From contig NZ_CP011770.1 of the NCBI RefSeq assembly GCF_001028705.1, forward strand, positions 499,501 to 563,500: a DNA stretch of 64,000 nucleotides, in the 5' to 3' direction. The translations under genes were made by a program, and so were the position numbers. A model generated the notes under the pieces. It saw only the letters and a list, made by a program, of their open reading frames with translations. It did not search any database and was not told where the DNA came from. Below are positions 1 through 64,000 of the stretch, one piece after another. Numbering within the stretch: the stretch's first letter is position 1; each line of letters begins with the position of its first letter. Source of the stretch: Croceicoccus naphthovorans. GTDB taxonomy: Bacteria > Pseudomonadota > Alphaproteobacteria > Sphingomonadales > Sphingomonadaceae.

Positions 1-908
1 ATCAGGAGCAGGATTGCCGGATATCCCCAGGGGCTTTTCAGTTCCGGCATGGATTCGAAGTTCATTCCGTAGATGCCTGCAATGGCGGTCGGTACTGCCA
101 GAATGGCCGCCCATGCCGCCAGTTGCCGTGTAATTGCGTTCTGGTTCTGCTGCTCGATGAGCGCGCTGGTTTCCATCACCGACGCGAGCACTTCGCGCTG
201 CAACCGCGTCATCGTTTCCGCGCGACGAACATGATCGGTCACGTCGCGAAAATAGGGCCGCATGTCCTGGCCGATTGCCGGGAGGTCGAGATGGGCCAGC
301 TTGGCGCAGACCTCTTCCATCGGGACCAGCTGCCGTTGCAAGCGGAGCAACTGCCGGCGTAGCGAGAACACCTCTTTCGTGTGGTCGCGGTCCAGACCGC
401 CATCGACTGCCTCTTCCTCGAAATGATCGAGCTTCTCGCCGATCCGGTCCAGCGGCGGGAAATAACCGTCAATGATAAGATCGAGCACTGCGTGAAGGAC
501 GTAGTCTGGCCCTTGTGCCAGCAAGGCTGCGTCTTCTTCGATCCGCTCGCGCAGGAGAGCATGGCCCTCGCTCGAACCAAGGCGCACTGTGACGATGAAG
601 TTCTCCGCAACGAAAAACGAAGTCAGGCCAAAATTGATCTGATTTTCGGCCAGCGTGACGGTTCGTGCCTTCAGAAACAGGTGCCGACCATAGACTTCGA
701 GTTTTGGCAGCCCCGCCAAAGACCGAGCGTCCTCTACAGCCAAGGCGTGCAGACCATACCGTTCTGCGACCGTCTGCAATTCTTCTGCGGTTGGCTCGAA
801 GAGACCGATCCATTCAAACTCGTCCGGCCCATCTGAAACGGGGGAAGCAAGATTGATTTCGCGGTGTCGTCGACCGTCAAGATAGGAGTACGCCGCGATG
901 ATCGTCAT
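1..908 (-). CDS. corA: CorA-family Mg2+ (or Co2+/Ni2+) channel, 3' end cut by window edge
   Basis: Inner-membrane divalent-cation channel. Reading the minus strand from an ATG at 908 gives an open frame to the window edge (302 codons). It begins MTIIAAYSYLDG and has the mainly soluble N-terminal domain and long helix typical of CorA. Near the left edge is the family signature AGIYGMNFESMPE; the GMN triplet at the end of the first membrane helix forms the selectivity filter. The second membrane helix and C-terminus lie outside the window. The frame is not closed by a stop, so it can be missed by tools that demand complete ORFs. The next gene upstream, a GNAT protein, is also on the minus strand, about 150 bp away. 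Family call is firm; which cation it carries cannot be read from sequence. Confidence 0.93.
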   Translation of the reverse strand, partial: MTIIAAYSYLDGRRHREINLASPVSDGPDEFEWIGLFEPTAEELQTVAERYGLHALAVEDARSLAGLPKLEVYGRHLFLKARTVTLAENQINFGLTSFFVAENFIVTVRLGSSEGHALLRERIEEDAALLAQGPDYVLHAVLDLIIDGYFPPLDRIGEKLDHFEEEAVDGGLDRDHTKEVFSLRRQLLRLQRQLVPMEEVCAKLAHLDLPAIGQDMRPYFRDVTDHVRRAETMTRLQREVLASVMETSALIEQQNQNAITRQLAAWAAILAVPTAIAGIYGMNFESMPELKSPWGYPAILLL

Positions 909-1061
909 GGTGGATCCGGTTATACACACTGATCCGCTTCGGCCAGTAGTTTGATTTGTAGGGGATGAGTGTTGAGGATCAGCATGAGCCAAAGGAATGG
1001 CTCGATGCACCTGAACAGTCATCTTGGCGCAGGGGGCTCGGCCTGACGCGTGTCCGGTCGC

Positions 1062-1781
1062 TTAAAGATCGATCGTCATCATGACCAGATCGTTCCACAC
1101 AATGCCTTCAGGGGCGGATCGCCAGCGCAGGCGTGAAATCAGCCTGTCAGTAACCCTCATGCCGCATCGTGAGTAGAAACGTTCCGCCGTCTGGGTGCCC
1201 AGGTCGAGACGCCGTATCCCTCGACTTTCAAGATCGTCGGCCAGGGCATTCCAGATGCTCGTGCCAGTTCCTGCAGGCGAACCTGGGCACACGCACATTA
1301 CGGAAAGCCACGCCGCATCTTCACGGACCGTGGCAATTGTGCCGCCGACAAATCCGTTCGCATCTTTCGCGATCAGGACGTGGGAGGGAGCAATTTCCGG
1401 AGCCTCTTCGTTCACGAGCTCAACATAGGTCTGTTGCCCGGAACCATCTCGCGAAAAGACACCACAGTTGAAGGGGCCTGCCGGCCAGTCGATGGGACGA
1501 AAATGGAAACCCGCCTTTTCAAGAACCGGTGTGAGCAGGTCCGACCATGTCGTCAGGATGGTCATTGGCCTGCCCCCCTCGATGACCGGCGCAAGCGCGC
1601 TGGCAGGGTCGGAGAGGACGGTTTCCGTCGCAATGAAAGGTCTGGCAATCTCGCTACTGAAACCGAACTCGCGTTCTCTTTCGGCGAACAATCGAGCAAT
1701 GATCTCGCAGGCGTCACCGAAGCCCGGCTGGTCGGAGGTAAGAACTTGATAGTCCCAAATGCAGGTGTTCGCAGTCATCAT
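1062..1781 (-). CDS. GNAT-like N-acetyltransferase
   Basis: A 239-residue soluble protein with the layout of a GNAT acyltransferase. The C-terminal half (about residues 135-230) holds the likely acetyl-CoA region: a beta strand with VLIAKDANGFVGGTIAT, then WLSVMCVCPGSPAGTGTSIW in the place of the usual V-x-P-x-x-R-x-x-G-x-G/A loop, then LDLGTQTAERFYSRCGM, which matches the common final helix-strand (A..FY.r.GF). The N-terminal 120 residues have no motif I recognise and may be a degenerate first GNAT repeat. The substrate is unknown. Two adjacent ATGs (1781 and 1778) could start it. It lies alone between corA and a phospholipase D-type gene on the same strand. Confidence 0.7.
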   Translation of the reverse strand: MMTANTCIWDYQVLTSDQPGFGDACEIIARLFAEREREFGFSSEIARPFIATETVLSDPASALAPVIEGGRPMTILTTWSDLLTPVLEKAGFHFRPIDWPAGPFNCGVFSRDGSGQQTYVELVNEEAPEIAPSHVLIAKDANGFVGGTIATVREDAAWLSVMCVCPGSPAGTGTSIWNALADDLESRGIRRLDLGTQTAERFYSRCGMRVTDRLISRLRWRSAPEGIVWNDLVMMTIDL

Positions 1782-1835
1782 GCGTGATCGAATAGCGGGG
1801 AATTGCAGTGGATGGGAAGGTTTGGCACTCCGCCG

Positions 1836-3422
1836 TTACAGCATCCAGTGAATGGGCAACTTTGACAGGAACGACACGGTCGCTCTGCCAACCGCGGTGG
1901 TGCCGGGTTCCTTGTGCCAGATATGGTTCTGTCCGTTGATTTCACCGTGCCATGCAAGCCGCGTGTCGCCGTCGAGCGTGACTTCGTAAGCAGACTCGGA
2001 AAGCCGGCGGTCCAGGACATCGGCCAGACCTTTGGCGAGTTGCGAGGAATCGATCACGAGTCCCATTTCGCAATTCAGCAGGGCACTGCGCGGGTCGAAA
2101 TTGAACGAACCAACGAAAAAGATGCGTTCGTCGATTTGGAATGTCTTCGCATGAACGCTCTCGCCGCCTCCGCTGAACCTGGTCTGACCGAGGCTTCGCG
2201 CTCTGCCATCACTGTCGGTCAGGGGCCGGGCCTCGTACAGATTGGCTCCTGCCGCCAGCAGGACAGGACGGTAGGGAACGTATCCGGCATGGACGACGGG
2301 TACGTCTGTCACCTGGATACTGTTGGTCGCGATACGCATCTTCACGCCGCGCCGAGCGAGATCAGTCAGTAATTTCGTGCCTTGGTCTCCCGGAACGAAA
2401 TAGCCTGAGACAAGATCGAGCTTTCTCTGGGCACTTTTGAACAGCGGTGCAATTTGCACTGCCAAAAGCGATTCTCGCTTTGCCTTACCCAGACCCTTCG
2501 TCGGGCTGTCGTAAACCAGGCGGACTGGTGCCCATACAAAGGCATCGACCGGATCGTCGAGCTGGAGCGTTGTAAGCGCTGCGGAGGCAGCTTCTCGATA
2601 TGCGGTTGCCTTTTCCTGGTCGGGATAGACTGGCTGTCGCAGTTTCGCGAGCGACCGCGCGCCTTCTGTCGCCAGAATGCTTTCGGCAGGATAGGCAGAT
2701 TCGCTTGCCCAGTATTCTTCGAACTCGCTTGATACCTCGTCGACAACGTCGCCAATGGCCAGGGCATCGACATCGATGAACAGGCCATCGTCCTTCGCAC
2801 CAAAATATGCATCACCGACATTGCGACCGCCGACAACGGTTGCTGCCGCATCAATGGTGAAGGATTTGTTGTGCATGCGCCGGTTCAGGCGAGAAAAGTC
2901 GAACAGGTAGTTGAGCGGTCTGGCATTGCGAATGACCAGCGGATTGAAAAGGCGGACCGCGATGTTGGGGTGTGCAACTATCCCTGCCCACATCGGATCG
3001 AGGCCCGCCGTCGGATTGTCATCGATCAGCAGACGGACGCGAACGCCGCGATCTGCTGCAGCCACGATCGCCGCCAAGAGTATTCGCCCGGACAAGTCAT
3101 CTTCCCAGATGTAATATTGGGCATCGATCGTGCGCTCTGCTCGTTGCGCCATCGCAAGGCGCATGGCGAACGCATCAATTCCATCGGTCAGCATGAACAG
3201 CGCGGTTTCGCCATCGCGGCCTTCTGCAAATTCTGCGACCTGTTTGTGCAGGCTGCCACTACCTGGGGCGCGGGGCGGATCGTCTGGGAGCACAGAACGG
3301 GAAGGCAGCGGATTGGCGATCTTGAGGGCAACGATCAACATTGTGCTCAGGATGATCAGCATCAGAATGAAGCTAATCATCCGTCTTGCACCCGATCGTG
3401 ATGAGTTGACTATTGATCGCAT
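1836..3422 (-). CDS. Phospholipase D family protein (cardiolipin synthase-like)
   Basis: A 528-residue protein with one N-terminal membrane segment (about residues 15-35) and two PLD catalytic motifs. The first is HNKSFTIDAAATVVGGRN (about residue 190) and the second HAKTFQIDERIFFVGSFN (about residue 435). Both have the H-x-K-x(4)-D pattern, so a phosphodiesterase/phosphatidyltransferase active site is complete. This two-HKD layout with an N-terminal anchor fits cardiolipin synthases and YjhR/ClsC-like enzymes acting on phospholipids at the membrane. A second in-frame ATG (3380) would start directly at the hydrophobic segment. No operon partner is evident. Exact substrate is not resolved by sequence. 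Confidence 0.88.
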   Translation of the reverse strand: MRSIVNSSRSGARRMISFILMLIILSTMLIVALKIANPLPSRSVLPDDPPRAPGSGSLHKQVAEFAEGRDGETALFMLTDGIDAFAMRLAMAQRAERTIDAQYYIWEDDLSGRILLAAIVAAADRGVRVRLLIDDNPTAGLDPMWAGIVAHPNIAVRLFNPLVIRNARPLNYLFDFSRLNRRMHNKSFTIDAAATVVGGRNVGDAYFGAKDDGLFIDVDALAIGDVVDEVSSEFEEYWASESAYPAESILATEGARSLAKLRQPVYPDQEKATAYREAASAALTTLQLDDPVDAFVWAPVRLVYDSPTKGLGKAKRESLLAVQIAPLFKSAQRKLDLVSGYFVPGDQGTKLLTDLARRGVKMRIATNSIQVTDVPVVHAGYVPYRPVLLAAGANLYEARPLTDSDGRARSLGQTRFSGGGESVHAKTFQIDERIFFVGSFNFDPRSALLNCEMGLVIDSSQLAKGLADVLDRRLSESAYEVTLDGDTRLAWHGEINGQNHIWHKEPGTTAVGRATVSFLSKLPIHWML

Positions 3423-3786
3423 TGATTCCCAGACATGGTTCCATGCCGCGATGGGCGTTATTCCATTGCAGGTGGCAAGGCATACGCCACGTTTTCGTGA
3501 AGCACGCTTCTTGACAAGAGAAATGTCAGGTCAACCATGCTTTTACCCATGGGGAGCGTTGGATGCCAGATTCTCTACGCAAGAGGGTTCATCCGACTAG
3601 TTGATTGATAACGTTAAAATCGAAGCATGTGCGTGGTAGGATGCAAAAAACTTGAGGGTGAGATTGATGCCGTTGTCCTTCGGAAAGAAACTGGTCGCGC
3701 CGATTTGAATCGCCCCGGTCCTCATTGAGCGGTCTAGAATTTGCCAACAAAGAGGAAACGTGAACTGCTGGGGTGCCACGGTGCGC
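3423..3786. other. Intergenic stretch with no supported gene
   Basis: Between the phospholipase D gene and the small membrane protein gene. Open frames here on either strand show no recognisable domain and no convincing ribosome binding site. I see no strong hairpin or repeat. Confidence 0.5.
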
Positions 3787-4095
3787 TCAGTTTCCAAGGA
3801 AGCGCTTACGACGTTCGGCCGCCTCGACCTTGATGATAGCTTCTTCGGCATTGGCGCATTCATCGCCGCGTACCGAACCATTGCGGCAATTTTCGATGAC
3901 TTGATATGCCTTGTCGGGGCTCGCGACGAAGTACTGAACGCCTCTTGCCTCATTGGATCCGGACATGACGGAAGGTGAGTCTGATGCGGGCGCGGTCGTG
4001 GATGGCGGTGCAATGACCGGTCGCAGCACGAATCCGGCGCCTAGCCCTGCAATGAATACGACTATAAGAAGAATAGAGGATCTGCCTTGCACCAT
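3787..4095 (-). CDS. Small membrane-anchored hypothetical protein
   Basis: 102 residues with an N-terminal hydrophobic segment (SSILLIVVFIAGLGAGFVL), a Pro/Ser/Thr-rich linker, then a short charged periplasmic domain with two cysteines (ENCRNGSVRGDECANAEEAI). The C-x(n)-C-x-N/A-x-x-A pattern weakly recalls EexN-type entry-exclusion lipoproteins, but there is no lipobox cysteine, so I do not assign that function. It is separated from the zinc operon that ends at 4192 and is on the same strand. A longer overlapping frame (3597-4013) looks like a shadow. Confidence 0.55.
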   Translation of the reverse strand: MVQGRSSILLIVVFIAGLGAGFVLRPVIAPPSTTAPASDSPSVMSGSNEARGVQYFVASPDKAYQVIENCRNGSVRGDECANAEEAIIKVEAAERRKRFLGN

Positions 4096-4191
4096 TGCAA
4101 CATTCCCGATGGTTGAGGTTTCCGAAGCACCTTAAACGAGATCGAACTACAGGGGGTGTGGTCGGCGACCGGAAACGAGTACATATAACAC

Positions 4192-4665
4192 TTAAACCTG
4201 TGTCGGGTTTGCTAACCCTTCATAGATCTTTCCCGCATCGAATGCCGGGACATCTTCGACACAGCGCAAACCGACGGGACCTTCAGTCACCCCATCGGGC
4301 AGTTCGAGCTCACGATAGAAGCAGGATCGGAAGCCGACATGGCAACTGCCAGGACCGTTGACCACGACATGAAGGATCAATGCATCCTGGTCATCGTCGA
4401 TAAGGATGGATTCCACATGTTGGGTAAAGCCGCTGTGTTCGCCTTTACGCCACAGGGCTTTCCGGCTCCGCGACCAGAAATGGGCTTCCCGCTTCAGAAT
4501 GGTCTGCTCAAGCGCATCGGCATTCATGTAGCCGAGCATGAGGATTTTCTTCGTTTCCACATCAACGACAATGGCGGGCATGAGGCCGTCCGCGTCAAAA
4601 CGGGGGGCCAACTCACCGCCCAATTCCACCTGTTCGACACTGGTGCGGAGCGCGAATATATTCAT
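4192..4665 (-). CDS. hisI2: HisI-like phosphoribosyl-AMP cyclohydrolase, zinc-operon paralogue
   Basis: 157 residues matching the HisI family: AIVVDVETKKILMLGYMNADAL near residue 35, SRSRKALWRKGEHSG, the metal-site aspartates in IDDDQDALIL, and the cysteine in GPGSCHVGFRSCFY. HisI hydrolyses phosphoribosyl-AMP in histidine synthesis using zinc. It is not beside his genes: it is the last gene of a four-gene run joined by 4-bp overlaps to COG0523 GTPase and DUF1826 genes under a Zur box. Zur-controlled second copies of zinc enzymes (HisI2, FolE2, DksA2, PyrC2) are a known theme in zinc-starved bacteria, so I infer a backup enzyme able to work at low zinc. It lacks the HisE domain. Confidence 0.87.
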   Translation of the reverse strand: MNIFALRTSVEQVELGGELAPRFDADGLMPAIVVDVETKKILMLGYMNADALEQTILKREAHFWSRSRKALWRKGEHSGFTQHVESILIDDDQDALILHVVVNGPGSCHVGFRSCFYRELELPDGVTEGPVGLRCVEDVPAFDAGKIYEGLANPTQV

Positions 4666-5828
4666 TGCCAGTTCCTGTTTGCGGTTTCGACAAGCAAGCC
4701 ATTGGCCGGGACTTCGCTGATCAGCCCCTGCAAGCCGTATCGATCAAGTCCCGTCGTCATCAGTGCCAGGGTATCTCGTAGCTCGTCAGCGGAGATATCG
4801 CGCGTGATGAATACCAACCGGGTGCGCCGGTCATCCGATGGCCATGCATCAAGCCGGACAGGTGGATGAAACAGGTGTTGGACACCATGGATCACCACCG
4901 GTTTTTCCTCGCCTTTCAGGTTAAGGATACCCTTGATCCGAAGGACATCCTGCCCCTTGAACATGGTGAGAATATCAATCCAGTTTTCAAAGGCCTGCGG
5001 GTCCAGCGGTTCGTCAAAGGTCAGGCAGGTGGCCTGAATACGGTCATCATGGCGGTTCACATCGTGATGGTGATGATCCTCATGGCTGTGCCCGTGATCA
5101 TTCCCATGGTGATTGCCATGATCATGAGAGCCTTCATAGGCTTCCGCCGCCAACCACCGCTGAACATCCATGCTTTTTGTGCCTGGGTTATACAGCCCCA
5201 CATCAAACAGGTTCGCCGCATCAATTATACCGTTAACCACCTGGATGATCGGGGCCGCCGGGTTCAGGGCTTTCAGCCGGGTTTCGACAGCACTGCGGCC
5301 TTGTTCTGTCACCAGATCGGTTTTGGTTATCAAAATGCGGTCCGCCAGGGCGACCTGTTTCACGGCCTCTTCCTGTGTGTCGAGCGTGGCCATGCCAGCG
5401 GCCGCGTCGACTGTGGCGATCACTCCATCCAGCCGGTACAGCGGCAACAGATGATCGTCGGTCATCAGCGTGTGTAGAATGGGCGCGGGGTCGGCAAGGC
5501 CCGTGGTCTCGATCACCACCCGGTCAAACCAGCAGGTGTCATCGCGGGCAAATCGCCAGGGAGCATCGCGCAAGGTCTTCATCAGATCGCCGCGAATGGT
5601 GCAGCACAGGCATCCGCCAATCATCTCCACCACGAGATCGTCGCTGGACCGGGCGATGAGATCATGATCGAGGCTGACAGAGCCGAATTCATTTATGATG
5701 ACCAGCGCCCGGTTCATGGCCGGGGAACGCACCAGATGGTTGAGCAACGTCGTCTTGCCGCTGCCGAGAAAACCGGTGAAGATGGAAACGGGGATCAGTG
5801 ATTGTGAGCCTGTCAACAAAGCACTCAT
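4662..5828 (-). CDS. COG0523 (CobW/YciC family) GTPase, likely zinc metallochaperone
   Basis: 388-residue G3E-family GTPase. Walker A GFLGSGKTT is at residues 19-27, the metal-binding motif CLCC at about 73-76, TKTD as the base-recognition motif near residue 165, and the CobW C-terminal domain follows. Between the domains (roughly residues 232-262) is a His/Asp-rich loop with repeated HGNHHGNDHGHSHEDHHHH blocks, a feature of COG0523 proteins that handle zinc. It overlaps DUF1826 upstream and HisI2 downstream by 4 bp each, so translation is coupled. Likely Zur-regulated from the box at 7725. Role inferred: GTP-dependent delivery of zinc to client proteins during starvation. Confidence 0.9.
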   Translation of the reverse strand: MSALLTGSQSLIPVSIFTGFLGSGKTTLLNHLVRSPAMNRALVIINEFGSVSLDHDLIARSSDDLVVEMIGGCLCCTIRGDLMKTLRDAPWRFARDDTCWFDRVVIETTGLADPAPILHTLMTDDHLLPLYRLDGVIATVDAAAGMATLDTQEEAVKQVALADRILITKTDLVTEQGRSAVETRLKALNPAAPIIQVVNGIIDAANLFDVGLYNPGTKSMDVQRWLAAEAYEGSHDHGNHHGNDHGHSHEDHHHHDVNRHDDRIQATCLTFDEPLDPQAFENWIDILTMFKGQDVLRIKGILNLKGEEKPVVIHGVQHLFHPPVRLDAWPSDDRRTRLVFITRDISADELRDTLALMTTGLDRYGLQGLISEVPANGLLVETANRNWQ

Positions 5829-6457
5829 ATGCGCAAACTTTCAGCAGGCGCATCAGTATTGGCCGGATCAAGCGCCAGAAGCAGGCGGGTTTGGCCAGTG
5901 CCGGCGATCGGCGGAGAACGGTGCAGAATGACCGGCTCATCCACCCAGCGCCTGCCTTTGAGGATACAGACATTGCCGATTTCGATCTGATTTACCGCCG
6001 CACCAGGGTTGGCATCCTTCCACTGTGTGCCAGGGCCGAGCAGCGGCATCAGCAAGCGGGCTGTGACATAATCCATGTGAAATTTGCGGCAGGCATCTGT
6101 CTCGATCACTTCCAGTCGCAGACGCAGGGCCGTGCATGTCATGAGTCTGGCGAACTGGCTTGCACGCACTACGATTTCTTCTGCCAGCATGCCCGTTTGC
6201 GATGCTTGCGGATAGCCCGCATCGTGGAGCAACCGGGTTACCTGCGGGCCAAACCTCGGCCCGGAGACAGTGGTGTCGATATCGTCGATGCCACGCCAGT
6301 CCAGCGTATCGAGCCAAGACAGCGTCGATGGACGCGGGCGTTGCCAATGAGCAAGCTGCACCAAAGGATCATGGATGCGTGTCAAAATGTCGTTTTCATT
6401 GCCGATGGCCGCCGCAGCAAGCGATCCGGTCGGGCGGTCGAGAAGAATGTCGGTCAT
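5825..6457 (-). CDS. DUF1826 domain-containing protein
   Basis: 210-residue soluble protein of the DUF1826 family, recognised from overall sequence and context: a central segment with [16 protein letters not shown], then GPGTQW, and the C-terminal [19 protein letters not shown] with RLLLALDP. Conserved His and Asp residues (FHMDYV, LHRSPP) recall a cupin/JmjC-like metal site in spacing, but that is my inference. Its biochemical role is not established. Members recur beside COG0523 GTPases in Zur regulons; here it sits exactly between two such GTPases with 4-bp overlaps on both sides, which argues for a role in zinc allocation. Confidence 0.85.
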
Positions 6458-7704
6458 TCGGCCAATTCCATCTCACGTTCCCACGCCGGGAAAGGATCAG
6501 GAAGATCGGACCATGCGTTGGGAGTGAAATCCATTGCGTCAACAAGACAGGCATCCAGGTCTGCACGGAGAAGTTCTTCATCCATACCGATTCCGATGAA
6601 CGCGAGTTCCTGACGCCGATCGCCCCATTTCAGGTCCCAGCGTCCTGCTGCGACGAGGCGCTCGAAACTATCTCCGTCTGGCCACTTGTTTTTCGGAATG
6701 CTTGCCCACCAGCGGCCCATGCGCGCGGTTATTGTCTGGGCGCCGGCGATGGCGAGTTCACCTACCCAGTCAGGCCGCGTTGCCAGCCAGAAATGCCCTT
6801 TGGCACGCACGACGCGGTCCAGTCCGCTGCCGGTCAGAAAAGCATGAAGCTTCCCCGGATCAAAGGGCTGGCGGGTGCGATAGACAAAGCTCTCAATTCC
6901 ATATTTCGCCATTTCGGGGGCACGGTGTTCATACCCATATAGCTCCTTGACCCAGAGCGGATGCTGTGCCGCCTTCTCCTCGTCAAAACGGCCGGTGGCC
7001 AGAAGCGCTGCCAGATCCACTTTACCATGGTCGCAGGTGATGATGCGGGCATCGGCGTTGAGACTGGCGACCAGCTTCTTGACGATGGCCAATTGTTCGG
7101 TGGAAACCGAAGAAGCCTTGTTCACCACTATGACATCGGCGAATTCGATCTGTTCCACCAGCAGGCCAACCAGGCTGCGATTGTCATCCTCGCCCAGCGA
7201 TTCACCGCGATCGGCAAGGAAATCCTGGCTGGTATAGTCGGTCAGCAAATTGATGGCATCGACCACCGTCACCATCGTATCGAGCCGTGCCACATCGCCA
7301 AGGCATTGGCCCGCCTCATCACGAAAGGAGAAAGTTGAGGCGACCGGCAAGGGTTCCGAAATTCCGGTGCTCTCGATGACCAGATAGTCGAAGCGCCCAG
7401 CCTCGGCCAGACTTCGCACTTCTTGCAACAGGTCATCGCGCAAGGTGCAGCATATGCAGCCATTTGTCATCTCGACCAGCGTCTCCTCACTGCGCGATAG
7501 CGCTGCATCGCCGCCGCGCACGAGATCGGCATCGATGTTCACTTCGGACATGTCGTTGACGATCACCGCCACACGCAGTTCTTCGCGATTGCCAAGGATG
7601 TGATTGAGGACTGTTGTTTTCCCAGCCCCCAGGAAGCCAGAGAGAACGGTAACGGGCAAAGGGGCGTCGGTGGGCGCGCTAAAGTCTGGAGCGGTCATAC
7701 TCAT
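6454..7704 (-). CDS. COG0523 GTPase (ZigA/YciC-type), first gene of zinc operon
   Basis: 416-residue G3E GTPase. Walker [10 protein letters not shown] is at residues 23-31, [13 protein letters not shown] with the CxCC metal motif at 83-86, and VVNKAS replaces the usual N/TKxD base-recognition motif. The C-terminal half carries the conserved [12 protein letters not shown] and LVFIG-type ending ([14 protein letters not shown]) of the larger ZigA/YciC subgroup. Unlike the second GTPase in the operon it has no His-rich loop, so the two are not simple duplicates. It is the promoter-proximal gene, 21 bp from a Zur box at 7725-7747, and overlaps DUF1826 by 4 bp. Confidence 0.91.
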
Positions 7705-7724
7705 CCATCTATCTTGCGAATCAT

Positions 7725-7747
7725 GAGATGTTGTAACATAACATTGC
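7725..7747. promoter_or_regulatory. Zur-type operator between COG0523 operon and merC-like gene
   Basis: Read on the minus strand the site is GCAATGTTATGTTACAACAT followed by CTC, an interrupted palindrome that matches the gamma/alphaproteobacterial Zur consensus (GAAATGTTATANTATAACATTTC) at most positions. It lies 21 bp upstream of the GTPase operon start and ends 1 bp before the merC-like ATG, so one box can control both directions. A zur gene is present at 14287-14664. Confidence 0.82.
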
Positions 7748-7748
7748 C

Positions 7749-8168
7749 ATGATCAAGAATCGACAGCGTTCCTACGCTCGCTCAAGTATTACAAACCGAA
7801 CGGCAAACTGGCTTGATAGCTTCGCAGTCTGTGCTTCTGCCGTGTGCATGATGCACTGCCTTGCTCTGCCCGTACTGCTGGCCGCTCTTCCGGCAATTGC
7901 AAGTCGGATCGATCCGGGTGAGAATTTCCACGTCGTCGTCCTTGTGTTTGCCGTCCCGACCAGCGCAATGGCCTTGTACGGGGGATGGCGAAGGCATCGC
8001 TCGATAGTGCCATTGGTGGTTGGCGTCCTGGGCTTGATCCTCATGACAGCCGCGATTGCGCTTCATGCCGATGAAGATTCCGAAACTGCAATTACGGTCT
8101 CAGGCAGCCTTCTGTTGGCAATGGCTCACATTGCCAATTGGCTGCATCGGCATCGTCCCCGCACCTGA
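7749..8168 (+). CDS. MerC-domain inner-membrane protein
   Basis: 139 residues with four hydrophobic segments and the MerC signature in the first one: [14 protein letters not shown], where a paired C-x(2)-H-C arrangement binds soft metal. MerC proteins move mercury in mer operons, but no merR, merA or merP is nearby. The Zur box immediately upstream (ending 1 bp before this ATG) and the divergent zinc-chaperone operon point to zinc or another d-block metal as substrate. The chosen ATG leaves no room for a ribosome binding site outside the operator, so translation would be leaderless; no other good start lies before the first membrane helix. Confidence 0.8.
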
Positions 8169-8194
8169 AGATCAGGGAAAGTCTCACCGTAGCT

Positions 8195-8359
8195 CGTCGA
8201 ATTGGGAAGATGAAGCCTTCCGGGTTCTCCAGGAGTGGGGTTGTCGACGCCGCTAATGCCAGTGAAGCACTTGCCATTGCCAAGACGGATGGCCCGTCCC
8301 AGGTTGCTTTGCTGAATCTTGACCTGCGCGACCGAAACGGGCTCGAGATTACCCCATAG
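8195..8359 (+). pseudogene. Degenerate response-regulator receiver fragment
   Basis: The frame ending at 8359 reads GVVDAANASEALAIAKTDGP followed by ALLNLDLRDRNGLEIT. This resembles the centre of a receiver domain (V-E-A-x-N-G-x-E-A-L ... D-L-x-L-x-D-L-x-L-P-D-x-D-G-L-E). The phospho-acceptor aspartate is replaced (LLNLDL) and the N-terminal acidic pair and C-terminal lysine are absent. I take it as a decayed remnant downstream of the merC-like gene. Confidence 0.4.
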
Positions 8360-8467
8360 GCGTTTCACGATTATGGCACGGTTGGGCCAAAGCGCTTGAA
8401 GACCGCGATGCCGTAATCGGGAGGGGCGGGGACTGACGGAATCCTGGGACCATGGAGCAAAGACTTG

Positions 8468-8746
8468 ATGCGCTTTGAACGCCTCGAGGAATTAGTGAAT
8501 AAAGCAGCAGCCGACCCTAAGTCCAAGGAAGCGGCAATTGTCGCTGGATTGCTCGAACTCCTCGAACCTCGTGAAGAAAGGGTTATTCGTTTGTGCTTTG
8601 GTATAGGCCGCCGGAAGCTGCGAACGCTGCAAGCGATCGGCGATGATGTAGGCGTTTGCAAATCGACTGTGGCGCGGGTTCGCGATAAAGCACTCCGCAA
8701 GATGCAGTGGCAGATCAATTCCCGTTCTGGACGGGCCAGACAATAG
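8468..8746 (+). CDS. Small sigma-70 region 4-like DNA-binding protein
   Basis: 92 residues. The second half closely follows sigma factor region 4: LEPREERVIRLCFGIGRRK, then LRTLQAIGDDVGVCKSTVAR and VRDKALRKM, matching the helix-turn-helix that reads the -35 element of RpoD-type sigma factors. No region 2 or 3 is present, so it cannot act as a full sigma factor. It may be a stand-alone HTH regulator, an anti-sigma-like decoy, or a relic of a transferred sigma gene. GGAG lies about 10 bases before the ATG at 8468. It follows the receiver-like remnant on the same strand. Confidence 0.6.
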   Translation: MRFERLEELVNKAAADPKSKEAAIVAGLLELLEPREERVIRLCFGIGRRKLRTLQAIGDDVGVCKSTVARVRDKALRKMQWQINSRSGRARQ

Positions 8747-8843
8747 AAGTCACGCGCCCATCAGGATTTTTGTCGTGATAGGTAGATCGCCAAGGGTTAC
8801 ATGCGGTCGATATCGACACATGTGTTGCGAAGGCGGCGGGGCA

Positions 8844-9788
8844 TTAATCCCCGAATTTCAAACAGGACGAAAGTGCGCCCAGAAGCGCCCTCGTCGAACC
8901 GCTCAGAGAAAGCATGCCCTGCTCTTGTCCACCTATGCGCAGATTGACGGCATTGACCTTCCCCGACATCGCTTCGGGCAATCCCGATGTGCGAGGATCA
9001 AGGATGTAGGTTTTCCTGGTGGTTGCACCCGCTACACCCGAAACCTCGATTGTACGGTCCGGGAACTCAAAGGTGAAAGTCAGGGAAGGCTCGCCAGCCT
9101 CGTCCGTGAGTCTGGCCATCATGACCGGGCGATCCCGAAGACATAGCGCTGTGAGCGTGTCTAGCCTGCCGACGCCATCTACCGAGGCAATCCCCGGACC
9201 GCGTCCAGACTGGCGCAGTTGCCAGATGCCTGTGGGGCTCGGATGCGATGTGCCCTTGGAAATAACAGCTTTAGCTGGCGGTGACTGGGGCCGATCGAAG
9301 CGCATTGCCACTTCACAGCTTTGAGCACCAATGCGCGGAGGCTTACAAAGCTGGCCGTGCATTGAGACGACAATTTCCCGGCCTCTCTGTTTCCATTGCT
9401 GCGCGCTGCCGCCCCAACCGACAGTAAAGCCTTCCGGTCCTGACAGCCAAACTGTGACCGGGCAACCGGCGGAGCCGCAGAAGTAACTCCAGGCATTGAC
9501 GCATTCCAGCCCGGCAAGGTCGGTCACGTAATCCGTTACTTCATCGCCGTTAAGATCACCCGTCGGCGTCAGAAAACTGTCCAGCAGCTTTGGGCTGCCG
9601 CCCGCCGATCGACAGGCGGCCATGCTTTCTTGTGAGAATGTCTCGATGGCTGCGGGCGTTTCTGCAAAGGCAGGTTGAGCCACCCAAAGTCCGCCCATCA
9701 GCGGGAAGCCACCCAAGATGCCGAGCACAAGGCGTATCCAGGCCGATCCTGAATTATCGGGCTGATCGGTGAGCGTCTTCGTTTCCAA
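8844..9788 (-). CDS. Hypothetical periplasmic protein
   Basis: I chose a TTG start at 9788 preceded by GGAG; an ATG-type frame continues to 9947 but would overlap the neighbouring permease. From 9788 the product is 314 residues: a short polar N-terminus, a hydrophobic segment (IRLVLGILGGFPLMGGLWVA) and a likely cleavage after QPAFA. The mature part contains six or more cysteines (CRSAGG, LECVNAWSYFCGSAGCPV, GQLCKPPRIGAQSC) suggesting disulfides, and GDLNGDEVTDYVTDLAGLEC, which looks like an FG-GAP/dockerin-style Ca-binding loop. No family I can name. Located downstream of the SLC13-type gene on the same strand. Confidence 0.6.
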   Translation of the reverse strand: METKTLTDQPDNSGSAWIRLVLGILGGFPLMGGLWVAQPAFAETPAAIETFSQESMAACRSAGGSPKLLDSFLTPTGDLNGDEVTDYVTDLAGLECVNAWSYFCGSAGCPVTVWLSGPEGFTVGWGGSAQQWKQRGREIVVSMHGQLCKPPRIGAQSCEVAMRFDRPQSPPAKAVISKGTSHPSPTGIWQLRQSGRGPGIASVDGVGRLDTLTALCLRDRPVMMARLTDEAGEPSLTFTFEFPDRTIEVSGVAGATTRKTYILDPRTSGLPEAMSGKVNAVNLRIGGQEQGMLSLSGSTRALLGALSSCLKFGD

Positions 9789-9919
9789 GGCGGACTCCGT
9801 TGATGGATGCGAGCTAAAGAGGTGCAGGCAATACGGCGCTCGCGATTGACGGCACAATAGTTGCCGTGAGCGCCAGCATACATACCGTCTTTCGGCGGTC
9901 AAACCGGTATCCGGGATAT

Positions 9920-11728
9920 CTAGAACAGCATGCTTATCGCTACGCAACTGACGATTCCTACGAAGATGTTCATCGGCAACCCAATGCGCACGAAATCCAT
10001 AAAGCGGTAATTGGCTGCGCCGTAGACCAGCGTATTCGTCTGATATCCGATCGGTGTCGCAAAACTGGCGCTGGCGCCAAACATGACCGCAACGACGAGT
10101 TGGCGCGGGTCCAGTTCCATTGCATGGCCAAGACCGATCGCAATGGGCGTCATGATCACGGCAACGGCGTTATTGGTCACGGTTTCGGTCAAAATGCTGG
10201 TCATCGCGTAGATTGCAATGAGCAGAACAAGGGGGGACATCGTAGCCAGGTGCGGCTGGATGGTTTCGACGATAAGATCGACTGTGCCAGCGTTTTCCAA
10301 CCCCTTGCCGAAGGCCAACATGGCAAAGATCAGGATGAGCGTGTTTCCTTCGATCGATGCCCATGCCTCTTCCGGCTCGATGCATCGCGTCAGGAGGACA
10401 ATGCCTACTCCGGCCAGTGCGAGGCCTTCGATAGGGAACCCCATAATGGCGGCCAGGATGACGACCCCGGCCAACGTGCCGATAGCGATGGGTGCCTTCA
10501 ACCGGCGAAAGGACCGCACGGGCGCTTCTCCGACATCGGCCAGAGAGACATTGGCCTGCAAGGCTTCCGCGGCATCTCCTCCTGCCGCGATCAACAACCG
10601 GTCGCCGGCCCGCACTCGGACATTGGCAAGATCCGGGCCTGCGACATGGCGCGGGCGCGAAAGACCGAGAACACGGACCTTGAGCCGTGAAAGGAGAGGA
10701 ATGTCGGCCAACCTTCGGCCGATCACTGCATGCGTCGGTGTGATGACGGCGTGAACGAGGCGCAGATCGGCTGGCCGTTCGGGGCCTGACGTGTGCAATC
10801 CGCCTCCCACGCCGAGCAAACCCGTTTTGAAGTCATAGGCTTCGGCCAGAGATGCGAGTTCGTCCGGGCTGGCGGCCACGATGATCTGGTCGCCCGCTTC
10901 AAGAATGTGCTCGTCTATACCTTTGCGTTGGATGTCCTTACCGCTCTGAATACCGAGAACCCGCACGCCCGGCCTACGGGAAAAGGCCGCTTCGCCAAGT
11001 TTGCGTCCAACAAGCGGACTATCGGCGTTAAGGACAAGATGGGAGAGGTAAGTATCGCTCTCACCGTGTTCACCCAGCCCTTGCTCTGCCCGGTCAGGAA
11101 GCAGATGTCGCCCGGTCAGGAACAGGAGGAAAAGCCCTGCGATGACCGAGACTGCGCCAACTCCCGTGATTTCGAAAATGCCGAACGGCGTCAGGCCCTG
11201 TTCCTGAGCAACGCCGTTCACGAGCAAGTTGGTGGATGTGCCGATCAGGGTCAGCGTACCGCCAAGAATGGAAATGTAGGACAGCGGTATAAGCAGCCGT
11301 GTCGAGGCAATTCCCAGGACCCGCGCCAGACGCTGAACGATCGGGATCATGACGATGACGACCGGCGTGTTGTTCATGAATGCCGACGCCAGCAGCGTGC
11401 CGCCGCCAATTTCGGCAACGGCCAGTTTCGGTTTGCGCAAGGTCCTGCGAATGACCCAGCCTGATATTTCCTCGAGCGCTCCCGTTCGCAGCAGAGCACC
11501 GGTCAGAACGAACATGGCGCCGATGGTAATCGGCGCAGAGTTGCCGAACACGCCGAGCAACTCTCCGACCGGGAGGAAGCCGAAAAGCATCATCAGGACC
11601 GCGCCGACAATTGCGATGACGACCGGAGGGCGGCGCTCCAGTGCAAAGGCGATGAAAAGGCCGATCAGAAAGAGAAGGCCTATCTCGGCCCCGAAACGGG
11701 CAACCGTCTGAAAGAATTGTGCAGGCAT
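9920..11728 (-). CDS. SLC13-family permease with two TrkA-C (RCK_C) domains
   Basis: 602-residue inner-membrane transporter. Two blocks of membrane helices flank a soluble centre. The N-terminal block carries the family motif FMNNTPVVIVMIP and LTLIGTSTNLLVNG, and the C-terminal block mirrors it with TETVTNNAVAVIMTPIAIGL and TPIGYQTNTLVYG. The centre (about residues 215-390) has two TrkA-C-like domains (for example LVGRKLGEAAFSRRPGVRVLG and DIPLLSRLKVRVLGLSR). This design is typical of bacterial sodium/sulfate, dicarboxylate or citrate symporters of the YfbS type. Substrate is not determined; nearby genes are metal-related rather than carbon-catabolic. Confidence 0.88.
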   Translation of the reverse strand: MPAQFFQTVARFGAEIGLLFLIGLFIAFALERRPPVVIAIVGAVLMMLFGFLPVGELLGVFGNSAPITIGAMFVLTGALLRTGALEEISGWVIRRTLRKPKLAVAEIGGGTLLASAFMNNTPVVIVMIPIVQRLARVLGIASTRLLIPLSYISILGGTLTLIGTSTNLLVNGVAQEQGLTPFGIFEITGVGAVSVIAGLFLLFLTGRHLLPDRAEQGLGEHGESDTYLSHLVLNADSPLVGRKLGEAAFSRRPGVRVLGIQSGKDIQRKGIDEHILEAGDQIIVAASPDELASLAEAYDFKTGLLGVGGGLHTSGPERPADLRLVHAVITPTHAVIGRRLADIPLLSRLKVRVLGLSRPRHVAGPDLANVRVRAGDRLLIAAGGDAAEALQANVSLADVGEAPVRSFRRLKAPIAIGTLAGVVILAAIMGFPIEGLALAGVGIVLLTRCIEPEEAWASIEGNTLILIFAMLAFGKGLENAGTVDLIVETIQPHLATMSPLVLLIAIYAMTSILTETVTNNAVAVIMTPIAIGLGHAMELDPRQLVVAVMFGASASFATPIGYQTNTLVYGAANYRFMDFVRIGLPMNIFVGIVSCVAISMLF

Positions 11729-11868
11729 GGCACGAACTTATGCCGATCCACAGGCAAGCGGGCCAGAAGTTTTGGTCTACATCTGCTCGATGATTGATCT
11801 GTCGCCGCGAAAAGTCACGTTTGCATCATACATTGCGTTCGCACGGCTTCATGGCTAACGACGCGCTC

Positions 11869-11978
11869 GTCATCTGGGGAGTAGCCAGCCGCCGCAGGGC
11901 GGGCCTGCACGTCAACATACTTGGCCGAGAGGTCATGGTGTGCAGGGAACGAAGCTTCGTTCGGGCGAGACCAATGAC
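11869..11978 (+). ncRNA. yybP-ykoY (Mn2+-sensing) riboswitch
   Basis: The sequence has the hallmark conserved strings of this aptamer in order: CTGGGGAGTAGCC at 11874, ACGTCAACATACTTGGCC at 11910, and GGGCGAGACC at 11963. A short outer stem GTCAT (11869-11873) pairs with ATGAC (11974-11978). It precedes a GDT1/TMEM165-type exporter, the commonest gene class controlled by this riboswitch in proteobacteria. Downstream of the aptamer are two competing stems (see the expression platform entry). Confidence 0.86.
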
Positions 11979-12045
11979 ACCGCGCTTTCGTCCGGCCGGG
12001 CGGAAGGGGTGGTGTCATTGCAGTCTTGAACGCCCGGCCCGGAGA
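11972..12045 (+). promoter_or_regulatory. Riboswitch expression platform with competing stems and ribosome-site occlusion
   Basis: CAATGACACC (11972-11981) is perfectly complementary to GGTGTCATTG (12011-12020), and its first part is also the 3' strand of the aptamer closing stem, so the two pairings exclude each other. A second stem, GGCCGGGCG (11994-12002) with CGCCCGGCC (12031-12039), ends directly before the GGAGA ribosome site at 12041. No T-run follows, so I infer control of translation rather than termination. Confidence 0.6.
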
Positions 12046-12052
12046 ATATGTC

Positions 12053-12619
12053 ATGGAAGCTTTTCTGACCTCCACCGCTGTGGTCGCCCTGGCCGAAATC
12101 GGCGACAAGACGATGTTGCTCGCCATTGTGCTCGCAACACGGTTTCACAAGCCGTTATCGATCATTTTCGGTATCCTGTTCGCGACGTTTGCTAACCACG
12201 CCTTTGCGGCCTTCGTTGGCAATTCGGTCGCAGGCGTTCTGGACGGGCAGTGGTTCCGCTATGCGGTGGGCGCCAGTTTCATCATCATGGCAGCCTGGAC
12301 GCTGGTACCAGACAAGCTTGACGATGATGAAGCCAAGCCCTCACGTTATGGCGCATTTCTGACCACTCTGGTTGCCTTCTTTATCGTGGAGATGGGTGAC
12401 AAGACACAAATCGCGACGATTGCGCTGGGAGCGCAGTTCAACAGTGTTCTTCTGGTCACGGCAGGAACAACGCTGGGGATGATGATCGCGAACGTGCCTG
12501 CGGTCTATCTCGGCGACAGGCTTGTCGAGCGCGTACCCCTGAAATTCGTTCGCACGGTGGCGGCTATCTTGCTGCTCGGCATTGGGGCGTGGGTGATTTA
12601 CGAAACCGCGATGAGTTGA
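12053..12619 (+). CDS. TMEM165/GDT1-family manganese exporter (UPF0016)
   Basis: 188-residue membrane protein with six hydrophobic segments in two homologous halves. Each half carries the family motif E-x-G-D-K-T: VALAEIGDKTMLLAIVLATR near residue 15 and FFIVEMGDKTQIATIALGAQ near residue 117. UPF0016/GDT1 proteins export Mn2+ (and in eukaryotes Ca2+/Mn2+ exchange for H+). The Mn riboswitch in its leader supports manganese as the substrate. The start was set at 12053 because GGAGA lies 8 bases upstream; a TTG at 12026 is in the same frame but lies inside the leader structure. Confidence 0.9.
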   Translation: MEAFLTSTAVVALAEIGDKTMLLAIVLATRFHKPLSIIFGILFATFANHAFAAFVGNSVAGVLDGQWFRYAVGASFIIMAAWTLVPDKLDDDEAKPSRYGAFLTTLVAFFIVEMGDKTQIATIALGAQFNSVLLVTAGTTLGMMIANVPAVYLGDRLVERVPLKFVRTVAAILLLGIGAWVIYETAMS

Positions 12620-12627
12620 GTATGACT

Positions 12628-12659
12628 GCCATATAGGATAGGGAGCTATCCTATATGGC
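12628..12659. promoter_or_regulatory. Perfect inverted-repeat operator, DmeR/RcnR type
   Basis: GCCATATAGGATA (12628-12640), spacer GGGAGC, and TATCCTATATGGC (12647-12659): 13-bp arms without a mismatch. AT-rich arms flanking a G-rich centre are what is known for operators of the DmeR/RcnR branch of CsoR-type repressors. The regulator gene starts inside the right arm (ATG at 12655), so repression would be autogenous. It could also fold as an RNA hairpin over the start codon. Confidence 0.78.
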
Positions 12660-12930
12660 ACATATGCAAACAGACAGGACAAGGCTGCTGGCCCGTGTCC
12701 ACCGGATTACGGGTCAGATGGCTGCGATCGAACGAGCAATCGACGATGATGCGGCATGTGCCGATGTTCTGCATCAGGTTGCCGGTGCGCGCGGTGCGAT
12801 CAACGGCCTGATGAACGAACTCATTGAAGAGCATTTGCGCGAACATGTCGCCCGTCCCGATCTGGATGCTGAAGCGCGCCAGGCAGGGATGGATGAATTG
12901 GTGGCGGTTATCCGCCGCTATGCGAAATAG
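12655..12930 (+). CDS. dmeR: CsoR/RcnR-family metal-sensing repressor, DmeR-like
   Basis: 91 residues, all helical, matching the DUF156/CsoR family: RVHRITGQMAAIERAIDDD, CADVLHQVAGARGAINGL and LIEEHLREHV. The pattern of one cysteine followed by histidines (C at about 41, HQ four residues later, H at 65 and 69) resembles the RcnR/DmeR branch that senses Co2+ and Ni2+ rather than Cu+ (which uses C-H-C). It is followed 10 bp later by a DmeF-type efflux gene and starts within a perfect operator palindrome. ATG at 12664 is an alternative start outside most of the palindrome. Confidence 0.88.
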   Translation: MAHMQTDRTRLLARVHRITGQMAAIERAIDDDAACADVLHQVAGARGAINGLMNELIEEHLREHVARPDLDAEARQAGMDELVAVIRRYAK

Positions 12931-12940
12931 AAGTCGCGAG

Positions 12941-13867
12941 ATGGCCAGTCCTGATCTTGAGATCTCGCAGCTTGCGCATGAGCATGTGTTCCTGGGTGCA
13001 AATCACGATGCGAACACCCGGCGCACCCTTTGGGTGGTGGTCCTGACTGGTGCCATGATGGTGGTGGAGATCCTCGCCGGAACGATCTTCAACTCTATGG
13101 CGCTGCTCGCCGATGGTTTCCATATGGCGACCCATGCAGGCGCCCTGGGTATCGCTGCGCTGGCCTATGTCTTCGCGAAGCGGCATGCGAGGAATCCCCG
13201 TTTTACGTTCGGCACGGGCAAGGTCGGTGATCTGGCGGGCTTTGCATCGGCATTGGTGCTTGCGCTGATCGCGCTGGGCATTGGCGTTGAATCGTTTTCG
13301 CGACTGCTCGAGCCCAGACCCGTTGCCTTTCTGCAAGCCACTGTCGTGGCCGTCATCGGGCTGGCGGTGAATATCGCCAGCGCTCTGTTGCTCGGTGCTG
13401 GCCATGAGCACGGACACGGACATCATCACGGTCATGCCCATGATCATGGAAACCACCACCATCATGACAACAATCTGAGATCGGCCTACGTCCATGTTCT
13501 CGCCGATGCGCTGACATCGGTTCTTGCCATTGCAGCCTTGCTGGGTGGTCGATATCTGGGTTGGGTCTGGCTGGACCCGGTCATGGGCATCGTCGGCAGT
13601 ATCGTCATTGCCGTCTGGTCATGGAACCTACTGCGCGATACTGCCGCGGTCCTGCTCGACACCGGCAACCCCGATATCGAGCAGGAGGTCAGGCTTGAAG
13701 TCGAAGGCCCGGGTGACACCCTGATTACGGACCTTCATGTCTGGCGTCTGGGTCCCGATGCTCATGCGGCGATTGTCAGCGTGACGGGAGTCGCAGACAC
13801 CGAGACCGTGCGCGCGCGGTTAATCCGCATTCACGAGCTGTCCCATCTCACGGTCGAGAGGCGCTAA
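12941..13867 (+). CDS. dmeF: Cation diffusion facilitator, DmeF-type Co2+/Ni2+ efflux
   Basis: 308 residues from the ATG at 12941; the N-terminus MASPDLEISQLAHEHVFLG matches the DmeF pattern with an HEHVFLG motif. Six membrane helices follow, with the CDF motif in helix II (LLADGFHMATHAGALGIA, containing the D and H metal ligands) and in helix V (YVHVLADALTSVLAI). A large His-rich loop with HGHGHHHGHAHDHGNHHHHD lies between helices IV and V (about residues 152-176). The C-terminal cytoplasmic domain is present. It exports cobalt or nickel to the periplasm. The gene is paired with dmeR; the stop falls next to a decayed outer-membrane gene on the other strand. Confidence 0.9.
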   Translation: MASPDLEISQLAHEHVFLGANHDANTRRTLWVVVLTGAMMVVEILAGTIFNSMALLADGFHMATHAGALGIAALAYVFAKRHARNPRFTFGTGKVGDLAGFASALVLALIALGIGVESFSRLLEPRPVAFLQATVVAVIGLAVNIASALLLGAGHEHGHGHHHGHAHDHGNHHHHDNNLRSAYVHVLADALTSVLAIAALLGGRYLGWVWLDPVMGIVGSIVIAVWSWNLLRDTAAVLLDTGNPDIEQEVRLEVEGPGDTLITDLHVWRLGPDAHAAIVSVTGVADTETVRARLIRIHELSHLTVERR

Positions 13868-14234
13868 CGCGAACCGATCAGTACTTGGCGCGCACCGATG
13901 CCAAGACTGACCCTTTCGTTGATGGCATAGTCCACGCGAAGCGCAGCTGAAATGTGTCCGTCAAGATCGTAATAGATGGGGGTGTCACCACTAGCAGTTG
14001 CCGCGTCGACCGTTGGCCGATCAGAAGCGAATTCCAGGCTGAGCAGGATTGTGAGGGCTGGCACCGGCTTCCACGATAGCCAGACAAAACCTTTGTAATC
14101 AGGCACGTCGGTCAGTCGAAATTCCCTGATGAAACCGCCAGGTGGAATCTGTCCGATGCTGAATCTTCGATCGATATAGCTGTAGTTGCCCCCCTTTGCA
14201 GATTTGGGCGGATATTCCTTTTTTCGAGATCAGG
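13864..14234 (-). pseudogene. C-terminal remnant of an outer-membrane beta-barrel protein
   Basis: After an in-frame TGA the minus strand reads KKEYPPKSAKGGNYSYIDRR, then alternating strands such as YKGFVWLSWKPVPALTILLS and ISAALRVDYAINERVSLGIG before the stop at 13864. The alternation of aromatic and polar residues and the turn spacing are those of the last strands of a TonB-dependent receptor barrel. There is no start, signal peptide or plug domain. The final residues (VLIGSR) lack the usual terminal phenylalanine. Confidence 0.5.
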
Positions 14235-14286
14235 ACAAGTCGGCAGATGAGAAATGCCAATAGGTAGTGGCGCTGTCGCCATGGAT

Positions 14287-14664
14287 TCAGGTTACTTCTC
14301 GGCAATGCCTGCATAGCCCAAGGATTTCGATGACGGTGCGCCCGGGGGAGAAATCTGTTTGCGCCAACGCATCCTTGACGGCGGGGCCTATGAGTTGTGA
14401 GCTGACTGGCTGCACGATTTCACACTCGGTGCATACCGATACCGCTGCACACTGAGCCGACAGGGCAACGTAAGCATTCAGGGTCTCGATACGCTTTACG
14501 CATCGACGTTGCGCCAGCCTCTCGATGGTTCTGTAAACCTGCGCGGGCGTAATCCTGGTGGGTGCTGCATCGGCAATCTCGTACGCGCTCAAAGAGCGCC
14601 CGCCAGTTTCCTTCAGGACGGCAAGGACAACTTCTTCCAGGTGCTCGGACGTTCGTTTGGCCAT
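14287..14664 (-). CDS. zur: Zinc uptake regulator, Fur family
   Basis: 125-residue Fur-family repressor. The N-terminal winged helix is recognisable (SAYEIADAAPTRITPAQVYRTIERLAQRRCVKRI). The structural zinc site is formed by CTEC (about residues 77-80) and CRHC near the C-terminus (about 118-121), and there is AAVSVCTECEIV in place of the Fur H-H-D motif; this fits Zur better than Fur. Its short length and absence of a C-terminal tail are usual for alphaproteobacterial Zur. It is divergent from the ZnuD-like receptor with a Zur box between them, suggesting autoregulation, and a second box controls the GTPase operon at 7.7 kb. Confidence 0.9.
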   Translation of the reverse strand: MAKRTSEHLEEVVLAVLKETGGRSLSAYEIADAAPTRITPAQVYRTIERLAQRRCVKRIETLNAYVALSAQCAAVSVCTECEIVQPVSSQLIGPAVKDALAQTDFSPGRTVIEILGLCRHCREVT

Positions 14665-14697
14665 CTCAAGTCAACATCCCGCTTGCCTTCAAAAAAT

Positions 14698-14718
14698 AAT
14701 GTTATGATATATTGTCTC
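14698..14718. promoter_or_regulatory. Zur-type operator between zur and the ZnuD-like receptor
   Basis: AATGTTATGATATATTGTCT, with a left half identical to the Zur consensus half-site (AATGTTAT) and a weaker right half. It sits 34 bp upstream of zur on one side and about 80 bp upstream of the receptor gene on the other. Confidence 0.72.
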
Positions 14719-14799
14719 ATTTAAGGCAAGGCGTTATCAAGCCGCCCAATGACGGTGCGTGTGGACGCGCGCCGTTCCTGAATTTTGGAAGGAATGACT

Positions 14800-16884
14800 A
14801 TGAAACCTTTTGGCCTGCTTGCTGGCTCTTCAGTAATTGCCGCAATGACAATCGCGATGCCCGCGTTGGCCGAAGAGGCGAACGAAAGTGATCGACAAGG
14901 CCAGCACAGCCGCCCGGACCGCGAGATCATTGTGACGGCCCACCCGCTTTCGCTGACATCGGATGAAACTGCGACGCCCGTCATCAGTCTTGAAGGTGAT
15001 GATCTTGTCCACCGGGCCCAGTCGACGCTCGGAGACACGCTCGCCGGAATGCCTGGGATCAATGTCGACAATTTTGGTGGTGGAGCGGGGCGTCCGGTGA
15101 TCCGGGGGCAGACATCCCCGCGCGTTCAATCATTGAGCGACGGGTCCAATATCCAGGACGCATCCGCCATCTCGCCTGATCACGCTGTCACGACCGAGCC
15201 CTTGCTGCTTTCAGGAATAGAGGTTTTGCGTGGTCCGTCGGCGCTGATCTATGGCGGCAGCGCCATCGGCGGTGCCGTGAACCTACTGGATGAAAAGGTT
15301 CCGACGAATCTGCCGGAGGGCGGCATAACGGGCGCGGTCGAAGGGCGCTACGGCACATCCGACAACGAACAGACAGGCGTTGGCGGCATCACGGCAAGCA
15401 TTGGCCAATTCGCACTTCGCCTTGAAGGCGTAAGGCGCCAGACGGATGATTACGAGGTTCCGGGCAAGTTCGGCGAGGCGCAAGTGGATGGATCATGGGC
15501 GGACACGTCCACCATCACTGTCGGTGGCTCGTGGATCAGTGATAACGGCTATGTCGGCCTTGCCTATACCCGCCAGCACAATGACTATGGTTTGCCTGGT
15601 CACAACCATGCGTATGAAGACTGTCATCCTCACGGAGGGGAAATCCACTGCGGTACCCATGACGAGGAAGACGACCACGAGCATGACCATGAAGAAGAGG
15701 GTCATGAAGATGCGGTCTTCACGAAATTGCGTAGCGAACGGGTGGATTTTCGCGGTGAGTACCGCGACATTTCTCGCGTGATCGAAAGGGTGCGGTTTCG
15801 TGCAGCCTTTACAGATTACAGTCACAGCGAGATCGAAGAAGGCGATGTCGCCACGACCTTCACCAACAAGGCGCACGACATGCGGTTTGAACTGACTCAT
15901 GCACGATTGGGCGGATTGCGTGGAACGTTCGGCGTGCAACACAGTCACACCAACTTCAAGGCGATTGGCGAGGAGCAGTTTCTCCCGCCCAGCAAGACCG
16001 ACAATACCGCCCTGTTCCTGATGGAATCCTTCAACGCTGGACCGCTTCGGTTCGAGCTCGCTGCGCGACATGAATGGCAGACGATCAAGATCAATGACGG
16101 TCGCAAGACCACGCACCGCCCTTTCTCGGTCTCTGGTGCGGCGATCTGGGACATTGATGGAGATTATTCGGTCGCTCTGTCGATCGCGCGTTCGCAGCGT
16201 GCACCGAACGTACAGGAACTTTTTGCCAATACCGGTGCGCCATGGCGCGGTATCCATCTTGCAACCAACACCTGGGAGATTGGCACTCCCACACTTGGCA
16301 AGGAAACCGGGAAGTCGGTGGACCTCACAGTGCGCAAGACCGCGGGTGACACCACTTTCACACTCGGCCTCTACCATCAGGATTATGACAATTACATTTT
16401 CGCCCAGACACTCGATCAGTTCGAGGATTTTCGCCTCATCCGGTACATGGCCGGCGATGCCCGGTTTACAGGCATTGACGGGGATATTCGTCATCAGGTG
16501 ACGCCCAATGTCGGTCTCGCAGTTTTTGGAGACTATGTCCGCGCCAAATTGAAGGATGGCGGTGGCAATCTGCCTCGCATCCCCGCTGGCCGCCTTGGTG
16601 GCCGGGTTGATGGAGTGTTTGGTCCGCTCTACGGCGATGTGGAACTTTATCAGGTGTTCGAACAGGGCAGGATCGCGTCATTCGAAACGCGCACGTCCGG
16701 CTACACCATGATCAACGCTACCTTGGCCTACAGCTTCGACATTGGCGAAAGAGCGAATGCCGAACTGTTCCTGCGAGGCACGAATCTGGCGAACGAGCTG
16801 GCCTACAACCACGCTTCGTTCATCAAAGATGCTGCCCCTCTACGTGGTCGCAGCTTGTTGATTGGTCTCAGGGCAGGGTTCTGA
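14800..16884 (+). CDS. znuD: ZnuD-like TonB-dependent zinc receptor
   Basis: 694-residue outer-membrane receptor. Signal peptide MKPFGLLAGSSVIAAMTIAM with cleavage after PALA, a TonB-box region (REIIVTAHP), the plug domain with GMPGINVDNFGGGAGRPVIRG and GIEVLRGPSALIYGGSAIGG, then the barrel ending RSLLIGLRAGF with terminal phenylalanine. An extracellular loop at about residues 268-305 is packed with His, Asp, Glu and Cys (HPHGGEIHCGTHDEEDDHEH), the hallmark of ZnuD zinc receptors. GGAAGGA seven bases before the ATG at 14800 sets the start. Zur box upstream. Imports zinc across the outer membrane with TonB energy. Confidence 0.92.
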   Translation: MKPFGLLAGSSVIAAMTIAMPALAEEANESDRQGQHSRPDREIIVTAHPLSLTSDETATPVISLEGDDLVHRAQSTLGDTLAGMPGINVDNFGGGAGRPVIRGQTSPRVQSLSDGSNIQDASAISPDHAVTTEPLLLSGIEVLRGPSALIYGGSAIGGAVNLLDEKVPTNLPEGGITGAVEGRYGTSDNEQTGVGGITASIGQFALRLEGVRRQTDDYEVPGKFGEAQVDGSWADTSTITVGGSWISDNGYVGLAYTRQHNDYGLPGHNHAYEDCHPHGGEIHCGTHDEEDDHEHDHEEEGHEDAVFTKLRSERVDFRGEYRDISRVIERVRFRAAFTDYSHSEIEEGDVATTFTNKAHDMRFELTHARLGGLRGTFGVQHSHTNFKAIGEEQFLPPSKTDNTALFLMESFNAGPLRFELAARHEWQTIKINDGRKTTHRPFSVSGAAIWDIDGDYSVALSIARSQRAPNVQELFANTGAPWRGIHLATNTWEIGTPTLGKETGKSVDLTVRKTAGDTTFTLGLYHQDYDNYIFAQTLDQFEDFRLIRYMAGDARFTGIDGDIRHQVTPNVGLAVFGDYVRAKLKDGGGNLPRIPAGRLGGRVDGVFGPLYGDVELYQVFEQGRIASFETRTSGYTMINATLAYSFDIGERANAELFLRGTNLANELAYNHASFIKDAAPLRGRSLLIGLRAGF

Positions 16885-17105
16885 ATTGTTGTGCGAACAG
16901 AAAGAAGCCTGTCGCCAGCATTTAAAGATGCGCGGTTTGCGGCCAAACGCCGGACCATAATTTCGTTATTTGCAATCAATTTTATACCTAACACCCATTG
17001 TCACGGCATCTGGATTGATCTTCGAGAGATGCGGACGTAGGTGAGCGCTCACCTCCAGAATGTCATCAAGGCATTGATTAAAAACACTTAATGAGGAATG
17101 CATAG

Positions 17106-17753
17106 ATGCGTAAATTTGCGATCGGCCTATTGGCCGCCTGTTCCGTCACGTCTGTTGCACACGCAGAAACGTTTTCCGGCCCGTTTGTCGGAGTTTCGGT
17201 CAGTCGGGATGCCTACGAAGTAAAGGCCGAAGATCTCGACCTCGGCGGTGCTGTCATTTCGGCCGACGGTATCAGCGGTAATGGCTTTGCTGGCGGCATC
17301 TATGCCGGGTACGATTACCTGATCGGCAGCAATGTGTTCTTCGGTGTTGAAGCGAATGCGAACCTCTCGGGTGCCAGCATGTTGGTTGCCTATGACGATG
17401 GTTTCGATGAATTCGGCGCCAAGATCAAGGCGAAGGAAGGTTTTGGCCTGAGTGGTCGCCTTGGCTACAAGGTTGCTGACCGGACCGGGATCTATGCACG
17501 CGCCGGTTGGCAGACCACCAAGTTCAAAGCCAGCGCAAGTCAGAATGGCACCACGCTCTTCTCCGATTCCGATTGGCAGGATGCCTTCGTTTACGGTGGC
17601 GGCATCGAGACGGCCCTGGGCGCCAACGCCACAATCCGCGTCGAATATCTCAATGAAGACTATGGCAGCGCGGGCATCAACTCCGGCTTTGGCATCAACG
17701 GTATCCGTGTTGACAATGGCAAGGTTGCCCTGGGTCTCAGCTACGGCTTCTGA
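17106..17753 (+). CDS. Outer-membrane beta-barrel protein (OmpW/Omp25-like porin family)
   Basis: 215 residues. Signal peptide MRKFAIGLLAACSVTSVAHA, mature start ETFSGPFVGVSVSR. The rest alternates in short amphipathic strands with loops, e.g. GFAGGIYAGYDYLIGSNVFF, LGYKVADRTGIYARAGW, and ends GKVALGLSYGF with the terminal phenylalanine used for Bam assembly. This is the eight-stranded OMP_b-brl type seen in Omp25/Omp31 proteins. It follows the zinc receptor on the same strand after 220 bp and is followed by a clear terminator. Confidence 0.85.
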   Translation: MRKFAIGLLAACSVTSVAHAETFSGPFVGVSVSRDAYEVKAEDLDLGGAVISADGISGNGFAGGIYAGYDYLIGSNVFFGVEANANLSGASMLVAYDDGFDEFGAKIKAKEGFGLSGRLGYKVADRTGIYARAGWQTTKFKASASQNGTTLFSDSDWQDAFVYGGGIETALGANATIRVEYLNEDYGSAGINSGFGINGIRVDNGKVALGLSYGF

Positions 17754-17781
17754 TTGGCCGGAAATATCCCTCATCCGGTAA

Positions 17782-17809
17782 GGGCGTCCGCATGGCGGGC
17801 GCCCTTTTT
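17782..17809 (+). terminator. Rho-independent terminator
   Basis: GGGCGTCCGC pairs with GCGGGCGCCC across a 3-base loop (one G-T pair), followed by TTTTT. Ideally placed 29 bp after the outer-membrane protein stop. Confidence 0.88.
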
Positions 17810-17847
17810 ATGATGGCGTGGTTACGCAGAACAGCCATCCAGCAACT

Positions 17848-18480
17848 TCAGGTGAGTTGTCGTCTTTGCGCCTCCAGTGCGACCTCAGCGCGGGATGAAA
17901 CATCCAGTTTGCGGTAAATAGATTTCAAGTGATCCCGCACCGTGTGGTAGCTGATATCAAGATGGTCACCGACTTCACGTGCTCTCAGGCCGCGTCCGAC
18001 CAAAGCGAGAACCTCCCGCTCTCTTTCGCTCAGGGGATCGTCTTCGCCAGGGTCATGAGTACGAAAGCGCGCCAGCATCATGCGAGCGATTGCCGGAGAC
18101 AATGCGGGTTCACCATCCATCAACCGCGAGATCCGGTATTGTAACAACTCCGGCTCAACATCTTTGATCAGATAGCCGTCTGCGCCAGCGGCGAGCGTTG
18201 CCTCGACGCTTTCCCGATCATCCATTACGGTTACCGCAGCCACAAGAATAGCCGGGTTCTGCTTGAGTTCGCGGATAATATCCCATCCGCGTCCATCCGG
18301 CAGATGAAGGTCGACAAACGCAAAATCGAATTGCCGGGACATGAAGCTCATGGCTTCGGTATAAGATCGCGCCTCGCATATTGTCGGCGGCGCATGCCCC
18401 TTTTCCGTCGCAGCACCATTGATGGCATCGACCAGGTGCCGCAGCGGGGCTTCGAGATCATCAACAACCAGAACCTTCAT
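17848..18480 (-). CDS. NarL/LuxR-type response regulator
   Basis: 210 residues: receiver domain with the acidic pair DD near residue 7, phospho-acceptor aspartate in FAFVDLHLPDGRGWD, the switch lysine in GYLIKDVEP, then a LuxR-type HTH (LSEREREVLALVGRGLRAREVGDHL). It overlaps the sensor kinase gene by 4 bp, so the pair is co-expressed. Targets are unknown; the neighbouring genes upstream in the same direction are the Slam-like exporter and its large partner. Confidence 0.92.
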   Translation of the reverse strand: MKVLVVDDLEAPLRHLVDAINGAATEKGHAPPTICEARSYTEAMSFMSRQFDFAFVDLHLPDGRGWDIIRELKQNPAILVAAVTVMDDRESVEATLAAGADGYLIKDVEPELLQYRISRLMDGEPALSPAIARMMLARFRTHDPGEDDPLSEREREVLALVGRGLRAREVGDHLDISYHTVRDHLKSIYRKLDVSSRAEVALEAQRRQLT

Positions 18481-20627
18481 TGCGAAGTTGGCGTATCATG
18501 CCTCACCGGCAGCGAAAAGCTCACGGTAAAGCCGCTCCCTGACCCATCGATCTCGACGTGCCCGCCCAATGATCTCATGCGTGTTGTGATGTTTTCCAGT
18601 CCACGACCACGTTTTGTGTTCGCTTTACTGCTCCTGTCGCCAATCCCATCATCGCTCATCCGGCAGAATGCCCGGTTCTCCCTGCAATAGAACTGTACTG
18701 TCATGTGTTTCGCCGAGGAATGTTTGATCGCGTTGGTCACGATCTCTCGAATGATGGACGATACTTCCTTCAGTCCGGCAGGATCCAGCAATGCGGAGGT
18801 CTCAATCAACGGCCATTCAAGGCCAATTCCGGCGGCCTCCAGCCTGTCGGCTGCCTCGGCACGGCAATCTGCGATCACATCCGCCAACTCACGCGAGGAC
18901 GCTACTTCAGCGTTCACGATCGTACGCACTTCGGCCAAGGAGGAGCGCAAGACATCCTTCAAACCAGCTGGATCGTCCAGCGCGAGCCCCGACACAAGGC
19001 GTGCGGACAGGTCATCATGCAAATCCCGTGAGATCCGGCTGCGTTCGCTCGCCACACCTTCTTCAAAGGCATCACGTTTCCGTTTCAGGCTCACCGCCAG
19101 TTCAAACATGCGCGATGCGCTTTTTCGGTCCCGTTCCTGGAACAGACGCAAACCCTTCTGTTTGAACTGCAACAGCAGGGGCGGACTGTCCATCACCTCA
19201 GGAACGCGCAGTGCGGTTCCATGGTCGACGATCGCGACGGTATGGTTGCGCCCATGATCTGGCTCAAGTTCAACAACCTCCAGCGGAGAGAACGCCTGCT
19301 CCATAGCGGATTTCCATGCTGAGCGCCGGTCGGTGGGGGAAGGCAAGAGGGAACCGTGCGCCACTTGTTCGAGCGCGTTCGAATCCTGTGTTGAACCAAA
19401 CAGCCAGCTCTGCATCAGGCGGCGCCACGGGAGATAAAAGAAAGGCAGAATCAGAAGCATCGTCAGAACCGTTGCGCCGCTAAGCGACCCCAGCATGGCA
19501 ATCAGGACAACGTCGACGGTGATCAGAAGAAGACCGATCAATGTCGCCTTGAACATGGAAATTGCCCAGACTTCGCTGGCAAAGAGGAGTTGGCGCCTCA
19601 GGCCCAGAGCCGTGCCAAGATGGACGATCAGAAAGAAGGCGAAGGCAAAGCTCTGATCGATCAGGGGAGCGGCACCAAGCAGGGAAGGGACGATCACAGT
19701 ACATATGAACAAGCCGGAGCCGATCACGGTCGAAACGCCAACCCACCGAATGGCCGCATGCTCCAGAGGTTTGCGGCGGGAAATCACAAACTGGACAATG
19801 ACGAGAACAAGTATTGCTGCCATTTCCAGCGAGGACTGCAAGGGAGCCTCGTTGGTGGGCGACAGCATCAGATTATTGAGCGACAGCAAAAGCCAACCAC
19901 CGAGAATGGCTGTGACGATCATCAAGGTAGCGTTTCCGGCGATGCGCACCGGATAAACCAGGAACAGGCAGATCATCGCCCATCCGAAGCCGACCGCTCC
20001 GAGGCCGTTCAAGGCACTGGCCGTTTCGAAAATATAAGCCGGCAGAGCGAGCCAGCGCGTACTATAGATTGCTGCCGTACTGGCGGCGAGCCAGAGGAAT
20101 ACGCCGGTCAGTCCGAACATCTGATTGGGGAGGCTACGAGGGTGCAGGCTCCATATCCACGCGGAGACCAGAAAGCCGGCAAACCCGACCAGCATCTGCA
20201 GCCAGAATTCGAAAGGCAGGTTCCCACCCGGGGTAAGCTGGTGGACCTCGGTCCCTTGTGCGCCCGGACGACTGCCCCTGAATGAAATCGTTAGAGGTGT
20301 GTCGGTATCGCCGATGACTTGTGCGAGTTCGTCCTGCCGCGCAAAGAAACGATCCTGCTCGGCATAGGACCGGAGCACATCGGGTTCGGGGATCAGATCC
20401 TGGGACAGGATTGTGACCCCATTGGGCAATTGGGGGTTAACCCCGAGAGTCTGGCCGTTGCTGTCCCGCAGCACCACACCATTGTCGGTTACGCGGAGGC
20501 TTTCAGTAAAGCGCGGTTGCGTACTTGCCAGTAGCAGGATGGCTGTGCTTGCGAGAATCCCGATCAGAACCGACACGATCAACAAGGTGCCGGGCGTCAG
20601 GAATTGGTTGAAGCGCCTGCTGTCCAT
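18477..20627 (-). CDS. Membrane sensor histidine kinase (HisKA_3 family)
   Basis: 716 residues from the ATG at 20627, which has GGGGGGA just upstream; an ATG-like start at 20660 is less likely. One N-terminal helix, then a periplasmic domain of about 100 residues with a PDZ-like feel (GVTILSQDLIPEP ... DTDTPLTISFRG), then about eight membrane helices, a soluble linker and a NarX/UhpB-type kinase core. The phospho-acceptor is in RISRDLHDDLSARLVSGL (about residue 535) and the ATPase domain has REIVTNAIKHS and GRGLENITTRM. Overlaps its response regulator by 4 bp. Ligand unknown. Confidence 0.9.
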   Translation of the reverse strand: MDSRRFNQFLTPGTLLIVSVLIGILASTAILLLASTQPRFTESLRVTDNGVVLRDSNGQTLGVNPQLPNGVTILSQDLIPEPDVLRSYAEQDRFFARQDELAQVIGDTDTPLTISFRGSRPGAQGTEVHQLTPGGNLPFEFWLQMLVGFAGFLVSAWIWSLHPRSLPNQMFGLTGVFLWLAASTAAIYSTRWLALPAYIFETASALNGLGAVGFGWAMICLFLVYPVRIAGNATLMIVTAILGGWLLLSLNNLMLSPTNEAPLQSSLEMAAILVLVIVQFVISRRKPLEHAAIRWVGVSTVIGSGLFICTVIVPSLLGAAPLIDQSFAFAFFLIVHLGTALGLRRQLLFASEVWAISMFKATLIGLLLITVDVVLIAMLGSLSGATVLTMLLILPFFYLPWRRLMQSWLFGSTQDSNALEQVAHGSLLPSPTDRRSAWKSAMEQAFSPLEVVELEPDHGRNHTVAIVDHGTALRVPEVMDSPPLLLQFKQKGLRLFQERDRKSASRMFELAVSLKRKRDAFEEGVASERSRISRDLHDDLSARLVSGLALDDPAGLKDVLRSSLAEVRTIVNAEVASSRELADVIADCRAEAADRLEAAGIGLEWPLIETSALLDPAGLKEVSSIIREIVTNAIKHSSAKHMTVQFYCRENRAFCRMSDDGIGDRSSKANTKRGRGLENITTRMRSLGGHVEIDGSGSGFTVSFSLPVRHDTPTSQ

Positions 20628-20739
20628 TAGTCCCCCCAGACGAATTGGGTGGAGATACAAATCGTTGCGGTCAAGCCGAACAGCAGGAAATGCAATCTCC
20701 TGCTCGCGTCCAGGATACTCCGTGTCCTAATACGAGGAA

Positions 20740-20771
20740 CGCAGGCGCACACCGTTATGGTGGCGCCTGCG
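20740..20771. terminator. Strong hairpin between the kinase gene and the large secreted-protein gene
   Basis: CGCAGGCGC with CACC pairs with GGTG and GCGCCTGCG around a 5-base loop (one bulged A). It lies 25 bp past the stop of the large gene and is likely its terminator or an mRNA stabiliser; there is no clear T-run. Confidence 0.6.
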
Positions 20772-20795
20772 CGGCTTCTGAGGTGAAGCTGCGGA

Positions 20796-23700
20796 TCAGT
20801 TCTTGCCAAATACGATCCCGCCATCGACCTGCTTGTCGAAACCCATGTTACCGAACGTATAGTTCAGGCCGATATGGCTAGCGCCATCTCCGGCAAGGAA
20901 CCCGGTGATATCGGCCCCGCAATCGCCCTGACCGCCGCAAACCGAACCGCTGCCCGATTCCACGGTTGCCACCAGATTATAATCACGGAACACCATGTGG
21001 TTCTGATCGCCGGCGACACCCACGGCCATGCCGCTGGCCGGATTGGCCGCGCCGCCATTGGTGGCAATGCCATAGGTGGATCCGCCAATCGTTACGTTCA
21101 GATCCACGCCGACATGAGGGATGGAGCCAAAGGCAACCGCCGCCGATCCGGTGACGCTGCCTGGCGCAATACTGCCATCGCGCATGGTAGGCGCGGTGGA
21201 GCCGACCATGGAATAGGTGGCCGTGCCGCTGGCAGGCAGATTGGTGGCCGGCGTGCCGGACACGATGTGCCAACCGCCATTGGTGGGTAGATCTGCCGTT
21301 GGCAGGTTGTAATATTTGCCCCCGGTCGTCCCGCCGGCCCATCGCGCCCATCCGATCACATCGGTCACGCTGCCCGCCTCGTGCAGCGAAGCAGAGCCGA
21401 TGGTGGGTTCTTCATTGGGCGGCGCGAAGCTGTAGGCGATCGGCGCGCCGGTGGTGTTGTCGTAAGTGACGGTGGTGGGTTGCCGCTGATCGATCCCGAT
21501 TACGCTGGAAGAATAGGTGGTGATCTGGTCGGCTCGCTCGGTGCCGTCCAGCGGCGGCGCATCGGGAATCAGCGTGCCGCCTTCGAACACCGACGCACCG
21601 GCGATAGTTGCCCATTCGCTCGCTTGCTCGTTGTAGATGATATAACCCAATGTGGCCCAGCCGGCCCCTTCGCCGCCAATCTGTCCTTGCAAGCGGGTGT
21701 TGCACAGCGTGGTCCCATCACAAGCTGCGCCTGCGGTGCTGACAGCGGTATTGGACACTGTGCTGTTGAAAGTCAGCATTGCATTGCCATCTGGCGAGAG
21801 AAACGTCGAAACTGAAGGATTCGCGATGCCGCCAGCCGTTTCAAAGCTGTAGGTTGCATCCGGCATAGCCACCGTTCCAGCCACGCCGACCAGATTGCTG
21901 GTCCCGAACTTGACCGCCATATCACCGGTAAAGGTGCCCGGAGCAGTGGCTTCGTTCGAATAGGTGGGTCGGGTTGCCGCCTTCAACGCGTAGTTGATCG
22001 TTCCGGTCGCGGGCAGATTGGCGAGTGCGGGAATCAGCGCATAATGCACCCCATTGTCGGCGCCGAAGATGGTCGAATAGAGTGTATTGGTCCCCGTACC
22101 TTCCAGCATTCCGCCATGGAAACGGCCAATCTGCCATTCACTGTCCCCGGCCAGGTCGGCGACCTGCATCGTGTTCCGGTCCAGCATGATGTCGCCTTCG
22201 CGCGTCGGATTGGTCGCATCATAGGTAAGCGACACCAGCCCGCGATCGTCGAACACCGGTATGAACAGGGCATTGGTCGAGACATAGTTGCCGCGGATAT
22301 TGTTGCCGCCGCCATGGACGATAACTGGCAACAGACCAGTGCCGGAATAGGGGTTCGTCAGGCTGCCTGATGCGGCGCCGGCACCGGCGGTGAATGACAG
22401 ATTATTGAGTTCGCTTGCCGCAAGCGAAAAGACACCGCTTGCTCGTTCGGCACCGCCTGTGGTGGTGAAATAACCGCCAGCCTGCGCAAAATCATCGGTA
22501 AACTGGCCGACTACGCGGACCAGACAGCTGTTACCAGCGGTGCAGAAATCGCCCGTGCCCGATGTAACGCTGGCAAACGGAGCAAAGGCGTAGCTCCCCA
22601 TGGTTGCGCCTTGCGTGACCACAGCCGCAAGGCCGCCGGGGGTCGAAAATTCATAGGTGGTGTCCAGGCTCAGCGTCCCCTCCACCGCAACCCGGGGCGT
22701 ATAGCCAAACGCCACGGCCATGGTCATGTCGAAACTGGCATTTGTTAGGCCATTGGTGGTTTGCGGGGCATAGCCGCCGGTCAGGGCGTAGGTTACCGTT
22801 CCGCCTGTCGGTAGAATGGTGTTGGGATTGGAAATGGCCACCATGTCAAATGTGCGGCCTTCCGACACTTGATAGGGCGTATCATAATAATCAAATGACC
22901 CTTCGCCAAAGCGGGTCAGCAAGACGTAATCGGTACCGCTCTGTTCCAGCACAGGCATGTCGCCCCGCCGGAAGCGAACCGCACCCAGATATTCCACATC
23001 ATTTATGGCGCCGTCGTCGTCCCGTGTGGCTGAGCCTGAAACTGCAGGGTTGTTTAAGGTGGGACTTCCGGTTCCCTGCTGCGCGTAGGTGGCGCTGTAG
23101 AATACGATATTCGATGCATCGAAATCCGGCGCGACATATTCGCCGGTTCCACCACCCCCGCCACTGCCGGTATCCGCCACGAAGCCGGCCGATCCGGCAA
23201 AGCCGATGCTGCCGTCCCCGCCTTCGCGTGAAGCGTAGGAGAGGACCAGCGCCTCTGCTTCATCACCGCCCGGCGTGGCGCCGAGGTAGATGTTGCAGTT
23301 CGTAGCGCCAGCTACGCAGGCCTTGCCTGTTCCGACTAGTGGCGCGCTTTGCTGGATTGCCATCCGGTCCGCTGAAGTAGCAAAGGTCGTCACCGGCAGA
23401 TCGAGCACGCCCGCCACACCGCCAGGCGTGGTGAAGGTGTAGGTCGTATCACCGGGCATAATCACGCTGCCTTCCGCCGCCATACGCAGCTGAAGACCAT
23501 TATAATTCACAGCGATGGCTGCATCGAACGTGCCGGGAGCCGAAGAACCGTCGTTGAACGTGGGGCTGGTCGCGCTATCCAGAACATAGTTGATCGTCGC
23601 ATTGGCAGGCGCGTTTACCAACGGTGCGGCGGTGGCGAAATGCAGCCCCTGATCGACGCCCAGCGCCCAGTACTGGCCACCATAGGTATAGCGATCACCG

Positions 23701-25709
23701 TAGACGCGCGTGGACGTGGTTACAGAGCCAATATCGCGTTCTGCTACCGTTGGCCCCTGAACCAGAATATCGCTCAGGATGTAGACCGGAGCGCCATCGG
23801 CATCCAGCGTCAACGGCATCGTGTAGCCACCGGTGCTGGTCGCGGCCTGAACGGCGGCATTGGGCCGGTTCAGCGCATGGGCAACGGCATAGGTTGCCGT
23901 CGATCCGCCCAGCGCGGGCAGGCCGGGAAACTCATCCGCATTTGGATTGCCGCCAAACCGCACATAGTTGAAATAGGTGTTGAGCAGCGCATTGTCTTCC
24001 GCCCGTCCGTCCTGTTGCAGTTTCAGGCTAACGTAATCCTGAAAGTACGCGAGCACGGTATCGAAATCGGCATCGGTAAAGGTGCTGGGAAGGCCATTGG
24101 CCTTGATATGGGCGAGAAACCCATCGACGATCGCCAGCTTCTGCGCATCGCTGAGACCCGTGGTGGGCAAGCCGGGGAACTGGTCTGCCGAGCCTCCATC
24201 GTTGAGCCAGGCGAGATAGGCCGTCAGGAATTCCCCCTGTCCGTCAGGCAAACCGGCCAGCAAACCCGCGTCGTTCAAGGCCTGAAGATAGGCGAGCAAC
24301 GCCTGCTGCGTCAGCGAGTCATATTCGGACGGCACGCCGCCATCTGCCAGATATGCATAATAAACCGCCAGCGCCGCAGCATATTGTTGGGCAAGCGCAT
24401 CGCTCAGACCGGGGATGAGCGCGTCGATGCCGTCGTAGTCACCGGGAAGACCGCCATTTTCCAGATAGGCGAGATAGGCACGCAAGGCATCGGCCTGCAC
24501 TGCGAACAGGCTGTCCAGCAGGCCTGCGTTTTCGAGCGCGGCGAGATAGGCCTGAATCTGAGCGGCGGACAAGACATCATAGCTGCCTGCCGCGCCGCCA
24601 TCAGCCAGATAGGCTAGATAGGCAGCGAGCGCATTGCCATAGGCGGTCAGCAGTTCCGGGTCGATCGTCCCATCGCCATAGACGAAGCTTGCTGGATCGC
24701 CCCCTTCCGCGAGAAATGCCAGATACGCCGCGATCAAGTCCTGCTGCGAGGCGAACAGCTGCTCGAGCTGACCGTTGGCCTGCAGATAGGCGAGGTAGGC
24801 ATTGACGCTGTCCAGGTCGGCACCTTCGAAATCAGCGGCCGATCCACCCTGTTGAAGCAGGGTCAGATACTGGGCGAGAATAGCATTATAGGCGGCCTGG
24901 AACTGGGCCGCATTGCCGCTATCGGCGAGATAGCGCAGATAGGCTTCGATCAGGGCGGGCGACAGGGCTTGCGCGTCCCCATCGTGCACAATCGCCAGAG
25001 CCGCTGCGAGGCGCGCTGAGTAGTCCAGCAGGCGCTCGATATCGCCCGAAGGCAGCGCGCGCGGCGGCCATTCCAGAGCGCGTGCATCGACCGTCCGCGC
25101 CGCCTGTTGAATGTCGCCGGACGCGCCGATCGCGCTGAGGGCAAAACCCAGCGTGACGGGCAGGCCATTCAGTGCTGCGCCACGAATTCCTTCCTGCTTC
25201 AGCGATGCGACGGAAGCCAGGCGTTTGCTGTCAGGTGTCTGCTGCGCCGGATTGGCAAAGACGCGCCGGGCCTGTTCGCCGACCGCCATCGTCCAAGCGG
25301 ACCCGGCGGAAAACTTGTTGGTCTTGCCTTCGCGGGCAAGGGTTGTGGTGCCGTCAAGGACATGCCCGCGAACCGCACCGTCACGCACTGTCAGGCTTGC
25401 AGAGCCGCTGATACGCGCACTGCCGCCGCTTTCGAAGAAGATGACGATGTCCGACTTGTCGTCTGATATGATCGTGATCGCGCCTTCACCAATTGTGAGA
25501 CGCTCCCCGTCAATGAAGTAACGGGATTTGCCGACAAGACTGACAAGCGCGCCGCTGTTCAGCCTGATCTGGGTTACGCCCGAGCTTCGGGTTTGCCAGC
25601 TGCGTTCCGGCACGGAACCGTTGGATCCGAAAATATAGTCCGCCGCTTCGGCGGGGTGTGCGACGGCAAGAATGGACGCTGTCGCAAGCAGGAGTGTCTT
25701 GTTGAACAT
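20796..25709 (-). CDS. Large secreted FecR-domain protein with helical repeats and four TbpB-like beta units (predicted Slam substrate)
   Basis: 1637 residues. Signal peptide MFNKTLLLATASILAVAHPA, cleavage after AEA, no lipobox cysteine. Residues about 40-150 form a FecR-like beta domain (GVTQIRLNSGALVSLVGKSR, GGSARISGSASLTVRDGAVR). Residues about 240-593 are about 13 helical repeats of roughly 27-35 residues with the core AYLAYLxxGG. From about 610 to the end come four related beta-rich units of 250-275 residues. Each has a PATGTINYAL-type strand, a TTYTFTTPGG-type strand, a close cysteine pair (CVAGATNC, CTAGNSC, CDGTTLC, CGGQGDC) and a closing strand; the last ends DGGIVFGKN, like TbpB/HphA barrels. 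The Slam-like gene is 14 bp upstream. Role inferred: surface or secreted binding protein or adhesin; ligand unknown. Confidence 0.75.
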   Translation of the reverse strand: MFNKTLLLATASILAVAHPAEAADYIFGSNGSVPERSWQTRSSGVTQIRLNSGALVSLVGKSRYFIDGERLTIGEGAITIISDDKSDIVIFFESGGSARISGSASLTVRDGAVRGHVLDGTTTLAREGKTNKFSAGSAWTMAVGEQARRVFANPAQQTPDSKRLASVASLKQEGIRGAALNGLPVTLGFALSAIGASGDIQQAARTVDARALEWPPRALPSGDIERLLDYSARLAAALAIVHDGDAQALSPALIEAYLRYLADSGNAAQFQAAYNAILAQYLTLLQQGGSAADFEGADLDSVNAYLAYLQANGQLEQLFASQQDLIAAYLAFLAEGGDPASFVYGDGTIDPELLTAYGNALAAYLAYLADGGAAGSYDVLSAAQIQAYLAALENAGLLDSLFAVQADALRAYLAYLENGGLPGDYDGIDALIPGLSDALAQQYAAALAVYYAYLADGGVPSEYDSLTQQALLAYLQALNDAGLLAGLPDGQGEFLTAYLAWLNDGGSADQFPGLPTTGLSDAQKLAIVDGFLAHIKANGLPSTFTDADFDTVLAYFQDYVSLKLQQDGRAEDNALLNTYFNYVRFGGNPNADEFPGLPALGGSTATYAVAHALNRPNAAVQAATSTGGYTMPLTLDADGAPVYILSDILVQGPTVAERDIGSVTTSTRVYGDRYTYGGQYWALGVDQGLHFATAAPLVNAPANATINYVLDSATSPTFNDGSSAPGTFDAAIAVNYNGLQLRMAAEGSVIMPGDTTYTFTTPGGVAGVLDLPVTTFATSADRMAIQQSAPLVGTGKACVAGATNCNIYLGATPGGDEAEALVLSYASREGGDGSIGFAGSAGFVADTGSGGGGGTGEYVAPDFDASNIVFYSATYAQQGTGSPTLNNPAVSGSATRDDDGAINDVEYLGAVRFRRGDMPVLEQSGTDYVLLTRFGEGSFDYYDTPYQVSEGRTFDMVAISNPNTILPTGGTVTYALTGGYAPQTTNGLTNASFDMTMAVAFGYTPRVAVEGTLSLDTTYEFSTPGGLAAVVTQGATMGSYAFAPFASVTSGTGDFCTAGNSCLVRVVGQFTDDFAQAGGYFTTTGGAERASGVFSLAASELNNLSFTAGAGAASGSLTNPYSGTGLLPVIVHGGGNNIRGNYVSTNALFIPVFDDRGLVSLTYDATNPTREGDIMLDRNTMQVADLAGDSEWQIGRFHGGMLEGTGTNTLYSTIFGADNGVHYALIPALANLPATGTINYALKAATRPTYSNEATAPGTFTGDMAVKFGTSNLVGVAGTVAMPDATYSFETAGGIANPSVSTFLSPDGNAMLTFNSTVSNTAVSTAGAACDGTTLCNTRLQGQIGGEGAGWATLGYIIYNEQASEWATIAGASVFEGGTLIPDAPPLDGTERADQITTYSSSVIGIDQRQPTTVTYDNTTGAPIAYSFAPPNEEPTIGSASLHEAGSVTDVIGWARWAGGTTGGKYYNLPTADLPTNGGWHIVSGTPATNLPASGTATYSMVGSTAPTMRDGSIAPGSVTGSAAVAFGSIPHVGVDLNVTIGGSTYGIATNGGAANPASGMAVGVAGDQNHMVFRDYNLVATVESGSGSVCGGQGDCGADITGFLAGDGASHIGLNYTFGNMGFDKQVDGGIVFGKN
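23930..24990 (-). repeat. Tandem AYLAYL helical repeats inside the large secreted protein
   Basis: About 13 copies of a 27-35 residue unit with core (A/T)YLAYLxxxGGxxxxF/Y. Examples are AYLRYLADSGNAAQF, AYLAYLQANGQLEQL, AYLAFLAEGGDPASF, AYLAYLADGGAAGSY and AYLAWLNDGGSADQF. The DNA copies are diverged, so this is a protein-level repeat and not a simple DNA satellite. Confidence 0.85.
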
Positions 25710-25723
25710 CGATCTTGCTCCAA

Positions 25724-27037
25724 TCAGAATTCGTAGCGGACGGCCATGCTGGCCGTCATGCGGTCGTAGTCGTTGAGTGCGAAATTGCTCCAGTTGCGGG
25801 AATAGGTCAGGCGCGGACGGACATAGATGTCATCGCTCAGCAACGCCTTCAGTCCCAGAGAGACATCGAGCTGTTCGTCCTTGCGCCTGGCAAGAAACAG
25901 CGGATCGGCGCGATCGTATCGCCGCACTTCACCGGCGATCCCGGCGACCAGGGCAAGCTTGCTCGCGACGGGTTGCTCGATGCCGAGATTGACCCGCGCA
26001 AAGTCGAAGGACAGGTGATCGCCCGCATCACGGCGGGTCTCTTCGTGTCCACCGGAGATGCTCGCGATAAAAGTGCGGCCGGCATAGGACGCGCCCACTC
26101 CGTATCGGTCGGCATCGCGCAAGGGATCGCCATCGAAGTTCAATCGGAAATACTCGGCCGAAAAACTCAGGGCCTCACCATTACCCAGGCGCTTTGTGTA
26201 TTGTCCGATGCCCCCCAGGCTGAGACGATAGCTATCACCGCCCAACCAGAATTGTTGTGCTTGTACAGAGAGGGAAAGAACGTCGCGGTTCGCCAGTGTG
26301 TGGCCGACGCCGGCTGTTCCGGTCACTGCCGCCTGGTCAAACGCACTGCTGTCGTAGTTTTCGCGCCAGTTGCCCAGCATTGAAGCGAACAGCCGGGTTT
26401 GCCTGGAAACCGCGGTAACTCCCGAGAGACCGCCGAGCACTTCGTGAAACGCCTTGCCCTGTTCACGCGCCCCCGTACCCAGGGTGCCTGGACCGAATGC
26501 TGCAAAAAGCGGGATCACGATCGTATCGTGATCGGTCGCGGCATTGATATTGCTGTCATAACCACCAGACACGTCAACAAAGCCGCTGACGCTGCTGCCA
26601 CCGCCGGTAATCTGCTTGTCATAGTCGCGCACGATACGATCGAACCGTTGGCGCACGGGATCGGGCAGGCTTGGGTCGTTCACCACCGTATCGAATTGCT
26701 CGCGCGCCGTATCGATATCGCCGGCCATGGCATAGACACGCGCCAGTTCCGCACGAGCCTGAGTATGCTCGGGGTTGGCGGCGAGGACACGCTGAAAGGC
26801 GAGTATGGCCTCGGCCTTGTGCCCGGAATCGGCGGCTGCAAGTCCAAAGATGTAGTTGAAGTCCGGATCGCTGCTGCGCGCCTCCAGCTGCGGCTTCAGC
26901 GTTCGATAGGCAGCATCGGATTGCCCGGTATTCTGCAGTTGCAGGGCCTGGCCGACCAGATCATCCATTTCCGCATGGGCGGGGTGAGCTGCAATCAACG
27001 CCAGCCCTGCCGAACTCAACAGCAATCGTTTAACCAC
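25724..27037 (-). CDS. Slam-like outer-membrane exporter (TPR domain plus beta-barrel)
   Basis: 437 residues from a GTG at 27037 with an AGGGGG ribosome site; signal peptide VKRLLLSSAGLALIAAHPAHA. Residues about 25-150 are TPR-like helices (YIFGLAAADSGHKAEAILAF, ARAELARVYAMAGDIDTA). From about 165 a beta-barrel follows, starting SSVSGFVDVSGGYDSNINAA, the strand-and-turn signature of the DUF560/surface lipoprotein assembly modifier barrel, and ending DRMTASMAVRYEF. Slam proteins move TbpB-like lipoproteins, or soluble haemophores such as HphA, across the outer membrane. The next gene, 14 bp downstream, carries TbpB-like units and is the obvious cargo. Confidence 0.8.
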   Translation of the reverse strand: MVKRLLLSSAGLALIAAHPAHAEMDDLVGQALQLQNTGQSDAAYRTLKPQLEARSSDPDFNYIFGLAAADSGHKAEAILAFQRVLAANPEHTQARAELARVYAMAGDIDTAREQFDTVVNDPSLPDPVRQRFDRIVRDYDKQITGGGSSVSGFVDVSGGYDSNINAATDHDTIVIPLFAAFGPGTLGTGAREQGKAFHEVLGGLSGVTAVSRQTRLFASMLGNWRENYDSSAFDQAAVTGTAGVGHTLANRDVLSLSVQAQQFWLGGDSYRLSLGGIGQYTKRLGNGEALSFSAEYFRLNFDGDPLRDADRYGVGASYAGRTFIASISGGHEETRRDAGDHLSFDFARVNLGIEQPVASKLALVAGIAGEVRRYDRADPLFLARRKDEQLDVSLGLKALLSDDIYVRPRLTYSRNWSNFALNDYDRMTASMAVRYEF

Positions 27038-27208
27038 CAATAACCCCCTGTGCAGAATGACCTTTTTACCTGCAGCATGCCTACTCACGCCCACCGGCCA
27101 GAGGTATCCCGCGTTTGCGGGATGGTGGTTGCCGATAATCTGAATGAGAATGGGCCGGGATCGCGGATTTTTCGCAATCCCGACACGTCCGAGACATCAA
27201 CTGGAATT

Positions 27209-28207
27209 ATGATGAAACCTGTTCGTCGCTTTCTTTGCTCCCTGCTTGTCGTTTTTGGTTTGGCCGCACAGCCTGCGTTCGCTGATGATGGCGCGGTGAA
27301 GATCAGGGACCGAAAGGTTCTCAATGGCCAGACCGAGGTGGCGGTCGCTGCATTCAATGTCGCATTTATCTTTGAATCGACAGATCAGATCCAGAAGACC
27401 GGCGGCCTCATGGGCGCTTTTGGAGGCGTGACGAAAGCCAAGAGCGAACTTGTCGGGGTCACGCCCGAGATTATGCAGGCTGTTGCTGACGCTGCTTACG
27501 TCGACTTCATGGCGAAGCTGGCAGCACGGAACATCACCACGGTTCCCGTCGACAGTCTGTTTGCGGATGCGAATATCCTTAAGGCGATCAACGGGACTGG
27601 CCCGCGCGAGATCAGGATCGAGCTTGAAAAGAAAAGCACCGGCGTTGCCACAGTGGTCAAGCCTTCGGCACTTCCCGGGCAGATTACCTTGCAGGGCGAT
27701 CTGAATGAGCGGCAAAGCCTCGGTTCATTCGGACGTGGTTTCAGTGAAAGCGGGCGGCAAGCGGCGATCAGGACCTATGTGAAGGAAAGCGGCATCCCGC
27801 TCGTCAGCGTGGTGTATCTGATCGACTTTTCGGACCAGAAGCGGCCCGGAGCGTTCAGCCTGAACGGGCTGAAGGTGAATGCAAATCTCTCGGTTGCTCC
27901 CAAGTTCTCGCGGATCACAGTGATTGGCTCGAAGGGACAGAGTGAGATCGTCTTGAACCAGGCAGTATCGGTCGATGGCGATTTCATCGAGCAAGCCGAC
28001 GCCACAGGCAATACCGAGAAGACCGCTCAAGCTGCGGCCAATGTTGGCGGAGGGCTTGCGGCTGCCATGGGCATCGGCACCCCGATGATTGGTAAAACGC
28101 GCAAATATGCCTTCAATGCCAAGCCGGGAAACTACGAAGAAGGCGCAGCGATGGCAGCAACACGGGCCAACGATGTGATGACTGACGCGCTTGTCAGCTT
28201 GCGCTGA
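27209..28207 (+). CDS. Hypothetical periplasmic protein
   Basis: 332 residues; start at ATG 27209 or 27212 because a signal peptide follows at once (KPVRRFLCSLLVVFGLAAQP, cleavage after AFA). The frame is open upstream to 27050 but that part is not coding-like. The mature protein has a mixed composition with a Gly-rich helix-like stretch near the C-terminus (AAANVGGGLAAAMGIGTPMIG). I do not recognise the family. It is divergent from the Slam-like gene, with starts about 170 bp apart, so shared control is possible. Confidence 0.7.
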   Translation: MMKPVRRFLCSLLVVFGLAAQPAFADDGAVKIRDRKVLNGQTEVAVAAFNVAFIFESTDQIQKTGGLMGAFGGVTKAKSELVGVTPEIMQAVADAAYVDFMAKLAARNITTVPVDSLFADANILKAINGTGPREIRIELEKKSTGVATVVKPSALPGQITLQGDLNERQSLGSFGRGFSESGRQAAIRTYVKESGIPLVSVVYLIDFSDQKRPGAFSLNGLKVNANLSVAPKFSRITVIGSKGQSEIVLNQAVSVDGDFIEQADATGNTEKTAQAAANVGGGLAAAMGIGTPMIGKTRKYAFNAKPGNYEEGAAMAATRANDVMTDALVSLR

Positions 28208-28294
28208 TGGCCGGCTCCTTGATTCATTCGGGTCCGGGCGGAACGATGTCAGGGCGGTAAGCGTCGATGGCTTCAACATGGTTGCCGCAGCGGT

Positions 28295-28714
28295 TCATCG
28301 CTTCAGATTGATTTGCGGGCGCAGTTCTGCAACCTTCGCCTTCAGACTGGCGATGCACAGGGCAATTGTGAGGCTTTGATGTTGGGCGGTCCAGAAGCCT
28401 TCGGGGCCAGTCACGCTGACAATTCCTCCCTCTATGTCGATCCAATGTCCTGCCGGAGGCAGTGTCGCGGCGGCGCGCCAGGTGTCGGAATAGCGCAGTG
28501 CGCGAACATGCGAGCCGTCGGCGGCTTGCCAGATGCCGGGCTCCAGGTTGCGAAGTTCATTGAGCGCAGGAAAAACTGCAAAGGCGATCGTTGCATCGAG
28601 CTCGCGACTTGTCGAACGCGCACCGCGACAAGCCGCGATCGCTTGCGCCAGCATGCTGTGGTGACTTGGGAGTTTCCGGATTGTCCGGTTGCAATCGTCG
28701 GTCACGATGGTCAC
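28295..28714 (-). CDS. Hypothetical protein of about 139 residues
   Basis: GTG start at 28714 with AGGA six bases upstream; a longer frame to 28789 would overlap the peroxiredoxin gene. Soluble, with RTIRKLPSHHSMLAQAIAACR near the N-terminus and a compact C-terminal part containing GHWIDIEGGIVSVTGPEGFW. No family recognised. It follows the peroxiredoxin gene on the same strand after about 50 bp and may be co-transcribed. Confidence 0.55.
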   Translation of the reverse strand: MTIVTDDCNRTIRKLPSHHSMLAQAIAACRGARSTSRELDATIAFAVFPALNELRNLEPGIWQAADGSHVRALRYSDTWRAAATLPPAGHWIDIEGGIVSVTGPEGFWTAQHQSLTIALCIASLKAKVAELRPQINLKR

Positions 28715-28763
28715 GGAACATCCTGGGCGGCTGCGCCAGGTTGTGGCCCGTCGTTGTCCGGTC

Positions 28764-29405
28764 TCATCTCTCGGATGCTTGCAGATCAACCATTCGCAGA
28801 TAGGGCTTCAGAGTCCTGAACCCTTGCGGGAACTGACGCTGTGCTTCCTCGTCTGAGAGTTTTGGCGATATAACGACCTCGTCACCCGGAGACCAGTTGA
28901 CCGGAGTCGCGATGCTGCGCGCATCCGTCAGCTGCAAGCTGTCGATGGCGCGTAGAATCTCTGCGAAATTGCGCCCGGTGCTGGGCGGATAGGTGAGGAT
29001 GAGCCGGACCTTTTTTGAAGGATCGATGACGAAGACCGAGCGCACGGTAAGGGTAGGATCGCTTTGGGGGTGGATCATGCCGTAAAGTGTGGAGACAAAG
29101 CTGTCCGGATCCGCGATCATCGGGAAGTTCAACGCGGTGCCCTGGGTCTCCTCGATATCGAGTTCCCATTTGCGGTGCGCTTCGAGCGGATCGACCGAGA
29201 GCCCGATAGGCTTGACGTTGCGCTTTTCCCATTCGGCACGCAGCTTCGCCACTTCTCCAAGCTCAGTGGTGCAGACTGGAGTGAAATTCTTGGGATGGCT
29301 GAACAGCACCCCCCAGCTCGATCCGAGCCAGTCGTGAAAATGGATGCGACCGTGCGTGCTGTCCTGTTCAAAGTCTGGTGCAATCTGCCCGAGCTGGATG
29401 GCCAT
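28764..29405 (-). CDS. 1-Cys peroxiredoxin (Prx6/AhpC-TSA family)
   Basis: 213 residues; ATG at 29405 preceded by GGAGGAA six bases away. Active-site peroxidatic cysteine in HPKNFTPVCTTELGEVAKL (about residue 47), with the TxxC form of the family and a catalytic arginine in LTVRSVFVID. The long C-terminal arm (SPGDEVVISPKLSDEEAQRQ) and absence of a resolving cysteine place it in the Prx6 group. It reduces H2O2 and organic hydroperoxides in the cytoplasm. It is divergent from the LysR gene, fitting stress linked to sulfur metabolism. Confidence 0.92.
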   Translation of the reverse strand: MAIQLGQIAPDFEQDSTHGRIHFHDWLGSSWGVLFSHPKNFTPVCTTELGEVAKLRAEWEKRNVKPIGLSVDPLEAHRKWELDIEETQGTALNFPMIADPDSFVSTLYGMIHPQSDPTLTVRSVFVIDPSKKVRLILTYPPSTGRNFAEILRAIDSLQLTDARSIATPVNWSPGDEVVISPKLSDEEAQRQFPQGFRTLKPYLRMVDLQASER

Positions 29406-29675
29406 CGATTCCTCCGTTATCTCGGTTACAACGTGGATCAATCACGGTTCGCAAACAAACGAATATTATATATGAATGAAAGCAATATTTTTACTGGATA
29501 GAGGGAGGACATCCTGGGGATCTGCGTTGCGATATCGTCGGGTTGGCCTGCATACATGCAGCGCGCTCCGAAACCACCTCCGTATTGCCTGCAACCTTGC
29601 CCCTTCAGGGTCGCTTGCCTATGATCCATGCAGATTTTGAATGTATTACTCTTTTTACCGCAAGGATTATGCTGC

Positions 29676-30524
29676 GTGGATGTCGCGATCGCCCGGACAT
29701 TTCTGGAAGTGGTGAAAACGGGCAGTTTTGTCGGTGCCGCTGCCAATCTCAATCTCACGCAAACCGCTGTCAGCGCCCGCATTCGCGTTCTTGAAGAACA
29801 ACTCGATCAACAGGTCTTTATACGCAACAAGGCAGGAGCGAAGCTGACGCCTGCCGGCGAGCAATTCCAACGCTTTGCCACTACGCTCGTGCAGGTCTGG
29901 GCGCGCGCGCAGCGCGCGGTTGCGCTGCCGCCGGGTCGCGAGACGGTTGTATCCGTAGGCGCCGAACTCAGTCTGTGGAATCCCCTCCTGAGGCACTGGC
30001 TGCTGTGGATGCGGCGCGAGTGCGCCGAGATCGCAATCCGCACCCAGATCGATACATCGGAGCGCCTGATGGGGCAGGTACAGGACGGGTCTCTCGACCT
30101 TGCGGTCATCTATGCGGCGCCGAGCCGGCCCGGCGTCATTGCCGAATTGCTGTTCGAGGAAAAACTGGTCCTCGCCAGAACCACGCCGACCACTACCGAA
30201 CTGACGCCGCAAGATCATGTGCAGATCGATTGGGGGGATGAGTTCGCCGCCAGCTATCAGGCTGCCTTTCCCGATCAGCCCAATGCGGTGCTGTCGATCA
30301 GCTATGGGCCGCTGGCCCTGGAATATATTCTGGCGACGGGTGGCAGCGGTTATTTCCGCAAAGGCTTTATCCGCACCTACCTTGAAGAAGGGCGTCTGGC
30401 GCTGGTTCCCGGCAGTCCGGAGTTTTCCTATTCGGCCTATGCGGTGCATTCGACGAAGGCGGATCCGGGCGTCATGGATCGCGTTCGTGCCGGCCTGCAC
30501 GATGCGGCGAGGATCGCGGTATGA
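29676..30524 (+). CDS. LysR-family transcriptional regulator
   Basis: 282 residues from the GTG at 29676 (AGGA nine bases upstream). N-terminal HTH of the LysR type: ARTFLEVVKTGSFVGAAANL, TQTAVSARIRVLEEQLDQQV, FIRNKAGAKLTPAG. The effector-binding domain follows from about residue 90. The gene stop overlaps the start of the ferritin-like gene by 4 bp, and cysJI lie 780 bp downstream, so control of sulfur assimilation is a plausible role. A TTGC-N9-GCAA site in front of cysJ is a candidate operator. Confidence 0.88.
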   Translation: MDVAIARTFLEVVKTGSFVGAAANLNLTQTAVSARIRVLEEQLDQQVFIRNKAGAKLTPAGEQFQRFATTLVQVWARAQRAVALPPGRETVVSVGAELSLWNPLLRHWLLWMRRECAEIAIRTQIDTSERLMGQVQDGSLDLAVIYAAPSRPGVIAELLFEEKLVLARTTPTTTELTPQDHVQIDWGDEFAASYQAAFPDQPNAVLSISYGPLALEYILATGGSGYFRKGFIRTYLEEGRLALVPGSPEFSYSAYAVHSTKADPGVMDRVRAGLHDAARIAV

Positions 30525-31009
30525 CGAAACAACCATCTTCTCCGGTTTGCTATGCGGCGGAAGCCTCCGATACCTATATGGGATATGCCGATCGCGACGA
30601 GATCCTGGAGGCGCTGAACGAACTTCTCGAAGCTGAACGGGCCGGTGCTCGTGTGGCACTGAAAAGCAGCAAGGCAGCACCGGCTGACTATTCCCGATTG
30701 ATGCAGGACGTCCAGAAGGACGAAGCGCATTGGTGCGCCATGCTGACACGGCAAATCCGACGCCTCGATGGTGTTCCTTCGCGCAAGACAGGTGCGTTTC
30801 TCGGCAAGGCGATGGCGATACCGGAGCCGTTTGAGCGACTTGCGTTCCTCAATCGCGGCCAGGCATGGGTGATCCGCAAGCTCGAAACGCTGATGCCGCG
30901 CGTCCGCGATGACGCGCTCCATGCAGACCTCAAGGCAATGGCGGACAAGCACCGGGAAAATGTCGAACTTGCCGATGCGCTTCTCGGCGGTCGGGGGCAC
31001 GACGCCTGA
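30521..31009 (+). CDS. Ferritin-like helical-bundle protein (DUF6306-like)
   Basis: 162 residues, almost entirely helical, with paired acidic/His positions typical of ferritin-like bundles: ALNELLEAERAGARVAL, then DVQKDEAHWCAMLTRQI (the E-x-x-W/H spacing of a diiron helix), and MADKHRENVELADALL. I believe it belongs to DUF6306. It overlaps the LysR gene by 4 bp and precedes cysJI. Function is unknown; an iron- or sulfide-related role in siroheme-dependent sulfite reduction would be conjecture. Confidence 0.68.
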   Translation: MTKQPSSPVCYAAEASDTYMGYADRDEILEALNELLEAERAGARVALKSSKAAPADYSRLMQDVQKDEAHWCAMLTRQIRRLDGVPSRKTGAFLGKAMAIPEPFERLAFLNRGQAWVIRKLETLMPRVRDDALHADLKAMADKHRENVELADALLGGRGHDA

Positions 31010-31141
31010 TTTGTTTAAACTCAAGCGAACCATCGGCCATCTCGCCAGTCACACGAACGTGGACCATTCCCGGAATTGCACTCACGGTGGCCAACCATTT
31101 GCTTTGGCTGCAGGCCCAGAGCCGGGAATGATATGAATATA

Positions 31142-31160
31142 ATTGCGTTGAAATAGCAAT
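31142..31160. promoter_or_regulatory. LysR-type candidate operator upstream of cysJ
   Basis: ATTGCGTTGAAATAGCAAT: arms ATTGC/GCAAT around nine bases, fitting the T-N11-A LysR pattern in an AT-rich segment 140 bp before cysJ. The rest of the 290-bp gap (31010-31299) shows one long-range pair, CATTCCCGG with CCGGGAATG 47 bases apart, and no gene. Confidence 0.4.
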
Positions 31161-31299
31161 AATACTCGTTTGCCTTATGATCCTGCAAGCGGGACAACGG
31201 TCAGTGTGAACTGAAACGCTTCTGACGGCGCTCCTGGAAGGTCTTGTCGATCAAGCCGCTGCGTTGCGAGGAATGTGCGGCTTCGAGGGCAGAACAGCA

Positions 31300-33096
31300 A
31301 TGAAGACGAATGAGGCGCCCGGGGGTCCGTTGACCCCGGAGCAATGGCGATTGGTGAACCAGCTCGCCCAATCGCTCAAACCGGCGCAAGCGGGTTGGCT
31401 CGGTGCCTATTTTGCCGGGCTGGACGCCGGCCTGCGATTACCCTCGTCGCAGGCCGGTTCGTTCATGGCAGACGTGGGTCGGAAGCTTACGATCCTCTAT
31501 GGCACCGAAACCGGCAATGCAGCCGAACTGGCGCGTGGCCTCGCCGCGGCGGTTGGCGCAAAAGGGATCGAATGCAGCCTGTCCGACATGGCCGATTACA
31601 AGGTGAGGCAACTCGCCCAGGAAGACGACCTGCTGATTATCGTCAGCACATATGGCGAAGGCGATCCCCCGCAACCGGCGACGGGCTTCTTCGAGTTTGT
31701 CGAAGGCCGCAAGGCGCCCAAGCTCGACGGGAAACGCTTTGCCCTCCTGGCGCTGGGCGATTCGACCTATGAGTTCTACTGCGAGGCCGGCAAACGGCTC
31801 GACCGCAGGTTCGAGGAACTTGGCGCGGAAAGACTCATTCCCCGTATCGATTGTGATATCGACTACGAGGATGCGGCCGAAGCGTGGATGGCGACGATCA
31901 TCGACAAGATCGCCGCTGAGGCGGGATCGGGCGCTAGCCCCGCAGCAGGCGTGTCTTCGCCTACTGCGCCTGCAACAGTTCATGACAAGCGCAATCCGTT
32001 CTCGGCGACCGTCATCGACAATATCGCTATCGTCGGACGCGGCTCGACCAAGGAGACTCGCCATATCGAGTTCTCGCTCGAAGGATCGGGGCTGGTCTAC
32101 GAGCCGGGCGATGCGCTGGGAATCGCCGCGAGTAACGATCCCGGCGTCGTATCCGCGCTGATCGACGCGCTGGCGCTGCAACCCGATGCCGAGTTCGAAC
32201 ACAAGGGTCAGGCCGCGAAGTTGGCGGAAGCGCTCACGCACCGTTTCGAGATCACCACGGCCACACCGCGTTTTCTCGACTACTGGGCGCTGCTGAGCGA
32301 AGCCGATGCCCTCAAGCAATTGCTGCACGAAGACCGGTCGGGTGAACGTTCGGTCTTTTTGCATACACACCATATCATCGACATCGTCCGCCGTTTCCCC
32401 GTGGCGGATATCATGCCGCAGGGTCTCGTCTCCGCACTTCGTCCCTTGCAACCGCGTCTCTACTCTCTTGCATCGAGTCATGCCGCGGTCCCCGAGGAAG
32501 CACACCTGACCGTGGCGCCAGTGCGCTATGATCTGCATGACGAGGCGCGCTGCGGCGTAGTATCTGGCCTGCTTGCGGATCGCGCGGAACCTGACACGGT
32601 GCTGCCGGTCTATATCCAGAGCAATCCGCATTTCCGCCTCCCGGGAGACGATGCACCGATTATCATGATCGGTGCCGGCACAGGTGTCGCGCCCTATCGC
32701 GCCTTCCTGCAGGAACGCGAGGTCAGGGGTGCGGCAGGCAAGAGCTGGCTTTTCTTCGGCGAGCGCAATTTTCGCAGCGACTTTCTTTATCAGACCGAAT
32801 GGCAGGGCTGGCTGAAGGATGGGACGCTCGGTCGGATGGATGTCGCCTTTTCGCGCGATGGCAATGAGAAGGTCTATGTCCAGCAGCGCATGAAAGAGCA
32901 GAGCCGGGACATCTTCGCGTGGCTGGAAGAGGGCGCACACGTCTATGTTTGCGGCGATGCGAGCAATCTTGCCCCTGATGTTCACGAAGCCCTGACAGAT
33001 ATTGTCGCAAGCGAAGCACGAACGGGCCGCGAGGCGGCGGAGGACTATGTCCGCTCGCTCCAATCCGACCACCGCTATCAGCGCGACGTTTACTGA
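31300..33096 (+). CDS. cysJ: Sulfite reductase flavoprotein (alpha) subunit
   Basis: 598-residue diflavin reductase. Flavodoxin domain at about 55-205 (ILYGTETGNAAELARGLAAA, IIVSTYGEGDPPQPATGFFE). FAD-binding domain with RPLQPRLYSLASSHAAVP (the R-x-Y-S motif), and NADPH domain with PIIMIGAGTGVAPYRAFLQE and HVYVCGDASNLAPDVHEAL. The C-terminus ends with an aromatic (RDVY), as in CysJ. It passes electrons from NADPH through FAD and FMN to CysI for six-electron reduction of sulfite to sulfide. cysI follows 12 bp later. The first ATG of the frame (31264 region) lacks support; 31300 fits the domain start. Confidence 0.94.
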   Translation: MKTNEAPGGPLTPEQWRLVNQLAQSLKPAQAGWLGAYFAGLDAGLRLPSSQAGSFMADVGRKLTILYGTETGNAAELARGLAAAVGAKGIECSLSDMADYKVRQLAQEDDLLIIVSTYGEGDPPQPATGFFEFVEGRKAPKLDGKRFALLALGDSTYEFYCEAGKRLDRRFEELGAERLIPRIDCDIDYEDAAEAWMATIIDKIAAEAGSGASPAAGVSSPTAPATVHDKRNPFSATVIDNIAIVGRGSTKETRHIEFSLEGSGLVYEPGDALGIAASNDPGVVSALIDALALQPDAEFEHKGQAAKLAEALTHRFEITTATPRFLDYWALLSEADALKQLLHEDRSGERSVFLHTHHIIDIVRRFPVADIMPQGLVSALRPLQPRLYSLASSHAAVPEEAHLTVAPVRYDLHDEARCGVVSGLLADRAEPDTVLPVYIQSNPHFRLPGDDAPIIMIGAGTGVAPYRAFLQEREVRGAAGKSWLFFGERNFRSDFLYQTEWQGWLKDGTLGRMDVAFSRDGNEKVYVQQRMKEQSRDIFAWLEEGAHVYVCGDASNLAPDVHEALTDIVASEARTGREAAEDYVRSLQSDHRYQRDVY

Positions 33097-33107
33097 AAGT
33101 GTGCCCC

Positions 33108-34823
33108 ATGACCAACGAGACCATCGATCGTAGCCGCGACCTGTCCCAACCCCTCGACCGGCTTGGGCCGGATGAGAGCATGAAAGACAGGAGCGATTAT
33201 CTGCGCGGTAGTATCTGTGAGGGGTTGCTCGACCGGATAACCGGTGCGGTGCCATCGGACGATGATGTCAAGCTGATGAAGTTTCATGGGATCTATCAGC
33301 AGGACGACCGCGATGTGCGTGACGAGCGTCGCCGCCAGAAGCTGGAGCCTGCTTACCAGTTCATGATCCGTGTGCGACTGCCGGGCGGAGTCTGCAGTCC
33401 GGCGCAATGGCTGAAGCTCGATGAGCTTGCGCGTGCCCATGGCGGCGAAACCTTGCGCATCACCACCCGTCAGACTTTCCAGTTTCACTGGGTTCTCAAG
33501 GACAGCTTGCGACCGATCATTCAGGGCCTGCACGACACCTTGCTGGATACGGTCGCCGCCTGCGGCGATGACAGCCGCGGGGTGATGTGCACGGTCGATC
33601 CGCAGAGCTCGCAATTCCATGCAGACGTGGCGGCAATGGCCAAGCGTGTCAGCGATCATGTGATTCCGAAGACGCGCGCCTATCATGAAATCTGGTATGG
33701 CGACGAGCGCGTGGCTTCCTCGGAGCCGGAAGAGCCTTTCTACGGCCGGACCTATATGCCGCGCAAATTCAAGATCGGCTTCGCGCTGCCGCCATCCAAC
33801 GACATTGATGTCTACACGCAGGATCTCGGTTTTATCGCCATTGGCGGCCCGGGTGGTCTGGAAGGCTTCAACGTCGTCATCGGCGGCGGCATGGGGCGCA
33901 CCGATCAGGCACCCGAAACCTATCCGCGGCTCGCCAGCCTTGTCGGCTTCGTTCCGGTGGATCGGGTCATTGCCTGCGCCGACGCCGTTATGGCCGTCCA
34001 GCGCGATTATGGCGACCGCAAGGATCGTCTGCGTGCACGATTCAAATACACCATCGACGACAAGGGTCTGGACTGGATCAAGGCATGCATTGAAGAGAGG
34101 ATGGGCACCCACTTTGATGAGGCGCGTCCCTTCGAGTTTGCGTCGAACGGCGACAGCTATGGCTGGAATTCCACACCGGACGGGCGCCATCACCGGACAG
34201 TCTTCATCCGGAGCGGACGGCTTGATCTGAAGCTGCTCGATGCCTTCCGCGATATTGCGCGTATTCATCGTGGAACGTTCCGCATGACACCCAACCAGAA
34301 TGTCATCATCGCCGGCGTTCGAACGGACGATCGCGCCGCGATCGATGCCTTGCTGGCAGAATACGGGCTTGGTGCGGAAAATGTCTCGCCGTTTCGACGC
34401 AATGCCATCTCGTGCGTTGCCTTCCCGACCTGTGGTCTCGCGATGGCCGAGAGTGAGCGCTATCTGCCGGCTCTGATGGAGAACGTCGAGGAAATCCTCG
34501 ACCGGCATGGGTTGGCCGATGAACCGATTACGCTGAGGATGAGCGGTTGCCCCAATGGCTGTTCGCGGCCCTATATTGCCGAGATAGGACTGACGGGTCG
34601 CGCGCCAGGCAAATACAATCTCTATCTCGGCGGTGGCTTCCATGGGGAGCGCCTGAACCGGATGATCCGCGAGAATATCAACGTAGGCGAAATCCTCGAA
34701 GTTCTCGACGAGACTCTAGGCCGCTACGCTCGCGAACGCGAACCGGGCGAACGTTTCGGAGATTTCACGGTCCGCGCCGGCATTGTGCGCGCGGTTACTG
34801 AAGGACGATTGTTCAATGAGTGA
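33108..34823 (+). CDS. cysI: Sulfite reductase hemoprotein (beta) subunit
   Basis: 571 residues with both halves of the sulfite/nitrite reductase fold. Siroheme and 4Fe-4S ligand cysteines are in CVAFPTCGLAMAESE and MSGCPNGCSRPY (about residues 430-490). Substrate-binding arginines are in LRITTRQTFQFHW and GTFRMTPNQNVIIAG. Works with CysJ in assimilatory sulfite reduction in the cytoplasm. ATG 33108 and GTG 33099 are both possible starts. Its stop overlaps the start of the next gene (34816), so the operon continues into the thiolyase gene. Confidence 0.95.
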   Translation: MTNETIDRSRDLSQPLDRLGPDESMKDRSDYLRGSICEGLLDRITGAVPSDDDVKLMKFHGIYQQDDRDVRDERRRQKLEPAYQFMIRVRLPGGVCSPAQWLKLDELARAHGGETLRITTRQTFQFHWVLKDSLRPIIQGLHDTLLDTVAACGDDSRGVMCTVDPQSSQFHADVAAMAKRVSDHVIPKTRAYHEIWYGDERVASSEPEEPFYGRTYMPRKFKIGFALPPSNDIDVYTQDLGFIAIGGPGGLEGFNVVIGGGMGRTDQAPETYPRLASLVGFVPVDRVIACADAVMAVQRDYGDRKDRLRARFKYTIDDKGLDWIKACIEERMGTHFDEARPFEFASNGDSYGWNSTPDGRHHRTVFIRSGRLDLKLLDAFRDIARIHRGTFRMTPNQNVIIAGVRTDDRAAIDALLAEYGLGAENVSPFRRNAISCVAFPTCGLAMAESERYLPALMENVEEILDRHGLADEPITLRMSGCPNGCSRPYIAEIGLTGRAPGKYNLYLGGGFHGERLNRMIRENINVGEILEVLDETLGRYAREREPGERFGDFTVRAGIVRAVTEGRLFNE

Positions 34824-35988
34824 TCGGGAAGAAACGAGACCTGATCCTGCGACGGTCGCCGCGGCCTTCGGGGTAGCGGCGGACATTGCCCACGGGGCCG
34901 TGGCCCCGCCGCTTTACATGTCGAGCACCTACGAGTTTGCAGGCTACGATCAGCCCCGGTTCTATGATTATGGCCGGGGCGGCAATCCAACCCGGGATCT
35001 CCTGGGAGAGGCCCTTGCCGAACTGGAATGCGGGACTGGTGCTGTCATAACGTCAAGCGGCATGGCCGCGATCGATCTGCTGGTAGGTCGCCTTCAACCG
35101 GACGATCTCATCCTCGCGCCGCACGATTGTTACGGAGGCACGATGCGCCTCCTCAAGGCACGCTCCGAACGTGGCCACTGTTCGGTGCGCTTCGTCGATC
35201 AATCGGATGATGCGGCCTTCGCGGCCGGGCTGGAGGAAGTGCCCGCACTCGTGCTGATAGAGACGCCCAGCAATCCGTTGATGCGCGTTGTCGATATTGC
35301 AGCGCTTTCTGCAAAGGCGAAGGAAGCGGGGGCAGCGGTGGCCGTCGACAATACCTTCCTGTCGCCCGCGATTCAGAAGCCGCTGTCACTGGGTGCCGAC
35401 TATGTCCTTCACTCCACCACCAAATACCTGAACGGCCATTCCGACGTGATCGGCGGAGCTGTTGTCGCTGCAGATCGTGCAGACGCGCAGGACCTGCGCC
35501 ATTGGGCCAACGTCGTGGGAACGGCAGGCGCGCCCTTCGATTCATGGCTCACTCTGCGCGGCCTGCGCACATTGTTCGCCCGTCTGCAGATCCAGCAGAG
35601 CAATGCGATGGCGATTGCGCGCTGGCTCGACCGGCATCCGGCCGTCGACAAGGTTCACTATCCCGGATTGCCAGATCACCCCGGGCACGCGATTGCCTCG
35701 CGTCAGCAGAATGGTTTTGGCGCAATGCTGAGTTTTGAACTGACTGGCGGAGTGGAAGCGGTTCGCCGCCTGGTCGCCGGTGTGAGATGCTTCACGCTCG
35801 CGGAATCGCTCGGCGGCGTTGAAAGTCTTGTCGCGCACCCGGCAACCATGACCCATGCCGACATGGGAGCGGAAGCAAGAGCGGTTGCAGGCATCAGTGA
35901 CAGTCTGCTGCGCCTGTCGGTCGGGCTCGAAGCCGAACAGGATCTGATCGCCGGGCTTGAATGCGGACTGGCGGCGTGCGCCGCCTAG
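34816..35988 (+). CDS. metB: Cystathionine gamma-synthase-type PLP enzyme
   Basis: 390-residue Cys/Met-metabolism PLP enzyme. The PLP lysine is in LHSTTKYLNGHSDVIGG (about residue 205), with the family motif APPLYMSSTYEFAGYDQPRF at the N-terminus and DNTFLSPAIQKPLSLGADY. The arrangement (YDYGRGGNPTRD, SLGGVESLVAHPATMTHADM) fits cystathionine gamma-synthase or an O-acetyl/succinylhomoserine sulfhydrylase. It overlaps cysI by 8 bp, so sulfide made by CysJI may be fixed by this enzyme directly into homocysteine; which homoserine ester it uses cannot be told from sequence. Confidence 0.87.
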   Translation: MSDREETRPDPATVAAAFGVAADIAHGAVAPPLYMSSTYEFAGYDQPRFYDYGRGGNPTRDLLGEALAELECGTGAVITSSGMAAIDLLVGRLQPDDLILAPHDCYGGTMRLLKARSERGHCSVRFVDQSDDAAFAAGLEEVPALVLIETPSNPLMRVVDIAALSAKAKEAGAAVAVDNTFLSPAIQKPLSLGADYVLHSTTKYLNGHSDVIGGAVVAADRADAQDLRHWANVVGTAGAPFDSWLTLRGLRTLFARLQIQQSNAMAIARWLDRHPAVDKVHYPGLPDHPGHAIASRQQNGFGAMLSFELTGGVEAVRRLVAGVRCFTLAESLGGVESLVAHPATMTHADMGAEARAVAGISDSLLRLSVGLEAEQDLIAGLECGLAACAA

Positions 35989-36010
35989 ACGCAAATGCAA
36001 GGAGGAGGAT

Positions 36011-36256
36011 GTGCCTGCATATGTGCTGATTATCGATCTGCTCGGCCTTGTCCTTGTCGTGATCGGCTTTTGCATGGCTTTTCGCCAGGACCTGATCCGA
36101 CGCATTTTCGGGTGGCGGTCCCGGCCTGCTGTATCAGCGCGCCATCGGGATGACCCAATAACCTACATCCTGCGTATCGCCGGTATCATGTTGATGGCAT
36201 TCGGTGTCGCCATCGGAGGTATGTTCACATTCTTCACACTCTTCAGCGGTAGCTAG
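36011..36256 (+). CDS. Small two-helix membrane protein
   Basis: 81 residues from a GTG at 36011 directly behind a very strong ribosome site (AAGGAGGAGGA). Two hydrophobic segments: VLIIDLLGLVLVVIGFCMAF and ILRIAGIMLMAFGVAIGGMF, joined by a basic loop (RRIFGWRSRP), so both termini likely face the periplasm. Lies 22 bp after the thiolyase gene and 10 bp before the thioredoxin-like gene, hence in the same operon. No family recognised. Confidence 0.72.
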   Translation: MPAYVLIIDLLGLVLVVIGFCMAFRQDLIRRIFGWRSRPAVSARHRDDPITYILRIAGIMLMAFGVAIGGMFTFFTLFSGS

Positions 36257-36265
36257 GCCCGCGCC

Positions 36266-36745
36266 ATGGACAATGCCTCGTTCAAGCCCGCCCCTGAATG
36301 GCAGGTTTCGCAATGGTTCAACAGCGATTGTCCGCTGACGCTTGGCGATCTGCGCGGGCGGATCATTGTGCTTCACGCCTTCCAGATGCTTTGCCCGGGC
36401 TGCGTACAGGCCGGCATTCCCCAGGCTCAGCGCATTGCCCGTACTTTCGATCCAGCGCAGGTGGCGGTCATCGGGCTTCATACCGTTTTCGAGCATCACG
36501 ATGCGATGGCGCCGAATACGCTTGCCGCCTTCATCCACGAATATCGCCTGACCTTTCCGATCGGGGTCGACAGGGCGTCTTCGTCGGGGCCGATCCCGCA
36601 GACCATGGCGGCCTATGCCTTGCAAGGGACACCTTCGCTCATTCTGATCGATCATCGGGGACGTTTGCGGAAGCAGACGCTGGGTGCCGAGGACGACATG
36701 CGCGTCGGCGCCGATATTGCCCTTCTGCTGGGTGAAATGAGGTGA
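36266..36745 (+). CDS. Thioredoxin-fold protein (TlpA/ResA-like redoxin)
   Basis: 159 residues with a redoxin fold. The active-site CxxC is in FQMLCPGCVQAGIPQA (about residues 43-46), preceded by LGDLRGRIIVLHAF and followed by the cis-Pro segment LQGTPSLILIDHRG. There is no signal peptide, so it is probably cytoplasmic, unlike TlpA/ResA. As the sixth gene of the sulfur operon it may supply reducing power or handle thiol intermediates. Confidence 0.8.
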   Translation: MDNASFKPAPEWQVSQWFNSDCPLTLGDLRGRIIVLHAFQMLCPGCVQAGIPQAQRIARTFDPAQVAVIGLHTVFEHHDAMAPNTLAAFIHEYRLTFPIGVDRASSSGPIPQTMAAYALQGTPSLILIDHRGRLRKQTLGAEDDMRVGADIALLLGEMR

Positions 36746-37131
36746 TGCACGAACATGCCGGGAAGGTCCGCATCAAGCGTGTTTACGAGCCGAGGACGGC
36801 TGCTGACGGAACACGGGTCCTGGTGGATCGGTTATGGCCACGCGGGCTGACCCGCGAGGCTGCCGCGCTCGATGATTGGCTGAAATCCTGCGCGCCCAGT
36901 TCTGATTTGCGGAAATGGTTCGGGCACGACCCTGAGCGTTTTGGCGTGTTCGGTGAGCGCTATCGCCGCGAACTGGACGCAAACCCCGAAGCCGTCGCGC
37001 AGCTTTGCGCCCTTCTCGAGAAAGGCGATGTCACGCTGCTGTATGCGGCACATGATCCGCAGTGCAATCATGCCATTGTACTGGCAAATTACCTCGCTGC
37101 GCGAGGCTATGAGGTCATTATCGGGAACTGA
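36745..37131 (+). CDS. DUF488 family protein
   Basis: 128 residues matching DUF488: VRIKRVYEPRTAADGTRVLV, DRLWPRGLTREAAALDDWLK, CAPSSDLRKWFGHDPERF, then LCALLEKGDVTLLYAAHDPQ with a C-N-H triad (QCNHAIVL). The function of DUF488 is not known; conserved Asp, Arg and His suggest an enzyme. It starts on the stop codon of the redoxin gene (TGATG) and is the last gene of the operon. Confidence 0.85.
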   Translation: MHEHAGKVRIKRVYEPRTAADGTRVLVDRLWPRGLTREAAALDDWLKSCAPSSDLRKWFGHDPERFGVFGERYRRELDANPEAVAQLCALLEKGDVTLLYAAHDPQCNHAIVLANYLAARGYEVIIGN

Positions 37132-37472
37132 ACTTGCGGGCGCCTCGGCAGTACGCCCAGGATGTAACCCGATGCGCCACGGCAACCGTTGTTGGCTGCC
37201 ATGACGACAGAGCCTGTCGGACCAATGCAAGACAAGGAATCCCGCACTGGGCGGCTGCGGCGGCTGTCCCTTCAAGATGCATCCTCTCCAGGATGGGGGC
37301 ATTCGCCGACTATCATCATGGCAACCTGAGACACAATGCGCGCTTGACGCGAGTCCGCACAAATGAATGTTTTTGAAGGATGACTGCAGTAAATTTGCGC
37401 TTAATCCTGGTTCTTCTCCCTGCTGCAAATAAAACCTGTATTTTTCTTGCATGCTTTGCACCACCTCCATAA
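37132..37472. other. Intergenic stretch before the NO-detoxification operon
   Basis: No supported gene. The right part becomes AT-rich and is likely the promoter region for the haemoglobin operon, ending at the NsrR-type palindrome at 37473. Confidence 0.5.
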
Positions 37473-37489
37473 ATGTATTTCAAATGCAT
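37473..37489. promoter_or_regulatory. NsrR-type operator
   Basis: ATGTATTT-C-AAATGCAT: an 8-1-8 palindrome with one mismatch, matching the known NsrR pattern ATGYATTTNAAATRCAT. It ends 16 bp before the truncated-haemoglobin ATG. The regulator gene lies at 47594-48043. Confidence 0.82.
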
Positions 37490-37505
37490 GTTTGGAGTGA
37501 GTCGA

Positions 37506-37904
37506 ATGGCTGGTCTGGCGCTCGATGAAACAGGGCTGAGCCGAGTGGTCGATGCCTTCTACGCACGTGTGCGCGCCGATGCTGAACTGGGGCCGATCTT
37601 CAACGACGCGGTGCATGACTGGCCGGAGCATCTCGAAAAGCTCAGTGCTTTCTGGTCGTCGGTCATGCTGACCAGTGGTCGCTATAAGGGGCAGCCGGTT
37701 CCCGCCCATATGAAGCACAAGACGCGGATCACGCCGGAGCTGTTCGAGCGTTGGCTGGCGCTCTGGGCCGATACGACCAATGCGATGATGGAGCCTGCCG
37801 CTGCTGCGGCGCTCCAGGCCAAAGCCGCAAGGATCGCAGAAAGCCTGCAGCTCGCCATGTTCTTCCGTCTCGGAGAACGGGCTGAAAATGAGTTGGATGC
37901 ATGA
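37506..37904 (+). CDS. Group III truncated haemoglobin
   Basis: 132 residues from the ATG at 37506 (GGAG nine bases before); an in-frame ATG at 37473 lies inside the operator and is not used. Globin features: AFYARVRADAELGPIFNDAV (helices A-C), HDWPEHLEKLSAFWSSVML, the proximal histidine region HMKHKTRITPELFERWLALW, typical of group III TrHb (the W-x-x-H-L-x-K pattern). Likely binds O2 or NO. It overlaps the DUF1971 gene by 4 bp. Confidence 0.88.
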   Translation: MAGLALDETGLSRVVDAFYARVRADAELGPIFNDAVHDWPEHLEKLSAFWSSVMLTSGRYKGQPVPAHMKHKTRITPELFERWLALWADTTNAMMEPAAAAALQAKAARIAESLQLAMFFRLGERAENELDA

Positions 37905-38209
37905 GCGCGCCACGTCCCTATCGCTCAACACCGGTGTTCGACCAGGACACGCTGCCCGCGGCGCTGCGTGCACGCCATGACACCAAGGCGGGTGTCTGGG
38001 GCCTGATCCGGGTTATCGAAGGCGAACTCGAATTGACCTATCTTGATCCGCAATCAAAAGTCGTACTGACGCCTGGCCATTCCGGGTTGATCCTTCCGCA
38101 ACAGCCGCACTTCGTGACGCCTCGCGGACCCATGAAAATGCAGGTCGATTTCTATGACCAGCATCCGGCGCTTGCCGCGTCTCCCCAATCGACCCGAGAT
38201 CCCAACTGA
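37901..38209 (+). CDS. DUF1971 (YeaR/TehB-like cupin) protein
   Basis: 102-residue single-domain protein of the DUF1971 cupin-like family: PVFDQDTLPAALRARHDTKA, GVWGLIRVIEGELELTYLD and ILPQQPHFVTPRGPMKMQVD. The conserved histidines suit a small-molecule or metal-binding barrel. E. coli yeaR of this family is induced by nitrate/NO and controlled by NsrR, which matches its place here between two haemoglobin genes. Start overlaps the previous stop (ATGA). Biochemical role unknown. Confidence 0.85.
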   Translation: MSAPRPYRSTPVFDQDTLPAALRARHDTKAGVWGLIRVIEGELELTYLDPQSKVVLTPGHSGLILPQQPHFVTPRGPMKMQVDFYDQHPALAASPQSTRDPN

Positions 38210-38222
38210 CAGGAGTACCAGA

Positions 38223-39434
38223 ATGTCGCAGCCGCTAAGCGATCAGACGATCGCGCTCGTCAAGGCTACCGTACCGGCGCTCGAGGCGCATGGCCTCGAT
38301 ATTGTCCACGAAATGTATTCGCGCATGTTCGAAAATCCGGACATCCGCGACCTCTTCAACCAGTCCCACCATGGCAATGCCGGGTCGCAGCCGCGTGCGC
38401 TGACAGGAGCCATCCTCGCTTATGCCAGCAATATCGAGAATCTGGGTGCGCTGGCGCCTGCGGTTGAGCGCATCGCGCAAAAGCATGTCGGCTTGCAGAT
38501 CCTGCCCGAGCATTATCCCCACGTCGCCGAAGCGCTGCTCGGTGCGATCAAGGCGGTGCTGGGCGATGCCGCGACAGAGGAGATTCTCGCGGCCTGGGGT
38601 GAAGCTTACTGGTTCCTCGCCAATATCCTGATCGCGCGCGAAGATCGCATTTATACCGATCAGAAAGAGTCCGATGGCGGATGGAATGGATGGCGCGATT
38701 TTCAAGTGGATGACGTCGTTCGGGAGAGCAGCGTCATCACGTCCTTCATCCTGCGCCCCGTCGATGGTGGTCCGGTCATGGCGCACAAGCCCGGCCAGTA
38801 CCTGACCTTCTGGTTCGAGATTCCCGGACACCCGCCGGTGAAGCGCAACTACTCGATCTCGTCGGCGGCCAATGGCGAGACCTATCGCATTTCGGTCAAG
38901 CGCGAACCGCAGGGACTTGCCTCCGGATGGCTTCACGACAACGCCAAGGCGGGGACTTTGCTCAAGGTCGCCGCACCTGCCGGCGAATTTTTCCTGCAGG
39001 AGAAAGTCGAGCGACCCGTCATACTGCTGTCCGGAGGGGTAGGCCTCACTCCGATGGTCGCAATGCTCGAAGCGCTTGCCGCACGCGATGTCGTTCAATC
39101 CGTGCACTATATCCACGGAACGCATGATCGGGAAACGCACGCTATGCGCGGTCATGTCCGCGTTCTGGCGGAGAACAACGAGGCGATACATGTCGTCGAT
39201 TTTCACCAGACGCCACTGGCCGACGAGGTGAAAGGGCTCGACTATGATGAAGCCGGCATCATCACCGACGAATGGCTTGTCGCCAACACGCCCGTCTCCG
39301 AGGCCGATTACTACATTTGTGGTCCGCGGCCGTTCCTGCGTCATGCGGTTTCGACATTGTCGCTTGCCGGCGTGCCATCGGACCGCATTCACTATGAGTT
39401 CTTCGGTCCGGCCGACGAACTGCTTGCTGCCTGA
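38223..39434 (+). CDS. hmp: Flavohaemoglobin, nitric oxide dioxygenase
   Basis: 403 residues; ATG at 38223 follows CAGGAG. Globin domain 1-140 with MYSRMFENPDIRDLFNQSHH and the proximal histidine in IAQKHVGLQILPEHYP. The FAD domain has HPPVKRNYSISSAANG and YRISVKREPQGLASGW; the NAD domain has VILLSGGVGLTPMVAMLEAL and the C-terminal EADYYICGPRPFLRHA and IHYEFFGP. It oxidises NO to nitrate with O2 and NADH. Third gene of the NsrR-type operon. Confidence 0.96.
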   Translation: MSQPLSDQTIALVKATVPALEAHGLDIVHEMYSRMFENPDIRDLFNQSHHGNAGSQPRALTGAILAYASNIENLGALAPAVERIAQKHVGLQILPEHYPHVAEALLGAIKAVLGDAATEEILAAWGEAYWFLANILIAREDRIYTDQKESDGGWNGWRDFQVDDVVRESSVITSFILRPVDGGPVMAHKPGQYLTFWFEIPGHPPVKRNYSISSAANGETYRISVKREPQGLASGWLHDNAKAGTLLKVAAPAGEFFLQEKVERPVILLSGGVGLTPMVAMLEALAARDVVQSVHYIHGTHDRETHAMRGHVRVLAENNEAIHVVDFHQTPLADEVKGLDYDEAGIITDEWLVANTPVSEADYYICGPRPFLRHAVSTLSLAGVPSDRIHYEFFGPADELLAA

Positions 39435-39442
39435 CATTCGTG

Positions 39443-39907
39443 ATGGACGACTTCACCATCGCGCGCGTCATCCATGTCGTCTCGGTCCTGTTCTGGATCG
39501 GCGGCGTGGCTTTCGTGACGCTGGTGGTGATGCCGTCGGTGCGCATGGGTCATCCGCCCGATGAACGCCTCAAGGCGTTTCATCGCATTGAAGGCCGCTT
39601 TGCCCCGCAGGCCAGAATCTGGGTCGCACTTGCCGGGGCGAGCGGTTTCTGGATGACCTGGCGTGCGGAGATGTGGGATCGGTTTGTCGATCCCCGTTTC
39701 TGGTGGATGCACGCCATGGTCGCGGTCTGGCTCGTCTTCGCGCTGATGCTCTTCGTCATCGAGCCGCTATTCCTCCACCGCAGAATGGCAAGTTCGACAC
39801 GGCCCGCGCAGGGTTTTGCGCTGATGGAGCGGATGCATCGGGTGTTGCTCACAGCTTCCCTCGTCGCGCTCGTCGGTGCCGTCGGCGGCAGTCACGGTCT
39901 GTTCTGA
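39443..39907 (+). CDS. CopD/DUF2269-like four-helix membrane protein
   Basis: 154 residues with four membrane helices. Helix I carries a conserved histidine (ARVIHVVSVLFWIGGVAFVT), helix II RIWVALAGASGFWMTW, helix III WWMHAMVAVWLVFALMLFVI and helix IV RVLLTASLVALVGAVGGSHG. The helix-embedded His residues suggest heme b or copper binding, as in CopD-like proteins. It begins 8 bp after hmp and is the last gene of the operon; a role in NO detoxification or in electron supply is inferred from context. Confidence 0.7.
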   Translation: MDDFTIARVIHVVSVLFWIGGVAFVTLVVMPSVRMGHPPDERLKAFHRIEGRFAPQARIWVALAGASGFWMTWRAEMWDRFVDPRFWWMHAMVAVWLVFALMLFVIEPLFLHRRMASSTRPAQGFALMERMHRVLLTASLVALVGAVGGSHGLF

Positions 39908-40096
39908 GACCTCGTCGAATGCGACAAATGCATCACTGCGCCTGCCTGCGGTCTAACCAGCGTGCTGGACGAGGCGCTAGTTGCGTTTCTGGCCGTACTC
40001 GGTCGTTATTCGCTGGCCGATGTTCTCGCGAAGAAGGGCGATTTCAGCCACCTGCTCCATGTCGCAAGATAGGGGAATGCACACGAACCCGAACGC

Positions 40097-40402
40097 CTAG
40101 GACCTCTTGCGCACGAACTCAGATCTAAGCACGAGTCCCTTGATGCCCTCGAAACGGCAATCAATTTCCTGAGGGTCTCCGGTCAGGCGAATGGACTTGA
40201 TCAACGTCCCTCGCTTGAGGGTCTGGTTCGCACCCTTCACGTTCAGGTCCTTGATCAGAGTGACCTGATCGCCGTCCTCGAGAATGTTGCCCACAGCATC
40301 GCGCACTTCGATTGTCTCGGAAAGGGCTTGCCGCTGAGCGAATTCTGACGCTGGCATCCATTCGCCGGTTTCTTCATCGTACACATATTCATCGCCATTC
40401 AT
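40097..40402 (-). CDS. PhnA/YjdM-domain protein lacking the zinc ribbon
   Basis: 101 residues from an ATG at 40402 with AGGAG upstream. From about residue 30 the sequence follows the PhnA C-terminal domain closely: VRDAVGNILEDGDQVTLIKD, LNVKGANQTLKRGTLIKSIR, DCRFEGIKGLVLRSEFVRK. The four-cysteine zinc ribbon that normally precedes this domain is missing; instead there is MNGDEYVYDEETGEWMPASE. It is 45 bp downstream of the SulP gene on the same strand. Confidence 0.85.
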   Translation of the reverse strand: MNGDEYVYDEETGEWMPASEFAQRQALSETIEVRDAVGNILEDGDQVTLIKDLNVKGANQTLKRGTLIKSIRLTGDPQEIDCRFEGIKGLVLRSEFVRKRS

Positions 40403-40446
40403 CGTATTCTCCTGAAGAAACGCCGTCGAAAGTCTGCCGACGTGCT

Positions 40447-42120
40447 TCACCCATCCTGTGATTGTCCTTCGACCAGGCGCACGGCCAGCGCCTGTGCCTC
40501 GACAAAATTGTCCGCAAATTGAAAGAGCCCTGCATCTCTCGTCGACTGGAGCCGGGTCAGCATGGACTTTGGCTGAGCCTGAACGCCTGAAAGCACCACG
40601 CTTGCGCCAGCAAGGCGTGCATGCTTGGCAAATTCCTGCAAGGCCTGAACTCCGCTGGCATCGAGCAAGGGCACAAGCCGCATCCGCAGAATGATGACCC
40701 TGGGAGACTGGCCCATCCGGCGCAGGGTTTCGAGAAGTTCGCCAGCTACTCCGAAGAAGAACGGTCCGGTTATGCGAAAGACTTCGACACCTGCAGGAAG
40801 GTCATCGCGTTGCTGTAGGTCTTCTGCATCGAGTTCCGCGTCTTGCTTGCCGCTCGCGTCGACATGCACGGTTTCCGCCATCCGGGCCATGAACATCAGC
40901 GAAGCCAAGGTCACGCCGACCCCGATGGCGACGGTCAGGTCGACAAGCACGGTCAAGGCGAAGGTGATGAGCAGGACAGCTCGATCGCCATTCGGCATGC
41001 GGAGCAAAACAAAAAACCGCTCGTACTCGCTCATGCCCCAGGCAACCATGAACAGGATTGCTGCCAGCGCAGCCATCGGCACGAAGGCCATCAGGTCCGT
41101 CGCAAATAGCATGAACAGTAGCAGAAAAAGCGCATGCATGATGCCCGCGACGGGGGTTCTCGCACCCGAACGGATATTGGTTGCCGTACGGGCGATTGCT
41201 CCGGTGGCGGGTAGGCCGGCAAACAGGGCAGAGCCGATATTGGCGATGCCTTGACCTATCAGTTCCTGATTGGAACGGTGCCGCGTACCAGCCATGCCAT
41301 CTGCCACGACTGCGGAGAGCAAGGCCTCGATCCCGGCAAGGAAGGCGATCGTGAATGCGGAAGGCAAAACCTCTCCGACCTTCGCTATGGAAATGTCAGG
41401 CAGTGAGGGCGTGGGCAATCCGGCAGGAATATCGGGAAAGCGGGACCCAATGGTATCCACCGGAAGTCCCAGAATTGCGACCAGCGCCGCGCTCAGCACC
41501 ACCGCAATCAGGAAACCCGGCAGTCTGGGTGCAAACCGCCGCAGTCCGACAATGACCGCGAGCGATCCCGCTGCAACTGCCACGTTGACCCAATTGATCG
41601 TGGACAGTGCAGCCCAGTAAGCCTGCCACTTCGGAATGAAGTCTGCTGGTAGCGTCTCGATGGAAAGGCCGAGAAAATCCTTCACCTGGCTCGATGCAAT
41701 GATCACGGCGATGCCTGCCGTAAATCCTGTCACGACAGGATGGGGGATGTACTTGATCAGTTGCCCGAACCGGGCCAATCCCGCCGCGATCAGGATCAGA
41801 CCCGCGAGCAGTGTGGCAATGAGTAGTCCGTCATAGCCGTGCAGGGCGATGACGTTGAAAACGACAACAACGAACGCGCCGGTCGGTCCGCCTACCTGTA
41901 CACGCGAGCCTCCGAGAGCGGAGATCAGAAAGCCCGCAACGACGGCCGTCACCAGCCCCTTGTCAGGCGAAGCACCGCTGGCGATTGCAAGGGCCATCGA
42001 AAGCGGTAAGGCAACCACTGCCACGGTAAGACCGGCAAGAGCGTCGGCCCGAAAATTGTCCCTGTCATACCCCTCGCGTAGCGTCGTGATGAGCTTGGGG
42101 GTAAATGTGGCGGTGGTCAC
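40447..42120 (-). CDS. SulP (SLC26) family anion transporter with STAS domain
   Basis: 557 residues. About 12-14 membrane helices with the SulP signature region ALPLSMALAIASGASPDKGL and GPTGAFVVVVFNVIAL, then a C-terminal STAS domain (VEVFRITGPFFFGVAGELLE, RVIILRMRLVPLLDASGVQA). Family members carry sulfate, bicarbonate or other anions. Its start overlaps the XRE regulator gene by 4 bp. With PEP carboxykinase divergent next door a bicarbonate role is as likely as sulfate; sequence does not decide. Confidence 0.9.
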   Translation of the reverse strand: MTTATFTPKLITTLREGYDRDNFRADALAGLTVAVVALPLSMALAIASGASPDKGLVTAVVAGFLISALGGSRVQVGGPTGAFVVVVFNVIALHGYDGLLIATLLAGLILIAAGLARFGQLIKYIPHPVVTGFTAGIAVIIASSQVKDFLGLSIETLPADFIPKWQAYWAALSTINWVNVAVAAGSLAVIVGLRRFAPRLPGFLIAVVLSAALVAILGLPVDTIGSRFPDIPAGLPTPSLPDISIAKVGEVLPSAFTIAFLAGIEALLSAVVADGMAGTRHRSNQELIGQGIANIGSALFAGLPATGAIARTATNIRSGARTPVAGIMHALFLLLFMLFATDLMAFVPMAALAAILFMVAWGMSEYERFFVLLRMPNGDRAVLLITFALTVLVDLTVAIGVGVTLASLMFMARMAETVHVDASGKQDAELDAEDLQQRDDLPAGVEVFRITGPFFFGVAGELLETLRRMGQSPRVIILRMRLVPLLDASGVQALQEFAKHARLAGASVVLSGVQAQPKSMLTRLQSTRDAGLFQFADNFVEAQALAVRLVEGQSQDG

Positions 42121-42437
42121 CGCACGGGTTCCTCGGAGGCCGCCTTGTCGTAGAGGAGCGAACCGGCCGGAGCTCCCGGCTTCCCGGCTGCGGACTCGCG
42201 CAATCGGACGCCTCGGCCCAAGCCGGAACTCGGAGCATTCTCCCCCAGCAGCTCGATCCCGGCGGCCTCAATGGCCGTAATGACCTTCACGAGTGTATCG
42301 ACCACTCCCCGCACCTGGCCATCGGAGGCTTCCATTCGCTGAATGGTTGGCAAGGAAAGTCCGGCCAGTTCCGCCAATCGACGTTGGTCGATGCCGAGAA
42401 GGGCGCGGGCTGCCCGCATCTGTTGCGAGGTGATCAT
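42117..42437 (-). CDS. XRE-family HTH transcriptional regulator
   Basis: 106 residues; N-terminal HTH MRAARALLGIDQRRLAELAG followed by LSLPTIQRMEASDGQVRG, and a disordered C-terminal tail. Overlaps the SulP gene by 4 bp, so it likely regulates that transporter and itself. An inverted repeat lies 12 bp upstream of its ATG. Confidence 0.85.
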   Translation of the reverse strand: MITSQQMRAARALLGIDQRRLAELAGLSLPTIQRMEASDGQVRGVVDTLVKVITAIEAAGIELLGENAPSSGLGRGVRLRESAAGKPGAPAGSLLYDKAASEEPVR

Positions 42438-42448
42438 TCAAGGCTCCA

Positions 42449-42465
42449 TGATGTATAAAACATCA
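42449..42465. promoter_or_regulatory. Inverted-repeat candidate operator of the XRE-SulP operon
   Basis: TGATGT-ATAAA-ACATCA: perfect 6-bp arms, directly upstream of the XRE regulator gene and within the AT-rich region shared with the divergent pckA. Likely autoregulatory; the surrounding ATGTATAATGTAT repeats may extend it. Confidence 0.55.
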
Positions 42466-42578
42466 AATATGAGTCTTATCAATGTATAATGTATCTGTAT
42501 ATATGTATTCTCCAATCTGGGGCCAGCATCTGCCCAAAAGACCCGCTTGCAATTCAGACCGAAGAGAAACGAAAAACG

Positions 42579-44177
42579 ATGGCACTAAAGCTCGACACAG
42601 CAGAGGCATTCCTCAAACCCGGCGCCGAGCTGCACTCCAATCTCGATACGGCCCATCTGATCGAGCTTGCTCTCCAGCGAAGCGAAGGCCGCCTGTCGGC
42701 TCATGGCGCCCTGGTCGTCGAAACTGGCAAGCACACGGGGCGTTCGGCGCAGGACAAGTTTATCGTGCAGGACGACAGCACGTCCGATGCCGTTTGGTGG
42801 GGACCATCCAACAAGCCGATCTCACCCGCGCAATTCGACGTACTGCTGGGTGATTTTATGGGACACCTCAGGACTCTGGACGAAGTCTTCGTGCAAGGTC
42901 TGTTTGGCGGATCGCAGCCAGAGCATCGGGTCAGCGTCAACGTCGTGACCGAACTGGCCTGGCATTCCGCGTTCGTCCGCACCATGTTGGTGCGGCCAAC
43001 GGCAGACGAACTGCTGCATTTTGCGCCTGATTACACGATCATCGACTTGCCCAGCTTCAGGGCCGATCCGGAGCGCCACGGGTGTCGTTCCGAAACCGTT
43101 ATTGCCATCGACTTTACGCGCGGCCTCATCCTGATCGGCGGCACGGGTTACGCCGGTGAAATGAAGAAGGCCGTCTTCACGGTCCTCAATTACGTGCTGC
43201 CAGGTCGCGGCGTCATGCCCATGCACTGCTCGGCGAACATCGGCCCTTCAGGCGATACCGCGATCTTCTTCGGGCTATCGGGGACGGGCAAGACCACGCT
43301 TTCGGCGGATGCATCGCGTACCCTGATCGGCGACGATGAGCATGGATGGTCGGATACGGCAGTCTTCAATTTCGAGGGCGGATGCTATGCAAAGATGATC
43401 CGTCTCTCGGCCGAAGCGGAACCGGAAATCTTTGCGACGACCCGCCGTTTCGGAACGATCCTCGAGAACGTCGTCATGGACCCCGAAACCCGGCTGCTGG
43501 ATCTGGACGACGCGTCCCTCGCCGAGAACAGCCGAGGGGCCTATCCGATCGATTTCATTCCCAACGCATCCGAGCTCAACATGGGACCGGTGCCGAAGAA
43601 CATTATCATGCTGACCGCGGACGCCTTCGGCGTGCTCCCCCCGATCGCGAAGCTTACGCCTGAGCAGGCCATGTATCATTTTCTGTCAGGGTACACCGCC
43701 AAGGTCGCCGGTACCGAGCTGGGCGTTACCGAGCCCGAAGCGACATTCTCGACCTGCTTTGGCGCGCCCTTCATGCCACGGCATCCGAGTGTCTATGGCA
43801 AGCTGCTGCGCGAGCGGATCGCGCATGGCGGCGTCAATTGCTGGTTGGTCAATACTGGCTGGACGGGCGGTGCCTATGGCATTGGATCGCGGATGCCGAT
43901 CAGGGTAACGCGCGCCTTGCTCGATGCAGCCCTGTCAGGAAGTCTGAAGGACGCAGAGTTCAGGATCGATCCCAATTTCGGCTTTGCCGTTCCCTTCGCC
44001 GCACCCGGCGTGGACCCGCAAATCCTCGATCCTCGTGCCACATGGGATGATGGAGATGCCTATGATGCATCCGCCAGAGATCTCGCCGATCGCTTCCGTC
44101 GCAACTTCACACAATTCGCGCCGCACGTCGACGAAGCCATTCGGGCAGCCGGTCCGCCGGGCATCTTCGATGCCTGA
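42579..44177 (+). CDS. pckA: Phosphoenolpyruvate carboxykinase (ATP)
   Basis: 532 residues from the ATG at 42579; upstream codons in the frame lie in the regulatory gap. Nucleotide-binding P-loop [20 protein letters not shown] (about residue 230), preceded by [15 protein letters not shown], and the metal/substrate region [20 protein letters not shown], with [14 protein letters not shown] later. Converts oxaloacetate and ATP to PEP, CO2 and ADP, the entry step of gluconeogenesis. Full length for the ATP-dependent type. Confidence 0.96.
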
Positions 44178-44478
44178 AATGAACACTATGCTTGATCGCG
44201 CTATCGAACGCACAGTGTCGCAATGTGAACCTCCGAACCCAGATGTCACCTACACGGAGCCCACTTCAGCTTGGCAGGCGATAGGTCGCGGTATCATGGG
44301 TAAATGTCCCAGATGCGGGGCTACCAAGCTCTTTCGCGCCTATCTGAAACCAATCGATCAATGTCCTGTCTGCCAACAAGACTGGACGTTGCAGCGTGCT
44401 GACGATTTCCCGGCCTATGTTTCGATTTTCGTGACCGGTCATGTCATGGCTCCCATCATCATCGCCCTCGTCCAAAGC
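44170..44478 (+). pseudogene. DUF983 gene, 5' part, interrupted by IS66 insertion
   Basis: Reads MNTMLDRAIERTVSQ, then the DUF983 zinc-ribbon CPRCGATKLFRAYLKPIDQC with CPVCQQDW, then YVSIFVTGHVMAPIIIALVQ, the start of the first membrane helix. The natural frame stops at the insertion point (44478), after which the frame runs into the IS terminal repeat and ends at 44508. The first codons overlap pckA by 8 bp if ATG 44170 is used. The other half is at 47040-47234. Confidence 0.87.
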
Positions 44479-44563
44479 GTAAGCATCCGGCGAGCCCCGC
44501 CTTGCTGAGGCGTTGAGGGACCGGTCTTAAGGACGCTCTTGTGAGCGCGCTTAGGAGCGATTG

Positions 44564-44932
44564 ATGGGCCAGATTACGGTGTTTTCGGGGCCGGAGCGTC
44601 GGCGGCGGTGGAGCGAGGAAGAGCGGCTGCGGATCCTGACCGAAGCGTTTTCGCCAGGAGCCAGTGTGACCGATGTTGCACGGCGGCACGACGTCTCGAC
44701 GGGGCTGATCTATACCTGGCGCCGCAAGCTTCGCGAAGCGAACGCCGAACCGATGCCGGAGGCATTGCCTGAACCAGGCTTCGCAGAGGCCATGATGGCC
44801 GAGGACGAAGGGACCGCGCGCACCGGTGTACATCCCACGATGGTTGTCGATCTTGCGCGCGGCAAGCGGGTGAGCATCTTCGCGGCGGCATCGCCAGGAC
44901 AGGTGACCGCAGCCCTGAAGGCGCTACGATGA
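44564..44932 (+). CDS. tnpA: IS66 accessory protein TnpA
   Basis: 122 residues. N-terminal HTH of the transposase-8 type: RRRRWSEEERLRILTEAFSP, GASVTDVARRHDVSTGLIYT, WRRKLREA. Overlaps tnpB by 4 bp. DNA-binding partner needed for transposition of IS66 elements. Confidence 0.9.
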   Translation: MGQITVFSGPERRRRWSEEERLRILTEAFSPGASVTDVARRHDVSTGLIYTWRRKLREANAEPMPEALPEPGFAEAMMAEDEGTARTGVHPTMVVDLARGKRVSIFAAASPGQVTAALKALR

Positions 44933-45270
44933 TCCCTTCGGGCGTGCGGGTGTGGATCGCGATGGGCCACACCGACATGAGGAAGGGGATGCCGGGATTG
45001 GCGCTGCTGGTCCAGCAAAGCCTCAAGCGCGATCCCCACGGCGGCGACCTGTTCGTGTTCCGGGGGCGGGCCGGCTCGCTGGTGAAGATCATCTGGCACG
45101 ACGGGATCGGCATGTCGCTTTACGCCAAGCGGCTCGAGAAGGGCCGCTTCGTGTGGCCTTCGGCCAGGGACGGGGTCGTGTCGCTGACCAGTTCGCAACT
45201 GGCCTGCCTGCTGGAAGGCATCGACTGGCGTAATCCGCAGTATTCCTGGCGCCCGGCAAGCGCTGGATAA
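44929..45270 (+). CDS. tnpB: IS66 accessory protein TnpB (Orf2)
   Basis: 113 residues with the IS66 Orf2 signature: [39 protein letters not shown] and [19 protein letters not shown]. Required with TnpA and TnpC for transposition. Confidence 0.93.
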
Positions 45271-45289
45271 TCGCAACCGGTTTGCCATT

Positions 45290-46996
45290 TTGATCTTGCG
45301 GCTGCGGGTGGATGCTGATTCACTCTCCCTTGTGGAAGCTGCCGTTTCGCCCCTCCCAGACGACGTCGAAGTGCTCAAGGCGCTGCTGGCGGCGACGACT
45401 CAGCGGGCTAACGAAGCCGAGCAGCGTGCGGTGACTGTCGAGGCCCAGTTGGCCAACGCCCGCGCCCGGGAGAGCGCGACCGAGGCGCTGATCGCGCATC
45501 TCAAGCTGCAGATCGCCAAGCTCAGGCGCGAGCAGTACGGCGCCAGCGCCGAACGCACCCGCCGGCTGCTCGACCAGATGGAGCTGCAGCTCGAAGATCT
45601 CGAAGGCGATGCAGCCGAAGACGATCTGGTGGCCGTAGATACTGCCGCGAAGACGGCCACCGTCGCCGCGTTCGAGCGCAGGAAGCCGGCCAGGAAGCCA
45701 TTTCCCGAGCACTTGCCGCGTGAGCGCATCGTCGTCCCCGCACCGTGCTCGTGCCCGGCTTGCGGCGGCGGCCGCCTGTCAAAGCTCGGCGAGGACGTGA
45801 CCGAGACGCTCGAGGTGATCCCCCGTTCGTGGAAAGTCATCGAGACGGTGCGCGAGAAGTTCTCATGCCGGGACTGCGAGAAGATCACCCAGCCTCCGGC
45901 GCCGTTCCACGTCGTCCCGCGTGGCTGGGCCGGCCCGAGCTTCCTCGCCATGCTACTCTTCGAGAAGTACGGCCAGCATCAGCCTCTCAACCGTCAGGCC
46001 GAGCGCTTTGCCCGCGAGGGTATCCCGCTCAGCACATCGACGCTCGCCGACCAGGTCGGCGCCGCGTCATTCGCGCTGATGCCGCTCTATCGGCGTATCG
46101 AAGCCCATGTCCTGGCCGCCGAGCGATTGCATGGCGACGACACCACCGTGCCGGTCATGGCCAAGGGCAAGACCGATACCGCCCGATTGTGGGTTTACGT
46201 GCGCGACGACCGGCCGTTCGCCGGCACCGATCCACCGGCCGCGCTGTTCCATTACTCGCGTGATCGGCGCGGCGAACATCCCAGGACGCATCTCGCCTCC
46301 TGGTCAGGGATCCTGCAGGCCGACGCCTATGGCGGTTACGGCGAGCTCTATCGCGAGGGACGCGAGCCTGCTCCCGTGCGCGAAGCCGGCTGCTTCGCCC
46401 ATGCGCGGCGCAAGTTCTTCGAGCTGGCCGATGTCGTGGGCACGGCCCGCAGGAAGAGCCGGGGAGCGCGAACCGCCATGATCTACCCGATCGCGCTCGA
46501 GGCGGTGCAGCGGATCGATGCCCTGTTCGATATCGAGCGTACCTTGGGCGGCAAGAGCGCCGCCGAGCGGTTCGCCGTGCGCCAGGAACTCAGCGCACCG
46601 CTGATGGCCGAGTTGCACAAGTGGCTGACGACCCAACTTGCCAGGCTGTCACGAAGCCACGACCTCGCCAAGGCCATCAACTACATGCTCCGGCGTTGGC
46701 ATGCGTTCACCCACTTCCTCGACGATGGCCGGGTCTGCCTGACCAACAATGCCGCCGAACGCGCTCTGCGCTGTGTTCCGCTCGGCCGGAAGGCCTGGCT
46801 GTTCTGCGGCTCCGATCGCGGCGGCCAGCGTGCCGCGATCCTCTACACACTTATCCAGACCGCGCGCCTCAACAACGTCGATCCGCAGGCTTGGCTCGCC
46901 GATGTCCTCGCCCGCATCGCAGAGCATCCTGTCAGCCGGCTCGATGAGCTGCTACCTTGGAACTGGCAGCCCCGACAGGCCGCCATCGCCGCCTGA
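45290..46996 (+). CDS. tnpC: IS66 transposase TnpC
   Basis: 568 residues counted from a TTG at 45290; a GTG at 45308 is a likely alternative start. N-terminal coiled coil and zinc-finger-type region ([20 protein letters not shown], and [20 protein letters not shown]), then the IS66 DDE core: [36 protein letters not shown] with [15 protein letters not shown], and [20 protein letters not shown]. Complete, with no internal stop. Confidence 0.94.
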
Positions 46997-47039
46997 TCCA
47001 AGCTAGGCTGCGGCCCTCACCGGATGGCTACTCCAAAGC

Positions 47040-47234
47040 GGAAGCCTGCCATTCTGGGCTTTGACGGCAACCGTGCTGGCACTGGCGACATTTCTCATGA
47101 TCGGGACACTGCAGCCTGCGAAAGGCGCGATCATCGCTTTGCAATGGTGGTTCGAAATGCATGGATTTGAACGGTTCGCGCCCAACCTGTTGCTGGCGGA
47201 GGCTGGGAACGAAACGCGTGAGGAGGAAGCTTAG
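47040..47234 (+). pseudogene. DUF983 gene, 3' part after the IS66 insertion
   Basis: Continuing the frame through one copy of the TCCAAAGC duplication gives ALVQS-GSLPFWALTATVLALATF, LMIGTLQPAKGAIIALQWWF, EMHGFERFAPNLLL and the stop at 47234. This is the second DUF983 membrane helix and its conserved Q-P-x-K-G ending. Removing the element restores an unbroken protein of about 167 residues. Confidence 0.85.
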
Positions 47235-47593
47235 CGACTTCCCTGGTCGGAATAGGTCACCATATGTACCGCCATATGAAAAAATGCCGGTTGCGGGCAG
47301 GGTGTGTCTCGCAACCGGCAGTCATGGCTAGCTTGAAGAGGCAACCTAGCCAGATAGTGTTAATTTCAGGTTGTGCGCTCCAGATCATCGAACAGGAAAA
47401 TCAGGTCATGCCAAGCCCGAATTATCAATTTCATATATGGGCTTAGTGTGGTGAAATTCACACATGCATCAAGTATATATCTGATACGGAATTATGCGGA
47501 TGGCGAGAAGGCATTAAGCATTTTCGGAATCACCAAATCTTTATTATGGAGATATTCGGTGTTTCCAATGTGCTTCGCATCTCGCGTGTGCGG
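47235..47593. other. Intergenic stretch with a long inverted repeat
   Basis: No supported gene. TGCCGGTTGCG (47285-47295) and CGCAACCGGCA (47310-47320) form a perfect 11-bp stem with a 14-base loop, likely the transcription end of the DUF983 gene or of nsrR. The right part is AT-rich. Confidence 0.55.
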
Positions 47594-48043
47594 TCAAGAT
47601 GTGCCGATACCGATCGGGGACTGACGATTGATCAGACGGCGCATGGCATCCTTGTCGTTCAGAAGATCGGTGATCGTGTATGAATCGAAGACCGCCATCA
47701 TTGCCTCCATTCCCTTGGCGAGGACACCGGTCAATCCACAGGCGGGCGAAAGTGTACAACCCGAACAATCCGCGAGTTGAAATCCTTCTTCTGTGTGGCG
47801 AACGACCTCTCCAACGCTGATCTCTTCGGCAGGACGCGCAAGGCGCGTGCCGCCTGCACGACCTCGGACCGTTTCGATAAAGCCAGCGTGCGCCAGTGCG
47901 TTGACGACTTTCATCATATGATTGTGGGACACATCGTACGTGCGGGAAATCTCGCCGATCGAGCAAATGCGATCGTCGTTGAGGGCTAGGTGGATCAACA
48001 CCCGAAGTGAGTAATCTGTGTAGCGGGTCAGCCGCACACACAT
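47594..48043 (-). CDS. nsrR: Rrf2-family nitric-oxide-sensing repressor NsrR
   Basis: 149 residues. Rrf2 winged helix (RLTRYTDYSLRVLIHLALND, YDVSHNHMMKVVNALAHAGF, VRGRAGGTRLARPAEEISVG) and the Fe-S cysteine motif DCSGCTLSPACGLTGVLAK. The final helix TITDLL is that of NsrR rather than IscR. NO destroys its 4Fe-4S cluster and relieves repression. The start could be GTG 48037, which has better ribosome-site spacing. It lies just downstream of ccoS, separated by 68 bp that hold a candidate autoregulatory site. Confidence 0.88.
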   Translation of the reverse strand: MCVRLTRYTDYSLRVLIHLALNDDRICSIGEISRTYDVSHNHMMKVVNALAHAGFIETVRGRAGGTRLARPAEEISVGEVVRHTEEGFQLADCSGCTLSPACGLTGVLAKGMEAMMAVFDSYTITDLLNDKDAMRRLINRQSPIGIGTS

Positions 48044-48074
48044 CTCCCGAATTTTGTGCCAGCCTCACACATAC

Positions 48075-48091
48075 CTGTATTCATGAAACAT
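48075..48091. promoter_or_regulatory. Candidate NsrR site upstream of nsrR
   Basis: CTGTATTC-A-TGAAACAT, about 11 of 16 half-site positions matching ATGYATTTNAAATRCAT. It lies 32 bp upstream of the nsrR start, suggesting autoregulation. Weaker than the site at 37473. Confidence 0.5.
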
Positions 48092-48110
48092 GTTAAGAGG
48101 ATGGATAAAT

Positions 48111-48260
48111 TCAGAGAGGCTTGTCCTCATCGTCCAGGATGCGTTCGGCGGCACCCGCCACATCTTCATATTGTCCGTTCTTGAGCGCCCAGAAGAACAG
48201 GGAAAGCGCCAGACTTCCCAGAGCGAGCGAAATCGGGATCAGAAACCAGAGAACGTTCAT
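48111..48260 (-). CDS. ccoS: cbb3 oxidase assembly protein CcoS
   Basis: 49 residues: MNVLWFLIPISLALGSLALS, then FFWALKNGQYEDVAGAAERI and LDDEDKPL. A single membrane helix followed by the G-Q-Y/F-D-D-L...R-I-L-x-D-D motif that defines CcoS/FixS. Needed for heme and copper insertion in the cbb3 oxidase. Overlaps the ccoI stop by 4 bp. Confidence 0.9.
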   Translation of the reverse strand: MNVLWFLIPISLALGSLALSLFFWALKNGQYEDVAGAAERILDDEDKPL

Positions 48261-50488
48261 CTTGCCCCGGTCGACCGTGATCTTCGCGTCACAATTGGGC
48301 TCAACCGTAGCGCATTGACGACGACGACGATTGACGAACCCGACATGGCGAGCGCCGCCATGAGAGGGGTAACATATCCCCCTATCGCAAGCGGCAGAGC
48401 GACAAGATTGTACAGACCGGCAAATGTGAAATTCTGACGGATCAAACGATCGGAGACACGCGCGACCTCGATCGCGTAGGAGATGCTCCCGAGATCAGAA
48501 TGAAGGAACACGAAATCCGCCGCCTGTCGTCCGATATCAGCTGCAGTGCCGGGCGCCATTGAGACGTGCGCGGCAACGAGGGCCGGTGCATCGTTGAGCC
48601 CGTCGCCGACCATCAACGCCTTGCGTCCGGTTGCTGCGAGCGATGCAAGGTAATCAGTCTTCTGAACAGGAGTTCTTTCTGCCTGGTACTTTGCAATTCC
48701 AAGGTCGGTTGCAATGGACGCAACCGCGTCGACCCTGTCGCCAGACATGATCTCGAGCGTAAAACCACGGGCGCGCAATGCGTTGATAGCGTCCATTGTG
48801 CCTGGGCGCAGCTCGTCTTCGAAGGAAAAAGCCTGCGCGAACACACCATTGCAGGCCAGAACGGTTCCGAGACGGGTAGTCGCATCCTCGCCAATTGCCC
48901 AATCGCCTCGGCCTAACCGCCATGTGTCGCCGCCGACTTCGGCTTCGAGACCGAGCCCTGCGTGCTCGGCCATGCTGTCGAAGATGATATTCATGGGTTG
49001 GGCTGCCGCAGCAAGCGCCTGGGCATAAGGATGAGAGGAATTTCTGGCGATCTGGGCTGCGATAGTCAGATGGGTCAGATAGTCGGAATTGGCAGCGGCC
49101 TCGCGGCGCAATCGCGGCTGACCAACAGTTAACGTGCCGGTTTTGTCGAACACGACAGTATCGACTTCGACAAGGCGCTCCATCGCGGAGCCATCCTTGA
49201 CCATGATGCCGCGCTCGAAAAGGGCTCTTGCGGCTACCACCTGCACCATGGGGACCGCGAGGCCCAGCGCACAAGGGCATGTGATGATCAGGACTGCGAC
49301 CGCGGTCGTGAGCGATTGGTGCCAGTCGCCTGTCGCCAGCATCCATCCGAAAAAGCTCAGGAACGCCGTGGTGTGAACCAGTGGAGCGTAAAGGCTGGCG
49401 GCTCGGTCCGCGATACGCCGGAAATGGGATCGCCCTCCTTCGGCCGCTTCCATAAGCCCTGCCATGACGGCAAGGAAGCTGTCTCTGGATGAAGCGGTGG
49501 CCAGAATAGTGAGCGGGCCGGTCAGATTGAGCGTGCCTGAACGCAGCGGGTTGCCAGCACCAACCGGTTCTGGCCGGCTTTCACCGGTTACCAGCGCGGC
49601 ATCGATGTCCGAGCGTCCCTCTATCACCACGGCGTCGACGGGTATGCGATCGCCTGGACGCAAGAGAATGGTCATGCCTGGCTCAAGCTCTTCGACCGCA
49701 CGATAGGCCTGACTTCCGTCTGGTGCGATGACAGTGGCGCCGTAGGCGGCGAGCCGCCCGAGCCCGGTCACAGCGGTTCGTGCCTTCTCGCGCATGACAT
49801 GATCAAGCGTCCGGCCGATGAGCAGGAAAAAGAGCAATGAGACCGCCGCATCGAAATAGGCATGAGGCAGGCGATGGACCGTGTCGTAAAGGCTCATCGC
49901 GAAGGCGAGGAGTACGCCGAGCGAGATCGGCACGTCCATGTTGGTCCGGCCTCGCCGTAACGCCTGCCAGGCCGACTGGAAGAAAATCCGTCCTGAGTAG
50001 GCAAGCGTCGGTAGAGCAATCGCCGCCGAAACCCAGTGGAACAGGTCCCGCGTTTCACCGGCAGCGCCCGACCAGACCGAGATCGAGAGCCCCATGATGT
50101 TCATCGCAGCGAATCCCGCGACCGCCATTGCCCGGATCAGCCGGGCGAGTTGGGGATCCTTCGCATCGGCTTGTGCTTCGTGGAGAAAAGCATCGTAGCC
50201 GAGGCCGGTCAGCGTTTCGCCAAGAGGTGGTGGTCCTTCCTGCTCTCGCCATTCCACGGCGACCCGACGGGTCGACAGATTGACCCGTGCGCGTGCCACG
50301 CCCGGCAGGCCCGCCAGTGCATCCTCGATCTTGCGAATACATCCGCCGCAACTGATGCCTGGGACTGACAAATCCGTATGCCGCAGTTCGGCATCGAGCT
50401 GTCGGCTCGCCAGAAGAATTTCGTCGGCCGACAGCCGCGGTAGAACCGATGGTGCCGTCACGCCCTCAGCGAACCGCGCGATAGGCAT
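48257..50488 (-). CDS. ccoI: Copper P1B-type ATPase CcoI/FixI
   Basis: 743 residues from ATG 50488 (the frame is open to a TTG at 50506, inside the previous gene). N-terminal metal-binding domain with GISCGGCIRKIEDAL (GxxCxxC), membrane CPC motif in IITCPCALGLAVPMVQ, phosphorylation motif VFDKTGTLTVGQ, and hinge GDGLNDAPALVAA. Exports copper to the periplasm for assembly of the CuB centre of cbb3 oxidase. Position in the cco cluster and length support CcoI rather than CopA. Confidence 0.91.
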   Translation of the reverse strand: MPIARFAEGVTAPSVLPRLSADEILLASRQLDAELRHTDLSVPGISCGGCIRKIEDALAGLPGVARARVNLSTRRVAVEWREQEGPPPLGETLTGLGYDAFLHEAQADAKDPQLARLIRAMAVAGFAAMNIMGLSISVWSGAAGETRDLFHWVSAAIALPTLAYSGRIFFQSAWQALRRGRTNMDVPISLGVLLAFAMSLYDTVHRLPHAYFDAAVSLLFFLLIGRTLDHVMREKARTAVTGLGRLAAYGATVIAPDGSQAYRAVEELEPGMTILLRPGDRIPVDAVVIEGRSDIDAALVTGESRPEPVGAGNPLRSGTLNLTGPLTILATASSRDSFLAVMAGLMEAAEGGRSHFRRIADRAASLYAPLVHTTAFLSFFGWMLATGDWHQSLTTAVAVLIITCPCALGLAVPMVQVVAARALFERGIMVKDGSAMERLVEVDTVVFDKTGTLTVGQPRLRREAAANSDYLTHLTIAAQIARNSSHPYAQALAAAAQPMNIIFDSMAEHAGLGLEAEVGGDTWRLGRGDWAIGEDATTRLGTVLACNGVFAQAFSFEDELRPGTMDAINALRARGFTLEIMSGDRVDAVASIATDLGIAKYQAERTPVQKTDYLASLAATGRKALMVGDGLNDAPALVAAHVSMAPGTAADIGRQAADFVFLHSDLGSISYAIEVARVSDRLIRQNFTFAGLYNLVALPLAIGGYVTPLMAALAMSGSSIVVVVNALRLSPIVTRRSRSTGAR

Positions 50489-51248
50489 GCCAGGTTGCGT
50501 GGCCAAGCCAGGGGAAGATAACGATCAGGCCAATGAAGCCGGTCGCCACCGAGAGCAGGAACAGTGCCAGGACCACTGCGCCCCAGACCAGCATGGTCGC
50601 AAGATTGTTCCAGACCAGCGCCAGGCTCGTTCCCATGGCGGTCAGGGCATCGAGCCGTTTGTCGAGCATCATCGGCAGGGAAAATGCCGATATCGCGAAG
50701 GAGAACGCAGCAAACAGCCCGCCGATGAGTGTTCCCACGACAAGCATCGCAACACCGGTTGGCGTCGAGAACAGCATCGGCATGATGTGATCGAGACCAG
50801 GAAAGGAGCGCACGCCGAAGAACAACGCGTAGATGATGACTGCAGCGCGCATCCAGAGCAGCATCACTCCGCATAGAAGGGCACCGGTGAAGAGAACCTG
50901 GCCGCCAGCACGTGCATGGGGCAGCAGCATGCGTCGCAGCGAAACCGTTTCGCCGAGTTCGAGCGCCCGGCTCTTGTCATAGAGGCCGATTGCCAGCGCT
51001 GGTGCGAATACCAGAAAGCCGGCGATTGCAGGGAAGAGAGCAAAATCCCATGCGAGCCAGACCAGCCCGACGACAAGGGAAGCCGACAGCAGGAATACGA
51101 ACAACCCGTAGAGCAGGCTCGGTGCCGGATGAGTGGTCAGGTCGCGCCAACCCAGACGCAACCATTCAAATGCCGCTCCCAGCGGCAAATCGCGAGCATA
51201 GCGTTGCTTGATCGGAAGCGGAGGAACGACAGGTGGTATCGTGGTCAT
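50466..51248 (-). CDS. DUF2189 membrane protein in the cbb3 cluster
   Basis: 260 residues with six or seven membrane helices; DUF2189 motifs include AFEWLRLGWRDLTTHPAPSL, FLVFAPALAIGLYDKSRALE and the ending FIGLIVIFPWLGHATWHAYR. Function unknown. It sits between the small membrane gene and ccoI, where ccoG/ccoH are usual in other bacteria; I found neither of those. A role in oxidase assembly is inferred from position only. Confidence 0.86.
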   Translation of the reverse strand: MTTIPPVVPPLPIKQRYARDLPLGAAFEWLRLGWRDLTTHPAPSLLYGLFVFLLSASLVVGLVWLAWDFALFPAIAGFLVFAPALAIGLYDKSRALELGETVSLRRMLLPHARAGGQVLFTGALLCGVMLLWMRAAVIIYALFFGVRSFPGLDHIMPMLFSTPTGVAMLVVGTLIGGLFAAFSFAISAFSLPMMLDKRLDALTAMGTSLALVWNNLATMLVWGAVVLALFLLSVATGFIGLIVIFPWLGHATWHAYRAVR

Positions 51249-51266
51249 CGTCTTTTTCCGATCAGT

Positions 51267-51455
51267 TCAGCATGACGATTTGGCGGCGCCGAACACTCCT
51301 GGCGCCTTCCCATTTGCGTCGCCTCTTGTGTGTGCAACGCAATCGGGTTGCGAGGTCGAGGCGATGTAGACGAGGTGAGCATTGGCAAGAAGAACCGCCG
51401 CCAGGGCTGTGATCGTCAGCGTGACGTATAAGAGGCGCGAGCGTGGAAGCCTCAT
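51267..51455 (-). CDS. Small single-helix membrane protein
   Basis: 62 residues: one helix (LLYVTLTITALAAVLLANAH, continuing LVYIAS), then a polar tail with two cysteines (SQPDCVAHTRGDA, ending AAKSSC). Starts on the ccoP stop with a 4-bp overlap and precedes DUF2189 by 18 bp, so it belongs to the cco operon. Too short for CcoH, and it lacks CcoH features. Confidence 0.62.
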   Translation of the reverse strand: MRLPRSRLLYVTLTITALAAVLLANAHLVYIASTSQPDCVAHTRGDANGKAPGVFGAAKSSC

Positions 51456-52330
51456 CGCTTGCCGCCCTTGTCGAGCAGATAGAGGGTGAGAATCTTGCGA
51501 TCGACCGGGTCAAGCCGGTGCTCCCATGCCGGCATTTCGCCTTGCCGACCTCCATAGACCGTCGTGTAGATCAGTGCGGTGCTCCCACCATACAACCAGG
51601 TCTGGTCTGTCAGGTCAGGAGCGCCCACTTCGAGGCTTCCGCGACCTTGGTCACCGTGACAAATCACACAGTTCGCAGCAAAGATTTCCTTCCCCTTCGC
51701 TACAGATTCGGCCCGTTCCACTCTCATTGCGGGATCGGAAAGACTTTTCACATAATCGCCAACGGCAAGGACCGCATCGTTGTCGAGAATTCCATCCTTG
51801 CCAAACGCCATCATCTGACTGACGCGGGTTTCCTTGCTTGCCGGACTGTTCACCCCGACCGCAATCGTATGTGCGATTGCATCAGGCGTGCCGCCCCACA
51901 ACCAGTCTCTGTCGGTGAGATCGGGAAATCCGGGATTCCCGGTTGCGTCCATGCCGTGACAGGCCGCGCAATTGTCGCCAAACAGACGATGTCCATCCTC
52001 GCGCACATGCGCCATGAGGCCCGGATCGGCCATGATCCGGTCATAGCTGCTTGCGGCAATCTGCTGCGTCCAGGCAGAACGCGCGTCGACTGCGGCATCG
52101 ACGCGCCTGGTCACGATCTCCTTCTCATCATTGCCGAGTAGTCCGCGGGTGTAGGTCTTGCCGGTCGGCCAGGCCGGCATGAGAATCCAGTATCCGAACG
52201 AGAAGAGCGCGGTCACGATGAGGAAGAACCAGACCGCTTTGGGAACCGGCGTATTGAGTTCCTTGATCCCGTTCCACTCGTGGCCGGTCGTCATATGCCC
52301 GCTATGGGGATCGCGTTCGTTTACCGCCAC
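51452..52330 (-). CDS. ccoP: cbb3 cytochrome c oxidase subunit III (dihaem cytochrome c)
   Basis: 292 residues from a GTG at 52330. N-terminal membrane helix (PKAVWFFLIVTALFSFGYWI), then two c-type haem sites: CAACHGMDATGNPGF and CVICHGDQGRG, each followed by a repeated P-D-L-T-D-x-x-W-L-x-G-G segment with an axial methionine (MMAFGKDG and GEMPAWEH). It feeds electrons from cytochrome c to CcoO/CcoN. Overlaps ccoQ by 10 bp. Confidence 0.95.
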   Translation of the reverse strand: MAVNERDPHSGHMTTGHEWNGIKELNTPVPKAVWFFLIVTALFSFGYWILMPAWPTGKTYTRGLLGNDEKEIVTRRVDAAVDARSAWTQQIAASSYDRIMADPGLMAHVREDGHRLFGDNCAACHGMDATGNPGFPDLTDRDWLWGGTPDAIAHTIAVGVNSPASKETRVSQMMAFGKDGILDNDAVLAVGDYVKSLSDPAMRVERAESVAKGKEIFAANCVICHGDQGRGSLEVGAPDLTDQTWLYGGSTALIYTTVYGGRQGEMPAWEHRLDPVDRKILTLYLLDKGGKR

Positions 52331-52491
52331 GGCGTATCCTCATCGTCGATGATGTCGCGCGCCGCCTTGTCGAAACGCGCTCGGTTTGCCGGCCAGCATG
52401 CATAGATGATCGCGGCCGCGGCCATCGCGAGCAGGTAGAATAGGCCGAACGACTTGGCGAAGCCAACCAGCGTGTGATGGTCGATTTCCAT
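52321..52491 (-). CDS. ccoQ: cbb3 oxidase subunit CcoQ
   Basis: 56 residues: MEIDHHTLVGFAKSFGLFYL, LAMAAAAIIYACWPANRARF and DKAARDIIDDEDTPWR. Single helix with the FixQ/CcoQ P-x-x-R/K-x-x-F-D-x-A-A-x-x-I motif. It lies between ccoO and ccoP, as expected. Confidence 0.9.
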   Translation of the reverse strand: MEIDHHTLVGFAKSFGLFYLLAMAAAAIIYACWPANRARFDKAARDIIDDEDTPWR

Positions 52492-52496
52492 GCGGC

Positions 52497-53222
52497 CTAC
52501 TCCTTCGGCGCCGGCTGTGCGGCGTTGCTGAGCTTGCCGAGTACCTGGAGGTAAGCGACGAGCGCATCCATCTCGGAGACCGTGCGCTGGTCCCCATCGA
52601 ACAGACGAACCTGCGTTGCATCGCCGTAGCGGGCAACCAGTTCGTCGGTATCGGAGTCCGGTGAGGCCTGAGCCAGCGCGTCAGAGGGTGCATTGGCGAT
52701 CATATCATCGGTATAGGGAACGCCGACAGCCTTCAGCGCACGCAAATCGTCACCGAGATGCTTCGTCTGCAAGCCTGTTTCGCTCAACCAATGGTATCGC
52801 GGCATGATCGACTGGGGGACGACATCGCGCGGATTGTTGAGGTGCGCGGTGTGCCATTGATCGGAATATTTCCCGCCAACGCGCGCGAGGTCCGGGCCTG
52901 TTCGCTTCGACCCCCAAAGCATCGGGTGGTCGTATCTGGATTCGACCGCCAACGAATAGGGACCGTAACGCTCCACCTCGTCCTGCAGCGTGCGGACCAT
53001 CTGCGAGTGGCAGGCATAGCACCCTTCGCGCATATAGATGTTGCGGCCGGCGAGCTCGAGCGGGGTGTAGACCCGCATGTCGGGATCGCTCTCGACCGTT
53101 TCATCGATCGTGAAGAGCGGCGCGATTTCGATCAGGCCGCCAATGCTTGCAACGACCATGATCGCCACGGCCAGAGCAACCGATTTGCGTTCGATGCGGT
53201 AGTGGGTTCCGAACATCGGCAC
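52497..53222 (-). CDS. ccoO: cbb3 oxidase subunit II (monohaem cytochrome c)
   Basis: 241 residues; N-terminal membrane anchor (ALAVAIMVVASIGGLIEIAP) and one c-haem site GCYACHSQMVRTL with the axial methionine in PQSIMPRYHWL. Membrane-anchored subunit of the cbb3 oxidase. Starts directly at the ccoN stop. Confidence 0.95.
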   Translation of the reverse strand: MPMFGTHYRIERKSVALAVAIMVVASIGGLIEIAPLFTIDETVESDPDMRVYTPLELAGRNIYMREGCYACHSQMVRTLQDEVERYGPYSLAVESRYDHPMLWGSKRTGPDLARVGGKYSDQWHTAHLNNPRDVVPQSIMPRYHWLSETGLQTKHLGDDLRALKAVGVPYTDDMIANAPSDALAQASPDSDTDELVARYGDATQVRLFDGDQRTVSEMDALVAYLQVLGKLSNAAQPAPKE

Positions 53223-54869
53223 TTATTCCGCAGGCTGGAGTTGAATGGGAAGGGGCTGGTCGTCTGCGGCATCCTGAGCGGACGACGGACGGCGGATTGT
53301 CATCCAGATGTTGTAGCAACCCACGATGGCGCCGATCAGGAAGAGCAGCCCGCCGATCGCGCGCGCCACATAATAGGGGTGCATCGCGACCATGCTGTCG
53401 AGGAACGAATAGGTCAGCGTTCCGCTGTCATTGTAGGTGCGCCACATCAGGCCCTGGATGATGCCTGAATTCCACATTGCAAAGACGTAGATGAGCGTTC
53501 CGGCAAGCGCGAGCCAGAAGTGGACCTCGACAAGCGCGGGCGAATACATCCGCTCGCGTTTCCATAGCCACGGGACGACGGCATAGATCGAACCGAAGGT
53601 GATGAGCGCGACCCAGCCCATTGCTCCTGCATGGACATGACCGATCGTCCAGTCGGTATAGTGCGACAACGCGTTGACCGAGCGGATCGCCATGAACGAA
53701 CCCTCGAAGGTCGAAAGTCCGTAAAAGATCGCGGCCATCATCATGAAGCGCAGGGTTGCATCGTCGCGCACCTTGTCCCATGCGCCATTGAGCGTGAGGA
53801 GCGCATTGGCGGCGGCGATCCAAGAGGGTACCAGCAGCATGACCGAGAAGGTCATGCCGAGCGTCTGCACCCACTGCGGCAGCGCGGTGTAGTGGAGGTG
53901 ATGCGACCCCGCCCACATGTAGAAGAAGGTGATCCCCCAGAAGCCGATGATCGACATCCGGTAGGAATAGATCGGTCGTCCGGCACGCTTGGGCAGATAA
54001 TAATACATCATGCCGAGGAAGCCGGCGGTCAGGAAGAATGCGACTGCGTTGTGGCCGTACCACCACTGTGTCATCGCATCCTGCACACCCGAGAACAGCG
54101 AATAGCTCTTCACACCGCCCAGCGAGGCCGGAACCGCAAGATTGTTCACGACATGGAGCAGCGCAACAACCAGAATGAAGGCCATGTAATACCAGTTGGC
54201 TACGTAGATGTGCGGCTCTTTGCGGCGCGCGAGCGTTCGCAGATAGAGTGAGAGATAGGTTACCCAGACGATGACCAGCCAGATATCGGCATACCATTCC
54301 GGTTCGGCATATTCCTTGGACTGGGTGATCCCGAGAAAGTATCCGGAGACCGCCAGGAGGCAGAACAGGTTGTAGCCGACAAGCACGAACCAGGGGCTGA
54401 ACTGGTCAGGCATCCGCGCGCGGGATGTGCGCTGCATGACGTGGAAGGACGTCGCGATCAGGGCATTACCGCCGAAGCCGAAGATAACGCCGGTGGTATG
54501 TGCGGGCCGCAAGCGCCCGAAGCTCGACCAGGCAGAATCGAAGGTGAGGTCGGGGAACGCCAGCAGCCAGGCAACCCAGTCGCCGATGAACATACCGAAC
54601 ACGGCCCAGAGCATAGCAATGACGATCCCCACCTTACTCGGGTCGTCATAGTAAGTTTCGTGCCTGGAAGAAGGAGGCTCCGGCTCGAAATAGCCATTGG
54701 CCACAATGCAGAAAACGCCAAGGCTGAACAGCATGATCAGGAAGCCGTGGGTTTCCATCGGATCGGCCCGACCAGCACCGGCCGCAGCCATGATCAGCCC
54801 GAGAAAGGCAAGCGCTCCCAAGATTGCCATGCTCAGGTGTCGTTCGGCCAGGGTGAGTTGCGCAACCAT
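53223..54869 (-). CDS. ccoN: cbb3 cytochrome oxidase catalytic subunit I
   Basis: 548 residues with about 14 membrane helices. Haem and CuB ligands in WYGHNAVAFFLTAGFLGMMY, SHHLHYTALPQWVQ and IGHVHAGAMGWVALITFG. High-affinity terminal oxidase for low oxygen; reduces O2 to water and pumps protons. First gene of ccoNOQP. Two extra helices (YFEPEPPS region) precede the conserved core, as in many alphaproteobacterial CcoN. Confidence 0.95.
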   Translation of the reverse strand: MVAQLTLAERHLSMAILGALAFLGLIMAAAGAGRADPMETHGFLIMLFSLGVFCIVANGYFEPEPPSSRHETYYDDPSKVGIVIAMLWAVFGMFIGDWVAWLLAFPDLTFDSAWSSFGRLRPAHTTGVIFGFGGNALIATSFHVMQRTSRARMPDQFSPWFVLVGYNLFCLLAVSGYFLGITQSKEYAEPEWYADIWLVIVWVTYLSLYLRTLARRKEPHIYVANWYYMAFILVVALLHVVNNLAVPASLGGVKSYSLFSGVQDAMTQWWYGHNAVAFFLTAGFLGMMYYYLPKRAGRPIYSYRMSIIGFWGITFFYMWAGSHHLHYTALPQWVQTLGMTFSVMLLVPSWIAAANALLTLNGAWDKVRDDATLRFMMMAAIFYGLSTFEGSFMAIRSVNALSHYTDWTIGHVHAGAMGWVALITFGSIYAVVPWLWKRERMYSPALVEVHFWLALAGTLIYVFAMWNSGIIQGLMWRTYNDSGTLTYSFLDSMVAMHPYYVARAIGGLLFLIGAIVGCYNIWMTIRRPSSAQDAADDQPLPIQLQPAE

Positions 54870-54914
54870 GATTCGAATTTCTGCTTCCCCTGCGTTTATG
54901 ACGGACTAGCAAGA

Positions 54915-54936
54915 AAGATATATAATTAATACCTCT
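54915..54936. promoter_or_regulatory. Candidate NsrR-like site upstream of ccoN
   Basis: AAGATATATAATTAATACCT followed by CT matches the long NsrR consensus AAGATGYATTTNAAATRCATCTT at about 15 of 22 positions. It lies 46 bp upstream of the ccoN start. No FNR box (TTGAT-N4-ATCAA) was seen in the same region. Confidence 0.4.
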
Positions 54937-55491
54937 ATTTCTGGTGCATCCACAAACCCCGGAAATTTCCCCGCCGACACTGGTCCGACCACGGCGACAC
55001 CTGTTTTGCAGGCGGTGGCTAACTGACAAGGAAGGCATCCTACCTCGAGGCCCGTCGCGCTCTGATCGGTGCCAGCATGAACAATGCAAAGAAAGATATA
55101 TCGGATGCTGCGCCTGTGGCTGTTCAACCCATCGCAAACGCTCGCCGATAACAATGGAATGGTTCTGCCATACAGGCTCAATTTTATACTTTTATTCGGT
55201 GGTGATGCATTGGAAACTGCACAAGAGACGGCAGCATTGGGGGAACAATCTGTCGTCTTCTCTTCCGGGACCGATCCCTCCCCATCCCGTCGACCTGCTG
55301 CCGGGTGCAGGTGGAAGAAAAACCCGGCCCTATTTCCATGCGCTCGTGTGGATTGCGTTTTCGATAGACCTGGAAGGCGCAAGCCTCATTGATTGCGGTC
55401 AGTTACGACGATGTAGCTTATGGACATGAAAGTGTAGGCGCATCGGCAATTCAGATTCAGCAGCTAATCCAGCCCTACTCGCCAACAGCTG
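54937..55491. other. Intergenic region between ccoN and the LuxR-type gene
   Basis: About 555 bp. Several short frames but none with domain support. Part of the right half may be the lost N-terminal end of the LuxR-type gene. No clear terminator. Confidence 0.45.
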
Positions 55492-56031
55492 ATGCGCGCC
55501 CATCCCGAAATCGTTCGGGGCCATTCAACGCCCCAGCGGTTGGCTTCCCGCGATTCACTGGCTCCCACGATCGCTGACCATCCTGATAGTGACGTACCGG
55601 ATTTCAGCCCGGCTGCCTGGGATGCCATGCTGTCATTCGGTTTCAAGGGTGGCTTTTCCACCTCGTTCCACGACAGGAAGCGCAAACGCTTTTCCGCCTT
55701 TTTGACCTCGTCCCGATCGTCCAAGCAGGATATCACCGAGATTTACGACACGTTTGGCGGGCATATTCGCAGTGCGCTGATCTTTTTCAACGAAGAGCTG
55801 ATCATCAAGAACCTCTATCGTAACGGAGAGATCCCCGCGCTTTCGGAAAGGGAACGCGAATGCCTGCTCTGGGTGTCTGCGGGGCATACCACGCAACAGA
55901 TCGCCGATCAGTTGAGCCTGGCTGATCGGACGGTCAACGAGTACATATCCAAGGCGACGCGCAAATTGCATGCATCAAATCGGGCCCATGCTTGCGCGCG
56001 CAGCATCCTGCTTTCGCTGATTTCACCTTAA
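55492..56031 (+). CDS. LuxR-type regulator with a shortened sensor domain
   Basis: 179 residues. C-terminal LuxR HTH: LSERERECLLWVSAGHTTQQ, IADQLSLADRTVNEYISKAT, RKLHASNRAHA. Before it a segment, AWDAMLSFGFKGGFSTSFHD, resembles the last strands of an autoinducer-binding domain, but the first 100 or so residues of that domain are missing; an in-frame TAA at 55465 blocks extension. Could be a decayed quorum-sensing receptor or a ligand-independent regulator. No luxI was seen. Confidence 0.72.
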   Translation: MRAHPEIVRGHSTPQRLASRDSLAPTIADHPDSDVPDFSPAAWDAMLSFGFKGGFSTSFHDRKRKRFSAFLTSSRSSKQDITEIYDTFGGHIRSALIFFNEELIIKNLYRNGEIPALSERERECLLWVSAGHTTQQIADQLSLADRTVNEYISKATRKLHASNRAHACARSILLSLISP

Positions 56032-56137
56032 ACGTAACGTCTCTAAATACTCGCTTGCGACTGTGGCCAATAGCTGCATTGCAGGCCATGATGAAAGCCC
56101 GCCATTCGGCTCCATTCTTTGGACCCGAATGGGTGTT

Positions 56138-56326
56138 TCATTCGCTCTCGCGAAGCTCTGCGTTCGGACCGTTCTTCTGAATCGATTCGATAGCATTCCT
56201 GGCCGAGGCCTTCGATGAGTAACCTTCGGTCCAGAAAATCGATTCATTATTGTATTTGAAATAGGCGACGAACTCACCGGCCTTGTTTTTCTTGATCTCG
56301 AAGTAGTGTGCCAAATCTTCCTCCAT
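56138..56326 (-). CDS. DUF1508 (YegP-type) protein
   Basis: 62 residues of the single-copy DUF1508 fold: HYFEIKKNKAGEFVAYFKYN, IFWTEGYSSKASARNAIESI, QKNGPNA. Usually associated with stress; function unknown. No partner gene is clearly coupled. Confidence 0.85.
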   Translation of the reverse strand: MEEDLAHYFEIKKNKAGEFVAYFKYNNESIFWTEGYSSKASARNAIESIQKNGPNAELRESE

Positions 56327-56366
56327 TGTAATGCGTTAGCGAGCGCCGCTCGTTGTCGCCGCCGTT

Positions 56367-56690
56367 CTAGTTTTTCCCGAACAGCTTTCCTGCCATGCCA
56401 GCGATATCATTGAGGGGGCTCCCATCGCCATCGAGATCGAGCATGTTGGCGAAATTGCCGAGTGAACCTTCCCCGCCGATCGCGCTGACGATCTTACCGA
56501 GGACGGCTGTATCCATGCCTGTGTTTGCGGCCGCCAGTTCGACGGTATCCCCCTGCATAGGGTGCGCTTTGGCCAAAGCGGAAATTGCGGTTTCGGCCAT
56601 TTTGGGGTCGATGCCGAGCGAACTTGCCAGGTTTGCGACGTCATCGGGGGAACCGGCGATGCTCTTCAATATTCCATCAAACAGGCTCAT
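56367..56690 (-). CDS. DUF937-like protein with EF-hand-type loop
   Basis: 107 residues, helical, with MSLFDGILKSIAGSPDDVAN, LASSLGIDPKMAETAISALA and a C-terminal DLDGDGSPLNDIAGMAGKLF. The helix pattern resembles DUF937/YidB proteins, and DLDGDG is a calcium-loop-like motif. Function unknown. Confidence 0.7.
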   Translation of the reverse strand: MSLFDGILKSIAGSPDDVANLASSLGIDPKMAETAISALAKAHPMQGDTVELAAANTGMDTAVLGKIVSAIGGEGSLGNFANMLDLDGDGSPLNDIAGMAGKLFGKN

Positions 56691-56784
56691 TTCTGGGACT
56701 CCTTTTGGTTTGGTCCGACATTGAACGTGTATATCAGATGCACTGATCTATGACGGTGATCATAGTTCAGAGAGGAAGTGACGT

Positions 56785-57507
56785 TCAATCGTCGATGGCT
56801 TCACCACCCACATTGGCCAGACTTTCTTCAGGGCCAAGGAACAGACGCCAGATCAGCGCGCCGATTGCACCGCCGAGAAGGGGCGCAACCCAGAAAAGCC
56901 ATAACTGACCCATGGCTCCTGTTTCGGCAAACAGGGCAGCAGCAGTCGATCGCGCGGGATTCACTGACGTGTTGGTGACCGGTATGGATATGAGATGGAT
57001 GAGCGTAAGCGCCAACCCGATAGCGATCGGGGCGAAGCCACCGGGTACGGCACGCGATGTTGAGCCAAGGATGACTATCAGGAATCCGGCCGTCAGGATT
57101 ATTTCGATCCACATCGCCGACTGGAATGAATAACCGCCGGGCGAGAGGGCATCAAAGCCATTGGAAGCGAAAGCACCTACCTCAAACCCAGGCTTGCCGG
57201 TTGCAATGATGTAAAGAGTTCCTGCAGCGGCAATGCCGCCCACGACCTGTGCTATCCAGTAGGGGATCAGGTCTTTCCAGGAAAACCGGTTCGCAATGGC
57301 CAATCCCAACGAGACGGCGGGATTGAAGTGGCCTCCTGAAATTCCCCCGACGGCATAGGCCATGGTGAGGACCGTCAGGCCGAATGCAAGTGCAACGCCT
57401 GCGAAACCGATACCCAGTTCTGGAAATGCAGCGGCCAGAACGGCCGAACCGCATCCGCCAAACACCAGCCAGAACGTGCCAAAGAATTCAGCAAAGAGCT
57501 TGTTCAT
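56785..57507 (-). CDS. aqpZ: Aquaporin Z
   Basis: 240 residues from the ATG at 57507 (GGGGAGGA upstream). Six helices with both NPA boxes: [18 protein letters not shown] and [20 protein letters not shown]. The residues around the second box (SVNPARS, R after NPA) fit water-selective AqpZ. Typical length. Confidence 0.95.
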
Positions 57508-57564
57508 GAAAGTGTTCCTCCCCAATGCTTGTCTGACGCGGTTCAATGCTCATTTTTTAGACGT

Positions 57565-57969
57565 TCATGCCGGAAGCTTACCAGCCCAGGCTTCGAGCTC
57601 GCCATGTACATCGCTGATCAATTGACGGGTTGTGTCGGACAAGGCGAGGCGTGCCTTTCGATGATCCGACGAATCGCCAACATCGCAAACGTGGCCCTCA
57701 CTGATGAGCCGCTTGAGCTTGATATAGAACGACGCATGCGGCAGATTCGACCAGTCCTTTAATTCCGTGCCGGACATATGGCCGTTCGAAAAGAGCCCAA
57801 GCAGGAGGGTGTACTCCGGACTGAATATTTTCAGCTTCAGATGATGTACGATCTGACCGAGAAAGATATCGAGATCGCGCGGATTTCCGCTCTTTGGCCA
57901 CTGCTTCAAGAATCCAAGTTCCGTATCCAGAACGTCTTTGGCCTTGGCGGTCAGCACATAGGCTCGCAT
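57565..57969 (-). CDS. MarR-like winged-helix regulator
   Basis: 134 residues. Winged-helix region: FSPEYTLLLGLFSNGHMSGT, ELKDWSNLPHASFYIKLKRL, ISEGHVCDVGDSSDHRKARL (the basic wing with D-x-R/S-D-x-R-K), ALSDTTRQLI. This is the MarR layout. The IS3 element lies about 30 bp upstream of the start, so the native promoter may be lost. Adjacent aquaporin is on the same strand. Confidence 0.78.
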   Translation of the reverse strand: MRAYVLTAKAKDVLDTELGFLKQWPKSGNPRDLDIFLGQIVHHLKLKIFSPEYTLLLGLFSNGHMSGTELKDWSNLPHASFYIKLKRLISEGHVCDVGDSSDHRKARLALSDTTRQLISDVHGELEAWAGKLPA

Positions 57970-58024
57970 GCGCCGGTCTGTCCGCCGTCAGCACCAATGG
58001 CACAGATTTGAGGTTGTGATTTAA

Positions 58025-58081
58025 GGAGGATTTGGGCTTCGTCGTAGTGACGAAGGAACGAAGATGAAGCCCAAATCCTCC
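58025..58081 (+). promoter_or_regulatory. Perfect 16-bp hairpin surrounding the IS3 orfA start
   Basis: GGAGGATTTGGGCTTC (58025-58040) and GAAGCCCAAATCCTCC (58066-58081), loop of 25 bases that holds the ribosome site AAGGA and the first bases of the ATG at 58064. In RNA read from outside the element this would hide the orfA start, a known way for insertion elements to avoid expression from flanking promoters. Confidence 0.6.
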
Positions 58082-58450
58082 TATTCAAAATCGCCGTCGA
58101 AGGCCCCTGCGGAGCAGGTGGTGAAGGATATCCGGCGGCAGACCCGGCGGCACTTCTCTGCCGAGGACAAGATCCGCATCGTGCTTGAAGGCCTTCGCGG
58201 CGAGGACAGCATTGCCGAGCTGTGCCGCAAGGAAGGCATCGCGCAAAGCCTGTACTACACCTGGTCGAAGGAGTTCATGGAAGCGGGCAAGCGCCGCCTG
58301 GCGGGCGACACTGCCCGTGCCGCGACCACCGGCGAGGTGCAGGATCTGCGCCGCGAAGCGCGTGCCCTGAAGGAATGCGTGGCCGACCTGACACTCGAAA
58401 ACCGTCTGCTGAAAAAAAGCATGATCGCGGATGGGGGCGACGACGAATGA
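58064..58450 (+). CDS. IS3 transposase OrfA
   Basis: 128 residues: HTH region RRHFSAEDKIRIVLEGLRGE, DSIAELCRKEGIAQSLYYTW, SKEFMEAGKRRL, then a leucine-zipper-like helix (LRREARALKECVADLTLENR). Stops at TGA overlapping the orfB ATG (ATGA). A run of seven A at 58412-58418 could allow a -1 frameshift into orfB to give a fused OrfAB. Confidence 0.9.
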   Translation: MKPKSSYSKSPSKAPAEQVVKDIRRQTRRHFSAEDKIRIVLEGLRGEDSIAELCRKEGIAQSLYYTWSKEFMEAGKRRLAGDTARAATTGEVQDLRREARALKECVADLTLENRLLKKSMIADGGDDE

Positions 58451-59433
58451 GGTATCCCGCATCCGAAAAGCTCGAGATCATCCGGATCGTCGAGCAGTCG
58501 CACCTGCCCGCCAAACGCACGCTGGACAAGCTCGGCATCGCCCGCCGGACGTTCTACCGTTGGTATGACCGTTATCTTGGGGGCGGGCCGGAAGCGTTAC
58601 AGGATCGGCCATCGGCGCCGAGCCGCGTGTGGAACCGCATCGGTGACGACATCCAGAACCAGATCATCGAAATGGCGCTGGAAGCCGACGCGACCAATCT
58701 CAGCCCCCGCGAACTGGCGGTGCGCTTCACCGACGAGAAGCGCTACTTCGTATCGGAATCCACGGTTTACCGCCTGCTCAAGGCGCACGATCTGATCACC
58801 AGTCCGGCCTATGTCGTGATAAAGGCCGCCGATCAGTTCCACACCAAGACTACCCGCCCGAACGAGATGTGGCAGACCGACTTCACCTACTTCAAGATCA
58901 TCGGGTGGGGCTGGATGTACCTCTCGACCGTGCTCGACGACTTCTCGCGCTATATCATTGCCTGGAAGTTGTGCACCAACATGCGTGCCGAGGATGTAAC
59001 CGAAACGCTGGACCTCGCCTTGGCGGCTTCCGGCTGTGACAGCGCCACGGTGCTGCACAAGCCCCGGCTGCTCAGCGATAACGGCCCCAGCTACATCGCC
59101 GGCGAACTGGCCGAATATATCGAGGCCAACAAAATGAGCCATGTCCGCGGCGCTCCCATGCACCCGCAAACCCAGGGCAAGATCGAGCGCTGGCACCAGA
59201 CCCTGAAAAACCGCATCCTGCTGGAGAACTACTTCCTGCCCGGCGACCTCGAAGCCCAGATCGAGGCCTTCGTCGAACATTACAATCACCAGCGCTATCA
59301 CGAGAGCCTAAATAACGTGACGCCCGCCGACGCCTACTTCGGCAGGGCCCCGGCCATCATCGAACGACGAGAAAGGATCAAGCGACAGACCATCGAATAT
59401 CGGCGCTTGCAGCACCGCAAGCTCGCCGCCTAA
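58447..59433 (+). CDS. IS3 transposase OrfB (DDE integrase core)
   Basis: 328 residues with the rve/DDE catalytic core: first aspartate in NEMWQTDFTYFKIIGWGWMY, second in LLSDNGPSYIAGELAEYIE, glutamate in KIERWHQTLKNRILLE. N-terminal HTH_21 region (RIVEQSHLPAKRTLDKLGIA, RRTFYRWYDRYLGGG). The frame is open upstream to 58222 in the -1 frame of orfA, consistent with frameshifting as well as coupled restart. Confidence 0.92.
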   Translation: MRYPASEKLEIIRIVEQSHLPAKRTLDKLGIARRTFYRWYDRYLGGGPEALQDRPSAPSRVWNRIGDDIQNQIIEMALEADATNLSPRELAVRFTDEKRYFVSESTVYRLLKAHDLITSPAYVVIKAADQFHTKTTRPNEMWQTDFTYFKIIGWGWMYLSTVLDDFSRYIIAWKLCTNMRAEDVTETLDLALAASGCDSATVLHKPRLLSDNGPSYIAGELAEYIEANKMSHVRGAPMHPQTQGKIERWHQTLKNRILLENYFLPGDLEAQIEAFVEHYNHQRYHESLNNVTPADAYFGRAPAIIERRERIKRQTIEYRRLQHRKLAA

Positions 59434-59712
59434 CATCAACCCCCAGACGAGGCCCGCACTCCGCTAATCTACGCCGCGAGTTGTGCCGAATGTTCTGACG
59501 ACGAACAGGGTGAAGGGACTGTGGCAAACCCACTGGATCCGCTGGGCGGTGAAAGCGAGTTTCGACCAGGCTCGATCGTCAGTCAACCATTGGGAGATGG
59601 CCACTGCGTCAAGTTTGCCAGCGATAAGCCGCAGTACTATTACGTCGCAGCCGAAGTGATCTTGTGGCGATCGAGAACAGCGTCAGTGCCACATGCTGTA
59701 CGAGAACGGGCT

Positions 59713-60783
59713 TCAATCCGTCGAAAATTTCGATCGCGTCCGGTTCGCAATGGCGACAAGCGAAAGCATGACCGGAACCTCAACGAGCACGCCCACAACG
59801 GTTGCCAAGGCAGCGCCACTGCCGAGGCCGAATAGCCCGATAGCAACCGCAACAGCGAGCTCGAAGAAATTTGACGTTCCGATCAGCGCACAAGGCGCGG
59901 CAACCGCGTGGGGAACTCGCCATAGCTTCGCTGCCCCATAGGCCACAAAGAAGATGCCGTAGCTCTGCACGATGATCGGGGCTGCAATGAGGACGATGAG
60001 AACCGGACGCGACACGATCGTCTCGGCCTGGAAGCCGAACAGCAAAAGAACAGTTAGCAGCAGGCCAATGACGGAAAGCGGCTTCATGCGACCCGTGAAA
60101 TCGCTCACTGCCACTTCGACACCGCCGTGTGTGGCGAGCAATCGGTGACGCACGAAAGCGCCCGCTGCAAGCGGTACGACAACGTAGAGCGCGACTGAAA
60201 GAAGCAGCGTCTCCCACGGAACGGAAATATCGGTCACGCCCAGAAGCAGCGCGACAATCGGCGCAAAAGCGACAATCATGACAAGGTCATTCACCGCGAC
60301 TTGCACAAGCGTGTAGGCCGGATCACCGCGCGTAAGCTGCGACCAGACAAACACCATTGCCGTACACGGCGCAGCGCCGAGCAGGATAAGCCCTGCGATA
60401 TATTGCTGCGCATCGGCTGGTGTGATCAGGTGGGCGAAGAAGACTTCGAAGAAGAGCACGCCGAGCGCTGCCATCGTGAAGGGCTTAATCAGCCAGTTGA
60501 CAACAAGCGTGATGACAAGGCCTTTGGGCTTATCGCCAATATGGCGGACTGCCGAAAAATCGACCGCCACCATCATCGGGAAGATCATCGCCCAGATCAG
60601 GACGGCGACGACAAGATTGACCGAGGCGTATTCGATGGCAGCGAGGCTCGCGAACAGGCTCGGCATCGTGTTGCCAAGCAAAATGCCCGCGATGATGGCC
60701 GCACCTACCCAGACCGAAAGCCATTTCTCGAAGAGCCCGAGCCCAGCCGCTAGCGGCTCCCTTTCAGCAGGAAGCGTACTCAT
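59713..60783 (-). CDS. arsB: ACR3-family arsenite efflux permease
   Basis: 356 residues, ten membrane helices. ACR3 motifs: [20 protein letters not shown] with the essential cysteine, [17 protein letters not shown], and [20 protein letters not shown]. Exports arsenite (and possibly antimonite). Start overlaps the arsC stop by 4 bp. It ends about 225 bp from the IS3 element; the gap 59489-59712 shows only short frames I cannot name. Confidence 0.94.
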
Positions 60784-61280
60784 TGGCTGTCAGCCTCCTT
60801 ACCGATCTCATGAAGGTGATGGCGCAGGCTGAGATGATCCAGACTATTGATCGGAAGGGCGAGTAGCAGGTCAATGCGCCGCTTGAGCGTACGGAAGGCA
60901 TCAAGGAAGGCTGCGGCCTTTTCGGCATCGCTGCCGTCTACCGCTGCCGGATCGGGAATGCCCCAATGAGCGGTCGCGGGCTTTCCTGGCCAGACAGGGC
61001 AGGTTTCCGCAGCAGCGCTATCGCAAACGGTGAATATGAAATCGAGCTCCGGTCCGTCAGAAAATTCGCTCCAGCTTTTCGAGCGATAGCCCTCGCTCGG
61101 ATATCCGAGGTTCTCAAGCGTCTTGATCGCCCAGGGATTGACCTTGCCCGTGGGCTGGCTGCCTGCGCTGTAGGCGTTGAAGCGCCCCGCGCCGTCTGTA
61201 TTGAGAATGGCTTCCGCCAGAATGGATCGGGCGGAGTTTCCGGTGCAGAGAAAGAGTGCGTTGAACGGCTTGTCAGTCAT
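60780..61280 (-). CDS. arsC: Arsenate reductase, thioredoxin-coupled LMW-PTP type
   Basis: 166 residues. Catalytic loop [16 protein letters not shown] (Cys near residue 12), and the second and third redox cysteines in [15 protein letters not shown] (about residues 84 and 91). Reduces arsenate to arsenite, which the downstream ACR3 permease removes. The pTyr-phosphatase-like fold and spacing fit the thioredoxin-dependent family. Confidence 0.92.
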
Positions 61281-61298
61281 GTTCGGGCTTTCGCAGGT

Positions 61299-61643
61299 TT
61301 AACGGTTGCAGCTGGCAAGCTCGGCAAGGTCACCGCAAAGCTGCGGGTCGCCCTGACAACAATCCTGCATCAGGAAAGACATGAGGCGGCGCATCCCGTC
61401 ATAATCGGCGCGATAGTGGATGAGCCTGCTTTCACGCTCGGACTGCGAGAGCCCTGCGCGCTCCAGAATCGCCAGATGATGTGACATCGTGGAAGGAGGC
61501 ACATCGGCACGCTGGGCGATTTCGCCTGCAATCAGGCCTTCCGGTCCTGCTTGCACCAGCATCCGAAAAACAGACAGGCGCGTATCGTGAGCGAGCGCAT
61601 TGAGTGCGCTCACGGCCCATGCCTGCTGGTCAATGTCGGACAT
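61299..61643 (-). CDS. arsR: ArsR/SmtB-family arsenic repressor
   Basis: 114 residues: winged helix NALAHDTRLSVFRMLVQAGP, GLIAGEIAQRADVPPSTMSH, HLAILERAGLSQSERESRLI. A C-terminal cysteine cluster (QDCCQGDPQLCGDL) is the likely As(III) site, a position used by one ArsR subgroup rather than the classic CVC motif in the recognition helix, which is absent. First gene of arsR-arsC-acr3. An AT-rich stretch with ATCGAT and ATCGAAT copies lies in the 180-bp gap to the divergent exporter gene. Confidence 0.92.
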   Translation of the reverse strand: MSDIDQQAWAVSALNALAHDTRLSVFRMLVQAGPEGLIAGEIAQRADVPPSTMSHHLAILERAGLSQSERESRLIHYRADYDGMRRLMSFLMQDCCQGDPQLCGDLAELASCNR

Positions 61644-61822
61644 CTCATTCCTCGCGTTGTGTCACTTCGACTCAAAACTTACTCGATGTAGATCGATCTT
61701 TCTAGTATTATCGAATTATGGATTTGGCTTGCAGGCAGTCCGCGCAGGGCGTGAATGGGTATTGGCTAGCCAAACACGCCAATCTGTCGGTAGGGCCGGA
61801 CACTCAGTGGGAGGGATCAGGG

Positions 61823-62608
61823 ATGGAAATCATCCTCATTGCGGCACTTGCCTTCCTGGCGTCGGGACTGACGCTCTTCTCGGGCTTTGGCCTCGGCACG
61901 ATCCTGCTGCCCGCTTTCGCACTCATCATGCCTGCGGAAGTCGCCGTTGCGGCAACGGCGGTCGTGCACCTTGCCAATAACCTCTTCAAGCTCGCGCTTG
62001 TTGGCAGGATGGCCGACCGGCAGGCACTGGTCCGCTTTGCGGTTCCGGCAGCACTGGCCGCGCTCATTGGGGCATGGCTCTTGGTCCAGTTGTCGTCCGC
62101 GTCGGTGATCGCGCGCTACGATGCCTTCGGCAGCGAACACACGGTGGAAGCGCTGCCATTGGTCATCGGCGTGCTGATTGTCGTATTTGCCCTGCTTGAA
62201 CTGAGTCCGGCCTTTGCTCTCCTGTCATTCCCTGCTCGATTTCTTCCGCTCGGGGGCATCCTATCGGGTTTCTTCGGCGGTCTCTCGGGCAATCAGGGCG
62301 CGCTGCGATCGGCATTTCTCATCAAGGCAGGCCTTACGAAAGAGGGCTTTATCGCAACTGGCGTTGTCGCAGCCGTCATCGTCGATGTCTCACGCCTGTC
62401 AGTCTACGGCGTATCGCATTTTACCGAGAACTTTGGCGTCCTGCCTGCCAACACCTGGGCGGTCGTTGGCATCGCCACGGTCTGTGCATTTCTCGGTGCT
62501 TTCGTCGGCGCCCGCCTCATGCACAAAGTAACGCTGCGGGCTGTGCAGTTCGTGGTGGCCTGCGCGATGATCGTTCTCGGATCGGGGCTGGCAGCGGGAT
62601 TGCTTTGA
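61823..62608 (+). CDS. TauE/SafE-family (TSUP) permease
   Basis: 261 residues from ATG 61823 (GGGAGGG upstream); the frame is open back to 61718 but without a better start. Eight or so helices with the TSUP repeats: LASGLTLFSGFGLGTILLPA and GGILSGFFGGLSGNQGALRS. TSUP members export sulfite, sulfonates or other sulfur anions; placed divergently from arsR it may be part of arsenic or sulfur defence. Substrate unknown. Confidence 0.88.
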   Translation: MEIILIAALAFLASGLTLFSGFGLGTILLPAFALIMPAEVAVAATAVVHLANNLFKLALVGRMADRQALVRFAVPAALAALIGAWLLVQLSSASVIARYDAFGSEHTVEALPLVIGVLIVVFALLELSPAFALLSFPARFLPLGGILSGFFGGLSGNQGALRSAFLIKAGLTKEGFIATGVVAAVIVDVSRLSVYGVSHFTENFGVLPANTWAVVGIATVCAFLGAFVGARLMHKVTLRAVQFVVACAMIVLGSGLAAGLL

Positions 62609-62757
62609 TCGCAACGCAGGTTGCAGGGGAAAACGTTCGCCTGATTGCTCAGTTATGTTCCCCGTCTGTTTGCCATGTTCCGTTGACGCTCTAGGATGCC
62701 TGCATAACCTGTCGGCGCAGTATCGACAGGATAGCAAATTGCCGGAATGACCTGACC

Positions 62758-64000
62758 TTGAGAGATCATCAGCGGACCATCCAGATCGCCGACTTCGAAT
62801 TGCCACGGGGAGCAATTTCGATTGAGACGCTGATGGCGATGCCCCGTGCCGGATGGGAGCATTTGCGAGCCCAGATCAACATGCGGCGACGTGAGGATCG
62901 CACCAGACCGGTCGCGCGATGCAGACTTTGTGAAGGAGGTGTGTTCATCAGGGCTCAGGCGACTCGTGACGATCACATTCCGATGTATGCACATTACCCT
63001 GAAGCAAGCAGGGAATGCCCCTGGCACGAAGGCAACACTCTGCGACCCGACGATGCGCGGGCGGCGCAATATCAGGGGCACCAGGAATCCGCGCTGCATC
63101 GCCGAATTTGCGACGTGATCGAGCAACTTGTCAAAGCTGACCCGCGTTGTACGCACAGTGCAGTGAATACCTATTTGCGACCTGCAATTCACAAGCGAGG
63201 TCGCTGGCCGGATGTTTATGCGGACCTTTCCGGGTTGCGTCGCTTTGCCCTCGAAGTGCAACTTTCGAAGCCGTTCGCGCCCGAAATTGCTGCGCGGCAC
63301 GTCCATTACGACGATGAAGGGGTCGCACTGGTTTGGATCTTCAACGCACTTGAGGATCCCATGCCCCAAGGTTTTCACGATGTTGTGGCGATGCAGCGCG
63401 GCAATGCCTTCGTTTTCGACGACGAGGCGGAAGCGGCCTCGCTTGAACGCGCAACGCTTGTTCTCAAATGCTACATGGAAGACGGGGTCGGCGGGTGGCG
63501 CACGCCCCGATTGGTCGTTCTTGACGATCTGCGAACGGACGTCGGTCGAGCCGTATTTGTCGAGGATTGTCGGTCAGAGGTGTTGAAAAGGCGTTGCAAG
63601 CAGCAGCGTGCATGTTGGTGGAATGCCATGAAGGCGGCACGCGAGGCGCGTCCACACTCACCCTTTTACAGCGACACATACGAAACTGTCTGGACCGCGC
63701 TGAAGGATGATGTTCCGGGCCTCGCCCTTTGGGAGCAGGAATTCTGGGCGGCCCGGTCCGACCGAGGCCGGGCCCATGCAGCAATGCTCTACGCGATTCT
63801 GTGTTCGATCGCGCGAAGTGCTGATACCGGACGTCCAATCCTCTTTATTACCCGTTTTTCGGATGACAGCGCGGTGCTTTCGATGTTGAACAGCAAACTG
63901 AGCGGTGCGGATTTCAAACACTGTGCGCATCTCATCGAAACCTTTGTTGCATCGACGCCGCTGTCCGATTTGTTGGAGAAACCGTCGCTCAAGCGGATCG
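62758..64000 (+). CDS. CoiA-like (DUF6035-type) protein, cut by window edge
   Basis: Open from an in-frame TAG at 62692 to the window edge. I place the start at TTG 62758; ATG 62833 is an alternative but would remove a conserved-looking leading segment (IADFELPRGAISIETL). A zinc-finger-like region (ARCRLCEGGVFIRAQ ... YPEASRECPWHEG) precedes a likely PD-(D/E)xK nuclease core, RGRWPDVYADLSGLRRFALE followed by VQLSKPF, the D...ExQ arrangement of CoiA-like proteins. More than 410 residues are visible. CoiA helps DNA uptake in competent Gram-positives; homologues elsewhere sit in defence or mobile contexts. Function here unknown. Confidence 0.6.
   Translation, partial: MRDHQRTIQIADFELPRGAISIETLMAMPRAGWEHLRAQINMRRREDRTRPVARCRLCEGGVFIRAQATRDDHIPMYAHYPEASRECPWHEGNTLRPDDARAAQYQGHQESALHRRICDVIEQLVKADPRCTHSAVNTYLRPAIHKRGRWPDVYADLSGLRRFALEVQLSKPFAPEIAARHVHYDDEGVALVWIFNALEDPMPQGFHDVVAMQRGNAFVFDDEAEAASLERATLVLKCYMEDGVGGWRTPRLVVLDDLRTDVGRAVFVEDCRSEVLKRRCKQQRACWWNAMKAAREARPHSPFYSDTYETVWTALKDDVPGLALWEQEFWAARSDRGRAHAAMLYAILCSIARSADTGRPILFITRFSDDSAVLSMLNSKLSGADFKHCAHLIETFVASTPLSDLLEKPSLKRI

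Follow-up and report, generated by a model that had tools for sequence, protein, structure and literature searches.

A divergent type 11 secretion-like exporter paired with a giant FecR- and TbpB-like protein and linked to sensor genes in Sphingomonadales

TbpB, HpuA and the haemophilins hand their ligand to a TonB-dependent receptor, and the known exporters of the type 11 secretion system (T11SS) are thought to engage the last unit of their cargo. In Neisseria, TbpB and LbpB are paired with Slam1; TbpB is lipidated, two-lobed and partnered with a TonB-dependent receptor. The haemophilins (HphA/HrpC/Hpl), which likewise have a T11SS exporter, are soluble, non-lipidated proteins of one handle and barrel unit and are usually linked to haem uptake. 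According to PMC12282271, multi-lobe, non-lipidated and helical-repeat (Pls) cargo are already known. For surface proteins of Sphingomonas and Psychrobacter, it describes two to three handle-barrel pairs. Hence, the statement in a preliminary description of the present DNA that known cargo have a single barrel is wrong, for these proteins as for the two-lobed TbpB. Its further statement, that no described pathway has a cargo of the kind reported below, holds in part: multi-lobe T11SS cargo of sphingomonads have been published, but the design with a FecR-like domain was not found in the literature searched.

We analysed a window of 64,000 nt of the Croceicoccus naphthovorans contig NZ_CP011770.1 (positions 499,501-563,500, forward strand). 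The gene pair claimed earlier was confirmed: a 437-aa frame (the exporter) and a 1637-aa frame (the cargo) lie on one strand, 14 bp apart. On the minus strand, exporter and cargo are followed by a histidine kinase and a response regulator. The features are as follows:

25724..27037, minus strand: exporter gene, 437 aa, GTG start; signal peptide, TPRs and SlipAM/DUF560 outer-membrane barrel
25710..25723, minus strand: 14-bp gap from exporter stop to cargo start
20796..25709, minus strand: giant cargo gene, 1637 aa
25140..25634, minus strand: FecR-like domain of the cargo, residues 26-190, immediately C-terminal of the signal peptide
23910..25049, minus strand: helical repeats of the cargo, residues about 221-600, period 24
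23130..23909, minus strand: cargo unit 1 (handle plus TbpB-like barrel), residues 601-860, barrel 701-843
22374..23129, minus strand: cargo unit 2, residues 861-1112, barrel 966-1088
21552..22373, minus strand: cargo unit 3, residues 1113-1386, barrel 1232-1376
20799..21551, minus strand: cargo unit 4, presumed export signal, residues 1387-1637, barrel 1491-1635
18477..20660, minus strand: sensor histidine kinase gene, 727 aa, HATPase_c 33.4 bits, 135 bp downstream of the cargo gene
17848..18480, minus strand: LuxR/NarL-type response regulator gene, 210 aa, 4-bp overlap with the kinase gene

Several membrane spans are predicted for the kinase by simple hydropathy. Co-transcription is not settled by the scans for promoters (5 sites vs 3.7, sd 1.8, in shuffles) and terminators (12 sites vs 7.7, sd 2.8); a weak terminator-like site is located on the minus strand at 20715-20698, between the cargo and kinase genes. 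Past the exporter's upstream neighbour, a peroxiredoxin with a 1-Cys C-terminal domain is encoded at 28764-29441 (minus strand).

Exporter: By its match to PF04575 SlipAM (34.4 bits, cut-off 22; profile positions 11-283 of 288), the exporter is a member of the T11SS/Slam family as far as sequence tells. Its N-terminal TPRs score above the cut-off for TPR_16 and TPR_19, and TPR_Slam reaches 19.7 bits (cut-off 35.2), which counts against the T11SS reading. The earlier assignment as TPR plus DUF560-type barrel is borne out. A SlipAM search of the organism's own 3.86-Mb genome gave a single gene, the window exporter. Some close homologues are named DUF560 or surface lipoprotein assembly modifier in the database. 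NCBIfam matches to MamA, BcsC, PgaA and others are confined to the TPR part (residues 8-135), and these identities were rejected. In a tree of 41 sequences from the same order, a 100/100 branch of length 1.74 separates the 22 exporters of paired loci from the 19 exporters of control loci; the placement of one long row, L029, is unsure (program warning).

Cargo, N-terminal half: The signal peptide is Sec-like as judged by eye and has no lipobox, which agrees with the plain signal peptide described before. Among the cargo homologues listed, 1/82 has the simple lipobox pattern within the first 40 residues. The domain that follows has the FecR/PupR fold in the predicted model, by fold comparison. 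The window cargo has no Pfam FecR match; Pfam FecR scores above its cut-off in three relatives (L029, L085 and P0012). The earlier call of a FecR-like domain is therefore backed by fold and relatives, though Pfam is silent on the window protein itself. Unlike in FecR/PupR anti-sigma regulators, the domain stands at the start of a putatively exported protein, and the Pfam scan of the cargo found no anti-sigma domain. The mature cargo has no transmembrane helix in a simple hydropathy scan. For residues 225-600, the autocorrelation peaks at period 24 with 0.11 (best of 300 shuffles -0.17), and the structure model places about 14 long helices in residues 221-585, so that the "about 13" helical repeats counted earlier are a fair figure. 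No clear PDB match to the repeats was among the matches listed. Pfam matches to phage integrase SAM-like and DPC2 (ANAPC2 and others in relatives) were dismissed as chance likeness of the helical repeats. Database names of cargo homologues are hypothetical, DUF4214, DUF3739 or FecR family protein.

Cargo, C-terminal half: The four units are homologous to one another (pairwise BLASTP E 5e-13 to 1e-24, masking and composition correction off), which, together with the located barrels, confirms the four barrel-like units claimed. In the models, the units resemble the handle-barrel fold of the TbpB/lipoprotein C kind. Each of the 50 PDB entries listed is a TbpB, LbpB, fHbp, NHBA, HpuA or haemophilin, with matches that mostly bear on units 3-4 and models of modest global confidence (pTM 0.50 and 0.31). 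Against whole TbpB the rmsd is above 17; hence, the arrangement of the lobes is not predicted. A widened unit profile (274 units) is linked to TbpBBD by profile comparison. Before widening, the shallow last-unit profile aligned to TbpBBD over only 31 columns (probability 2.3) and found nothing relevant in the PDB. Unlikeness of the repeats to TbpB barrels had been named as a point that would count against the earlier reading; both the modelled likeness to TbpB lobes and the TbpBBD link speak for the fold. PF01298 (TbpB_B_D) has no match in the window cargo at E <= 1, and all 7 cargo loci are likewise without one, which counts against the T11SS reading. The cargo thus contains several TbpBBD-type domains, namely four units, by homology and fold and not by Pfam. 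This points to a large class of T11SS cargo that surveys based on TbpBBD would miss. Elsewhere in the window genome, about 2 Mb from the pair, a 415-residue frame has a sub-threshold TbpB_B_D match (G000:C1:2543879-2544142; 24.3 bits, cut-off 26).

Compared with the described systems, the pair shares the exporter family and the predicted handle-barrel fold with TbpB/LbpB and Slam1. Unlike TbpB, the window cargo lacks a lipobox and consists of a FecR domain, helical repeats and four units. Haemophilins are also non-lipidated with handle and barrel; they lack FecR and helical repeats. Helical repeats precede the C-terminal barrel in the Pls-like cargo of Haemophilus parahaemolyticus as well. There, they are EEARKA-type helix repeats with one barrel, whereas those of the window cargo are of the AYLAYL type, 24 residues long, and are accompanied by FecR and four units. 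Closest in host are the Sphingomonas surface proteins (PMC12282271; Sphingomonadaceae subcluster 1C, PMC8406197). These are proteins of sphingomonads with a DUF560 exporter nearby and two to three handle-barrel pairs, and some members are non-lipidated. They have, however, N-terminal proline-threonine repeats and a detectable TbpBBD, whereas the window cargo has four units, no PF01298 match and, in place of proline-threonine repeats, the FecR-like domain and helical repeats in its N-terminal half.

We consider it probable that the locus is a divergent T11SS (Slam/DUF560) branch, in which the pair exports and displays a giant non-lipidated FecR/TbpB-like protein under the control of a sensor. 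The pair is conserved. As the PF04575 search of the order recovered 4/7 paired exporters and failed to find that of the window, a dedicated exporter profile was used. At 1e-15 it matched 14 genomes, of which 7 have E values no higher than 4.6e-168 and the other 7 are at 2.1e-26 or weaker; only the former were taken as window-type. The window and G076 are inside the profile, so the scores of both are partly by construction. Among 196 genomes of Sphingomonadales, 7 carry the cargo unit, the identical 7 carry the window-type exporter, and the two genes are adjacent in all 7. A family sample gave the exporter in 22/397 genomes, or 23 loci with G076. At 22 of these 23 loci of the order, the cargo is directly downstream of the exporter on the same strand, and no gap exceeds 32 bp. 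A class sample of 385 genomes added two more distant exporters (L084 and L085), each adjoined by a cargo that has one unit and about 500 residues. In the whole branch, the cargo is therefore found beside the exporter at 24/25 loci in the same gene order and strand. The only unpaired locus, L061, is an exporter fragment without cargo and was retained in every count. Homologues that usually lack an adjacent DUF560 gene, named beforehand as a finding against the pair, were not what these loci gave.

The design is conserved as well. Of the 22 cargos of the order, 21 have FecR by profile and the last, L029, has it by Pfam; the distant L085 cargo has a Pfam FecR domain, and for the L084 cargo hhalign gives an alignment with the FecR profile at 96.1 %. 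With FecR and a single unit in the distant cargos, the core design is signal, FecR, linker and unit, and the window protein is, on sequence, an enlarged form of it. Among other SlipAM rows of the order, 26/52 have a Pfam TbpBBD match within 5 kb, against 0/4 window-type rows in the PF04575 list. A pattern search of the genome contigs with the cargo gave 42 matches, none of them a relative. The exporter was matched in 0/10 of the same-genus genomes listed, so the distribution of the locus is patchy.

Might exporter and cargo share an operon and still belong to separate pathways, with another substrate for the exporter and a giant that is periplasmic or exported by another route? To our knowledge, the cargo is far larger than any tested T11SS cargo, and its export is a prediction from the genes. 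The Pls homologue tested in PMC12282271 has 525 aa. We nevertheless regard this explanation as very improbable. Pairing at 24/25 loci with constant order and strand argues against it, as do the predicted unit fold, which is that of T11SS cargo, and the distant loci, at which the system is reduced to the exporter and a cargo of one unit. The pair is real and, judged on the genes, best filed within type 11 secretion.

Near the pair, kinase and regulator genes are present at 22/23 Sphingomonadales loci vs 1/20 control SlipAM loci (Fisher 4.8e-10). The 23 loci represent 15 genera and are not independent; 14/15 genera have both genes. The controls were picked from the 52 other SlipAM rows of the order (one, L062, is unmatched by the exporter profile), and stretches of 16-20 kb were scanned (window 25 kb; controls 15-20 kb). 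A kinase alone occurs at 3/20 and a regulator alone at 4/20 control loci; in the sole control with both, one ORF matches both. The kinase profiles were built from 7/23 loci, and the other 16 score 15/16. The distance of the sensor genes from the pair is 84 bp at L024 and reaches about 5 kb at L058 and L059. What the analysis shows is the gene order, the homology, the predicted folds, the conserved pairing and, within the sampled Sphingomonadales, the conserved linkage of the sensor genes. The preliminary description was supported for the pair itself, but it had not counted the two-component neighbours into the system.

Two kinase types are found. The multi-span type occurs in the window, L024 and L029, with weaker matches at L046 and L047. 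The two-span type is accompanied by an OmpR-like regulator and, in the window's relatives, mostly also by a small protein of about 180-210 residues. The latter is encoded at 15/23 loci vs 0/20 controls (profile from 4 loci), has a lipobox by eye in 6/15 and no Pfam match in the four scanned. It is signal-bearing and usually beside the kinase gene (e.g., L025:4589-5155, L026:2595-3212 and 13 further loci).

A CHAT-domain protein is encoded at 14/23 loci vs 0/20 controls (p 1.1e-5; profile built from 11 ORFs in 10 of the 14 positive loci). Pfam finds CHAT in 10 ORFs from 9 loci, 8/10 with TPRs. The His and Cys are conserved in 11/11 aligned proteins, and several have signal-like N-termini by eye. 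The window locus has neither the small protein nor a CHAT gene; its genome has two CHAT genes elsewhere. At L060, a second, short CHAT protein (10744-12075, 443 residues, no TPR match) is encoded right after the cargo, and a CHAT-TPR gene is located before the exporter. Five loci (L028:7007-7987, L055, L058, L059 and L060) share a further gene family, with proteins called at 240-387 residues; the one of L028 matches SH3_3 weakly, narrowly missing the cut-off. The decayed module L061 has a 245-residue exporter fragment (12353-13090) beside a 577-residue CHAT protein (10638-12371), and the sensor genes are absent there.

Kinase, regulator and CHAT genes could also be passengers that travelled with the pair and are functionally unrelated to it. 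The patchy distribution (22/397 family genomes, 0/10 same-genus genomes listed) would fit, and kinases are common, with 21-44 HATPase_c matches in each of 7 genomes. L084, the sole testable locus outside the order (L085 is on a 6.4-kb contig), has no kinase or regulator match in 19.5 kb. Yet, 22/23 loci vs 1/20 controls in 14/15 genera, and two different kinase types beside the pair, make mere passengers quite unlikely. Pair, sensing system and the frequent caspase-like CHAT protease together point to regulated surface display.

Is the function nutrient capture? The TbpB-like lobes would then be a multivalent binder of haem or metal that feeds a TonB-dependent receptor, with export still by T11SS. 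The closest folds to the modelled units are iron and haem proteins, and a ZnuD-like TonB-dependent receptor (14785-16884, plus strand) is encoded about 1 kb beyond the response regulator; it scores 610.9 bits against ZnuD, below the NCBIfam cut-off of 950. Receptor-like genes are, however, not enriched (4/23 loci vs 6/20 controls, with a home-made profile of moderate sensitivity), which slightly favours surface contact or sensing. Long helical spacers and FecR would, moreover, be superfluous for capture. We hence rate capture as possible but rather unlikely. Linkage to a receptor is the hallmark of iron and haem systems; PMC5449769 gives a TonB-dependent receptor in 120/185 Slam clusters.

For the display branch that we favour, the route would be as follows. 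Sec would first export both exporter and cargo. The exporter would recognise the C-terminal TbpB-like handle-barrel unit and then move the chain outward across the outer membrane; we infer this export, the last unit as its signal, the final location of the cargo and a bound ligand. Outside, the non-lipidated cargo may show up to four TbpB-like lobes on the helical-repeat spacer, with the FecR-like domain N-terminal. The adjacent kinase and regulator may act on both genes, probably setting the level of the pair, and at loci with a CHAT protein, this could serve to trim the cargo. FecR follows the signal peptide directly, where lipidated cargo bear their lipid, hence our guess that it is an anchor. 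In a sensor-coupled variant, which we think unlikely, FecR would replace the lipid anchor on the periplasmic side, and lobe binding or CHAT cutting would be read by the kinase, resetting production. If true, one giant FecR-anchored protein would span from the periplasm to the cell surface.

The open-licence PMC literature searched yielded neither FecR-bearing T11SS cargo nor any connection with kinases or CHAT proteases, and in PMC12282271, PMC8406197 and PMC5449769, FecR, CHAT domain and histidine kinase have 0 occurrences. New here is the linkage of the pair to kinase/regulator and often CHAT genes, and this sensor-linked module is a more surprising part than the pair. It ties T11SS to nearby two-component genes, often also to CHAT proteases, and would allow study of how a non-lipidated protein of such length, with several lobes, might pass the outer membrane yet remain attached.
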